DNA of 45,497 nt from an uncultured Eubacteriales bacterium. Its GTDB lineage: Bacteria > Bacillota > Clostridia > Peptostreptococcales > Anaerovoracaceae. A program made the position numbers and the translations under genes. How positions within the stretch are numbered: the first letter of the stretch is position 1; every line of letters starts with the position of its first letter. The notes beneath the pieces are model-generated. The model worked only from the letters and a program-made list of their open reading frames with translations, was not told the DNA's origin and made no database searches. Below, piece after piece: positions 1 through 45,497 of this stretch. Location of the stretch: contig CADADV010000016.1 in assembly GCA_902786815.1 (NCBI GenBank), positions 1 through 45,497 on the forward strand, given 5' to 3'.

Positions 1-95
1 ATGGAGGTGTATAACTGCTAAACGAATGAATATGGAATACACTGACGAGGTTGGCAAGAGCCAGCCCTTTTGTAGTGCATAAAGAACATAAGAGA

Positions 96-144
96 AACCT
101 GCTAGCAAATTCAAATTAGCACTTGAATTTTGTTAGCAGGTTTT
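96..144 (+). terminator. Long hairpin with T-run
   Basis: The left arm AACCTGCTAGCAAATTCAA pairs with TTGAATTTTGTTAGCAGG, leaving a small loop and one unpaired base, and the right arm runs into TTTT. The stem has about 18 pairs. It fits an intrinsic terminator of a gene lying left of the window, or a terminal hairpin of a mobile element. Confidence 0.55.
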
Positions 145-167
145 CATGCCGCTGCAGCAGATTCATC

Positions 168-194
168 CCGCCGCTTAAGAAGCGGGGGTTTTCT
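168..194 (+). terminator. G+C hairpin, possible IS200/IS605-type end
   Basis: CCGCTT and AAGCGG form a short stem inside a wider CCCGC/GCGGG context. It is flanked by ATTCATC on the left and TTTTCTC on the right. This arrangement resembles right-end hairpins of IS200/IS605 elements that carry tnpB, but no transposase sequence lies inside the window, so a plain terminator is equally possible. Confidence 0.35.
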
Positions 195-233
195 CTGCTG
201 TTTTATGATAAATAAAGTAGAATCACCAGAAAG

Positions 234-255
234 CACCTGCTTCGGCAGGTGTTTT
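234..255 (+). terminator. Intrinsic terminator hairpin
   Basis: CACCTGC-TTCG-GCAGGTG is a perfect 7-bp stem with a stable UUCG tetraloop, followed by TTTTC. It would insulate the phosphatase gene promoter from transcription entering from the left. Confidence 0.6.
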
Positions 256-361
256 CATTTTGAAGAAATGTTTTATGACGCTAAAATACTATTTCGTGTT
301 ACACTATAATCTGATGAGTTGTTTATTCTGATCCACGAGAGAATCAAAGGATAAATGCAAT

Positions 362-2155
362 ATGAAGATAATGGATATAGGAAAACGAAAAACCAGTGTT
401 ATCGTCGACGTTGCGATCTTCTTTTTGATTGCCATATTCCTGACGGGTACTTTGACATATGTTTTTGAGACACTTCAGGCGGATACCAGCGTTACAAAGC
501 AGACGGAACTGTATGCCACGGAAATCGCGAGCGAAGTCAAACTCGCGATGCAGGAGTACCCGGCGTACCCGTGGCTGCTGCAGTACTGGTATACCCATTC
601 AGATACGATGGATATCGAATACGATGCCTTGATGGATGGCAAAAGCAAAACGGCAGGGAAATGCCGCACCTTTTTACAGCGGCATCCGGATCTGCAGCTC
701 AACTACCTGGACGAGGAGCAATGCAAAGCGCTTCCTGCGGAGGATCAGCAGCTGTATGCTGAAATCATCTATTCCTGGCTCCTTACCCGCGTGGATGAAA
801 TCAAGGCGTCTTATCATGTGGACTACCTGTTCTGTGTGATTTCGGAAGAACCTTTCCAGAAACAGTTCTTCCTCTACAGCGCTGCGCAGCCGGGTGCCGT
901 TCGTGGAACCGGAAGCGATGAGGCCTACGTTGTCGGAAAGACAGTAGAAGTATCTGAAAGCCAGATGGTAGGAATGCGCAACGCCACGCAAAACAACAAG
1001 AATCTGGCAAATGCCGGTGATTACGTGGACTATTACGAATATATTGATTCCTTCGATGGTCACGACGTTTTTATCGGTCTGACGTATGGCCTTGCTGAAC
1101 TGCGCGGCACCATTGCGGTGAGGACGCGTACCGGAACGCAGCTTGCGATCATACTTCAAGTCGTACTGGCCTTGATCTGCCTGGTGATGATCATCGCATT
1201 TCTGGTGCGTCCGATCAAAAAGATGCAGAGAAGCATTCGTGCCTACAGTGAAACGAAGGACAGCGCGGCCGCCTGTGCAGATTTGGAACAGATACGCTTG
1301 CGCAATGAGCTGGGACAGCTTTCGGAGGATGTAGCTGATCTCACGAAGGAAATCGATACGTATACGAACCATATCATGAAGATCACGTCGGAGAAGGAAC
1401 GAATCGAAACGGAGCTGGATCTGGCGAGACAGATCCAGGCATCCATGCTGCCCAGCAGTTTCCCGCCGTATCCTGACAGAAATGAGTTTTTGATCTATGC
1501 TTCCATGGATCCGGCAAAAGAAGTCGGAGGAGACTTTTATGACTTCCAGCTGATCGATGACGACCATTTGTGCATGGTCATAGCGGATGTTTCAGGAAAG
1601 GGAATTCCTGCAGCGCTCTTCATGATGGCGTCAAAAATCATTTTATCCAATTATGCAAAGGCCGGAAAGTCACCTGCCCAAATCCTGATGGAGGCAAACG
1701 ATGACATCAGCACGAATAATAAGCTGGAGATGTTTGTTACTGTCTGGCTTGGCATTCTGGAGATCTCCACAGGAAAGCTCACAGCGGCGAATGCCGGCCA
1801 TGAGTATCCTGTTTTGAAACGCCCGGACGGCGGATTCGAGCTTATCAAGGACAAACACGGCTTCGTCATCGGCGGGATGGAAGGCATGAAATATACGGAA
1901 TACGAAATGCAGCTCGAGCCGGGCGCGAAACTGTTCCTCTACACTGACGGCGTGCCTGAGGCAACAAACGCCGGGAATGAATTGTTCGGGACAGATCGAA
2001 TGATTACGGCTCTGAACGAAGGAGCAGGTGAAGATCCTGAACAGATTTTGCGGCATGTGCGCAGTGCTGTGGATGAATTTGTCCGGGACGCGGAACAGTT
2101 CGATGATCTGACGATGCTCTGTATTGAATATAATGGACCTACAAGCTATAATTGA
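362..2155 (+). CDS. Membrane sensor PP2C (SpoIIE/RsbU-type) serine phosphatase
   Basis: The 597-residue protein has a membrane helix near residues 13-35, an extracellular sensor region to about 258, and a second helix at about 260-282. A HAMP-like linker and coiled coil (about 283-355) follow, then a SpoIIE-family PP2C domain (about 355-590). PP2C metal-binding motifs are visible: GGDFYD (D391), DVSGKG (D409 region), LYTDG and the late QFDDLT aspartates. The family dephosphorylates serine or threonine on anti-sigma-factor antagonists, usually to switch on an alternative sigma factor. No such partner lies in this window. A ribosome site AAAGGA sits nine bases before the chosen ATG. The gene runs straight into the lipoprotein gene, so both probably share one mRNA. 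The extracellular part is not a recognised sensor fold to me. Confidence 0.88.
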   Translation: MKIMDIGKRKTSVIVDVAIFFLIAIFLTGTLTYVFETLQADTSVTKQTELYATEIASEVKLAMQEYPAYPWLLQYWYTHSDTMDIEYDALMDGKSKTAGKCRTFLQRHPDLQLNYLDEEQCKALPAEDQQLYAEIIYSWLLTRVDEIKASYHVDYLFCVISEEPFQKQFFLYSAAQPGAVRGTGSDEAYVVGKTVEVSESQMVGMRNATQNNKNLANAGDYVDYYEYIDSFDGHDVFIGLTYGLAELRGTIAVRTRTGTQLAIILQVVLALICLVMIIAFLVRPIKKMQRSIRAYSETKDSAAACADLEQIRLRNELGQLSEDVADLTKEIDTYTNHIMKITSEKERIETELDLARQIQASMLPSSFPPYPDRNEFLIYASMDPAKEVGGDFYDFQLIDDDHLCMVIADVSGKGIPAALFMMASKIILSNYAKAGKSPAQILMEANDDISTNNKLEMFVTVWLGILEISTGKLTAANAGHEYPVLKRPDGGFELIKDKHGFVIGGMEGMKYTEYEMQLEPGAKLFLYTDGVPEATNAGNELFGTDRMITALNEGAGEDPEQILRHVRSAVDEFVRDAEQFDDLTMLCIEYNGPTSYN

Positions 2156-2184
2156 TGCATCGGAATGAGGAAGGGAGGCTGAGA

Positions 2185-4281
2185 ATGAAGAAAACAATTG
2201 CAATAATGCTTGCGCTGATGACAATCTGTCTGTTCTCCATTACGGGTTGCGGCGGAAGCGCTGATACTGAAAATTCAACAGAACCGGAAGGTCCGCAGCT
2301 GGGAAAGGTCGAGGCGGATCCGGAAGGAACGATCATGCCGTTCGCCCTTACGCTGGGCATTGATGACGGCGTGATGAACTACACAGAGATGGATGATTCC
2401 GCCACCTGCGAAAAGTGGGACGCCGAAAGCAAGGAATTCGGCGAAGCGAAGCTGAACAATAAGACCGTCAAAGGCAACTTCGTCAGAATGATCGACGAGG
2501 ACGGCAACAAGAAGGCAGACAAAGTCCAGGTTGTAGATTTTGCAGACGCGGAAGGATACTGGGATTCGTCCATGGCATGGGCGGAAGGTTCCGGAACAGA
2601 GACAGAGCCGTCTGTTGACGATGAAACCGGCATCGAGGTTTACGGCGACGAGTCGACCATCCCGTACGGCGAACGTCTGCTGGCGGGATTCGGGATCGGC
2701 GACTACAGCGGCGCTGATGACTTTGAAAACGATGAGCCGATCAGCTACTGGACGGATAACGACTACTACAATACGGTCTCCTCTGATACATTGACAATAT
2801 TACCGCACTACGGAACCTATCTGCAGCCGAACGGCTGGTCCTGCGGATGCTGCTCCGGAATCTGCGCCCTCGAATGGTACGGAATGCGGAACGGCCTGAA
2901 CGATGTGGATCTGGGTATGCTCAGAGAGACATGCCAGCTGGAAGTCGGAACCGACGCCAAGTATCTGCAAAATGCTTTTGAGAATCTGGCGAAACTGGGC
3001 ATCACCGGCGGATGGACGTTCATCTCCTCCGACAGTGATCCGGACAAGCTGTCCGATCCGAAATGGGTCCAGAAGCAGCTGAAACAGGGACATCCGATCA
3101 TGGTCGAATGGAATCCGTACGGATGGCACTGGCAGACGATCATCGGCTATGACAACATGGGAACGGAAGACACACTCGATGACGTTTGTATCATGATGGA
3201 CTCCTATGACACCACGGACCAGGACAATAACGGATACTACGTTGAGTCTTATGAGAGAATGATCTACGGAGTCTGCACTTCATTTTATGATGATAAGAAT
3301 GGTTTCAAGGATGTGGGTACCGTGACACCGCCGCAGTTCCTGGTTGCGATCCCGGATGAGTGGGAGTACACCATGGAGAAGGGCGAAGGCATCACTGCTG
3401 ACAAGTCCAACAAGGCGAACTTCACAGATGAAAACAAGATGTCCTACGGCAAGACAGCCGAAGATATCAAAAAATACTATTCCGATGCTATCGATGACGG
3501 AACGATCGAAAGCCTCGGCAACAACGGACTCGGCGGAGCAGCAGAAGAAGGCTACGAGCGGTCCGGAGACCACAATTACTCCCCGTATTACAAGTTCATC
3601 GACTGCTACAACCTGAAGGACACCGATACACTGCATGTGCTCGAGCATTTCCAGACTTTGCAGCAGGCGTCCGAATTCAGCTGCGGCGCAACGTCAGCGG
3701 CAATGGTCACCAACTGGTTCGGCAAGAACGAAGGCGAGACCGACATGTCCCTGATGCACGCCAGACAGGATGGAAAGCTTGAGGCGACCTATCTGAAAGG
3801 CATGAAACAGATCTTCCGGTACATGAACGACACCTATGATCAGGACTGGGTATGGGTGGATACCGACGATCTGAAAAACGCAGACGGTGAGCCTGAGGCG
3901 GAAGGCGAGGAATCCTATATCGGCGACTACTGCCTGCAGGCAGGAACCCTGGAAGACTGGCCCGGTCTGATTCCGTATCTCCTTGACCACGACATCCCGA
4001 TCATGGTCGGCTGGGACGAGTGGGGCGGACACTGGCAGGTCATCATCGGATACGATGATATGGGCACCAAGGAGAAGACCGAAGACGACGTCCTCATCCT
4101 GGCAGATCCATACGACACCACCGACCACAACCAGGACGGCTACGTGATCGAAGGATTCGAACGTCTTGTATACGGGTTCTACTCCAGCTTCGAGCCTAAG
4201 TTCAAGCACAACGATTTCATCGCCGCATTCCCGGCAGAAGGCCACGAAGACGTGATCGAAGCACTGGGGATCGAGCAGTAA
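2185..4281 (+). CDS. Lipoprotein with two C39-type cysteine peptidase domains
   Basis: The start is the ATG at 2185, six bases after GGGAGG. The upstream in-frame ATG at 2152 overlaps the previous gene and lacks a site. The 698-residue product begins with a lipoprotein signal peptide ending in the lipobox ITGC (C22), so it should be anchored outside the cell. An acidic N-terminal region (about 30-205) is followed by two papain-like peptidase_C39_2-type domains. The first has C220 (WSCGCC), H315 (GWHWQTIIGYD) and D339. The second has C500 (FSCGAT), H616 (GGHWQVIIGYDD) and D641. The Cys-His-Asp spacing matches in both, so both may be active. Each His motif is followed by DTTD and a YG...SF segment, showing an internal duplication. 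The substrate is unknown. Co-transcription with the phosphatase suggests an envelope-stress or secretion-linked role. Confidence 0.82.
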   Translation: MKKTIAIMLALMTICLFSITGCGGSADTENSTEPEGPQLGKVEADPEGTIMPFALTLGIDDGVMNYTEMDDSATCEKWDAESKEFGEAKLNNKTVKGNFVRMIDEDGNKKADKVQVVDFADAEGYWDSSMAWAEGSGTETEPSVDDETGIEVYGDESTIPYGERLLAGFGIGDYSGADDFENDEPISYWTDNDYYNTVSSDTLTILPHYGTYLQPNGWSCGCCSGICALEWYGMRNGLNDVDLGMLRETCQLEVGTDAKYLQNAFENLAKLGITGGWTFISSDSDPDKLSDPKWVQKQLKQGHPIMVEWNPYGWHWQTIIGYDNMGTEDTLDDVCIMMDSYDTTDQDNNGYYVESYERMIYGVCTSFYDDKNGFKDVGTVTPPQFLVAIPDEWEYTMEKGEGITADKSNKANFTDENKMSYGKTAEDIKKYYSDAIDDGTIESLGNNGLGGAAEEGYERSGDHNYSPYYKFIDCYNLKDTDTLHVLEHFQTLQQASEFSCGATSAAMVTNWFGKNEGETDMSLMHARQDGKLEATYLKGMKQIFRYMNDTYDQDWVWVDTDDLKNADGEPEAEGEESYIGDYCLQAGTLEDWPGLIPYLLDHDIPIMVGWDEWGGHWQVIIGYDDMGTKEKTEDDVLILADPYDTTDHNQDGYVIEGFERLVYGFYSSFEPKFKHNDFIAAFPAEGHEDVIEALGIEQ

Positions 4282-4317
4282 ACTGAAAACAGACACTCAT
4301 GGGAAGATACTCATAGA

Positions 4318-4349
4318 AGAGGCACTGCATGGCGCAGCGCCTCTTTTTT
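4318..4349 (+). terminator. Intrinsic terminator after the C39 lipoprotein gene
   Basis: AGAGGC pairs with GCCTCT around a 15-base loop that can itself pair (TGCATGGCGCA region). A run of Ts follows. It lies 37 bases after the stop codon. Confidence 0.75.
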
Positions 4350-4357
4350 ATGTCCAT

Positions 4358-4428
4358 GTTGTTTCCTGTTGTTTCCTGTTGTTTCCTGGTTGTTTCCTGT
4401 TGTTTCCTGTTGTTTCCGGTTGTTTCCT
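4358..4428. repeat. 10-bp tandem repeat (GTTGTTTCCT), seven copies
   Basis: Seven near-perfect copies of GTTGTTTCCT run head to tail. One extra G follows the third copy, and one copy ends in G instead of T. On the other strand the unit reads AGGAAACAAC. The period is not a multiple of three, and the array lies just after a terminator, so it is probably not translated. Confidence 0.9.
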
Positions 4429-4450
4429 GTTGTGTATGGGGCTTCTGTGC

Positions 4451-4870
4451 AACCAACAGCTGGTGCCCGCAGGCCTTGGTACTGCGTTTGGCCGTTGGTT
4501 AAGAACAGTCCACAGCTCGCCCGCAACCAACAGCTGGCGCCCGCGAGCCTTGATACATCGTCTAGCCGTTGGTTGAGAACGGTCCACAGCTCGCCCATAA
4601 CCAACAGGTGGTGCCCGCAGCCCTTGGTACATCGTCTAGCCGTTGGTTAAGAATGGTTCACAGCTCGCCCGCAACCAACAGCTGGCGCCCGCGAGCCTTG
4701 ATACATCGTCTAGCCGTTGGTTGAGAACGGTCCACAGCTCGCCCGCAACCAACAGCTTGTGCTCACAGCCCTTGATACATCGTCTGGCCGTTGGTTAAGA
4801 ATGGTTCACAGCTCGCCCGCAACCAACAGCTTGTGCTCACAGCCCTTGATACATCGTCTGGCCGTTGGTT
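4451..4870. repeat. 74-bp tandem repeat array, six copies with internal dyads
   Basis: AACCAACAG recurs at 4451, 4525, 4599, 4673, 4747 and 4821, exactly 74 bases apart. The last copy is cut after its GTTGGTT. Each unit starts with AACCAAC and carries the reverse complement GTTGGTT 43 bases later, so each can fold as a hairpin with about 36 bases between the arms. A 24-base linker containing CACAGCTCGCCC follows. Copies 2 and 4 differ only near their last two bases. Copies 5 and 6 are nearly identical over their shared length, and the linker type alternates between GAGAACGGTCCAC and AAGAATGGTTCAC. This pattern suggests growth by duplication of a 148-bp dimer. A 74-base period shifts reading frame, arguing against a protein repeat. 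Confidence 0.92.
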
Positions 4871-4902
4871 GAGGAATGGGTTTGTTTCACCGTTTCTTCC
4901 AC

Positions 4903-4931
4903 TCGCCAAATCCAGCGCCGTATATTATAAT
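4903..4931 (+). promoter_or_regulatory. Promoter of mtaB, predicted leaderless
   Basis: TCGCCA (4903-4908, four of six matches to TTGACA) and TATAAT (4926-4931) are 17 bases apart. The ATG at 4940 begins nine bases after the -10 box start-of-spacer, so transcription would start at or within a base or two of it. No Shine-Dalgarno sequence precedes the ATG. Confidence 0.55.
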
Positions 4932-4939
4932 AATGCATT

Positions 4940-6550
4940 ATGAAGGTAGCTTTTCACACATTAGGATGCAAAGTCAATCAATACGAGTCGGAAGCTATGG
5001 CGCAGATGTTCCGCGGGCGCGGATGGGAGGTCGTCGGTGAGCGTGATTTCGCCGACGCCTATGTGATCAACACTTGTACGGTCACGGCCATTGCGGATAA
5101 GAAGTCCCGCCAGTACATACGGCGGATGAAGCGGGTGAACCCGGACAGCGTGATTGCTGTCACGGGTTGTTACGCCCAGATCAGCCCGGATGAGGTCGCG
5201 GGGATACAGGGCGTTGACATCGTAACGGGCACCAATGAGAAACACACACTGATCGATCACGTCGAGGAACTGGTCGCACGGAAGGCAGAGCAGAAGGAAG
5301 CACAGAAGGCAGTGCAGAAGGAAGCGCACCTTGCGGCGGCAGGCGGAAGCGCGGAAGATGTCCAATGCATCATCCATCCTTACGAGGAACTTGGCGTCTT
5401 CGAGGAAATGGGCATCGTGTCCAGCACGGAGAACCGCACCCGGGCCTACATCAAGATCCAGGAAGGGTGCAACCGGTTCTGCTCCTACTGTGTGATCCCG
5501 TACGCCAGGGGTCCGGTTCGGAGCCGGGCACTGGAGGACATTGTGGAAGAGGCGAAGTCGCTGATTGCAGCTGGTTACAAAGAACTGGTGCTGACAGGCA
5601 TCAATACGGCACAGTATGATATGGAAGGCCGGGACCTTTATGCGGACCGCAGCGAGACTGAACACACAGTGGCAGAAACCGACGACAGGAACCTGGGAAG
5701 CAGCAGTACAGCAGCCAGCGGCGGGACTGAACAGACGGCGTCAGGAACCGCAGACCGCAGCCCAGGAGGCAGCAACGAGGCCGAGCCTTTCGGTGTGGAG
5801 AAGGCCATCGCGGCAATCAACGCACTGCCGGGTGAGTTCCGCATCCGGCTGAGCAGTCTGGAGCCGGCTGTGGTCAACGCAGACTATGTGAAGCGGCTGT
5901 TCCGGTATGAGAAACTCTGCCATCACCTGCACATGTCCGCCCAGAGCGGCAGCGACGCCGTACTGCGGGTTATGAACCGGCCCTATGATGCCGGCCAGTA
6001 TATGGAGATGGCAAAAGCCGTGTGCGAATTCGATCCGTGCTTCGGGCTGTCAACGGACATTATCGTCGGGTTCCCGGGCGAGAAGGACAGCGACTTCGAA
6101 GACAGCTGCAAGCTGGTCGCACGGTGCGCGTTCTGCAAAACCCATATTTTCAAGTATTCCAAGCGGCCGCTGACAAAGGCTGCCGAGATGAAAGGTCAGG
6201 TGTCGCCGCAGGTCAAGCAGAAGCGCAGCGAGCGGCTGCAGAGCATCGCCGCGCAGGCAGCCCGTGCGTTCTTCAATATGAACATCGAGATGGCGCAGCA
6301 GGGCAGGACTGAGCTGGTTCTCTTCGAGGAGGTCGTGCAGGCAACAGAGGAAGGCGCCGGCATCATGAAGGGTGACGCGCTGCTGACTGGATACACAGGG
6401 AATTACATCCGCGTGTATGTGAAAGCCGGCAGTGCGAAAACCGGCAGTGCGAAAACCGGCAGCATGGGAGACGAACAGCTCGGCAGATTTAGAAAAGTCA
6501 GACTTGAGGAAATCTACAGTGACGGAATCGCCGCAAGTGTGGTAGAATAA
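4940..6550 (+). CDS. mtaB: tRNA t6A37 methylthiotransferase MtaB
   Basis: MtaB adds a methylthio group to N6-threonylcarbamoyladenosine at position 37 of tRNAs. The N-terminal cluster-binding cysteines are C10 (LGCKVNQYES), C46 (NTCTV) and C77 (TGCYAQ). The radical SAM cluster is C177-x3-C181-x2-C184 (EGCNRFCSYC), followed by the typical IPYARGPVRSR. A TRAM-like tail follows. At 536 residues it is about 90 longer than usual. The extra length sits in three low-complexity insertions: a Lys/Glu/Gln/Ala stretch at about 113-140, a Ser/Thr/Gly/Glu-rich loop at about 226-284 inside the radical SAM barrel, and an AGSAKTGSAKTGS repeat near the C terminus encoded by 15-bp repeats. The start is supported by family alignment. 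There is no ribosome site. Confidence 0.92.
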   Translation: MKVAFHTLGCKVNQYESEAMAQMFRGRGWEVVGERDFADAYVINTCTVTAIADKKSRQYIRRMKRVNPDSVIAVTGCYAQISPDEVAGIQGVDIVTGTNEKHTLIDHVEELVARKAEQKEAQKAVQKEAHLAAAGGSAEDVQCIIHPYEELGVFEEMGIVSSTENRTRAYIKIQEGCNRFCSYCVIPYARGPVRSRALEDIVEEAKSLIAAGYKELVLTGINTAQYDMEGRDLYADRSETEHTVAETDDRNLGSSSTAASGGTEQTASGTADRSPGGSNEAEPFGVEKAIAAINALPGEFRIRLSSLEPAVVNADYVKRLFRYEKLCHHLHMSAQSGSDAVLRVMNRPYDAGQYMEMAKAVCEFDPCFGLSTDIIVGFPGEKDSDFEDSCKLVARCAFCKTHIFKYSKRPLTKAAEMKGQVSPQVKQKRSERLQSIAAQAARAFFNMNIEMAQQGRTELVLFEEVVQATEEGAGIMKGDALLTGYTGNYIRVYVKAGSAKTGSAKTGSMGDEQLGRFRKVRLEEIYSDGIAASVVE

Positions 6551-6581
6551 CAATATCAAATCACGAAAAGGAGAGAGGAAC

Positions 6582-6923
6582 ATGAGTGACTGTTTATTCT
6601 GTATGATCAGAGATGGCGAGATACCATCGAACAAAGTTTACGAAGACGATAAAGTTCTCTGCTTCCACGATGTTGACCCGCAGGCGCCGGTACACTGCCT
6701 GCTCATCCCGAAGAAGCACATCGCATCTATCGATGATGTGACCGATGAGGACGCGGATATCCTGGCTTATATGATGATGAAAATCAAGGATATCGCAGCG
6801 GAGCTGGGACTCGAGAACGGCTACAGAGTCGTGATCAACTGCGGTGAGGACGGACTGCAGACGGTGCAGCATCTGCACCTGCACATTTTGGGCAAGAGAA
6901 AACTCGCATGGCCTCCGGGCTGA
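6582..6923 (+). CDS. HIT-family nucleotide hydrolase (HinT-like)
   Basis: The 113-residue protein begins with CLFCMIRDGEIPS and ends with the histidine triad QHLHLHILG, both typical of bacterial HinT proteins. These hydrolyse nucleoside phosphoramidates and adenylated compounds in the cytoplasm. The length matches the family. GGAGAGAGG lies just before the ATG, and the gene is 31 bases after mtaB, so the two are probably co-transcribed. Confidence 0.93.
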   Translation: MSDCLFCMIRDGEIPSNKVYEDDKVLCFHDVDPQAPVHCLLIPKKHIASIDDVTDEDADILAYMMMKIKDIAAELGLENGYRVVINCGEDGLQTVQHLHLHILGKRKLAWPPG

Positions 6924-6979
6924 TGACGCGCTCTCAAAAGCATATGAAAACGTCTGCAAAAACATACTGAAAAATAGGC

Positions 6980-7008
6980 TTGCATTGAACGGGTAATGTC
7001 TGTATAAT
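6980..7008 (+). promoter_or_regulatory. Promoter of rpsU
   Basis: TTGCAT (6980-6985) and TATAAT (7003-7008) are 17 bases apart. The predicted leader of about 80 nt contains the hairpin CCTTTGTC-ATAA-GACAAGG at 7028-7046, with one bulged base, ahead of the ribosome site. Confidence 0.65.
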
Positions 7009-7095
7009 AATGGACGTTGCAGGATGACCTTTGTCATAAGACAAGGACCGTTTTCAAGACGAAAAAACTATAAATAGTCAGGAGGTGAAACGGGA

Positions 7096-7278
7096 TTGGC
7101 ACAGGTAATCGTAAGAGAAAATGAAAGCTTAGAAAGTGCTCTGAAGAGATTCAAGAGATCATGCGCCAGAGACGGCGTCATGGCGGAAGTCAGAAAAAGA
7201 GAGCATTACGAAAAGCCAAGCGTAAAGAGAAAGAAGAAATCTGAAGCTGCTAGAAAAAAGGCTAATAAGAAGTACTAA
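7096..7278 (+). CDS. rpsU: Small ribosomal subunit protein bS21
   Basis: The 60-residue basic protein matches bS21 over its full length, with [14 protein letters not shown] near the start and a Lys/Arg-rich tail. It binds 16S rRNA on the 30S subunit. The start codon is TTG, chosen because AGGAGGTG (7080-7086) lies nine bases upstream and the protein then begins [10 protein letters not shown]. It has its own promoter and terminator. Confidence 0.95.
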
Positions 7279-7296
7279 GCGAAAATATGCACTTGA

Positions 7297-7324
7297 AACG
7301 GCATCAGTTTTGATGCCGTTTTCT
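7297..7324 (+). terminator. Intrinsic terminator after rpsU
   Basis: ACGGCATC and GATGCCGT form an 8-bp stem with loop AGTTTT, followed by TTTC. It overlaps the short gap before yqeY and probably gives partial read-through, since no separate yqeY promoter is evident. Confidence 0.75.
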
Positions 7325-7342
7325 TGTATCGGAGGAATAACA

Positions 7343-7795
7343 ATGTCATTAAAAGAAACACTGAACAACGATTTCAAAGAAGCTATGAAGGCGAAGGATA
7401 AGATCCGCAAAGACACGATCAACTTCGTCAGGGCTGCGATCAAGCAGACGGAAGTGGACACCAGAGAAGAAGTGGACGATCAGGGTATCGCTGCGATCCT
7501 GGCCAAGCAGGTCAAGATGAGAAAAGACGCCCTCGCGGACTTTGAAGCAGCGGGCAGACAGGACATGCTCGATCAGTACAAGGCGGAAATCGACGTGCTG
7601 ATGGAATACATGCCGCAGCAGCTGACAGAGGAAGAGATGCTGAACATCGTCAAGCAGACCGCAGCGGATCTTGGAATCGAAGAGGGATCCGGCAGAGCTT
7701 CCATGGGCAAGCTGATGGGCCCGGTCATGGGCAAAGTCAAAGGCCTTGCGGACGGAAACGATGTGAAGAACATCGTACTCAAGTTCCTGGGATAA
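7343..7795 (+). CDS. yqeY: GatB/YqeY domain protein
   Basis: The 150-residue protein matches the YqeY family, with an N-terminal helical part (SLKETLNNDFKEAM) and the GatB-tail-like C-terminal domain (RASMGKLMGPVMGKVKG). The family resembles the tRNA-binding tail of the GatB amidotransferase subunit. Its exact role is unsettled. The ATG at 7343 follows GGAGG by seven bases. An in-frame ATG at 7310 lies inside the rpsU terminator and is rejected. Confidence 0.92.
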   Translation: MSLKETLNNDFKEAMKAKDKIRKDTINFVRAAIKQTEVDTREEVDDQGIAAILAKQVKMRKDALADFEAAGRQDMLDQYKAEIDVLMEYMPQQLTEEEMLNIVKQTAADLGIEEGSGRASMGKLMGPVMGKVKGLADGNDVKNIVLKFLG

Positions 7796-7799
7796 AACC

Positions 7800-9656
7800 A
7801 TGACGGGTTTTCTGCCGACCAACAGAAAAGAAATGAAAGAGAGAGGATGGGAGCAGGCGGACTTCGTGCTTGTCACGGGCGACGCCTACGTTGACCATCC
7901 TTCTTTTGGTACGGCCATTATCAGCAGAGTGCTTCAGTCGCGCGGCTATAAGGTCGCTATCCTGGCGCAGCCGAACTGGCACAGCGCGGATGACTTCAGG
8001 AGGTTCGGCCGGCCGCGTCTGGGATTTCTCATCAACAGCGGCAACGTGGACTCCATGGTCAACAACTTTTCCGTGCAGAAGAACCGCAGGAAGCGGGACG
8101 TGTACTCTCCGGGCGGCAAGGCAGGCAGACGCCCCGACCGGGCAGTCATCGTCTACAGCAACAGAGCAAGAGAAGCTTATAAGGACGCGCCCGTCATCAT
8201 CGGCGGCCTGGAAGCGAGCCTGCGCCGGTTCGCCCACTACGATTACTGGGACGATAAGGTCCGGCGCTCCATTCTGCTGGATGCAAAGGCAGACCTGCTC
8301 ATCTACGGCATGGGGGAGCGGGCGGTCTGCGAGATCGCCGAAGCGCTGGACGCCGGCATCGATGCGGGCGATATCGGATGGATCCGCGGCACCTGCTATA
8401 AGGCGAAGGCGCCCCGTACCACGCAGCAGGATGCGGCCGGCGCGCTCTATCTCGAAGACGATGACGTGCTTTTGCCTGATTTCGGCAGCCTCTCAGGAAA
8501 CGATGAACGCGCCAAAGCAGCCTACAGCGAAAGCTTCCGGCTCCAGTACCGCAGCAATGATCCAATCAACGGCAAACGTCTCATCGAGACCTATCCGGAC
8601 GGCGTCTGCATCGTGCAGAATCCGCCTCAGCCGCCACTGGAAGAAATGGAACTGGATGATCTGTATGCGCTGCCGTATATGCGGACTTACCATCCGTCCT
8701 ACGAGGCGGAAGGCGGCGTTCCCGCCATTCAGGAAGTGAAATTCAGCATCACCGCCAACAGAGGATGCTTCGGCGGCTGCAGCTTTTGCGCGATCACCTA
8801 TCATCAGGGACGGGAGGTCAGGAGCAGAAGCAAAGGCTCCATCGTCAGCGAGGCGCAGCTGATGACCCGCGATCCGCAGTTCAAGGGTTACATCCACGAC
8901 GTGGGCGGACCGACGGCGAACTTCCACCATCCCTCGTGCAAAAAACAGCTGGAGCACGGCATGTGCGGCAGCAAGGACTGCCTGTTCCCCAAGCCCTGCA
9001 GCCAGCTGGATACGGATCACACGGACTACATCGACGTGCTCCGCGCGGTGGGTGAAGTGGAAGGCGTGAAGAAAGTCTTCATCCGTTCCGGCGTCCGGTT
9101 CGATTACATCATGGCCGACATGAAACGAAAGGGAAAGGGCGGTTCAGGATACAGATTTCTGGAAGAATTGTGCGAATGCCACATCAGCGGTATACTGAAG
9201 GTGGCACCGGAGCACGCCGCAGCGAATGTCCTGCGCCAGATGCACAAACCGGGCATCGATGTTTTTGACAGCTTTGCCGATGAATATAAGAGGATCAACA
9301 AGCATCTGGGACTGAAACAATACATGATCCCGTACTTCATTTCATCTCATCCGGGATGCACGCTGCAGGACGCGGTGGACCTGGCGATCTATATGAAGAG
9401 GACCGGATTCGTGCCTGATCAGGTGCAGGATTTCTATCCGACGCCGGGCACGCTGTCCACATGTATTTACTATACAGAAAAAGATCCGTTCACCGGACGC
9501 GACGTCTATGTGGCGAAAGACCCTGAAGAAAAGAAGCTCCAGCGGGCGCTGCTTCATTTCAACAAGAAGAAAAACGAGAAGCTGGTGAGACGCGCTTTGG
9601 ATCTGGCGGGACGGAAAGACCTAGAGAAAGTACTTCTGGGAGGCAGGAGACAATGA
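7800..9656 (+). CDS. YgiQ-family radical SAM protein
   Basis: The 618-residue protein matches the YgiQ/UPF0313 family along its length. An N-terminal cobalamin-binding-like region (LPTNRKEM, DAYVDHPSFG) is followed by a radical SAM domain. The cluster motif is C323-x3-C327-x2-C330 (RGCFGGCSFC), the spacing expected for this family. Substrate and reaction are unknown. The ATG lies four bases after the yqeY stop and has no clear ribosome site, so it is probably translated by coupling. Its end overlaps the next gene by four bases (ATGA). Confidence 0.9.
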   Translation: MTGFLPTNRKEMKERGWEQADFVLVTGDAYVDHPSFGTAIISRVLQSRGYKVAILAQPNWHSADDFRRFGRPRLGFLINSGNVDSMVNNFSVQKNRRKRDVYSPGGKAGRRPDRAVIVYSNRAREAYKDAPVIIGGLEASLRRFAHYDYWDDKVRRSILLDAKADLLIYGMGERAVCEIAEALDAGIDAGDIGWIRGTCYKAKAPRTTQQDAAGALYLEDDDVLLPDFGSLSGNDERAKAAYSESFRLQYRSNDPINGKRLIETYPDGVCIVQNPPQPPLEEMELDDLYALPYMRTYHPSYEAEGGVPAIQEVKFSITANRGCFGGCSFCAITYHQGREVRSRSKGSIVSEAQLMTRDPQFKGYIHDVGGPTANFHHPSCKKQLEHGMCGSKDCLFPKPCSQLDTDHTDYIDVLRAVGEVEGVKKVFIRSGVRFDYIMADMKRKGKGGSGYRFLEELCECHISGILKVAPEHAAANVLRQMHKPGIDVFDSFADEYKRINKHLGLKQYMIPYFISSHPGCTLQDAVDLAIYMKRTGFVPDQVQDFYPTPGTLSTCIYYTEKDPFTGRDVYVAKDPEEKKLQRALLHFNKKKNEKLVRRALDLAGRKDLEKVLLGGRRQ

Positions 9657-11032
9657 GCAGGATCAATGAAGTGGTGAAGGCGCTGACCCAGTCGCGCCGC
9701 ATGTACCAGAGAATCATGAAACGGAAGCGGTACACGAAATTCTACACGAATGAGATCTATACGCCCGGGCAGAAAGCGTATACGCCCGGACAGAAAGCGC
9801 CAGGTGACGCAGCCGCAGAAACAACCGCGCCGGAAAACATGCTGGCAGGCGGCGATAATCTGGAGTACATGGAATATCTGCTCAAGGAGAAGAACATGGC
9901 AGGGAAGATCCAGCTCATCTATGTGGATCCTCCGTTTTTCTCCAACAGCAAGTATCAGACCTCAGTGCGGCTGCAGTCCGATAAGCTGGGGCTGTCGCCC
10001 TATATCAAAACAGGCGCCTACGACGACACCTGGGAGGACAGCCTGCAGCAGTATCTGGCCATGCTGGGCGTCCGCTTCATGCTCATGAAGGAGCTGCTCG
10101 CGGACACAGGCTGCATCTGGGTGCACCTGGACTGGCACAGCTCCCACTACATGAAGACTTTGCTGGACGAAATATTCGGTTATGACAACTTCGTCAACGA
10201 AGTCGTATGGAACTATAAATCCGGCGGCGCGTCGAAACGGAGCTTCGCCCGCAAGCATGACACGCTCCTGTTCTACAGCAAAAACAATCAGTACAAGTTC
10301 CATCCGCTGAAGGAGAAATCCTACAACCGTGACATGAAGCCGTACCGCTTCAAGAACGTGGAGGAGTTCCAAGACGAGCTGGGATGGTACACTATGGTGA
10401 ACATGAAGGACGTGTGGACCATTGACATGGTCGGCCGTACATCCCGCGAGAGGACCGGCTACGCCACGCAAAAGCCGGAAAAGCTGTTGGAGCGCATCGT
10501 GCAGGCCTGCAGCGACGAAGGGGACCTGTGCGCGGACTTTTTCTCCGGCTCGGGAACCATGGGCGTGGTCTGTGAGAGGATGAACCGTCCGTGGATCATG
10601 TGTGATGAAGGTGAGGTGTCCGTGTCCAGTCAGATCCGCCGGTTCATGAACACAAAAATGGAGGACGACAAGCGCTTTGGTGCTTTTGCAGTCGTCAGAA
10701 ACGAGAAGGATCCCGATGAAGCCCTGAGTCGCCTGGTCCGGTGCAGCGAGGAGATGGGATGCCTGCGCATCACCGACTACGTGCCCGACGTGCTGAAGCT
10801 GAGCGACGCAGATGAAGATATCGCGCTGGAATACCTCCACGACGACAGCCGGTCGTGCATCGACTTCTGGAGCCTGGATCCGGACTACGACGGGAAAGTG
10901 CACCGGGCGTCCGAGATCATCAGGAACACCGATTTCTGCACGCTCCCGGAAGGCAGGCTGCACGTGATCGGCTACGATATTTTCGGAAACCGGTTTTGCT
11001 GGGAAGAGATAGATTCTTATGTTGGGAAATAG
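9653..11032 (+). CDS. Orphan adenine-specific DNA methyltransferase, beta class
   Basis: The 459-residue protein carries motif IV as DPPF (92-95) ahead of the SAM-binding motif DFFSGSG (295-301). That order marks the beta class, as in type III Mod and related N6-adenine methyltransferases. Between them lie a GDTW-like DDTWEDS and a WVHLDWHSSHY segment typical of this group, with a likely target-recognition region around 180-280. No restriction gene is adjacent, and the gene overlaps the ygiQ-type gene by four bases inside a housekeeping operon, so it is an orphan modification enzyme. Residues 36-49 hold a duplicated YTPGQKA encoded by a 21-bp tandem direct repeat (9758-9799). Confidence 0.85.
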   Translation: MSRINEVVKALTQSRRMYQRIMKRKRYTKFYTNEIYTPGQKAYTPGQKAPGDAAAETTAPENMLAGGDNLEYMEYLLKEKNMAGKIQLIYVDPPFFSNSKYQTSVRLQSDKLGLSPYIKTGAYDDTWEDSLQQYLAMLGVRFMLMKELLADTGCIWVHLDWHSSHYMKTLLDEIFGYDNFVNEVVWNYKSGGASKRSFARKHDTLLFYSKNNQYKFHPLKEKSYNRDMKPYRFKNVEEFQDELGWYTMVNMKDVWTIDMVGRTSRERTGYATQKPEKLLERIVQACSDEGDLCADFFSGSGTMGVVCERMNRPWIMCDEGEVSVSSQIRRFMNTKMEDDKRFGAFAVVRNEKDPDEALSRLVRCSEEMGCLRITDYVPDVLKLSDADEDIALEYLHDDSRSCIDFWSLDPDYDGKVHRASEIIRNTDFCTLPEGRLHVIGYDIFGNRFCWEEIDSYVGK

Positions 11033-11038
11033 TATAAT
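11033..11038 (+). promoter_or_regulatory. -10 box, predicted leaderless start of the HutD-like gene
   Basis: TATAAT ends six bases before the ATG at 11045, so the transcript would begin at the A of the start codon. No ribosome site lies in the 15 bases upstream, and no good -35 box is seen. Confidence 0.4.
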
Positions 11039-11044
11039 CAAACC

Positions 11045-12163
11045 ATGAAAAAGCGAATTTACAAAGAAGACAATTACAAGATGAGCAAATGGTCCGGCGG
11101 CAACACCCGCGAGCTGGCCATTTACCCTGATAAGGCGGAGTATCTGGACAGGGATTTCCTGTGGCGGCTTTCCAGCGCAGATTCGGATCTGGAGGAGTCC
11201 TCCTTCACGAAACTGCCGGACTATGACCGCATCCTGATGGTGCTGGAAGGATCCGTCGTTCTGGCCCACGGCGAGGAACGGACTGCAAGCCTGTCGGCAT
11301 ATGAGTACGACACGTTCGATGGAGCAATCAAGACGAAGTGCTTCGGCAAGCTGATCAAGGACTACAATCTCATTTACCGCAAGGGATGCAAAGGCAGGAT
11401 GGATCTGGTCGACCTAACAGAGGAAGCGCAGCACATAGAAAGCCAGTTCGAAGGCTCCCGCTGTCTGGGAATCTACAGCGCCGAAGGATACACCGTCGTA
11501 TCCGCCGGCGGGAAAACGGATATGGTCAAAGCCGATGAACAGATGGTCATCGAACTGGAGCCGGGGGAAGCGCTGAGCCTGTCGGTCATGGGGCAGGGTA
11601 AGTGCATCCTGACCGAGGTCGCTTTCGAAAAGGAAGAGGTGCTGGATTTCTCACAGGAGGCGGCGGAAGGCAGGGACGCTCAGACGGGCGGATCTGATTT
11701 TGCGCTGGCGCTGAAGCTGTCGCTGGGAAACAACCGCTGGAGCGGCGCCATGCGGAAAATGAAGAAAAAAGGCCTGCTGTACAGTCCGGCGCTGGAGAAG
11801 AAACTGCGGTTTCTGGACAAGTATTTTATTACCGGTCTGGTGTGGTGCATCGGGATCATCCTGTGCATACTGCTTTTGCCTGCCGGCGTGAGCGGGGCGG
11901 CGGTATTCGGTCTTGTGATCGCCTTTTCCATTGTTGATGTGTTCCTGATCTCGCCGCTGATCTATCTGATGGTTCTTCCGCGGCCGATCAGCGCCCACAT
12001 CAAAAGCTCAGAGAACCTGACAGCATATGAGCAGAAAATCTTCGAGGAGCAGCTGAATTTCGATCCGCAGCAGGAACGGCTCAAGCGCAAGTACAGAGAC
12101 CGGAGCGGTGAAACGTATGACGGCATCGGGGACTTCTGGAGACGGATGAACAAGGATGATTAG
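11045..12163 (+). CDS. HutD/Ves-like cupin fused to two membrane helices
   Basis: Residues 1 to about 200 resemble the HutD/Ves bicupin family: KMSKWSGGNTRELAIYP, DFLWRLSSADSDLEESSF, then FTKLPDYDRILMVLEGSV. These proteins are linked to histidine use in some bacteria, but their activity is not settled. Family members are usually about 190-200 residues and soluble. This protein is 372 long, with two hydrophobic helices at about 258-282 and 286-311 and a charged cytoplasmic tail of about 60 residues. No hut genes are nearby. It lies 12 bases after the methyltransferase gene and may have its own leaderless promoter. Confidence 0.75.
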   Translation: MKKRIYKEDNYKMSKWSGGNTRELAIYPDKAEYLDRDFLWRLSSADSDLEESSFTKLPDYDRILMVLEGSVVLAHGEERTASLSAYEYDTFDGAIKTKCFGKLIKDYNLIYRKGCKGRMDLVDLTEEAQHIESQFEGSRCLGIYSAEGYTVVSAGGKTDMVKADEQMVIELEPGEALSLSVMGQGKCILTEVAFEKEEVLDFSQEAAEGRDAQTGGSDFALALKLSLGNNRWSGAMRKMKKKGLLYSPALEKKLRFLDKYFITGLVWCIGIILCILLLPAGVSGAAVFGLVIAFSIVDVFLISPLIYLMVLPRPISAHIKSSENLTAYEQKIFEEQLNFDPQQERLKRKYRDRSGETYDGIGDFWRRMNKDD

Positions 12164-12180
12164 ACAGGACAGGAATCGGC

Positions 12181-13308
12181 ATGTATGAACTGATAGCAAC
12201 AGCGACCTTCGGGCTTGAAGCGGTGGTGCGCCGCGAGATCGAAGGGCTGGGATATGAAATACTGAAAACAGAAGATGGCAAGGTGACCTTTGCCGGTGAT
12301 GAGCGGGCGATCGTCCGCTCTAATTTATGGCTGCGGTGTGCCGACAGAGTGCTGCTGAAGGTCTGCGAATTCGAGGCGCTGACCTTCGAAGACCTGTTCC
12401 AGGGCATTCGTGCTTTTGCATGGGAAGACATCATCCCGGCAGACGGCAAGTTCACCGTGACGTGCTCTACGGTCAAATCCAAGCTGCACAATCCGCCGGC
12501 GATCCAGAGCGTGTCAAAGAAGGCTATCGTTGAGCGCATGGGCGGGGCGTACGGCATCGAGCAGTTCCCGGAGACCGGGGCGGAGTACACGGTCAAAGTC
12601 ACGCTCCTGAAGGACCGGGCTACGGTGACGATCGATACGAGCGGCACGGGACTCCACAAGAGAGGTTACCGCACGGCGCCGGTCGATGCGCCCATGAAGG
12701 AGACACTGGCGGCGGCGCTGGTGTTATTGAGCTTTTATAGGTCCGGGCGCGCATTGGCCGACCCTTGCTGCGGCAGCGGGACTATCCCCATCGAAGCAGC
12801 CATGATCGGCATGAACATCGCTCCGGGTCTGTTGCGGACCTTCGCCAGTGAAGGGTGGAGCCTGATTCCGCAGGAGATGTGGAAGGAAGAGCGGGCGAAT
12901 GCCTATGCGGCGATCACGGAGATGCCGGTCAGCATCTACGCGTCCGATATCGACCCAAAGGCAGTGCATGCCGCCCGTGTCAACGCAGAAGAAGCGGGGG
13001 TGGATATGTGCATCCGGTTCACCAGGGCCGATATCAGGGATCTGGATGTTTCGGCGCTGCAGGATGAGCACGGCATGATCATCACCAATCCGCCATACGG
13101 TGAGCGCATCGGCGAGCAGGATGAAATCGACGGCGTATTCAAAGCGCTGCGCAGGTTCTGCAGGGAAAACCCCGGCTGGTCGCTATTTGTGATCACCCCG
13201 GACAAGGACGCCGAGAAGAAGATCATGGGCCGCCGGGCAAACCGCCGCCGCAAACTGTACAACGGGAATATAGAGACAACGTATTATCAGTTCCACGGAG
13301 AAAAGTAA
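12181..13308 (+). CDS. THUMP-domain RNA guanine N2-methyltransferase (RlmL/YpsC-like)
   Basis: The 375-residue protein has an N-terminal ferredoxin-like and THUMP region (about 1-155) and a Rossmann methyltransferase domain. The SAM site is DPCCGSGTIPIEAA, and the catalytic motif is TNPPYGERIG, which is the NPPY type used for amino-group methylation. This matches the single-domain RlmL N-half and B. subtilis YpsC, which modify 23S rRNA, probably at G2445. It starts 18 bases after the previous gene. Its stop shares a base with the next ATG (TAATG), so the two are coupled. Confidence 0.9.
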   Translation: MYELIATATFGLEAVVRREIEGLGYEILKTEDGKVTFAGDERAIVRSNLWLRCADRVLLKVCEFEALTFEDLFQGIRAFAWEDIIPADGKFTVTCSTVKSKLHNPPAIQSVSKKAIVERMGGAYGIEQFPETGAEYTVKVTLLKDRATVTIDTSGTGLHKRGYRTAPVDAPMKETLAAALVLLSFYRSGRALADPCCGSGTIPIEAAMIGMNIAPGLLRTFASEGWSLIPQEMWKEERANAYAAITEMPVSIYASDIDPKAVHAARVNAEEAGVDMCIRFTRADIRDLDVSALQDEHGMIITNPPYGERIGEQDEIDGVFKALRRFCRENPGWSLFVITPDKDAEKKIMGRRANRRRKLYNGNIETTYYQFHGEK

Positions 13309-14405
13309 TGAGAGAAGTTGGAATTCAGTGTACGATCGGACCGTCCTGCAACGATCCGGAGATACTGGCAGAGATGATGAACGCCGGCATGGCAGGGGCA
13401 AGGATCAACCTGTCCCACGGCAGCGCCGCATCTCAGGAAGAGAAGCTGATCAGCTTCCGGCGTGCGGCCAGGATGAGCGGCACGGAGGAAGCGTCTATCA
13501 TGTATGACCTCAGGGGACCGGAGATCCGTATCAAGGAGATCCCCGGCGGCGTGACGTTCGCGGGAACCGGGGAGACCCTTGTGCTGCGGTGTGAGGACGA
13601 AGAAGAGACGGACCCTGTGCAGCCGCCGGAGCACGACCCTTACGGAAATGAATGGGGCAGCTACGTCAACCAGATCATCCGCATCAATTACGAGGACCTC
13701 TGCGACGAGGTGAAGGTCGGCACGCAGATCCTCATCGACGACGGCAGGATCAGCCTCACGGTTGAGAGCGTGCGGGGACAGGATATCGTCTGCTATGTGG
13801 ACCGCGGCGGCAGGATCGCCAGCCGCAAAGGCGTCAACGTTCCGGATGTGAAACTGCAGATGGACTACCTCAGCGACAGCGATATCGAGGATATCCTGTG
13901 GTGCGTCGATCACGATGTGGATTACATTGCAGGTTCTTTCATCCGGCGGGTGGAGGATGTCCGCGCGATCCGTCAGGTCCTCGATGAAAACGGAGGAGAG
14001 CATGTTGGCGTCATCGCCAAGATCGAGTGCAAAGAAGCCCTCGGCAATCTGGAAGAGATCATGAAAGAAGCCGACCAGATTCTCATTGCCAGAGGCGACA
14101 TGGGAGTGGAAATCGGCTTTGAGAAAGTACCGGCGCAGCAGAAGCGCATCATCCGCAAGTGCCGGGAGATGGGCATGGCGGTCATCATCGCGACCCAGCT
14201 CATCGAGTCCATGACCGAGAATCTGACGCCGACCAGGGCGGAGGTATCCGATATCGCCAACGCTGTTTTTGACGGCGCAACCGATCTGCTTGTCACAGGC
14301 GAGACTGCAACGGGCAAGTATCCGGTGCAGGTCGTCCGGCAGATGGCGAAGATCATCGACCAGGCGATCCAGGACGCGCAGAAATACGGCGACGAAATAC
14401 TGTGA
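13308..14405 (+). CDS. Pyruvate kinase-family protein lacking the C-terminal domain
   Basis: Pyruvate kinase turns phosphoenolpyruvate and ADP into pyruvate and ATP. This 365-residue protein keeps the TIM barrel and the inserted B domain. Visible active-site parts are ARINLSHGS (R32, N34, S36, H37), IAKIECKEAL (K238), ARGDMGVE (D264) and ATQLIESM. It ends just after the barrel, where normal enzymes (470-590 residues) continue into the allosteric C domain. The barrel signature reads FDGATDLLVTGETA rather than the usual MLSGETA. It may be an unregulated kinase or a repurposed one. The position next to an rRNA methyltransferase gene, away from glycolysis genes, does not help decide. Confidence 0.85.
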   Translation: MREVGIQCTIGPSCNDPEILAEMMNAGMAGARINLSHGSAASQEEKLISFRRAARMSGTEEASIMYDLRGPEIRIKEIPGGVTFAGTGETLVLRCEDEEETDPVQPPEHDPYGNEWGSYVNQIIRINYEDLCDEVKVGTQILIDDGRISLTVESVRGQDIVCYVDRGGRIASRKGVNVPDVKLQMDYLSDSDIEDILWCVDHDVDYIAGSFIRRVEDVRAIRQVLDENGGEHVGVIAKIECKEALGNLEEIMKEADQILIARGDMGVEIGFEKVPAQQKRIIRKCREMGMAVIIATQLIESMTENLTPTRAEVSDIANAVFDGATDLLVTGETATGKYPVQVVRQMAKIIDQAIQDAQKYGDEIL

Positions 14406-14424
14406 TCGCAGGAGACACCGATCC

Positions 14425-15894
14425 ATGAAACTCGAAATCAACCGAAACGACAAAACACCTGTCTACATGCAGATCGCAGGGCAGATCAAAAACATGCTCC
14501 ATACGGGGGAACTTACGGATGGCTATATGCTGCCGTCTGAGCGCACGCTGGCGAAGGAACTTGGCGTGCACCGGAACACCGTGACCAGGGCTTACGGAGA
14601 ATTGAAGAGCGAAGGGCTTCTGGATTCTTCTCAGGGCAGCTGCTACAGAGTGCGGTTCGGACGCAGCGCGGAAGACAATTCCCCTGACCGGAGAAAAAAC
14701 GTCAACTGGGAAGCTGCCGTGAAGCAGGAGTACGACGAATTCATCAGCGACTTCGATGAGCTGTACAGCGAGAGTTTCGATCCCGCATATATATCCTTTG
14801 CCGGGGGCGTAGCGGCGCGGGAACCATATCCGCCGGAGGAAATCGCCGCCGTATTCGAAGAGATGTTCCGCAGCAGCGGCGATAAGGCGTACTTCTACGT
14901 GCCGTATCAGGGCGATCCGGAACTGATCCGGGAGATCGTCAAATATATGGCGTCCATCGGCATCCGGACAAAGCCGTCCAACATACAGATCTTTTCGGAG
15001 AACAACCAGGCGCTGGATTTCATTCTGCAGCTTATGCTGTCGCCGGGAGACGGGGTCATCGTCGATGAGGTCATGGCGTCCGATGTGTACAGGACGATTG
15101 AGCTGGCAGGCGGGAAGCTCATCACGGTACCTTCCGATGAGCACGGGATGATCACGGACCACCTGGATAAAGTCATCGAGACCAGCAAGCCAAAGTTCAT
15201 CTATGTAGACTCCAGCTTCAACAACCCCAAAGGAACGGTGCTGAGTCTGGAGCGGCGCCGGAAGATCCTCGAACTGTCCTATCAGTACCGGATCCCGGTC
15301 ATCGAAGACGATGAGAGCTCGGAGATCTACTACGGCGAACGGCCGCTGCCGTCGATCAAATCCATGGATCACGGAGACAATGTCATCTACATGTACTCCT
15401 TCTCGCTGAACATGGTGCCCGGCATCGGCGTGTCTTTCGTGGCAGCGGACAGGAAGATCATCGAACAGTTTTCGAACATGGTGTCCCTGCGCGTCGCCAA
15501 CCCGGACTGGGCGGCCCAGATGGTCATGCTCCAGTATATGAAGAAAGGAATCTTCCAGGAACGACTCGCGGATTTCCGGAGCATCTGCAAAAGCAAACGG
15601 GACCGGATGTGCAGGAGGCTGGATCAGCTCGCCGGGCGATACGGGCTGCAGTACACCAAACCGGAAGGCGGCGTGTACCTCTGGGTGAAGCTGCCGGAGC
15701 ACATGGACTCGCGGGATCTGCTGCGGCAGGCACAGAAGAAGGGACTGACCTTCATGCCCGGCTACGTGTTCTTCCCGCGAAAACAGATGGGCGCACGGTA
15801 CTTCCGGCTCAACTTCTCCTATCCGACGGAAGAGGAGATCGAGAAGGGGATGGACATCCTCGAAGATTGCCTTTGCAACTGGCACAAGAAATAA
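14425..15894 (+). CDS. MocR-type regulator with degenerate aminotransferase domain
   Basis: The 489-residue protein has a GntR winged helix (1-75, LPSERTLAKELGVHRNTVTR) joined to a fold-type I aminotransferase domain. The ATG at 14425 follows AGGAGA by about nine bases. In MocR/GabR proteins the PLP lysine sits in a FSKTL-type motif followed by an arginine that holds the phosphate. Here the segment reads YSFSLNMVPGIGVSF, so the lysine is L328 and the arginine is glycine. The usual DDY reads DDE (295-297). The aspartate D295, the NPKG turn (N267) and the carboxylate-binding arginine R461 are kept. It probably cannot form the internal PLP aldimine and may bind an amino acid directly. It lies 119 bases upstream of the arc operon, which it may control. 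Confidence 0.88.
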   Translation: MKLEINRNDKTPVYMQIAGQIKNMLHTGELTDGYMLPSERTLAKELGVHRNTVTRAYGELKSEGLLDSSQGSCYRVRFGRSAEDNSPDRRKNVNWEAAVKQEYDEFISDFDELYSESFDPAYISFAGGVAAREPYPPEEIAAVFEEMFRSSGDKAYFYVPYQGDPELIREIVKYMASIGIRTKPSNIQIFSENNQALDFILQLMLSPGDGVIVDEVMASDVYRTIELAGGKLITVPSDEHGMITDHLDKVIETSKPKFIYVDSSFNNPKGTVLSLERRRKILELSYQYRIPVIEDDESSEIYYGERPLPSIKSMDHGDNVIYMYSFSLNMVPGIGVSFVAADRKIIEQFSNMVSLRVANPDWAAQMVMLQYMKKGIFQERLADFRSICKSKRDRMCRRLDQLAGRYGLQYTKPEGGVYLWVKLPEHMDSRDLLRQAQKKGLTFMPGYVFFPRKQMGARYFRLNFSYPTEEEIEKGMDILEDCLCNWHKK

Positions 15895-15910
15895 CAAGGA
15901 TACTGGCACT

Positions 15911-15938
15911 TTGTTTGGGATATACGCTATAGTATATT
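15911..15938 (+). promoter_or_regulatory. Arc operon promoter with overlapping 18-bp dyad
   Basis: TTGTTT (15911-15916) and TATATT (15933-15938) are 16 bases apart. The dyad ATATAC-GCTATA-GTATAT (15920-15937) fills the spacer and most of the -10 box, a position suited to a repressor or activator such as ArgR or the neighbouring MocR protein. AAGGAG lies before the arcB ATG. Confidence 0.5.
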
Positions 15939-16013
15939 CTAGACAAGGTGCTTTTTAGATAAGACACAAAAATGAATATAGTTAGAAATTAAGAAGAAAA
16001 GGAGAACATCACT

Positions 16014-17012
16014 ATGGCAGTAAATCTCAGAGGAAGAAGCTTTTTGACACTCATGGACTTCACACCGGAAGAAATTCGTTATCTGCTGGACCTGGCCCAC
16101 GACCTGAAGGCCAAGAAAAGATCAGGTATCGTAGGCGACAGCCTCAAGGGTAAGAACGTCGTTCTGCTCTTTGAGAAGACATCCACAAGAACAAGATGCG
16201 CATTCGAAGTAGGCGCGATGGACGAGGGCGCCGGCGTCACATTCCTGGACAGCAAGTCATCACAGATGGGCAAGAAGGAATCACTCGAAGACACCGCTAA
16301 GGTTCTCGGAAGATTCTATGACGGAATCGAATACAGAGGATATGATCAGAAGGTCGTTGAAGACCTGGCGAAGTACGCAGGCGTTCCGGTATGGAACGGA
16401 CTGACAGACGTTGACCACCCGACACAGATCCTGGCTGACCTGCTCACCATCGAGGAGCACGTTGCAAAGCCGCTGAACAAGTGCAAGGTCGTCTTCGTAG
16501 GCGATGTCAGAAACAACATGGCGTACGCATGGATGTACGGCTGCGCGAAGATGGGCATGCAGTTCGTAGCATACGGACCGGCAGAGCTGTGCGAGCAGGT
16601 CGATGCAGACGTCGTTGCCAGAGCTCGTGAAGTCGCTGCTCAGACAGGCGCTTCCATCGAAGTATCTTCAGATCTCGAAGCAATCAAGGACGCAGACGTT
16701 CTGTACACGGACATCTGGGCTTCCATGGGCGAAGAAGAGCAGATCCCGGAAAGAGTCAGACTCCTCACACCGTACAGAGTCACAGAGGAAATGATGGCTG
16801 CTACAGGCAACCCGGATGCAATCTTCATGCACTGCCTGCCATCCTTCCACGATTTCGAAACAACCATGGCGCAGTCACAGGAAGAAATCGGCTATGACAT
16901 CCGCGAGGTCACCGATGAAGTCTTCAGAGGACCGCAGTCAAAGGTATTCGACGAAGCAGAAAACAGAATGCACACGATCAAGGCCGTCATGGTTGCTACA
17001 ATCGGCAGATAA
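16014..17012 (+). CDS. arcB: Catabolic ornithine carbamoyltransferase
   Basis: This enzyme splits citrulline with phosphate into ornithine and carbamoyl phosphate, the second step of the arginine deiminase pathway, or runs in reverse for synthesis. The 332-residue protein has the carbamoyl-phosphate motif STRTR (residues 58-62 region), HPTQ and the ornithine-binding MHCLPSFHD. The first position in the operon, followed directly by arcA and arcC, supports the catabolic direction, hence arcB rather than argF. It uses AGA for most arginines, unlike ygiQ or the methyltransferase upstream but like tig and hup, which suggests high expression. Confidence 0.93.
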
Positions 17013-17029
17013 GATCGCAGATAATCCAT

Positions 17030-17054
17030 CAGGCCGGCTTCAAATGCCGGCCTG
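17030..17054 (+). promoter_or_regulatory. Intercistronic hairpin between arcB and arcA
   Basis: CAGGCCGGC and GCCGGCCTG form a perfect 9-bp stem with a 7-base loop. No T-run follows, so it is not a typical terminator. It may stabilise the arcB message or be a processing site that sets different levels of the operon genes. Confidence 0.6.
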
Positions 17055-17089
17055 TGACACATGACAAACCGTGAACAGGAGGTAAAACA

Positions 17090-18310
17090 ATGATACCTGG
17101 AATCCACAACTATTCGGAAATCGGCAAACTGAACAAGGTTCTGCTGCACCGTCCGGGTCTGGAACTGGAGGCGCTGACGCCGTCCACCATGGAGAGACTC
17201 CTCTTTGATGACATTCCGTTCCTCAAGGTCGCCCAGCAGGAGCATGACAGATTCGCCGAAGTACTCAGAGAAAACGGCGTTGAAGTTGTTTACTATGTGC
17301 AGGAGACTGCAAAGGCATTAAGCACGCCGCAGCTCCAGCAGAGTCTGATCGAAGACTTCCTCGATCTTTCCCTGATCACATCCAAGGGCATGCGGGAGAG
17401 CCTGATCTCCTATCTCATGACATTCACGCCGGAAGAGATGGTAGCGAAGCTCATCGCCGGCATCAAGAAGAATGAAGTGCCGTCTGACGAAGTGCACTCC
17501 TTGATGGATCTGATCCACGATGACTATCCGTACATTTCTGATCCGATGCCGAACCTGTACTTCACCAGAGATCCGGGCGCCTGCGTGGGCGACGGCATCA
17601 ACATCCACCACATGCACACCCAGGAGAGAAGAAGAGAATCACTGCTCCTTAAATACATGTACAAGTACAACAGAGACTTCGCGACGGAAGAGAACAAGCA
17701 GTGGTACGATCTCGATCAGGATCACTCCATTGAAGGCGGAGACGTACTCGTCCTGTCAAAGGACATGGTCGCCATCGGCCTTTCCCAGAGAACGACCATC
17801 GCAGGCATCGAGCGTTTCGCGAGGAACCTGCTGGCCAAGTCCACATTCAAGAAGGTCCTCGTATTCGATATCCCGAAGACGAGAGCGTTCATGCACCTCG
17901 ACACTGTATTCACAATGGTCGACTACGACAAGTTCACGATCCATCCTGAGATCGAAGGACCGCTGGGCGTGTATGAGATCACCATGGGCAAAGGCGGCGA
18001 GCTGAAGTTCAACGCCATGAAGGACGAGCTGCAGAACATCCTGGCCCTCGAACTGGGGATCCCGGCTGTCGAGCTGATCCGGTGCGGCGGCGGAGATCTG
18101 CTGGCTGCCCAGAGAGAGCAGTGGAACGACGGCTCCAACACCCTGTGCATCGCACCGGGAACAGTTGTTACATACGAGAGAAACTATGTATCCAACGAGC
18201 TCCTCGACAAGAAGGGCGTAAAAGTCCTTTCCATTCCGAGCGCGGAGCTTTCCAGAGGAAGAGGCGGCCCAAGATGCATGAGCTGCCCGGTAAACAGAGT
18301 TGATCTGTAG
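17090..18310 (+). CDS. arcA: Arginine deiminase
   Basis: Arginine deiminase hydrolyses arginine to citrulline and ammonia in the cytoplasm. The 406-residue length is typical. Visible family blocks are LYFTRDPGA, SIEGGDVLVLS, FMHLDTVFTMVD and the nucleophile motif GGPRCMSCP, with C396 as the catalytic cysteine. AGGAGG lies before the ATG. It is the second gene of the arc operon. No arginine/ornithine antiporter gene (arcD) occurs in the window. Confidence 0.96.
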   Translation: MIPGIHNYSEIGKLNKVLLHRPGLELEALTPSTMERLLFDDIPFLKVAQQEHDRFAEVLRENGVEVVYYVQETAKALSTPQLQQSLIEDFLDLSLITSKGMRESLISYLMTFTPEEMVAKLIAGIKKNEVPSDEVHSLMDLIHDDYPYISDPMPNLYFTRDPGACVGDGINIHHMHTQERRRESLLLKYMYKYNRDFATEENKQWYDLDQDHSIEGGDVLVLSKDMVAIGLSQRTTIAGIERFARNLLAKSTFKKVLVFDIPKTRAFMHLDTVFTMVDYDKFTIHPEIEGPLGVYEITMGKGGELKFNAMKDELQNILALELGIPAVELIRCGGGDLLAAQREQWNDGSNTLCIAPGTVVTYERNYVSNELLDKKGVKVLSIPSAELSRGRGGPRCMSCPVNRVDL

Positions 18311-18339
18311 TTCTATATTGATTGAAAAGGAGTAATACA

Positions 18340-19293
18340 ATGGCAGAAAGCAAAGGTAAAATCGTAATCGCGCTGGGCGGAAACGCACTGCAGTCAGGCA
18401 AAGGCCCTGCAACAGCGGAAGCTCAGCTGGAAGTCGTTAAAAATACATGCAAACGCGTTGCGGAAATCAGCGGTATGGGATATGAAATCGCTGTCGTACA
18501 CGGTAACGGGCCGCAGGTCGGACGCATCGTCATGGCAAGTGAAGCGGCCAAGGACGTCACTCCGTCCATGCCGTTCGATGTCTGCGGCGCGATGTCCCAG
18601 GGTTACATCGGATATCACATCCAGCAGTGCCTGCGGTACGCGCTGAACATGCAGAACAGACACGTTCCGGTCGTGACCGTCGCGACACAGGTCGTTGTCG
18701 ATGAGAACGATCCTGCGTTCCAGAACCCGACCAAGCCGATCGGACCGTTCTACACGGAAGAAGAAGCAAAAGAACTGGAAAAAGAAAAAGGCTGGACCAT
18801 GAAGGAAGACGCCGGCAGAGGCTGGAGAAGAGTTGTTGCTTCCCCGAAACCTGTCCGCATCGTTGAGATCGACTCCGTGAAGCAGCTGTGGGAAGACAAT
18901 ATCGTCATCACCTGCGGCGGCGGCGGCATTCCGGTACTCGAAAGAATGGACGGTCATATGGACGGCGTTGCGGCAGTTATCGACAAAGACTTCGCAGCGG
19001 AGCTTCTGGCAGAGCAGGTCAAAGCGGATATGCTCATGATCCTGACAGAAGTGGAGAAGGTCTCCCTCAACTTCAATAAGCCGGACCAGCAGGATCTGGA
19101 TCACATGACCCTGCTTGAAGGCGTGAAATACATCGAAGAGGGACAGTTCCCTGCAGGAAGCATGCTCCCGAAGGTCGAGGCGGCCATGAAGTTCGTCAGA
19201 CAGTTCCCGAGCAAGAAGGCGATCATCACATCCCTTGACAAGGCAGTTGACGCACTGGAAGGAAAAACAGGAACAGTAATCACATTCAACTAA
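18340..19293 (+). CDS. arcC: Carbamate kinase
   Basis: Carbamate kinase makes ATP from carbamoyl phosphate and ADP, the energy-yielding last step of the deiminase pathway. The 317-residue product shows VIALGGNALQ, HGNGPQVG, ITCGGGGIPV and VIDKDFAAELLA, all standard. The ATG at 18340 follows AAAAGGAG. The in-frame TTG at 18322 lies ahead of that site and is not used. It starts 29 bases after arcA. Confidence 0.95.
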   Translation: MAESKGKIVIALGGNALQSGKGPATAEAQLEVVKNTCKRVAEISGMGYEIAVVHGNGPQVGRIVMASEAAKDVTPSMPFDVCGAMSQGYIGYHIQQCLRYALNMQNRHVPVVTVATQVVVDENDPAFQNPTKPIGPFYTEEEAKELEKEKGWTMKEDAGRGWRRVVASPKPVRIVEIDSVKQLWEDNIVITCGGGGIPVLERMDGHMDGVAAVIDKDFAAELLAEQVKADMLMILTEVEKVSLNFNKPDQQDLDHMTLLEGVKYIEEGQFPAGSMLPKVEAAMKFVRQFPSKKAIITSLDKAVDALEGKTGTVITFN

Positions 19294-19306
19294 AAGAGGT
19301 GATAAT

Positions 19307-20641
19307 ATGAAACAGACTGCGAAAGAGTTTATGTCGTCCATAGGCGTAGACAATATGCTCTATGACGAAGAAGTAGCAGCAAGTATCGCGCATGCGCGCA
19401 TGCTGAAGCAGAACAAACTGATCTCAGGAGAAGAATGCGATCAGCTGATCAAAGGTCTGAAGGAAGTTCTCGCCGACGTCGAAGCCGGCAAGGTCGAGTT
19501 CAAGGTCGAGTACGATGACATCCACGGATGCATCGAACAGGTTCTGGCGGAGAAGATCGGCCCTGTCGCGAAGAAGCTGAACTGGGCCAGAAGCGTCAAC
19601 GACCAGGTCGTGATCGACACCAGACTCTTCCTGAGGGCGGAGAACGATCTGATCCGGGAACTGCTGCAGGATCTTCTGGACACACTGGAAGCCCTGGCGA
19701 AGGAGCATGTCAACACGATCATGCCGGGATACTCCCATCTGCAGAGAGCCCAGCCGATCACGCTGGCATACCATCTGCTGGCCTACTACCAGATGTTCAA
19801 GCGGGACCTGAGAAGATTTGAAAACTGCCTGGAACGCATCAATGTGATGCCTCCGGAAGGAGGAGCACTGGCCGGAACCGTATGGGATACGGACCGGAAG
19901 AAGATGGCGAAGGAACTGGGATTCGACGGGATCCTGTCAAATGCCATGGACGGCGTTGCAGACAGAGACTTCGGTATGGAATTCATCAATGACTGTTCCA
20001 TCACCATGATGCATCTGTCCAGATTCTGCGAGGATTTGATCCTCTGGAGCTCCGTCGAGTTTGGATTCATCGAGATCGACGATCAGTTCACGACCGGCAG
20101 CAGAGTGCTTCCGCAGAAGAAGAACCTGGACGTTGCCGAGCTCATCCGGGGCAAGACCGGCAGAGTTTATGGCGATATGATCAACCTGCTCACCGTCTTC
20201 AAAGGACTGCCGATGTCCTATAACAGAGACATGCAGGAAGACAAGTACGCTATGCTGGACGCGGCCCATACCGTGGAAGCCTGCCTGAATCTGTTCGTCG
20301 AAATGATCAAGACCATGAAGATCAACAGAGGCGAGATGCAGAGAGCAGCGAAGTACGGCTACATGAACGCTACGGAACTGGCAGAGTACCTGATGGAAAA
20401 GGGAATCCCGTCAGAAGAGGTCGGCACGATCATCAGCAAGATCGTCATGTACGCCATCAACAACAACAAGCCGATCGAAGAACTGTGGCTCGACGACCTG
20501 AAGCAGTTCACACAGGTCTTCGACAGCGACGTCTACGACAAGGTCGCTATCAGAAACGTCATCGCGTCCAAGGTGTCGAAGGGATCCACTTCCTTCGAGA
20601 ACGTGCAGGCGCAGCTTGACGAGATTGCAAAAGCTAAATAA
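19307..20641 (+). CDS. Divergent argininosuccinate lyase paralogue of the arc operon
   Basis: The 444-residue protein aligns along its length with argininosuccinate lyase, including the ArgH encoded later in this window, but differs at substrate-contact sites. The SRND motif reads SVND (V97). The mobile loop [12 protein letters not shown] reads GSRVLPQKKNLD (S265, R266), keeping the first serine, taken as the general base from aspartase and crystallin numbering, and losing the second. The YNKDLQ motif reads YNRDMQ (Y305, R307, Q310). The GRF motif at the N terminus is missing. It is the last gene of the arc operon, 13 bases after arcC, with AGAGGTG before the ATG. It is probably an active lyase with changed substrate preference, though slow argininosuccinate cleavage is possible. 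Confidence 0.85.
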   Translation: MKQTAKEFMSSIGVDNMLYDEEVAASIAHARMLKQNKLISGEECDQLIKGLKEVLADVEAGKVEFKVEYDDIHGCIEQVLAEKIGPVAKKLNWARSVNDQVVIDTRLFLRAENDLIRELLQDLLDTLEALAKEHVNTIMPGYSHLQRAQPITLAYHLLAYYQMFKRDLRRFENCLERINVMPPEGGALAGTVWDTDRKKMAKELGFDGILSNAMDGVADRDFGMEFINDCSITMMHLSRFCEDLILWSSVEFGFIEIDDQFTTGSRVLPQKKNLDVAELIRGKTGRVYGDMINLLTVFKGLPMSYNRDMQEDKYAMLDAAHTVEACLNLFVEMIKTMKINRGEMQRAAKYGYMNATELAEYLMEKGIPSEEVGTIISKIVMYAINNNKPIEELWLDDLKQFTQVFDSDVYDKVAIRNVIASKVSKGSTSFENVQAQLDEIAKAK

Positions 20642-20682
20642 TAGTCGCACAGACGGCTGAAAGAGAAAACTTGAGATAAGAT

Positions 20683-20727
20683 CCGGTTCTTCTCCTCGTG
20701 ACTAGAGGAGAAGAACCGGGTTTTTTT
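20683..20727 (+). terminator. Strong intrinsic terminator of the arc operon
   Basis: CCGGTTCTTCTCCTC pairs perfectly with GAGGAGAAGAACCGG (15 bp) around the loop GTGACTA, followed by GTTTTTTT. It lies 42 bases after the lyase stop codon. Confidence 0.95.
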
Positions 20728-20783
20728 CAAATGCGCCATAATAGTTATTCAGAATAATACAATAGTAAGCTATCGGTCATGCG

Positions 20784-20792
20784 TGCTATAAT
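20784..20792 (+). promoter_or_regulatory. Extended -10 promoter of the small lipoprotein gene
   Basis: TGCTATAAT is a TGn-extended -10 element. The -35 region is poor, as is common with extended -10 promoters. Confidence 0.55.
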
Positions 20793-20828
20793 AAACACGT
20801 AGTTATTTTTATTAAAAGGGTGGATAAC

Positions 20829-21212
20829 ATGAAGAAAACAATTATTATTTTGACTTTTGCAATGGCGGCACTGTTCTGCGTTCTGCTGGCGGGATGCGGC
20901 AGCAGCGGCGGAGACGGTGCGGATCTGTCAGACAGCAAGTACGTAGGAACATGGAAAGCAGTTAACATGAGTCTCGAAGATGAGTCAGAAGACTTCGGTG
21001 AGGGTCAGTGGACCATTACGTTGAACGATGATGGCACAGGTACCTGTGTCGCCGTCGATGAAGAAGGCGTGGAAGAGACAACAGAGTTTACCTGGGAACC
21101 AACGGATGAAGGGTTCAAAACCAAAGGTGACATGAAACTGAAATTCACGGATGACGGAGAACAAATACATGCGAAGATGTTCGGTGTCAGCCTCAACTTT
21201 GAAAAGCAGTAA
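20829..21212 (+). CDS. Small lipoprotein, lipocalin-like
   Basis: The 127-residue product has a signal peptide ending in lipobox LAGC (C23), so it is predicted to be tethered to the outer face of the membrane. The rest starts YVGTWKAVNMSLED and alternates polar and hydrophobic residues (WTITLNDDGTGTC, FTWEPTDEGFK), which fits a small lipocalin-like beta-barrel of the kind common in Clostridia. Function is unknown. The ATG at 20829 is six bases after AGGGTGG. The GTG at 20820 lies inside that site and is rejected. Confidence 0.75.
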   Translation: MKKTIIILTFAMAALFCVLLAGCGSSGGDGADLSDSKYVGTWKAVNMSLEDESEDFGEGQWTITLNDDGTGTCVAVDEEGVEETTEFTWEPTDEGFKTKGDMKLKFTDDGEQIHAKMFGVSLNFEKQ

Positions 21213-21245
21213 ATATCAGACAATAAGGAACAGCCGGTAATCAAA

Positions 21246-22994
21246 ATGCTGCAAAAGCTGAAACCCTACTGGCAGGCATTGCCGGACATAATAACATATC
21301 AAATCATTACAAAGCCACTGATCGGGTTATGGATCTATTTGCTGGGTCGGATCACACAGACTCTGCTCACGAGTACGGGCAGGGTCGCGATCACATCCGG
21401 AGATTTTATGTTTCTCTTTAAAACCTGGCAAGGGTATCTGATCCTGCTGCTCGGTCTGGTGTCTTTGTTTATTTATGTTGCTTTTGATATCAACACGAAG
21501 ATCGTGCTCGCGCGGAATCTGGTCACGGGAGAGGAACAATCCGTATGGAAGAGCATGGACGAGGGCTTCCGGTCGATCAGCGCGCTGCTCAATCCCAGGG
21601 GGATCATCGTCGCGCTGTATATTGCCTTGATCGCGCCTCTTTTGGGATTTGGCGTATCGATTTCTCTGACAGAGGGTCTGTATATTCCGACCTTTATCGC
21701 GTCAGTGATCGCGGATACGCCGCTGTACCTCATCCTGACATCCTTCGCGGTGCTGGTGTTTCTGTCCGTCGGCGTGGCCAATCTGTTTATCCTGCACGGG
21801 ATCCTCATCGATAAGCTGCACATACGGGAGTCGTCAAAGCAGTCAGGAGAACTGATCCATGCGAACTGGAAGGACTATCTGAAACAGAACGTTTTGTTTC
21901 TGGTCGTGATGATGGCGGCGCTTGGCGCTGTTGTGGTTATCGCGCTCGTGCTGCCGCTGGCCATCATTTACGTTCTGCCGCTCTCAACCGGGGTAACGCG
22001 GGTTCTTACACTGTTTTTCATCCTGTTAGGCGGCGGAATATCACTGTTAGCGGACCTTTTCGCGACGCCGGTCTATCTCATGAAGATGACCCAGCTGTTC
22101 TATACCTATAAAAAAGGGCAGCCGCAGGAATATGCGAAGAGAGGGTCAAAGAGACATCCTGTCATCATCACCGGCGTTGTCGCTGCCGTCGTGCTGATCA
22201 TCGTACTGACGGTCTGGATGGACAACAACTTCGACAGCCTCTTCCCGAATGAGAGCAAGACAAAAATCATCGCGCATCGGGGCGGCGGAAATGAGGGACC
22301 GGAGAACACGGTTGCCGGGATCGAAGCCGCCTGCGCTGCCGGGGCTTACGGAAGCGAGATCGATATCCAGCGGACAAAGGACGGAGAATACGTTCTGCTC
22401 CATGACGGGAACTTCAAGCGCGTCGCCGGAGACAGCCGTACCCCGGAAGAGATGACGCTGAAGCAGATCAGGAAACTCTCCGTCGATGGGGAGCCCATAC
22501 CGACTTTTGAAGAGGCTCTCGCGGCAAGCAAAGGCAGGATCGTCCTGTTCACAGAACTAAAGGGAGATTCTGCAGATAAGAAGATGGCAGATGACGCCGT
22601 CAAACGAATCAAAGAAAACCACATGGAGGCGGAATGCGTTCTGATTTCGCTGAAGTATGACTTGATAGATTATATTGAGACTAAGTATCCGGAGATCCAG
22701 ACAGGCTTTCTGCTGTTTGCTTCCTTCGGAGCGACAGATAAACTCAACTGTGATTATCTTGGGTTGGAGGAAGAATCCGTTTCAGAAAACGCGGTTGACG
22801 CAGCTCATGACCAAAACAAACAGATGCTGGTATGGACTGCGAACGAGCGCGAATCGCAAAAGCATTTCATGTGCTCCAGCGCGGACGGGATCATCACAGA
22901 CAACGTGGTGCAGGCAACCAAAGTACAGAAGGAACTCGAAAAACGTACAGATCTGCAGAGAATGGTTGACCGCATCCTGACGATTGTGAGTTAG
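21246..22994 (+). CDS. Membrane glycerophosphodiester phosphodiesterase
   Basis: The first 330 or so residues form about seven or eight membrane helices of the type found in front of GlpQ-like domains in Firmicutes. The C-terminal 240 residues are a GDPD domain outside the last helix, with HRGGG (H344) and GPENT, the metal ligands E371 and D373 in SEIDIQ, and the second histidine H386 in LLHDGNFKR. The family cleaves glycerophosphodiesters, and membrane forms may act on lipoteichoic acid or lipids. The start is the ATG at 21246. The nearest ribosome-like AAGGA is rather far upstream. It probably shares an mRNA with the lipoprotein gene before it. Confidence 0.88.
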   Translation: MLQKLKPYWQALPDIITYQIITKPLIGLWIYLLGRITQTLLTSTGRVAITSGDFMFLFKTWQGYLILLLGLVSLFIYVAFDINTKIVLARNLVTGEEQSVWKSMDEGFRSISALLNPRGIIVALYIALIAPLLGFGVSISLTEGLYIPTFIASVIADTPLYLILTSFAVLVFLSVGVANLFILHGILIDKLHIRESSKQSGELIHANWKDYLKQNVLFLVVMMAALGAVVVIALVLPLAIIYVLPLSTGVTRVLTLFFILLGGGISLLADLFATPVYLMKMTQLFYTYKKGQPQEYAKRGSKRHPVIITGVVAAVVLIIVLTVWMDNNFDSLFPNESKTKIIAHRGGGNEGPENTVAGIEAACAAGAYGSEIDIQRTKDGEYVLLHDGNFKRVAGDSRTPEEMTLKQIRKLSVDGEPIPTFEEALAASKGRIVLFTELKGDSADKKMADDAVKRIKENHMEAECVLISLKYDLIDYIETKYPEIQTGFLLFASFGATDKLNCDYLGLEEESVSENAVDAAHDQNKQMLVWTANERESQKHFMCSSADGIITDNVVQATKVQKELEKRTDLQRMVDRILTIVS

Positions 22995-23028
22995 AAATAA
23001 GAATCACTGAGAGGAGAACAATCAAAAA

Positions 23029-23871
23029 ATGAGAACACCAAATCAATATATCAAGGATCTGGGCGCCCATGTCAAAGATCAGAAAGGGGTCTTTATCCTC
23101 TATTCGATCCTGCGGCTGCTGGTGGTTCTGATCGCCATCAGAACCATCATGCTCCACAACTATGAAGCAACGGTCACATGCCTGCTGGTGCTGGCGCTGT
23201 TCTTCGTCCCGAGCCTGCTGGAGGAGACGCTGAAGATCAAGATCCCGCCGCTTCTGGAAGGCATCATCTACTGCTTCATTTTCGCAGCGGAGATCCTGGG
23301 CGAACTGGGACATTTCTACACACAGTTCCCGATCTGGGACACCATGCTTCACACGCTGAACGGCTTCCTGTTCGCCGCCGTCGGCTTCTCGACAGTCGAC
23401 CTCCTGAATAGGACCAGCAAGAACATCAATCTGTCGCCGCTTTATCTGACTATGGTGGCATTTTGCTTTTCCATGACCATCGGCGTGCTGTGGGAGTTCT
23501 TCGAGTGCGGCGCCGACATATTCCTGGGACAGGACATGCAGAAGGATTTCATCGTGGATCACTTCCAGTCGGTCAAACTTGACCCGACGAACAGTCAGCA
23601 GGTCATCCATGTGGATGATATCACAGGGACCGTGATACAAACTGCCTCCGGAAAGACCTTTACCATAGACGGAGGGTATCTGGACATCGGCATACTGGAT
23701 ACGATGAAGGACCTGCTGGTCAACTTCATCGGAGCTGTCGTATTCTGTTCATTCGGATTCGCCTTCCTGAAACATGGTGAGAAGAGAAAAGTTGCTTCTC
23801 ATGTCGTCGAAGGACTGAGACTGAAGCCGGAAATGAAAGAGATAGAGGAAGAAGAATCTGAAACGCGGTGA
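23029..23871 (+). CDS. Conserved multi-pass membrane protein (DUF2238/YjdF-like)
   Basis: The 280-residue protein has about six hydrophobic helices, with a soluble segment at about 160-225. DTMLHTLNGFLFAAVGF and GVLWEFFECGADI resemble the conserved blocks of the YjdF/DUF2238 membrane family, whose function is unknown. The C terminus is a charged tail (EIEEEESETR). It follows the phosphodiesterase gene by 34 bases, with GAGGAG upstream of the ATG. Confidence 0.65.
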   Translation: MRTPNQYIKDLGAHVKDQKGVFILYSILRLLVVLIAIRTIMLHNYEATVTCLLVLALFFVPSLLEETLKIKIPPLLEGIIYCFIFAAEILGELGHFYTQFPIWDTMLHTLNGFLFAAVGFSTVDLLNRTSKNINLSPLYLTMVAFCFSMTIGVLWEFFECGADIFLGQDMQKDFIVDHFQSVKLDPTNSQQVIHVDDITGTVIQTASGKTFTIDGGYLDIGILDTMKDLLVNFIGAVVFCSFGFAFLKHGEKRKVASHVVEGLRLKPEMKEIEEEESETR

Positions 23872-23888
23872 AAAAATATAAATAATAG

Positions 23889-23917
23889 TTGCATATTTAT
23901 GTATGCACGCGTATAAT
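23889..23917 (+). promoter_or_regulatory. carB promoter with 18-bp dyad
   Basis: TTGCAT (23889-23894) and TATAAT (23912-23917) are 17 bases apart. The dyad TGCATA-TTTATG-TATGCA (23890-23907) fills the spacer and overlaps the -35 box. Repression by an arginine or pyrimidine regulator is possible. Confidence 0.6.
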
Positions 23918-23933
23918 TATCAATATCAAAATT

Positions 23934-23966
23934 GGAAACAGGCAACATTCGTTGCTTGTTTTCTTG
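23934..23966 (+). promoter_or_regulatory. Leader hairpin, possible carB attenuator
   Basis: GGAAACAGGCAAC and GTTGCTTGTTTTC form a stem of about 12 pairs with G-U pairs and loop ATTC, running into T-rich TTTTCTTG. It lies about ten bases after the predicted transcription start and ends 24 bases before the carB ATG, the layout of an intrinsic terminator inside a short leader. No alternative antiterminator pairing is obvious. Confidence 0.5.
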
Positions 23967-23990
23967 TTGGAACCGCGCAGAGGAGGAAAT

Positions 23991-26900
23991 ATGCCGAAGA
24001 AAGAGTATCTCAAGAAAATACTGATTATCGGATCGGGCCCGATCGTCATCGGTCAGGCTGCGGAATTCGATTATGCAGGCACACAGGCCTGCAAAGCCAT
24101 CCGTGAAGAAGGGATCCAGACGATCCTCGTCAACAGCAATCCGGCTACGATCATGACGGACAAGCAGATTGCCGACAAGGTCTATATGGAACCGCTGACA
24201 GAAGAAACGGTCGAAGAGGTCATCCGAAGAGAGCGCCCGGACGGGATGCTTGCCGGATTCGGCGGACAGACCGGGCTCAATCTGGCTATGGAGATGGACA
24301 GCAAAGGCATTCTCTCCCGATATAATGTGGAACTGCTGGGCGTCAACAAGGAGAGCATAAAGAAAGCCGAAGACAGGGAGGCCTTCAAGGCTCTCATGGA
24401 AGAGATCGGTGAACCTGTGCCTGCCAGCACGATCGCCACTACCATCGAGGAATGTCACGATTTCATACAGAAAGAAGGACTTCCGGTCATCATCCGGCCG
24501 GCGTACACACTGGGCGGTACCGGCGGCGGTATTGCGGAAACCATGGAGCAGCTCGATGATCTGTGCTACAGAGGGATGGAGAGCAGCGCGATCGGACAGA
24601 TCCTACTGGAGAAGTCCGTTGCCGGATGGAAGGAAATCGAATATGAAGTCATGCGGGATGGCGCGGATCACTGCATCATCATCTGCGATATGGAAAACGT
24701 CGATCCCGTCGGCGTACATACCGGAGACAGCATCGTCGTTGCGCCGACCCAGACGATCACCAAAGAAGAAAACCAGATGCTCAAGGACGCGTCGATCAAG
24801 ATCATCCGGAGCCTCGGCATCGAAGGCGGCTGCAACATCCAGTTCGCCCTGGATCCGGACACCGGCGACTACATCGTCATCGAAGTGAACCCGCGTGTCA
24901 GCCGTTCCTCGGCACTGGCCTCCAAGGCGGCCGGGTATCCGATCGCCAGGATCGCAGCCAAGATCGCGCTGGGGTATCACCTCGACGAGATCCGCAACAG
25001 CGTGGCAGGCGGAACGGCCCTCTTTGAGCCGTCGCTGGATTACATTGTTGTAAAATATCCGCGCTGGCCCTTCGACAAGTTCAGGACAGCGTCCCGTGTA
25101 CTTGGAACACAGATGAAAGCGACCGGGGAAGTCATGTCCCTTTGCAAAAGCTTCGAGAGCGCTTTGCTGAAAGCGCTGACGTCCGTGGAAATCAAGTGCG
25201 ACGGCCTGCACACGCCGTCCGTGTCCTGCCTGGGTGATGTGGAACTGCTGGCCAAGCTGAAAGCCTGTGATGACGAGCGGATCTTCTGCATCGCAGAGGT
25301 GTTCAGAAGAGAGCTGATGACGGTGGACGAGGTGTATGATGTCACGAAGATCAATCCGTGGTTCCTCGACAAGATCAAATATCTCATCGATCTTGAAGTT
25401 CGGCTGAAAGAGGGTCCGCTGACGAAGGAACTGCTGGCCGAAGCAGAGTCCAAGGGATTCACGGACAACGATATCATCGGGCTGTCCGGCGTCCCGCGGG
25501 AAGTCATCCAGGATATCCGTATCTATAATGACATCTATCCTGTGTACAAGATGGTCGACACGAGCGGCGGACGCTCAGCGATCGCAACGCCGTATTACTA
25601 TTCCTGCTACGACAAGGGTGATGAAAACGTCATCTCCGACCGGGAGAAGATCCTGGTGATCGGTTCCGGTCCGATCAGGATCGGGCAGGGGATCGAGTTC
25701 GACTACTGCTGCGTACAGTGCGTCAATGCAGTCAGGGAACTTGGCTTCGAGGCGATCATCGCCAACAACAATCCGGAGACGGTCAGCACAGACTCAGATA
25801 TTTCGGACAAGCTGTATTTCGAGGCGCTTCATATCGACGATGTGATGAACATCATCAAGAGAGAGCGACCTCTGGGTGTCATCGTGCAGTTCGGCGGCCA
25901 GACATCCCTGAATCTGGCGCAGCAGCTGGACAGCCGTATGATCAATATTCTGGGAACATCATACAAAAATATCGACCTGGCGGAAGACAGGGAGAAGTTC
26001 AATGATCTTCTCAATGAACTGCGCATCGCGACGCCGAAGGGTTATGCGGTCACAGGAGAAGAGGAAGCCTTCAAGGCCATCGCGGAGCTCGGCTATCCGG
26101 TCGTCGTCCGTCCTTCCTACGTGATCGGCGGACGCGCCATGCAGGTCGTGTACAGCGACGAAGAACTGCTGAGCTACCTGCGGGAGGCGGTTTCCCTGTC
26201 GAAGGAGCACCCGGTCCTGATCGACCAGTATATCGTCGGAAAGGAAATCGAGGTCGATGCCGTATCCGACGGCGAAGACGTTCTGATCCCGGGCATCATG
26301 GAGCACATCGAACGAGCCGGCGTCCATTCCGGCGACAGCATCTCCGTTTATCCGGATTTCTCCATCGCCAAGGAGGTGGAGGACACGCTGGCGGTCTACA
26401 CGAAAAAGATCGCGAAAGCGCTGGACGTCGTCGGACTGGTCAACATCCAATACGCCTATGACGGCAAGACGATCTACGTCATCGAGGTCAACCCGCGTGC
26501 ATCCAGAACGGTTCCGATTTTGAGCAAAGTCACCGGCGTGCCGATGGTCAAGCTGGCAGTCGCCGCCATGCTGGGGCAGAAACTGAAGGACAGCGGATAC
26601 GGCACAGGGCTGTATCCGAAGAGTGAGAAGTACTCCGTGAAGGTCCCGGTCTTCTCCAGCGCGAAACTGACAGATATGGACATTGCTCTGGGCCCGGAAA
26701 TGAAATCCACCGGCGAGGTGCTCGGAATCGACGCCGACCTTAAGAAGGCCCTGTACAAGGGCTTTGTGGCAGCAGGCACGGCAATCCCGACAGAAGGCAA
26801 TATCTTCGCGACCATCCGGCAGGCGGAGCTGACCCCGTACACGGCGCAGATCCTGCAGGATTACATCGACGCCGGATTCAAACTGTATGTATCGTCGGAC

Positions 26901-27188
26901 AATCTGGATTTTGCAAGTCAGTACGGAATCAATGTGAATGTGATGACGTACGATACCGCCATCAAATGGATCGGGAATCATGACGCCGGCAGCGACATGA
27001 GGATCGATCTGGTCCTGAACGTGCCGGAGATGGCGAACAGCAAGGAAAACGACAGCTTCCCGGTCAGGAGAAAGTCCGTGGAGCGCGGGATCCCGACACT
27101 GACATGCATGGATACCGCAAAGGCATTCCTGGATGTGATCAAACTCAAGCAGGCAGGCGAGCAGCTGCAGTACGCCGCGCTGGAGTAA
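23991..27188 (+). CDS. carB: Carbamoyl-phosphate synthase large subunit
   Basis: The large subunit makes carbamoyl phosphate from bicarbonate, ATP and ammonia supplied by the glutaminase subunit. The 1065-residue length is full. Two homologous ATP-grasp halves are clear: GSGPIVIGQAAEFDYAG opens the first, and GSGPIRIGQGIEFDYCC the second at about residue 560. EVNPRVSRSSALASKA and EVNPRASRTVPILSK mark the two active sites. A C-terminal MGS-like regulatory domain follows. The ATG at 23991 follows AGAGGAGG. Upstream in-frame codons lie in the leader and are rejected. No carA lies in the window, so the glutaminase subunit must be elsewhere or missing. Confidence 0.96.
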   Translation: MPKKEYLKKILIIGSGPIVIGQAAEFDYAGTQACKAIREEGIQTILVNSNPATIMTDKQIADKVYMEPLTEETVEEVIRRERPDGMLAGFGGQTGLNLAMEMDSKGILSRYNVELLGVNKESIKKAEDREAFKALMEEIGEPVPASTIATTIEECHDFIQKEGLPVIIRPAYTLGGTGGGIAETMEQLDDLCYRGMESSAIGQILLEKSVAGWKEIEYEVMRDGADHCIIICDMENVDPVGVHTGDSIVVAPTQTITKEENQMLKDASIKIIRSLGIEGGCNIQFALDPDTGDYIVIEVNPRVSRSSALASKAAGYPIARIAAKIALGYHLDEIRNSVAGGTALFEPSLDYIVVKYPRWPFDKFRTASRVLGTQMKATGEVMSLCKSFESALLKALTSVEIKCDGLHTPSVSCLGDVELLAKLKACDDERIFCIAEVFRRELMTVDEVYDVTKINPWFLDKIKYLIDLEVRLKEGPLTKELLAEAESKGFTDNDIIGLSGVPREVIQDIRIYNDIYPVYKMVDTSGGRSAIATPYYYSCYDKGDENVISDREKILVIGSGPIRIGQGIEFDYCCVQCVNAVRELGFEAIIANNNPETVSTDSDISDKLYFEALHIDDVMNIIKRERPLGVIVQFGGQTSLNLAQQLDSRMINILGTSYKNIDLAEDREKFNDLLNELRIATPKGYAVTGEEEAFKAIAELGYPVVVRPSYVIGGRAMQVVYSDEELLSYLREAVSLSKEHPVLIDQYIVGKEIEVDAVSDGEDVLIPGIMEHIERAGVHSGDSISVYPDFSIAKEVEDTLAVYTKKIAKALDVVGLVNIQYAYDGKTIYVIEVNPRASRTVPILSKVTGVPMVKLAVAAMLGQKLKDSGYGTGLYPKSEKYSVKVPVFSSAKLTDMDIALGPEMKSTGEVLGIDADLKKALYKGFVAAGTAIPTEGNIFATIRQAELTPYTAQILQDYIDAGFKLYVSSDNLDFASQYGINVNVMTYDTAIKWIGNHDAGSDMRIDLVLNVPEMANSKENDSFPVRRKSVERGIPTLTCMDTAKAFLDVIKLKQAGEQLQYAALE

Positions 27189-27229
27189 ACCAAGCCCGTA
27201 ATAGAGACAATTTAAAAACGATTACAGGG

Positions 27230-27257
27230 TTGAATTATATGCAATAACATGTATAAT
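27230..27257 (+). promoter_or_regulatory. argGH promoter with imperfect dyad
   Basis: TTGAAT (27230-27235) and TATAAT (27252-27257) are 16 bases apart. TATGCA-ATAACA-TGTATA (27238-27255), with one mismatch between arms, spans the spacer and -10 box. A second dyad AATGC-ACATGA-GCATT follows just downstream. Confidence 0.55.
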
Positions 27258-27307
27258 AATGCACATGAGCATTGATATGCACGATAAATATTAGGAGGAA
27301 AGAAAAA

Positions 27308-28579
27308 GTGGCAAAGGAAAAGGTAGTACTGGCATACTCAGGCGGACTGGATACATCGGTCATCATGAAGTGGTTGAAGGAGAACTATGATTACGATGTG
27401 ATCGCTGTCTGCTGCAATGCAGGACAGAACGAAGATTTTAAGGCAATAGAAGAGAAGGCGATGGCGACAGGCGCGATCAAGGCAATCACTCTGGACATCA
27501 GAGAAGAGTTCATTACGGATTACATCTGGCCTACGTTGAAGGCGGGCGCGAAATATGAGAACTATCTGCTGGGAACGGCGATGGCAAGACCGCTCATGGC
27601 GAAGAGACTGGTGGAGATCGCCCAGGAAGAAGGAGCCTTCTATATTGCGCACGGCTGCACCGGCAAAGGCAACGACCAGGTGAGATTCGAATCCGCGATC
27701 CACTCGCTGGATCCTGCGATCAAGATCATCGCGCCGTGGAGAATGCCGGAATGGGAGTTCCAGTCGAGAGAAGAAATGATCCAGTATTCCCATGATCACG
27801 GAATCCCAATCAGCCAGTCCAACGCCAAGATCTACTCCAGAGATGAGAATATATGGCACATCAGCCACGAGGGCGGCGAGCTTGAGAATCCGTGGAACGT
27901 GCACTACGACACGATACACGTGCTGAGCGTTCCGCCGGAGCAGGCACCGGATGAGGTGACTTACGTCGACATCGATTTCGAACACGGGATCCCGGTCGCC
28001 GTCGACGGTGTGAAAATGGGACCGATCGAGCTGCTGACAAAGCTCAATGAACTGGGCAGCAAGAACGGCATCGGTACCATCGATATCGTTGAGAACCGTC
28101 TGGTCGGCATGAAGTCCAGAGGCGTCTATGAGACGCCGGGCGGCACGATCCTCTACGCAGCCCACGAAGGACTGGAGGAACTGATCCTCGACAGAGACAC
28201 GTCCCACTACAAGAAAATCGTAGGCGAGAAGTTCGCAGAGCTGCTCTACACAGGCCTTTGGTTCACGCCGCTGCGGGAAGCGATCTGCGCGTTTGTAGAC
28301 GTGACACAGGAGAACGTGACGGGAACTGTCAAGATGAAGCTCTACAAGGGAAGCGCTACTGTTGCTGCCAAGAAGGCGCCGTACTCCCTCTACAACGAAG
28401 AATTTGCCACATTCAGTAAGGATGAAGTATACAACCAGTACGACGCAGAAGGATTCATCAATCTGTGGTCGCTGCCGCTGAAGATCAGAGCGATCCAGAA
28501 ACAGACAGCCGAAGGAGGTGCGAAATACAGTGAAACTCTGGAAAGGAAGGTTCTCAAAGGAAGCGACTTCGTCGAGTGA
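27308..28579 (+). CDS. argG: Argininosuccinate synthase
   Basis: ArgG joins citrulline and aspartate with ATP to give argininosuccinate. The N-type ATP pyrophosphatase P-loop is [10 protein letters not shown] (S11-S17), and [14 protein letters not shown] is typical. The 423-residue length is slightly above average. The start is GTG at 27308, nine bases after AGGAGG. The ATG at 27272 lies ahead of that site. The 3' end runs 50 bases into argH. Confidence 0.95.
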
Positions 28580-29900
28580 TGAATTCAACGCCTCCATACC
28601 ATTCGATCAGCGGATGTACGAGGAGGACATCACCGGCAGCATCGCCCATGCCCGTATGCTGGGAAAGCAGGGCATCATAAGCACAGACGAGGCGGATCTC
28701 ATCATCAGGACTCTCAGCGAGATCCTGGCGGACATCGATGCCGGCAAGATCGAATTCTCCATTGAAGGGGAAGACATCCACATGAGCATCGAGCAGATCC
28801 TCACGGAGCGGATCGGGCAGACCGGAAAGAAGCTCCACACAGCAAGGAGCCGGAACGACCAGGTCGCAGTGGACCTGCGTATGTGCCTCCGCAAGGAGAC
28901 GGCCCTGATCGACGAGAAGCTGGCGGAGCTGATGCAGACCCTTAAAGATCTGGCGGAGCAGCATCAGGAAACTGTGATGCCGGGCTATACGCACCTGCAG
29001 CGGGCCCAGCCGGTAACGCTGGCGTATCATCTGCTGGCCTATTATCAGATGTTCGGCCGCGACAGAGAGCGTTTCGCAGACGGGCTGAAACGCATCAACC
29101 GGCTGCCGCTGGGAAGCGGAGCACTGGCCGGAACCACGTACAATACAGACCGGCAGTTCCTGGCTGATCAGCTGGGATTCGACAGCGTGCTCCCGAACGG
29201 GATGGATGCCGTCGCCGACCGTGATTTTGCAATAGAATTCCTGAACTGCTGCAGCATCTGCATGATGCACCTGTCAAGGTTCTGTGAGGAGCTGATCCTC
29301 TGGAGCAGCGTGGAATTCGGATTCGTGGAGATCGATGACGCGTACGCAACCGGCAGCAGCATCATGCCGCAGAAGAAGAATCCGGACATGGCGGAGCTGA
29401 TCCGCGGCAAGAGCGGCCGGGTCTACGGAGACCTGATGGCTTTGCTTACGGTATGCAAAGGCCTCCCAATGGCGTATAACAAAGACCTGCAGGAGGACAA
29501 GGAACCCGTCTTTGACGCAGCGGACACCGTGAAGAATTCCCTCGGCATATTCACCGAGATGATCTCCACCATGGCCGTCAGAAAAGAAAGCATGGCGAAG
29601 GCCGCCAAGTACGGCTACATGAACGCCACTGACGCCGCCGACTACCTGGTAGGCAAAGGCATCCCGTTCCGCGACTGCCACGAGATCATCGGCAAGATGG
29701 TGCTCTACGCGATCGGAGAGGGCAAGGCTCTGGATGAGCTGACCATGGAGGAGTTCAAGTCCTTCTCGGATGCTTTCGGCGAAGATATCTACGACGCCAT
29801 CGCCATCGAGAACTGCATCAGAGCGAAGCAGTCGGAAGGATCGACATCCTTCGACAGCGTACGCAAGCAGCTCGACGATATCGCGGACTTCACAGACTAG
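28530..29900 (+). CDS. argH: Argininosuccinate lyase
   Basis: ArgH splits argininosuccinate into arginine and fumarate. All expected motifs are intact: MKLWKGRF at the start, [38 protein letters not shown] and [10 protein letters not shown]. The GTG at 28530 is chosen because the protein then begins MKLWKGRF, and AAGGAGG (28512-28518) lies 11 bases upstream. A GTG at 28518 overlaps that site. The 456-residue protein is of normal length. The gene overlaps argG by 50 bases, an unusually long overlap that implies coupled translation. Confidence 0.95.
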
Positions 29901-29904
29901 GGAC

Positions 29905-30104
29905 CGGCTGATGATGGAGTGTCGCGCCGTCTAAGTCCTCGTCGCGTACAATCACAACAACTCATTCGCAGATAATCGAAACCCAGCGAAACTCGCACTT
30001 TGTGCTCAAACATCGCTGGGTTTTTGCGATTATCTTTGCTCATTTCGTTGGTGATTGCATACGCTCCTGCGGAAGCGGCGGCGCGATACTCCATCATCGG
30101 CCAG
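29905..30104. repeat. About 200-bp imperfect giant inverted repeat
   Basis: The left half starting GGCTGATGATGGAGTGTCGC matches the reverse complement of the right half ending GCGATACTCCATCATCGG with few changes. Further matched blocks continue inward: GCGTACAATCACAACAA with TTGGTGATTGCATACGC, GATAATCG with CGATTATC, and ACCCAGCGA with TCGCTGGGT, ending in a GCAC-TTT-GTGC centre. Nearly the whole stretch can fold as one hairpin with interior loops. It may be a MITE-like element, a structured RNA, or a duplicated and inverted segment that now serves as the argH terminator. Confidence 0.75.
29980..30025 (+). terminator. Terminator core of the argGH operon
   Basis: AACCCAGCGA and TCGCTGGGTT form a 10-bp stem around a 23-base loop, followed by TTT. 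It is the centre of the larger inverted repeat, and outer arms AGATAATCG/CGATTATCT extend it. Because both sides are AT-flanked, it may work on either strand. Confidence 0.7.
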
Positions 30105-30164
30105 CCGCTTGCTGACCTAGCGAGGGCAATCCCCGCCCGGTCACTGTCCGACGCACGGATGCCG

Positions 30165-30193
30165 TTGCGTGCGGGGGGTGCCTTTGATATAAT
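30165..30193 (+). promoter_or_regulatory. Fumarase operon promoter
   Basis: TTGCGT (30165-30170) and TATAAT (30188-30193) are 17 bases apart, with an extended TGA before the -10 box. The -35 box lies in the right arm of a small hairpin (ACGCACGG/CCGTTGCGT region). GGGAGG and AGGAG precede the ATG. Confidence 0.65.
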
Positions 30194-30213
30194 CTTGCGG
30201 GAGGCTTAGGAGT

Positions 30214-31056
30214 ATGAGAGAACTGAATGTAACGGAAATCACGAAAGCGGTCGCGGAAATGTATGTGCACGCGAATTACTTCCTCGGGGAGGATGTCAGG
30301 GCGTGCATCAGTGAGTGCGCACAGAAGGAAGATGCGCAGCTTGCCCGCGATGTTTTTGCGTGTGTGGAAGAGAATCTGGAGATCGCTGCGGAGGGCGTAT
30401 TCCCGATCTGTCAGGACACGGGCATGGCCTGTGTGTTCCTGGATATCGGACAGGATGTGCACCTGACCGGGGGCGATCTGTATGAAGCAGTCAACGAGGG
30501 CGTCCGGCAGGGGTGCGCCGAAGGGTATCTGCGGCAGACCATTGTGGAGGACCCCTTCAGAAGGAAGAATACGGGAGACAGTACGCCGGCGGACATCAAC
30601 GTCGACATCGTGCCGGGCGAGCAGGTGAAGATCACTGTGGCGCCGAAAGGATTCGGATCGGAGAATATGAGCCGGATCAAAATGCTCACACCTGGAGACG
30701 GTGTCAGCGGGGCGGAGGACTTCATTGTCAAAACCGTGGAGGAAGCAGGCGGCCGGCCGTGCCCGCCGGTGGTTGTCGGCGTCGGCGTGGGAGGCAATTT
30801 CAATAAAGCCGCCCTCATGGCCAAGAAAGCGCTGCTGCGGCCCATGGGTGAGCATAACGAGGATCCGTTCTACCGGGAGATGGAGGAGCGTCTGCTGGAG
30901 CGGATCAACGCCCTGGATATCGGCCCCCAGGGATTCGGCGGCAACACGACTGCTCTGGCGGTCCATATCATCGCGGCGCCGACACACATCGCAGGACTTC
31001 CTGTAGCGGTAAACATCAACTGTCACGTGTCAAGACACGAGGAAACGATACTATGA
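30214..31056 (+). CDS. Class I fumarate hydratase, alpha subunit
   Basis: Two-subunit iron-sulfur fumarases interconvert fumarate and malate. The 280-residue protein matches the N-terminal half of class I fumarase or L-tartrate dehydratase alpha. Cysteines suited to ligate the 4Fe-4S cluster are C66 (FPICQDTGM), C183 (RPCPPVV) and C270 (NINCHVSRH). The next gene encodes the beta subunit, overlapping by four bases. The position right after argH suggests that it consumes the fumarate made there. Tartrate dehydratase is the alternative within the family. Confidence 0.9.
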   Translation: MRELNVTEITKAVAEMYVHANYFLGEDVRACISECAQKEDAQLARDVFACVEENLEIAAEGVFPICQDTGMACVFLDIGQDVHLTGGDLYEAVNEGVRQGCAEGYLRQTIVEDPFRRKNTGDSTPADINVDIVPGEQVKITVAPKGFGSENMSRIKMLTPGDGVSGAEDFIVKTVEEAGGRPCPPVVVGVGVGGNFNKAALMAKKALLRPMGEHNEDPFYREMEERLLERINALDIGPQGFGGNTTALAVHIIAAPTHIAGLPVAVNINCHVSRHEETIL

Positions 31057-31583
31057 GACATGAACTGAAAGAACCTTTCACAAAGGATAAACTGAAAGAC
31101 CTGCGGGCAGGGGACACGGTGCTCCTGACCGGGACGATCTATGCGGCAAGGGACGCGGCACACAAGAAACTGCTGGAGATGATCGAGAGTGGAGATAAGC
31201 TGCCCATTGAGATCGAGAATCAAATCGTCTATTACGCAGGACCGACGCCGGCAAGGCCGGGCAATCCCATTGGCTCCGTCGGCCCGACGACAAGCTACCG
31301 CATGGATGCGTTCACACCGGTGCTCCTCGCACGCGGTCTCACCGGCATGATCGGCAAGGGTCCCCGAAATGAAGAGGTGAAACAGTGCGCCGCCGAAGCG
31401 GGCGCTGTCTATTTCGCTGCCATCGGAGGGGCGGGAGCATTGATCGCCAAGAGCATCAAATCATCGGAGGTTGTTGCTTTTGCAGAAATGGGAACGGAGG
31501 CGATTCGCAGGCTGTATGTTGAGGATCTGCCGCTCATTGTCGCCTACGATGCAGAGGGAGGAGATGTGTTCGCGCGGGGCTGA
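31053..31583 (+). CDS. Class I fumarate hydratase, beta subunit
   Basis: The 176-residue protein matches the C-terminal half of class I fumarase: LTGTIYAARDAAHKKL, YYAGPTPARPG, GSVGPTTSYRMD and GMIGKGPRN. It pairs with the alpha subunit encoded just before it, sharing an ATGA overlap. The length is normal for the subunit. Confidence 0.92.
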   Translation: MRHELKEPFTKDKLKDLRAGDTVLLTGTIYAARDAAHKKLLEMIESGDKLPIEIENQIVYYAGPTPARPGNPIGSVGPTTSYRMDAFTPVLLARGLTGMIGKGPRNEEVKQCAAEAGAVYFAAIGGAGALIAKSIKSSEVVAFAEMGTEAIRRLYVEDLPLIVAYDAEGGDVFARG

Positions 31584-31595
31584 AAAAGGTTTCAG

Positions 31596-31624
31596 TTGAC
31601 AAATGTTGGAAAAGATACTATCAT
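31596..31624 (+). promoter_or_regulatory. Promoter of the CYTH gene
   Basis: TTGACA (31596-31601) and TATCAT (31619-31624) are 17 bases apart. The leader to the ATG at 31686 holds a weak GGAAAG/CTTTTCC hairpin. Confidence 0.6.
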
Positions 31625-31685
31625 TAGCGGGTACGCTTTTTGGAAAGAGGGGTTTTTGGGCTTTTCCGTAAAGTGAGGTAACCCA

Positions 31686-32306
31686 ATGGAGATAGAACTG
31701 AAATATATCATTCCGGACAGCGAAACGGCAGAACGTATCTGGGAAAACGAACTGTTCGCAGGCGTGGAAGAGGAAGGCTCGAGAGAAACACTGAACATCG
31801 ACGCCAGATACTTTGACACTGACGATTTCGATCTGGCACGGAATGAAGTGGCCTACAGGGTCAGACGCGAGGGCGATCATCTCGTTGCGTCGCTCAAATG
31901 GAAGGGCCACAGTGAGGACGGCCTGCATGTGAGAGAGGAGATCAACGCTCCGGTGCAGAGCGATGAGCCTGATCTGGATGTATTCCACGAAAGCAATGTA
32001 GGCTGCGAAGTCTGCAAGTTTGCAGAGGGCAAAGAACTCAAGTGCATTCTGCAGACATCCTGCATCCGCAGAAGATTCCGGATCGATACGGGAACCGGAT
32101 TGTTCGAGTTTTCGATCGACAGCGGGGAGATCGTGACTGAGTACGGGACACTGCCCATCAGTGAGGTGGAAGTCGAGCTGTTCACGGGCGAAACAGAAGA
32201 ACTGGTCCAGATCGGCCGAAAGCTTCAGGACGCATACGGACTCACAGAAGAAAACAAAAGCAAATACTACCGCGGCATGCTCATGATCATGGAAAACCGC
32301 AAGTAG
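31686..32306 (+). CDS. CYTH domain triphosphate tunnel protein
   Basis: The 206-residue protein opens with MEIELKYIIP, the EIELK signature of CYTH proteins. It continues with AYRVRREGDHLVASLKWKG and EVEVELFTGE, whose alternating charged residues would line the tunnel. Family members hydrolyse inorganic triphosphate or make cyclic nucleotides, and the former is more usual in Firmicutes. GAGGTAA precedes the ATG. It has its own promoter and terminator. Confidence 0.85.
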   Translation: MEIELKYIIPDSETAERIWENELFAGVEEEGSRETLNIDARYFDTDDFDLARNEVAYRVRREGDHLVASLKWKGHSEDGLHVREEINAPVQSDEPDLDVFHESNVGCEVCKFAEGKELKCILQTSCIRRRFRIDTGTGLFEFSIDSGEIVTEYGTLPISEVEVELFTGETEELVQIGRKLQDAYGLTEENKSKYYRGMLMIMENRK

Positions 32307-32334
32307 AAGAGAATGCTGTATATTGCTTACTTGG

Positions 32335-32360
32335 GAGGTCGCAGAGACCTCTCTTTTTTT
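32335..32360 (+). terminator. Terminator after the CYTH gene
   Basis: GAGGTC-GCAGA-GACCTC is a perfect 6-bp stem followed by TCTTTTTTT, 29 bases after the stop codon. Confidence 0.85.
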
Positions 32361-32362
32361 AC

Positions 32363-32391
32363 TTGTAATACAAAGGCAAAAGAGGTATAAT
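32363..32391 (+). promoter_or_regulatory. Promoter of tig and the protease block
   Basis: TTGTAA (32363-32368) and TATAAT (32386-32391) are 17 bases apart. It begins right after the previous terminator. No CIRCE or CtsR-type operator is recognisable here. Confidence 0.7.
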
Positions 32392-32432
32392 TATTTGCAC
32401 TATATGTAAAAAACCGAGGAGGAAACATATTA

Positions 32433-33725
32433 ATGAAATCAACATTTATTTCAAGAGAGAAAAACGAAGTTAAATTCACGATGGAATTCACCGCTGAAGA
32501 GTTTGAGGAAGCAATCGTCAAGGTCTATCAGAAGGAGAAGGACAAGTTCCAGATCGACGGTTTCAGAAAGGGCAAAGCGCCGAGAAGCCTGATCGAGAAG
32601 AGATACGGCGAAGGTATCTTCTTTGAGGATGCAGTCAACAACCTGATCTCACTGAACTACCCGCTGGCTCTGGACGAGCTGGATCTGGAAGTTATCGATT
32701 ATCCGAGAACAGAGCTGAGCCAGACGAAGAAGGGCGAAGGCTTCACTGCTACAGTAACCGTAGAGTGTTATCCGGAGTTTGAAGTCACCGGCTACAAGGG
32801 CGTTGAAATAGAGAAGGTCCCGGCTGAAGTAACCGATGAAGACGTAGACAAAGAGATCTCCAACATGGCAGACAGAAATTCACGTATGGTCGAGGTCGAC
32901 AGACCGGTACAGGACGGAGACACCGTACTGATCGACTACGCAGGATTCGTCGGCGATGACCAGTTCGAAGGCGGCACAGCAGAGAGATATCCGCTGCAGA
33001 TCGGCTCCGGCACATTCATTCCGGGATTCGAAGAGCAGCTCATCGGCGCATCCAAGGATGATGACGTTGAAGTCAAGGTCACATTCCCTGAAGAATATCA
33101 TTCAGAAGAACTGGCAGGAAAAGAAGCCATCTTCAAGTGCAAAGTCCACGAGATCAAGGAGAAGGAAGTTCCGGCAATCGATGATGATTTCGTAAAGGAC
33201 GTCAGCGAATTCGATACACTGGATGAACTGAAGGCAAGCAAGAGAGAAGAACTCCAGAAGGCTGCCGAAGCGAGAGCAGAAGACCAGATGAAGAACAGCG
33301 CCATCGAGAAGGTTTTCGAAGCCAACGATATCGAGGTTCCGAACGTCATGGTCGAAGAGGAAATCAACAGCTCCCTGCAGCAGTTTGACCAGCAGCTGAG
33401 AGCACAGGGCATGGATCTGAACAGTTATGTCCAGTTCATGGGTGAGGACATGGATAAGTTCAGAGAAAGCATCAGAGAGGACGCTTTCAAAAAGACGAAG
33501 ACAAGAATGCTCGTAGCCAAGATCGTAGACCAGGAAGAGTTCGAAGTTTCAGATGATGAACTGAAGGAATACATCGAAGACATGGCGAAGCAGTACGGCA
33601 TGGAAGCGGACAAGCTGATCGAAACGATCGGACCGCAGAATGTTGCTACGCTGGGCGGCGACCTGAAGATGAGAAAAGCTGTAGACTTCATCTACGAGAA
33701 TGCAGTCATCAAAGAAGCTGAATAA
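32433..33725 (+). CDS. tig: Trigger factor
   Basis: Trigger factor is the ribosome-bound chaperone and prolyl isomerase for nascent chains. The ribosome-docking motif GFRKGKAPR is at 43-51. A FKBP-type domain spans about 155-240 (GDTVLIDYAGFVGDDQFEGG), and a long helical C-terminal domain follows. The 430-residue length is standard. GAGGAGG precedes the ATG. Most arginines are AGA, as expected for a highly expressed gene here. Confidence 0.97.
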   Translation: MKSTFISREKNEVKFTMEFTAEEFEEAIVKVYQKEKDKFQIDGFRKGKAPRSLIEKRYGEGIFFEDAVNNLISLNYPLALDELDLEVIDYPRTELSQTKKGEGFTATVTVECYPEFEVTGYKGVEIEKVPAEVTDEDVDKEISNMADRNSRMVEVDRPVQDGDTVLIDYAGFVGDDQFEGGTAERYPLQIGSGTFIPGFEEQLIGASKDDDVEVKVTFPEEYHSEELAGKEAIFKCKVHEIKEKEVPAIDDDFVKDVSEFDTLDELKASKREELQKAAEARAEDQMKNSAIEKVFEANDIEVPNVMVEEEINSSLQQFDQQLRAQGMDLNSYVQFMGEDMDKFRESIREDAFKKTKTRMLVAKIVDQEEFEVSDDELKEYIEDMAKQYGMEADKLIETIGPQNVATLGGDLKMRKAVDFIYENAVIKEAE

Positions 33726-33743
33726 CACAGGAAGGATTACAGA

Positions 33744-34319
33744 ATGATTCCATATGTGATAGAACAGTCCGGAGGAGTCGAGAGACAGTATGATATCTAC
33801 TCGAGACTGCTCAAGGACAGAATCATATTCATCGGAGAGGAGATCGACGACCACGTGGCAAGCGTTGTCGTCGCGCAGCTCCTGTTCCTCGAAGCCGAAG
33901 ATCCGGATAAGGATATCAATATTTACATCAACAGTCCCGGCGGCAGTGTGACCGCCGGTATGGCGATCTATGACACCATTCAGTACATCAAGCCCGAAGT
34001 TTCGACGATCTGTGTAGGACTCGCTGCGAGCATGGGTGCGTTTCTGCTGTCAGCAGGAACCAAAGGCAAACGCTACAGCCTTCCGAACGCGGAAATCATG
34101 ATCCATCAGCCTTTGGGCGGCGTCAGAGGTCAGGCAGAAGATATCAAGATCCACGCCGAGTGGATCCTGCGCACCAGGGAAAAGCTCAATCGGATCCTCA
34201 GCGAGAATACCGGACAGCCTCTCGAGAAGGTTGCTGCAGATACGGACAGGGACAATTTCATGTCCGCGGATGAAGCGAAGGAATACGGGATCATCGACGA
34301 AGTCATCAAAGACAGATAA
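33744..34319 (+). CDS. clpP: ATP-dependent Clp protease proteolytic subunit
   Basis: ClpP forms the tetradecameric serine-protease chamber used with ClpX. The catalytic triad is S96 ([11 protein letters not shown]), H121 ([10 protein letters not shown]) and D170 ([10 protein letters not shown]). The 191-residue length is normal. It begins 18 bases after tig, with AGGAAGG upstream, in the conserved order tig-clpP-clpX-lon. Confidence 0.97.
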
Positions 34320-34342
34320 AAGGGTAAAGGATATATTAGAGA

Positions 34343-35620
34343 ATGGCGAAATACGACAAAAACAACGAACGCAGATGTTCCTTCTGCGGCAAGCCGCAGA
34401 GCCAGGTGAAGAAACTCATCAACGGAAACGGACTGTATATCTGCGACGAGTGCGTGCAGCTCTGCAATGAGATCCTGAAGGAAGACCAGAGCAAGCGAAG
34501 CAGCGACGTCATAGACGGGGAACCGGTAACGATCCCCAAACCAAAGGAAATCAATGAGATCCTTTCCCAGTATGTCATCGGGCAGGATGACGCCAAGAAG
34601 ACACTTGCTGTTGCGGTGTACAACCACTACAAGCGTATCATCAGCCAGTCCGGCGACGAGAACGATGTGGAGATCCAAAAGAGCAACATCGCCATGGTCG
34701 GGCCGACAGGCTGCGGCAAGACACTTCTGGCGCAGACGCTTGCCAGGATTCTTGACGTGCCTTTTGCCATTGCCGATGCGACGACCGTAACGGAAGCAGG
34801 TTATGTAGGAGAAGATGTCGAGAACATTCTGCTGCGGCTGATCCAGGCTGCGGATTTTGATATTGAGAAGGCGCAGAAGGGCATCATCTATATCGATGAA
34901 ATCGACAAGATCGCCCGCAAATCAGAGAATCCGTCCATCACCCGCGACGTCAGCGGCGAGGGCGTGCAGCAGGCGCTCCTCAAGATCATCGAGGGAACCG
35001 TGGCGGATGTCCCGCCTCAGGGAGGACGCAAACACCCGCATCAGGAGTTTATCCAGTTTGATACGACAGATGTTCTGTTCATCTGCGGCGGCGCCTTCGA
35101 CGGACTGGAGAAGGTGGTCCAGAAGCGTATCGGTGAGAAGGTCATCGGCTTCAACTCTGATGTGAGCAGCAATAAAATCGAAAAAGAAGAAATCCTCAAG
35201 CACGCGGCGCCGGAGGATCTGATGAAGTACGGTCTCATTCCCGAGATCGTAGGCAGACTTCCTGTTCTGGTGACGCTGGAGGATCTTTCAAGGGAAGCGC
35301 TCATTGACATCCTCACCAAGCCGAAGAACTCCCTCGTCAGACAGTATACGAGGCTTTTGGAATTCGACGGCGTGGAACTGGAGGTCACAGAAGACGCCAT
35401 CGGAGCGATCGCAGACAAAGCCCTGGAGAGAAAGACCGGCGCCAGAGGTCTGCGCGGCATCATGGAGAAACTGATGACCAACGTGATGTATGAACTCCCG
35501 TCCAGAAAAGATGTCAAAAAGTGCATCATCACGAAGGAAACGGTCGAAAAGGGCAGTGATCCTGAACTGATTCTTCAGGAAATCGAGGAAAAAGAGCAAA
35601 AGCAAGAACAAGAGCAATAA
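34343..35620 (+). CDS. clpX: ATP-dependent Clp protease ATP-binding subunit
   Basis: ClpX unfolds substrates and feeds them into ClpP. The N-terminal zinc site uses C12, C15, C34 and C37. The AAA+ Walker A is GPTGCGKT, and Walker B is [10 protein letters not shown]. The ClpP-contact loop and C-terminal domain are present in a 425-residue protein. It follows clpP by 23 bases. An AAAGGA site is about 12 bases upstream, slightly far. Confidence 0.97.
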
Positions 35621-35648
35621 AAACGTATAATCATAAAAGGGGAAATAA

Positions 35649-37994
35649 ATGGACGAAAACAGAAAGAATAATCACTTCGCAGATGCAGAATTTGTGGAAC
35701 TGCCGATGATCCCTCTCAGAGGGCTCTCGGTTTTTCCGAACATGGTTCTGCATTTTGACATTGGCAGGGAAAAATCCATCAATGCGCTGGAAAAGGCAAT
35801 GGTCAACAACCAGTACATCTTCCTGTCTTCGCAGATGGATGAGAACACAGACCTGCCGACGCCGGACGATTTTTATAAGATCGGAACCATCGGCAAGATC
35901 AAGCAGATGCTCAAACTGCCGGGAGATTCCATCCGTGTTCTGGTAGAAGGACTTTGCAGAGGCCGTATCGAAGAAGTGCTCTTCGAGGTGCCGTATTTCA
36001 AATGCAGGATCCGGAAGCTGGAAGACGCCGAGGAAGAACCTGACTCAGAAGCAGAAGCTTTGATGAGGACCGTGCTGGGCAGCTTCGATGACTACATCAA
36101 CATCGATCAGAGTCTGGCGCCGGAGATTTTTGCGTCTGTCGTGACGATCGAATCGCCGGGCAGGATGGCGGATATGATCGCTTCGCATCTGGAAATCAAG
36201 ATCGAGGACAAACAGACGATCCTCGAGACGCTGGACCAGAAGGAGCGTCTCAGGAAACTCAACGACATCCTGCTGAAGGAAATCGAGATTCTGACGATCG
36301 AGCAGGATATCTCCACAAAGGTCAAGAGCCAGATCAATCAGAATCAGCGCGAATATTACCTGCGCGAGCAGCTGCGCGCCATCCAGGAAGAACTGGGCGG
36401 CATCGAGGAACTGGAGGATGAGATCGCCGGATTCAAGGAGAAACTGGCGGAGCTGAATCTTGACGAGAAGATCACATCTAAGATCGAAAAGGAAATCAGC
36501 AGATTCTCCAAGATGCAGCCGTCTTCCGCGGAAGCGACAGTCAGCAGAACATATATCGAAACCGTTTTGGAACTGCCGTGGAACACCATGAGCGAGGACA
36601 ATATCGATCTGGTCAAGGCGGAGCGCATCCTCAACGAGGATCACTACGGATTGGATAAGGTCAAGGAACGTGTGCTGGAGTATCTGGCAGTCATCAGGCT
36701 GTCTGAGAGCCTCAAAGGCCCGATCCTGTGCCTTGTAGGCCCTCCGGGAACGGGCAAGACCTCCATTGCCAAATCAGTGGCAAGATCCATCGGGAGGGAG
36801 TTCGTGAGAATGTCTCTGGGCGGCGTCCGCGACGAAGCGGAGATCAGAGGACACAGAAGAACATATATCGGAGCGATCCCCGGCAGGATCATCAACTCCA
36901 TCAAGGAGTGCGGCACGAAGAATCCTGTCTTCCTCTTTGACGAGGTCGACAAGATTGGCGCTGACTACAAAGGAGATCCGGCGTCAGCCCTGCTGGAGGT
37001 GCTGGACCCGGAACAGAACAAGGACTTTACGGACCACTTCCTGGAGGTCCCGTTCGATCTTTCCAAGGTCATGTTCATCACGACTGCAAACACGACAGAA
37101 ACGATCCCAAGACCGCTGCTGGACAGAATGGAAGTCATCGAAGTCAGCGGTTATACCGAAGAAGAGAAACTTAAGATCGCCCAGAAATACCTGGTGCCGA
37201 AGCAAATCAAAGAGAACGGCCTGACAAAAGACAATATCAGCTTTACGAAGGCCGGGATCAAGACCATTATCAACTACTACACCAGGGAGTCAGGCGTACG
37301 TAATCTGGAACGGGAAATCGGAACGCTTTGCAGAAGAGTTGCCCGCCAGTATGTGACCGGCAACACAGAGAAGGTCAGCCTGTCTGCTTCCAAGGTGGAA
37401 GAACTGCTCGGCAAGAAGAAATATCATTTCGATATCATCAGAAACAAGAAGGAAGTCGGCGTGAGCACAGGACTTGCCTGGACAATCGTCGGCGGCGTGA
37501 CGCTGTTCATCGAAACGACAGCAGTCCCGGGCACAGGCAAGATCGTTCTGACCGGACAGCTGGGCGACGTGATGCAGGAGTCCGCCAAGACGGGCATCAG
37601 TTATATCAGATCCGTTGCGAAGAAGCTCGGCATCGACGAGGACTTCTACAAAGACAAGGATCTGCATCTGCACATTCCTGAGGGCGCGACGCCGAAGGAC
37701 GGTCCGTCCGCGGGCGTGACCATGTGCGTATCCCTTATCTCTACGCTGACAGGGATCCCCGTCAGAAAAGATGTTGCCATGACCGGCGAGATCACCCTGC
37801 GGGGCAAGGTGCTGCCGGTAGGCGGTATCAGAGAGAAGGTCATGGCGGCCCATAGAGCGGGCATCCGCAAGGTGCTTCTGCCGAAGGATAACGAGCCGGA
37901 TATCGAAGATATTCCGGAGACCGTCAGAAAAGAAATGGAGTTTGTGCTTTTGGACAGCGTAAATGACGCACTGAAAGAAGTGCTGGTGCGCTGA
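35649..37994 (+). CDS. lon: ATP-dependent Lon protease
   Basis: Lon is a homohexameric AAA+ serine protease for damaged and regulatory proteins. The LON substrate domain covers about 1-210 (ELPMIPLRGLSVFPNMVLHF), Walker A is GPPGTGKTS, and the Ser-Lys dyad is S687 (DGPSAGV) and K730 (GGIREKV). The spacing of 43 residues equals that of E. coli Lon. The 781-residue length is standard. AAAGGGG lies before the ATG, 28 bases after clpX. Confidence 0.97.
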   Translation: MDENRKNNHFADAEFVELPMIPLRGLSVFPNMVLHFDIGREKSINALEKAMVNNQYIFLSSQMDENTDLPTPDDFYKIGTIGKIKQMLKLPGDSIRVLVEGLCRGRIEEVLFEVPYFKCRIRKLEDAEEEPDSEAEALMRTVLGSFDDYINIDQSLAPEIFASVVTIESPGRMADMIASHLEIKIEDKQTILETLDQKERLRKLNDILLKEIEILTIEQDISTKVKSQINQNQREYYLREQLRAIQEELGGIEELEDEIAGFKEKLAELNLDEKITSKIEKEISRFSKMQPSSAEATVSRTYIETVLELPWNTMSEDNIDLVKAERILNEDHYGLDKVKERVLEYLAVIRLSESLKGPILCLVGPPGTGKTSIAKSVARSIGREFVRMSLGGVRDEAEIRGHRRTYIGAIPGRIINSIKECGTKNPVFLFDEVDKIGADYKGDPASALLEVLDPEQNKDFTDHFLEVPFDLSKVMFITTANTTETIPRPLLDRMEVIEVSGYTEEEKLKIAQKYLVPKQIKENGLTKDNISFTKAGIKTIINYYTRESGVRNLEREIGTLCRRVARQYVTGNTEKVSLSASKVEELLGKKKYHFDIIRNKKEVGVSTGLAWTIVGGVTLFIETTAVPGTGKIVLTGQLGDVMQESAKTGISYIRSVAKKLGIDEDFYKDKDLHLHIPEGATPKDGPSAGVTMCVSLISTLTGIPVRKDVAMTGEITLRGKVLPVGGIREKVMAAHRAGIRKVLLPKDNEPDIEDIPETVRKEMEFVLLDSVNDALKEVLVR

Positions 37995-38045
37995 CAGGAG
38001 CACCGACAAATGCACTGACAAATATACTGAAGGAAAGACATACAG

Positions 38046-38633
38046 ATGAAGATCAAGAAATCGGATATCGAGGCGGTTGCTGTTAAGCCGTCTCAGTATC
38101 CGCCGGACAACCTGAAGGAGATTGCCTTTGCAGGAAGATCAAACGTCGGCAAGTCGTCGCTCCTGAACCTGATCACCGGACGCAAAAAACTGGCTAAGGT
38201 CAGCGGAAGCCCGGGCAAGACGAGGACCATCAATTTTTATCTGATCAATGATGCGTTCAGGATCGTGGACCTACCCGGATACGGCTACGCCAAGGTGTCG
38301 AAATCCGTTTCACAGGACTGGGGCGGGATGATGGAGAAATACCTGCAGGGCAGGGAGAACCTCATCAAAGTCATTCAGCTCGTGGACATCAGGCACCAGC
38401 CGTCAAAGCAGGACGTTGAGATGTATGAGTACCTGCGGTACTACGGCCTGGACGGGATCGTGGTGGCGACAAAAGCCGACAAGGTATCGAGGAACCAGAT
38501 CCCGAAGCAAATCAAACAAATACGGCAGACCCTCGGACTGGAGAAGGAAGACATCGTGATTCCTGTATCAGCCCTCAAACGTACAGGATATGAGGAACTG
38601 CTTGATGTGATTGAGGAGTTGCTGGGAGATTAG
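38046..38633 (+). CDS. ysxC: Ribosome biogenesis GTPase YsxC (EngB)
   Basis: YsxC/EngB is an essential GTPase for large-subunit assembly. The 195-residue protein shows G1 GRSNVGKSS, G3 DLPGYGYAK, G4 TKAD and G5 VSALK. The position after lon is conserved in Firmicutes. GGAAAG lies upstream of the ATG, and the gap from lon is 51 bases with no terminator. Confidence 0.96.
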   Translation: MKIKKSDIEAVAVKPSQYPPDNLKEIAFAGRSNVGKSSLLNLITGRKKLAKVSGSPGKTRTINFYLINDAFRIVDLPGYGYAKVSKSVSQDWGGMMEKYLQGRENLIKVIQLVDIRHQPSKQDVEMYEYLRYYGLDGIVVATKADKVSRNQIPKQIKQIRQTLGLEKEDIVIPVSALKRTGYEELLDVIEELLGD

Positions 38634-38654
38634 AACTCCCGGGGGAGAAGAGAA

Positions 38655-39017
38655 ATGCAGTTTTGGAGTTTCAGAGTCATCTTCAGCAGGCTCAAGGCCA
38701 TCCGTTTCATGATGGCCGATAAGACTGTGCCGAAATCAAAGAAAGCGATTATCATTGCAGGAATCGTATACCTGTTCCTTCCGTTCGACCTGATTCCGGC
38801 GCTTGTATTCCCATTGAGTCTCATCGACGATGTGGTCGTCTGGCTTCTGATCATCTGGTACCTGAAGAAGGAACTGGATGTGTACTGGACAGGGGAAAAA
38901 AGCAAAGACCTTTCAAAGAAATACAAAGACAGGGATATTGTGGATGATGTAGAATTCGAGGTCGAAGGGGACAAGGCGGCAGAAGCAGAGAAGACGGAGG
39001 AAAAAGAAAATGTCTAA
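38655..39017 (+). CDS. DUF1232 (YkvA-like) small membrane protein
   Basis: The 120-residue protein has the DUF1232 hallmark: a hydrophobic helix followed by YLFLPFDLIPALVFPLSLIDD, here at about 39-60. A second hydrophobic stretch (VVVWLLIIWYL) and an acidic tail follow. Function is unknown. GGGGGAGAAG precedes the ATG, and the end overlaps hpt by eight bases. Confidence 0.85.
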   Translation: MQFWSFRVIFSRLKAIRFMMADKTVPKSKKAIIIAGIVYLFLPFDLIPALVFPLSLIDDVVVWLLIIWYLKKELDVYWTGEKSKDLSKKYKDRDIVDDVEFEVEGDKAAEAEKTEEKENV

Positions 39018-39540
39018 CGGCACCATCGGAACAGTCCTGATCACGGAAGAGCAGATCCGCGAAAAGGCAAAGGAAATCGGCGCACAGATCACAAAGGATT
39101 ATGCAGGCAAAGAGATCATCCTGATCGGGATACTCCGCGGAGCAGTTCCGTGGATGGCCGAGGTGATGAAGCGCATTGAACTGGACATGGTCATCGACTT
39201 CATGGCTGTCAGCAGTTACGGAGCAGCTACAAAGAGCTCCGGCGTCGTCAAGATCAACAAAGACCTGGACGTCAACATCGATGGCAGAGACATCATCATC
39301 GTAGAAGATATCGTCGACTCGGGCGTGACGTTAAGTTACCTGGAAGGTTACCTTCAGAGCAGGGGCGCTGCCTCCATCAAACTCTGTTCACTTCTGGACA
39401 AACCGGAAGGCAGACGTGTCGATATCAAAGCAGATTACGTAGGATTTACAGTAGATGACAGATTTATCGTAGGCTATGGTCTGGATTACGACCAGAGGTA
39501 CAGGAATCTGCCTTATATCACCTGGCTGGAGTCCGAATAA
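39010..39540 (+). CDS. hpt: Hypoxanthine phosphoribosyltransferase
   Basis: This purine salvage enzyme makes IMP or GMP from hypoxanthine or guanine and PRPP. The 176-residue protein has the PRPP-binding motif VEDIVDSGVTL, GILRGAVPWMAE early on, and VGYGLDYDQRYRNLPY near the end, all typical. GGAGG precedes the ATG, which lies inside the 3' end of the DUF1232 gene. Confidence 0.96.
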   Translation: MSNGTIGTVLITEEQIREKAKEIGAQITKDYAGKEIILIGILRGAVPWMAEVMKRIELDMVIDFMAVSSYGAATKSSGVVKINKDLDVNIDGRDIIIVEDIVDSGVTLSYLEGYLQSRGAASIKLCSLLDKPEGRRVDIKADYVGFTVDDRFIVGYGLDYDQRYRNLPYITWLESE

Positions 39541-39571
39541 AGAGTTACGGAGCATCCATCATTCAGAAATT

Positions 39572-41146
39572 ATGAGAGAAAAAATCAGAGGACTATGGAA
39601 GGTCCTCTTTGGTCGCACAACAATATTCGTGTTCCTCATCCTGCTGCAACTCGCAGTTTTTGTAGGAGGAATCGGATTTCTCGGTTCAAAAGAGATCCTC
39701 GTCGCCAACTACTCTGTTGGTGTATTCGCGATCATAGTCCTCATTTATCTCATCAACAACAGGCTGAACTCCAGCTTTAAGCTGATGTGGATCATCCTGA
39801 TCGTAGCTACACCGCTGATTGGTGTACCTTTTTTTATTTACACCAGGATCCAGCCGGGCACCAGACACATCGCCAGACGCATCGACGAACAGATCAATGA
39901 GCAAAGGCAATGGCTCCTGCCTGAGAAAGATACAGTCGACAGGCTTGCGGCGGATGCAGGCAACGATTTTGGGCTCTTCAAGTACTTGTTTGAGGAAGCC
40001 CATTATCCTGTCTATGACGGGTGCAGGGTCGAGTATTACCCCTTTGGCCAGGACAAGTACGAGGCGCTGCTTCGCGAACTGAAGACAGCGCGCCGGTTCA
40101 TCTTCATGGAGTACTTTATCATCGATAAGGGCGAAATGTGGGATGCGGTCCTCAGGATTTTGCAGGAGAAAGTGAAAGAAGGCGTAGAGGTACGTGTGCT
40201 CTATGACGGTACCAACACCATGCTCCGTCTGCCAAAGGGTTATCCGAAGGAGCTGGAATCCATGGGGATCCAGTGCAGAGTGTTTTCGCCAATGAAGCCG
40301 GTCATCACGACGCATCAGAACTTCCGTGACCACAGGAAGATCGTGGTGATCGATGGCCATACCGCCTTCACAGGCGGCGTAAATCTGGCCGATGAATACA
40401 TCAACAAAAAAGAACGGTTCGGCGTTTGGAAAGACACGGCGCTTATGGTCAAAGGCAAGGCATCGAACAGCTTCACGCTGATGTTCCTGCAGATGTGGAA
40501 CGTCAACAGCAGCAGCCCGGAACCCTACAGCATGTACATGTACCGGTCCGAACCGGCAGATGACGGCGTCAGCGCTTCTGATGATAACGCCTCATACGGT
40601 GGTTACATCGTTCCATACGGAGACAATCCGCTCGACGATGAGGAAGTGGGGAAGAAGGTCTATATGGACATTCTGAACCGGGCCAGCAAGTATGTGCATA
40701 TTATGACGCCATACCTTATAATAGATGAAGAGATGACCAATTCGCTGATTTTCGCAGCGCAGAGAGGCATCGATGTCAAGATCATCATGCCGTTCATACC
40801 GGACAAACGCTACGCGAATGCGCTTGCCAAGACGCACTATGTGGAGCTCATACGCGGCGGTGTGAAGATCTACGAATATCTGCCCGGTTTTGTCCACGCC
40901 AAGAGTTTCGTCAGCGATGATGAGAAGGCTGTGGTCGGGACGATCAATATGGATTTCAGAAGCATGTTCCTGCATTTTGAATGTGCGGCGTATATATGGC
41001 ATAATCCTGTTGTGGAGGACGTCGAAGCTGACTTTGCGTCGACGCTTCTGGATTGCCAGCGGATCACACTCAGGCACTGCAAGGAAACGCCTCTGGTGAC
41101 GAAGGTGTGCGGAAGGGCGCTGCGGCTGATCGCACCGCTCATGTAA
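39572..41146 (+). CDS. cls: Cardiolipin synthase
   Basis: Cardiolipin synthase joins two phosphatidylglycerols at the membrane. Two N-terminal membrane helices (about 12-35 and 45-80) are followed by two phospholipase D motifs: H254-x-K256-x4-D261 and H442-x-K444-x4-D449. The 524-residue length fits bacterial Cls. The ATG at 39572 is chosen because the protein then begins MREKIRGLWKV. The longer frame from 39476 lies within hpt. A ribosome site is not clear (ACGGAG is about 20 bases away). Confidence 0.92.
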   Translation: MREKIRGLWKVLFGRTTIFVFLILLQLAVFVGGIGFLGSKEILVANYSVGVFAIIVLIYLINNRLNSSFKLMWIILIVATPLIGVPFFIYTRIQPGTRHIARRIDEQINEQRQWLLPEKDTVDRLAADAGNDFGLFKYLFEEAHYPVYDGCRVEYYPFGQDKYEALLRELKTARRFIFMEYFIIDKGEMWDAVLRILQEKVKEGVEVRVLYDGTNTMLRLPKGYPKELESMGIQCRVFSPMKPVITTHQNFRDHRKIVVIDGHTAFTGGVNLADEYINKKERFGVWKDTALMVKGKASNSFTLMFLQMWNVNSSSPEPYSMYMYRSEPADDGVSASDDNASYGGYIVPYGDNPLDDEEVGKKVYMDILNRASKYVHIMTPYLIIDEEMTNSLIFAAQRGIDVKIIMPFIPDKRYANALAKTHYVELIRGGVKIYEYLPGFVHAKSFVSDDEKAVVGTINMDFRSMFLHFECAAYIWHNPVVEDVEADFASTLLDCQRITLRHCKETPLVTKVCGRALRLIAPLM

Positions 41147-41183
41147 CATGTAAGCCGGCGCAGGATGATGCAGAAAGGATAAT

Positions 41184-42812
41184 ATGAGCAAAAAATCGTT
41201 AGTGACAAGTGCAGCAATTCTGGCAGCAGCAGGATTTATTGTGAAGATCCTGGGTGCGTTTTTCAGAATCCCGCTTACCAACTGGATCGGAGCGGACGGT
41301 ATGGCGAACTACGCGCCTGCCTATGCGATCTATTCGGTTCTTCTTGTCATATCCACGGCAGGCCTTCCTGTTGCCACGTCGAAGATGGTGTCAGAACGGT
41401 ATGCTGTCGGGCAGTACAGGGAAGCTGAGCGGGTGTTCCGGCTGTCGAGACTTCTTATGACAGCACTGGGCGTACTGGGCGGTCTTGTGGTGCTCTTCGG
41501 GGCGGGACCTATCGCGGAGCATTTCATCCACATCCCCGGCTCGGCGCTGGCCATGCAGGCGACAGCGCCGGCTCTGATCATCGTGCCGATCATGTCGGCA
41601 TACAGGGGGTACTTCCAGGGCCAGCAGAACATGAACCCGACGGCGGTTTCCCAGATCGTGGAGCAGGTCTTCCGTGTCGGCGTAGGCCTGTCCCTGGGCT
41701 ATTATATGATCAACGGCACACTGTTTGCCGAGCAGTATGATCCAGGCGCCAGAGGCGCAGCAGGAGGATGTTTCGGCGCTTCTGCAGGCGCTATCTTCGG
41801 TCTGATCACTGTACTGCTCATCTATTCAGCCAACAAGAAGGCCATCAGGAGAAGGATCAGAAACGATCAAAACAAAGTCCGGGAATCCTCGGGACATATC
41901 CTGAAGACGATCACGATCATAGCGATCCCGATCACGATCGGGGCGGCGCTGCTGCCGCTGATGAATTCTATCGATGCGTCCATCGTGAACTACAGACTTC
42001 TGCAGACAGGATGGGAAACAGAAACGGCGAAAGACCTCTACGGTCAGCTTACCAGTATGGCGGATCCGATCATCGGATTCCCGCAGGTGTTCATGCAGGC
42101 CATTATTGTCAGCATCGTGCCCATGGTCTCGGCAGCGAAACGGGTGAATGACAGGGAAGGACTGAATTCGACCATCGCCCTCGGCTTCCGCATGACGACG
42201 CTGATTGCAATGCCGTGCGCAGCAGGCCTGCTGGTTCTGGCAAAGCCTGCGCTGCTTTTGCTGTATCCGCTGCAGGAGAAGAGCGCCATCAGCGCGACGC
42301 CTTGTCTGCAGGTGCTCGCCCTGGGTTTCATATTCCTCGCGCTGGTAACGACCATGACGGGGATCCTGCAGGGTCTGACGAAACAGAACTGGCCGGTCAT
42401 CAATCTGGCCATCGGCATCGTGATCAAGATCATCATCACATGGTTCCTGGTCGGGATCGGGAGCATCAATATCGTGGGTGCTGCAGTCGGCACGCTCTGT
42501 GCCTATCTCACAGCTGCAACGCTGGACTATCTGTGCGTGAGAAGATTTACCGGCGTGCGGATCCAGGTGAAGCAGACGGTGATCAAGCCTGCTCTTTCGG
42601 CTATCGTGATGGCTGTCATCGTATTCGGCGCCTACAAACTGTTCATGCTGGCGGGACACAACAGCATCGCGACCCTGGCAGCGATCCTCGTGGGAGCCTG
42701 CGTATACGGCGTCATGGTGATCAAGACAAAGACGATCACAAGGGATGAAATCGTCTCCATCAAGTTCGGAACAAAGATCGCGAAGATCGGTGATAAGCTC
42801 AGACTGTGGTAA
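41184..42812 (+). CDS. SpoVB/MurJ-like polysaccharide flippase (MOP family)
   Basis: The 542-residue protein has about 14 hydrophobic helices and starts like Firmicutes SpoVB/YabM proteins (AAGFIVKILGAFFRIPLTNWIG), with AYRGYFQGQQNMNPTAVSQIVEQ as a strong family block. These proteins flip lipid-linked wall precursors. AAAGGA precedes the ATG. It stands before hup and rqcP, as yabM stands near yabO in B. subtilis, which supports the YabM/SpoVB assignment over true MurJ. Confidence 0.88.
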   Translation: MSKKSLVTSAAILAAAGFIVKILGAFFRIPLTNWIGADGMANYAPAYAIYSVLLVISTAGLPVATSKMVSERYAVGQYREAERVFRLSRLLMTALGVLGGLVVLFGAGPIAEHFIHIPGSALAMQATAPALIIVPIMSAYRGYFQGQQNMNPTAVSQIVEQVFRVGVGLSLGYYMINGTLFAEQYDPGARGAAGGCFGASAGAIFGLITVLLIYSANKKAIRRRIRNDQNKVRESSGHILKTITIIAIPITIGAALLPLMNSIDASIVNYRLLQTGWETETAKDLYGQLTSMADPIIGFPQVFMQAIIVSIVPMVSAAKRVNDREGLNSTIALGFRMTTLIAMPCAAGLLVLAKPALLLLYPLQEKSAISATPCLQVLALGFIFLALVTTMTGILQGLTKQNWPVINLAIGIVIKIIITWFLVGIGSINIVGAAVGTLCAYLTAATLDYLCVRRFTGVRIQVKQTVIKPALSAIVMAVIVFGAYKLFMLAGHNSIATLAAILVGACVYGVMVIKTKTITRDEIVSIKFGTKIAKIGDKLRLW

Positions 42813-42880
42813 TGTGTCCGGAATGCTTTTGCGTCGGCAAAAACGCATAAAATTACCTTGTGAAAACACATGAATTAGTC

Positions 42881-42909
42881 TTGACAAGCCCATGGAAAAA
42901 TGGGAAAAT
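42881..42909 (+). promoter_or_regulatory. Probable hup promoter
   Basis: A perfect TTGACA (42881-42886) stands 17 bases before GAAAAT (42904-42909, four of six). The spacer contains the small dyad CCCAT-GGAAAA-ATGGG. The leader is about 75 nt, with AAGGAGG before the hup ATG. Confidence 0.45.
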
Positions 42910-42991
42910 TATCGGGCACGAATGCGATAAAATTGAACTGACATCTAGGGTAACGGACATTTGAGATAAAGAAACAAGGAGGAATTGATTA

Positions 42992-43270
42992 ATGAATAAG
43001 GCAGATCTTATCAATGCAGTTGCAGAGAAGACTGGCGCGAAGAAAAAAGACGCTGAGGTGGCTGTAAACGCCATGACAGCATGTATAGAAGAAGCCCTGA
43101 CAGCAGGCGAGAAGGTCCAGATCATCGGATTCGGAACATTCGAAGTCCGCGAGAGAAAGGCGAGACAGGGAAGAAACCCGAGAAATCCTGAAGAGGTCGT
43201 TGAGATCGCAGCATCGAAGGCTCCTGTATTCAAGGCAGGCAAAGCCCTCAAGGACGCTGTCAACAAATAG
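42992..43270 (+). CDS. hup: HU-family DNA-binding protein
   Basis: HU bends and compacts DNA as a dimer. The 92-residue protein has [15 protein letters not shown], the [18 protein letters not shown] hinge and arm, and a [11 protein letters not shown] tail. The length is standard. AAGGAGG precedes the ATG by nine bases. It has its own promoter and terminator. Confidence 0.97.
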
Positions 43271-43282
43271 GTAAGGGAATTG

Positions 43283-43308
43283 CGGGCAGCTCGGCTGCCC
43301 GTTTTTTT
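43283..43308 (+). terminator. Terminator after hup
   Basis: CGGGCAGC and GCTGCCCG form an 8-bp stem with loop TCG, followed by TTTTTTT. Confidence 0.92.
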
Positions 43309-43344
43309 GTGAAAGAATCAAGAAGGTTTTGAACGAACAATAGT

Positions 43345-43587
43345 ATGAGAATCGATAAATTTCTGAAGAACAGCCGCATCATCAAGAGAAGAACAGTAGC
43401 AAAAGAAGCCTGCGAGCAGGGCAGGATCACAGTCAATGAAAAAATCGCCAAACCCGGAACAGAAGTCAGGCCTGGCGATATCATCCATATTCAATTCGGC
43501 AACGGCTCCCTGACAGCCAGGGTCGAAGCGCTGACCGAGTCCTGCCGCAAGGAAGACGCAGCGGATATGTATACGATCATCGAGTAA
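43345..43587 (+). CDS. rqcP: S4-domain RNA-binding protein RqcP (YabO)
   Basis: RqcP/YabO binds stalled 50S subunits and helps RqcH add alanine tails. The 80-residue protein is one S4 domain: MRIDKFLKNSRIIKRRTVAKEAC, then GRITVNEKIAKPGTEVRPGD. The order flippase-hup-rqcP fits the yabM-yabO neighbourhood of Firmicutes, but mazG, yabP, yabQ and divIC are absent here. The ribosome site is weak. The end overlaps the oppositely oriented folT gene by 11 bases. Confidence 0.88.
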   Translation: MRIDKFLKNSRIIKRRTVAKEACEQGRITVNEKIAKPGTEVRPGDIIHIQFGNGSLTARVEALTESCRKEDAADMYTIIE

Positions 43588-44122
43588 GGATCCTGCTGCT
43601 GACCGGTTTATATACATACCGGTAGATCAGCGGGATCGTGATCATCTGCACAGCGAACAGAAACGCACAGTTCGGGATCCGGCTGACGACCATCGGCCAG
43701 TAGGGCGATCCGTACATGACCGCCAGACATATGGAAGTGCCGAACAGCTTGATAATTCCGGCAACGATCAGGGACGCCAGCAGAGTCGCGAGAAAGAGCC
43801 GTTTCCCGCTCAGATTTCGCTCATAGAAGATGAAACCGTAAACGAGACCGATGATCCCCGCGATGACCGTCAGACCGGGATTGATCGCTCCAAAGGGCAT
43901 CAGAATAGCACATACGAGGTCGCCGACCATGTATGTAACAGCTGCCCACAGCGGACCGTACAGACATCCGATGAGAACGACCGGGAGAAAGTCAAATCCG
44001 ATGTGCAGGACATCGGTCGTGATTCCCAGAAACCTGCTGAAGATGAAGATGAGCGCGACCATCATAGCCATGATCACAAGCTGCAGTGTACGCTCTCTTC
44101 CTTTACTATTAGAAGACTCCAT
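43577..44122 (-). CDS. folT: Folate ECF transporter S component
   Basis: ECF S components bind a vitamin and work with a shared energising module. The 181-residue protein has about six hydrophobic helices. The folate assignment rests on the family look (FLGITTDVLHIGFDFLPVVLIGCLYGPLWAA) and, strongly, on the THF riboswitch in front of it. AAAGGAG precedes the ATG. The energising ecf genes are not in the window. This is the only leftward gene here, and its stop overlaps rqcP tail to tail. Confidence 0.88.
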   Translation of the reverse strand: MESSNSKGRERTLQLVIMAMMVALIFIFSRFLGITTDVLHIGFDFLPVVLIGCLYGPLWAAVTYMVGDLVCAILMPFGAINPGLTVIAGIIGLVYGFIFYERNLSGKRLFLATLLASLIVAGIIKLFGTSICLAVMYGSPYWPMVVSRIPNCAFLFAVQMITIPLIYRYVYKPVSSRILTR

Positions 44123-44142
44123 AAAAAAACTCCTTTCAAATC

Positions 44143-44158
44143 AAGCCCGTTCGGGCTG
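44143..44158 (-). promoter_or_regulatory. Hairpin close to the folT ribosome site
   Basis: On the - strand AGCCCG-AA-CGGGCT forms a 6-bp-plus stem about ten bases before AAAGGAG. With the upstream segment TGTAGTTACTAC, which can pair with the riboswitch P1 3' strand CTACTACA, it is probably part of the expression platform. No T-run follows, so control at translation is more likely than termination. Confidence 0.45.
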
Positions 44159-44220
44159 TTCAAGGTATAGCTTCCCGTAGTAACTACACCGAAATGAAAG
44201 AAGTGATTCATTATATACAG

Positions 44221-44340
44221 TGTAGTAGCGGACGCGACATTGCACCGCGGATCTTATTCATCCTTTCATCCGTCAATCGATCCTTCGTTCATGAGCAACA
44301 TCCCATCTCATGACACTTGACGCGCAATATCTACTCTACG
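44221..44340 (-). promoter_or_regulatory. Tetrahydrofolate (THF) riboswitch, class I
   Basis: Read on the - strand, the conserved blocks of the folT-type THF riboswitch appear in order: GAGTAGAT near the 5' end, GCGTCAAGTGT, GATGGGATGTTGC, ACGAAGGA, then CGCGGTGCAATGTCGCGTCCGC and the closing CTACTAC, which pairs with the 5' GTAG. The match covers both internal loops and the pseudoknot partners of the known aptamer. It sits directly after a promoter and before folT, the standard context. Binding of THF should lower folT expression. Confidence 0.9.
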
Positions 44341-44347
44341 TGGCATC

Positions 44348-44376
44348 ATCATAGCATAACTTAGTCCGGGGTGCAA
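44348..44376 (-). promoter_or_regulatory. folT promoter
   Basis: On the - strand TTGCAC (44376-44371) and TATGAT (44353-44348) are exactly 17 bases apart, with an extended TGC before the -10 box. The start of transcription falls at about 44341, the first base of the riboswitch. Confidence 0.8.
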
Positions 44377-44479
44377 TATCCGGTTGCCAGTTCCGGTTGA
44401 AAGGTATATACTTGCTCCGGCAAGCCTGCTGAAACGATTCGAATCAGATTCACTACTATATAAAGAAAGGAATAATACT

Positions 44480-45274
44480 ATGTGGGATAGAGTGGAAATC
44501 AAAAGACGCGGCAAGGCCGTGTTCAAAGCGAATTACTGGAGGAGCGTGCTTTCGGCGTTCCTGCTTTCCTTGCTGGTGGGCGGCTCAGCCCTGTCAGCCG
44601 GATCCAACATGGATGATGACGACGTTGAACCTGTCGATGACATGGATACATCGGGGGCGGAGCAGACGTTCAACGACGCAGCGGATGCGTTCAACAACCT
44701 TCCGGAGGATCAGAAGTCGGCAGTAGGGATGGTCATAATAGGTGCGATTCTCGCCGGACTCGTCGTCGCGTGCATTGCCTTTGTACTGAGGATCTTTGTA
44801 TTCAACCCGCTGCAGGTGGGATGTTACGGTTTCTTCCGTGAGAACGCCCGCGGCCTGCACCCGGACCTTGGGGTGATCAAAAGCGGATTCGGTCGTTATG
44901 GACATACATTCATTACACTGCTACTGCGGGATCTGTTCCTGATCCTGTGGACGCTGCTGTTCATTATACCGGGCATCGTCAAGACGTATTCCTACCGCAT
45001 GGTGCCGTTCATTCTGCGGGACAACCCGGAGCTGTCCGCCACGGAAGTCATCACAGCCTCCCGGCATCTGATGAATGGGAACAAGTGGAAGACCTTCGTG
45101 TTCGACCTGTCCTATATCGGATGGTTCCTGCTGGGATGCATCACCTTCGGCCTGGTCAACGTATTCTGGACATCACCGTATCGGCAGAACGCGAACGCTG
45201 CGCTGTACCTGACGCTGATCGGGGAAAAAGAATACAGAGAAGAACCAGTGATTCCTCTCTCGTCTGAGGAATAA
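44480..45274 (+). CDS. DUF975 membrane protein
   Basis: The 264-residue protein begins MWDRVEIKRRGKAVFKANYW, the usual opening of DUF975 proteins, followed by about five hydrophobic helices. GIVKTYSYRMVPFILRDNPE and an SRHLMNGNKWK motif are family blocks. An acidic loop (DDDDVEPVDDMD) lies between the first helices. Function is unknown. The ATG at 44480 follows AAAGGA by eight bases. The longer frame from 44384 covers the folT control region and is rejected. Confidence 0.85.
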   Translation: MWDRVEIKRRGKAVFKANYWRSVLSAFLLSLLVGGSALSAGSNMDDDDVEPVDDMDTSGAEQTFNDAADAFNNLPEDQKSAVGMVIIGAILAGLVVACIAFVLRIFVFNPLQVGCYGFFRENARGLHPDLGVIKSGFGRYGHTFITLLLRDLFLILWTLLFIIPGIVKTYSYRMVPFILRDNPELSATEVITASRHLMNGNKWKTFVFDLSYIGWFLLGCITFGLVNVFWTSPYRQNANAALYLTLIGEKEYREEPVIPLSSEE

Positions 45275-45380
45275 TTACAGCAAAAGCAGCAGTCTGCGAA
45301 GTATCGAATGCCCAAAAACCGCTCAACGAAGGGCTTCGCGGGGATCTCAAAAAAACTTTAAAAAACTTTGAAAAAAGTTG

Positions 45381-45409
45381 TTGACAAAGGGTCATGGGTG
45401 AGGTAATAT
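45381..45409 (+). promoter_or_regulatory. Strong promoter with UP element, probably of an rRNA operon
   Basis: TTGACA (45381-45386) and TAATAT (45404-45409) are 17 bases apart. The 35 bases before the -35 box are A/T tracts (AAAAAAACTTTAAAAAACTTTG), typical of an UP element. The leader carries a GCGG/CCGC-rich stem and ACATTGAAAACTTCATAG, resembling the conserved stretch ahead of 16S rRNA in Firmicutes. The 16S gene itself would lie beyond the window. Confidence 0.7.
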
Positions 45410-45497
45410 ATAAAAGCTCGCGGTAAGCGGGCCACGGCGAAAGCCGCGAACATTGAAAACTTCATAGTGTAGAAATTTGAGTCATAGACCGGATGGC

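Follow-up and report, generated by a model that had tools for sequence, protein, structure and literature searches.

An argininosuccinate lyase paralogue at the end of an arginine deiminase operon in uncultured Clostridia: a candidate succino-lyase with a putatively rebuilt carboxylate pocket

Members of the aspartase/fumarase superfamily share a catalytic loop with the signature G-S-x-x-M-x-x-K-x-N, and adenylosuccinate lyase, aspartase, fumarase and nitrosuccinate lyase carry out the same kind of chemistry as argininosuccinate lyase (ASL, or ArgH) with the same loop base. To our knowledge, none of these four enzymes has an arginine at the position that it occupies in the SRND motif of ArgH. 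A precedent for an ArgH relative working on a different amine is EDDS lyase, which we take to be the enzyme behind PDB 6g3d and other entries that carry the name argininosuccinate lyase in the PDB.

How the two carboxylates of the substrate are held has been described for the nitrosuccinate lyase CreD. According to the available text of that study, the loop base serine, a lysine and an asparagine bind the C1 carboxylate, and the C4 carboxylate is bound by Ser123, Asn93, the main chain of the second loop serine and an arginine contributed by a different subunit (PMC13411527). For ASL itself, the accessible parts of the respective papers report that the N-terminal arm docks in the neighbouring subunit (PMC2779060), that R12Q and R385C belong to the variants for which a correlation with neonatal-onset disease is listed and that R113 counts as a residue of the predicted active sites (both PMC8574183), and that R113W, an allele of a patient, is likely pathogenic (PMC12512550). 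In the literature searched for ArgH paralogues or for ArgH with a deiminase operon, outside which most subscription journals lie, no title or abstract opening listed describes a gene of the type reported below.

Gene, operon and distribution

The window, i.e. the whole stretch of 45,497 nucleotides that was analysed, stems from an uncultured Eubacteriales bacterium and contains two ArgH-type genes, the only two in the assembly, whose products are 58% identical. One is an ordinary argH; the other is an ArgH-like paralogue, in the following referred to as HL. The features needed here are:

14419..15894, + strand: MocR/PdxR-like GntR-aminotransferase regulator 5' of the arc genes (291.7 bits, below the PdxR cut-off of 320)
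16014..17012, + strand: arcB, ornithine carbamoyltransferase (TIGR00658, above cut-off)
17090..18310, + strand: arcA, arginine deiminase (TIGR01078, above cut-off)
18322..19293, + strand: arcC, carbamate kinase (TIGR00746, above cut-off)
19294..19306, + strand: gap of 13 nt between arcC and HL with the Shine-Dalgarno-like agaggtgat (from the sequence)
19307..20641, + strand: HL, ArgH-like paralogue of 444 aa lacking the N-terminal KLWxGRF arm (open reading frame with ATG start, domains, TIGR00838, AlphaFold2 model)
20683..20727, + strand: 15-bp hairpin followed by seven T, a likely transcription terminator 3' of HL (sequence read by eye)
27308..28579, + strand: argG, ordinary argininosuccinate synthase (TIGR00032, 504.7 bits)
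28518..29900, + strand: ordinary argH, with PFRxxH (argH profile, 631 bits)

The operon order is arcB-arcA-arcC-HL, and the original prediction of a full-length ArgH-like gene in last place agrees with both the reading frames and the NCBIfam naming. The HL start codon is preceded by agaggtgataat, a good ribosome site. Only nine more open codons precede the ATG (open frame of 453 aa), so the absence of the GRF start motif, which had likewise been noticed, is genuine. HL scores 507.1 bits with TIGR00838, the argH equivalog profile of NCBIfam, and lies above its cut-off of 279.5; it carries the Pfam domains Lyase_1 (PF00206, 210.8 bits) and ASL_C2, scores 80.9 bits with the NCBIfam purB profile, and lower still with those for aspartase, fumarase and nitrosuccinate lyase. 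The stem at 20683-20727 was listed by a terminator scan on the - strand only, and the number of terminators in that scan was not above that in shuffles.

Several other genes of the window deserve mention. A gene read by eye as carB (23889-27188) adjoins argG and argH, with no carA beside it, and two genes directly 3' of argH (30214-31583) are by eye the alpha and beta parts of a class I fumarase. Further away, the pyruvate kinase at 13308-14405 (365 aa) matches its profile only up to position 337 of 476 and seems to miss the C-terminal domain, 11045-12163 encodes a HutD/Ves-like domain followed by a hydrophobic-looking part, and a tetrahydrofolate riboswitch (RF01831, 44224-44340, - strand, 72 bits) precedes a membrane protein of 181 aa (43577-44122) that by eye is possibly part of a folate transporter.

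In the genus, sampled with 49 genomes, a full-length or nearly full-length HL (66-100% identical) is found in 17, and one further genome, G214, has an HL fragment at a contig end. HL lies immediately 3' of arcC and in the same direction in 16 of the 17 carriers, and the seventeenth starts at a contig end. ArcA is present in 37 of the 49 genomes. It is at least 83% identical in 18 of them, of which 17 carry HL and the eighteenth (G237) ends inside arcA; in the other 19, a sister group with a best ArcA of 65-71%, HL is absent throughout. Conservation of the gene in the arc operons of close relatives, on which the original prediction was to be judged, is seen in its own ArcA group and fails for 19 of the 37 ArcA-bearing genomes. 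We read five of these 19 sister operons, which run MocR-arcB-arcA-arcC and continue with a second arcB in two and with other genes in three; the MocR/PdxR-like gene stands 5' of arcB in these five as well as in all HL loci that reach so far. The second arcB lies directly 3' of arcC, in the slot of HL, in L168 (G221) and L176 (G127).

Two further associations were considered and dismissed. A second arc operon with an HL of its own was sought in G207, G209, G225, G227 and G234, which possess a second ArcA (54-56%), and the stretches taken from them contain no HL; an ArgH piece at a contig end of G227 is closer to ArgH (55% over 132 residues). Dimethylargininase, considered as an obligate partner of HL, is only loosely associated with it: a close gene (at least 76%) occurs in 11 of the 17 carriers, in one of them cut short by a contig end, and also in 7 of the remaining 32 genomes of the genus, including G214 with its HL fragment. 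No match to it was found in the window's genome, G206, G215, G229 and G230, and G216 has distant matches only.

Beyond the genus, the score-ordered list for 197 genomes of the family holds no HL other than the window's own, the next best match (60%) being an ArgH. The corresponding list for 297 genomes of the order holds five HL, all from the genus and the lowest at 829 bits, before ArgH follows at 675 bits, and none from outside the genus. A scan of a collection of 84,980 genomes looked for identical short peptides and may miss genomes close to that of the window; it gave 83 relatives, of which 80 were kept. Eleven of these are HL (L032-L042), with goat gut named as the source for four and Clostridia or Clostridiales named for five, and in the remaining 69 the loop is the ordinary GSSxMP(Q/H)KKNPD.

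In a tree of 69 out of 120 proteins (17 HL, 52 ArgH) the HL form a single group (SH-aLRT 100) whose stem measures 0.85 changes per site, and this group joins with 16 ArgH of the genus (SH-aLRT 99), so HL has a single origin inside the ArgH of its genus; its exact joint there is weak (SH-aLRT 82), and long branches elsewhere in the tree were flagged. Of the conditions on which the original prediction was to fall, placement inside ArgH is thus seen, but on a long stem of its own. Pairwise dN/dS (NG86, saturated pairs left out) was calculated for the 10 genomes with HL, ArgH and ArcA all in the examined stretches, and its median is 0.062 for HL (21 of 45 pairs usable), 0.066 for ArgH (16 of 45) and 0.046 for ArcA (36 of 45). 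HL is under strong purifying selection, and none of the 17 copies contains an internal stop. Over the same 45 genome pairs the median identity of HL is 0.68 against 0.81 for ArgH. The long stem, the low dN/dS and the lower identity together point to one burst of change, followed by a constraint somewhat looser than that on ArgH.

Residues lost, gained and kept

We compared 17 distinct HL (28 reading frames before copies fetched twice were removed) with 103 distinct ordinary ArgH (111 frames, from which short or identical ones were dropped). The KLWxGRF arm, present in 102 of the 103 ArgH, occurs in no HL. The arginine of SRND, found in every ArgH, is a valine in 16 HL (V97 in the window) and an isoleucine in one, the motif reading SVND, GVND or GIND, and its serine (Ser96, human Ser112) is a glycine in four of the 17. 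The second serine of the GSSxMP loop (R266 in the window), again without exception in ArgH, is replaced by arginine in 14 HL and by lysine in three; every HL orthologue has lost one arginine and gained one basic residue. In PFRxxH, whose F, R and H stand in all 103 ArgH, the arginine has become glutamate (12 HL) or aspartate (five), and F and H are kept in none of the 17. The loss of this last motif had not been listed in the original prediction, and the same holds for the changes from GYTH to GYSH (T143 to S) and from PLG to PPD/E (an acid at 184), both in 17 of 17; KNP has become KNL in 16. The differences that had been listed, V97, R266 and R307, are all there. R307 is not unusual: the exchange of K for R in YNKD was ruled out as a specificity change, since R also occurs in 10 of the 103 ordinary ArgH, and plant ASL likewise has it at this position. 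That the same changes are fixed or nearly fixed across all 17 orthologues takes the observation beyond chance.

Fourteen catalytic, ligand and neighbouring residues are kept in all HL (S11, D15, D71, H73, N98, D99, H144, S265, K271, N273, E278, Y305, Q310, K313). They include the serine base S265, which had already been noticed as kept, and the active-site residues H144, E278, K271 and N273. The full superfamily loop signature is matched by only two of the 17 HL, M having become L in 11 and the loop G being lost in four. Of 19 positions looked at HL keeps 14, against 78 of the 121 columns invariant in ArgH, and the retention of residues in HL does not clearly set the active site apart. The other 43 columns, which are not kept in all HL, are what one might expect of a decaying duplicate without function. 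We consider such decay very improbable, given a dN/dS of about 0.06, reading frames intact in all 17 copies, identical changes fixed across orthologues and, in the copy of the window, a preserved ribosome site.

By alignment, the positions lost in HL correspond to human R12, R113 and R385 (the last placed by counting from the aligned ends), and with the loss of these equivalents a dead or crippled enzyme is possible. HL might be a non-catalytic protein that serves the arc enzymes as a subunit, scaffold or sensor, comparable to the inactive crystallin form of ASL. Such a role would fit the loss of ASL-invariant residues and of the subunit-docking arm (for the arm, see the accessible part of PMC2779060), and inactive delta1-crystallin, as far as the available text describes it, would be a precedent. 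A dead protein, however, need not keep the proton-transfer residues, all of which are retained in 17 of 17 HL, and HL would have no ArgH to partner in G215 and G222, where none was found (see below); we therefore regard a non-catalytic HL as unlikely. That HL has lost the arm together with PFRxxH suggests that this motif is part of the cavity in which the arm docks.

An AlphaFold2 model of HL (pLDDT 91.8) was obtained from an alignment of 67 rows (12 HL, 55 ArgH) and superseded an earlier, poor model from 12 rows (pLDDT 55.7); Foldseek matches it to solved ASLs with a TM of about 0.9. Transferred to HL, the second loop serine of CreD falls on the position of the new R/K, and CreD Ser123 is, from profile alignment alone, probably the serine of SxND, which in HL adjoins V97. 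Compared in this way, HL appears to have preserved its pocket on the C1 and arginine sides and to have rebuilt it on the C4 side; it is conjecture that T143 and the acid at 184 also belong to the C4 pocket. Read from the sequence, the pocket looks as if it still holds an acid that is gripped differently, and its positive charge seems to have been relocated rather than removed.

Carriers without ArgG and the possible role of HL

A match to ArgG is present in 15 of the 17 HL carriers and an ordinary ArgH in 14, and in 13 HL lies on one stretch with argG or argH. The two carriers without ArgG, G215 and G222, fall in different HL subclades and are both MAGs (96% complete with 7% contamination, and 84% complete, respectively). 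In these two, neither similarity nor profile search (the latter run on 10 chosen genomes) found an ArgG, and nothing except HL lay over the ArgH profile cut-off. Genes for CYTH, trigger factor, ClpP and ClpX, which in the window stand 3' of carB-argG-argH-fumAB, follow directly 3' of HL in G215 (named by eye). In G222 two genes stand between HL and the CYTH-trigger factor-ClpP-ClpX genes, a dimethylargininase-like one and one for an antiporter of the arginine/ornithine type; these two (L205:8692-10950) are both below their NCBIfam cut-offs, the dimethylargininase-like gene with 386 bits against 450. Relatives of the fumarase genes occur 3' of argH in several HL carriers, not in G226, and they are not found 3' of HL in G215 and G222. 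The argC profile had no match over cut-off in any of the 10 genomes; matches below it in G190 (153 bits) and G211 (139 bits) could be divergent or broken argC.

Two carriers without ArgG and ArgH argue against a plain argininosuccinate lyase, and the best single argument for a catabolic role is that the synthesis block was lost twice, separately, while HL stayed. HL could nevertheless still be an argininosuccinate lyase, namely an isozyme for catabolism in which R/K266 replaces the SRND arginine and which either cleaves argininosuccinate or forms it out of fumarate and arginine. Its 507 bits with the argH equivalog profile (cut-off 279.5), the arginine-side residues and serine base kept in all 17, the argG or argH on the same stretch in 13 carriers and the exchange of one arginine for one basic residue in each orthologue would all agree with such an isozyme. 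It would, on the other hand, have to work without the equivalents of human R12, R113 and R385, in two carriers with no ArgG found to supply its substrate, and in 14 of 17 beside an ordinary ArgH; we rate it as rather improbable.

The reading that we prefer, and to which we give about even weight, is that HL works as a succino-lyase whose carboxylate pocket has been rebuilt and whose substrate has been altered. The scheme that we infer for its activity, direction of reaction, substrate, pocket geometry and oligomer would run as follows. An argH was presumably duplicated inside the genus, the copy came to stand behind arcC, and it would have been remodelled along one long stem and afterwards held by strong purifying selection. 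As a lyase of the aspartase/fumarase type, HL would take a proton with the loop serine S265, hold and activate the succinyl part of the substrate with H144/E278 and K271/N273, and release fumarate or a close analogue from an amine that may still be arginine-like (S11, N98, Y305, Q310 and K313 being kept). The pocket of the far (C4) carboxylate has probably changed, with R97 gone and a new R/K at 266, and near by in the sequence motifs the change of T143 to S and the new acid at 184 may contribute; docking of the N-terminal arm would also have been lost. The natural substrate is probably not argininosuccinate made by ArgG but a related N-substituted succinate from arginine catabolism, possibly a citrulline- or arginine-derived fumarate adduct. 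Alternatively, the reaction may run as an addition to fumarate.

More tentatively, HL may be the first succino-lyase of arginine fermentation rather than of synthesis, which would join or split fumarate and arginine, or a breakdown product of it, without ArgG. Were this true, the deiminase pathway would be linked to the fumarate pool, and the HL pocket would show a carboxylate-binding basic residue moving between loops. A new substrate, if real, would imply an unknown branch in the arginine fermentation of these Clostridia, and G215 and G222, in which neither ArgG nor ArgH was found, offer a clean setting to look for it.

Comparison with known systems

Since HL passes the curated NCBI cut-off for argH it will be named argininosuccinate lyase, yet it fails four features fixed in at least 102 of 103 ordinary ArgH. 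These four features were tested and are absent, and we accordingly do not file HL as argininosuccinate lyase despite its ArgH-family fold and catalytic residues. With ArgH (TIGR00838) and delta-crystallin it shares the fold, the domains, the serine base, the His-Glu pair, the loop lysine and asparagine, and the tyrosine, glutamine and lysine of YNxDxQEDK. Unlike them, it is devoid of KLWxGRF, the SRND arginine, the second loop serine, GYTH, PLG and PFRxxH, and unlike ArgH it stands last in an arc operon and is kept in two assemblies without ArgG. Its match to EDDS lyase (the 6g3d group) reaches 144 bits against 363 bits to the best ordinary ASL, to which it is far closer. The other members of the aspartase/fumarase superfamily are set apart by the low scores of HL with their profiles, and by its nesting within ArgH in the tree. 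Finally, arcABC operons run arcB-arcA-arcC with carbamate kinase in last place, whereas the HL operon adds a fourth gene of the ArgH type.
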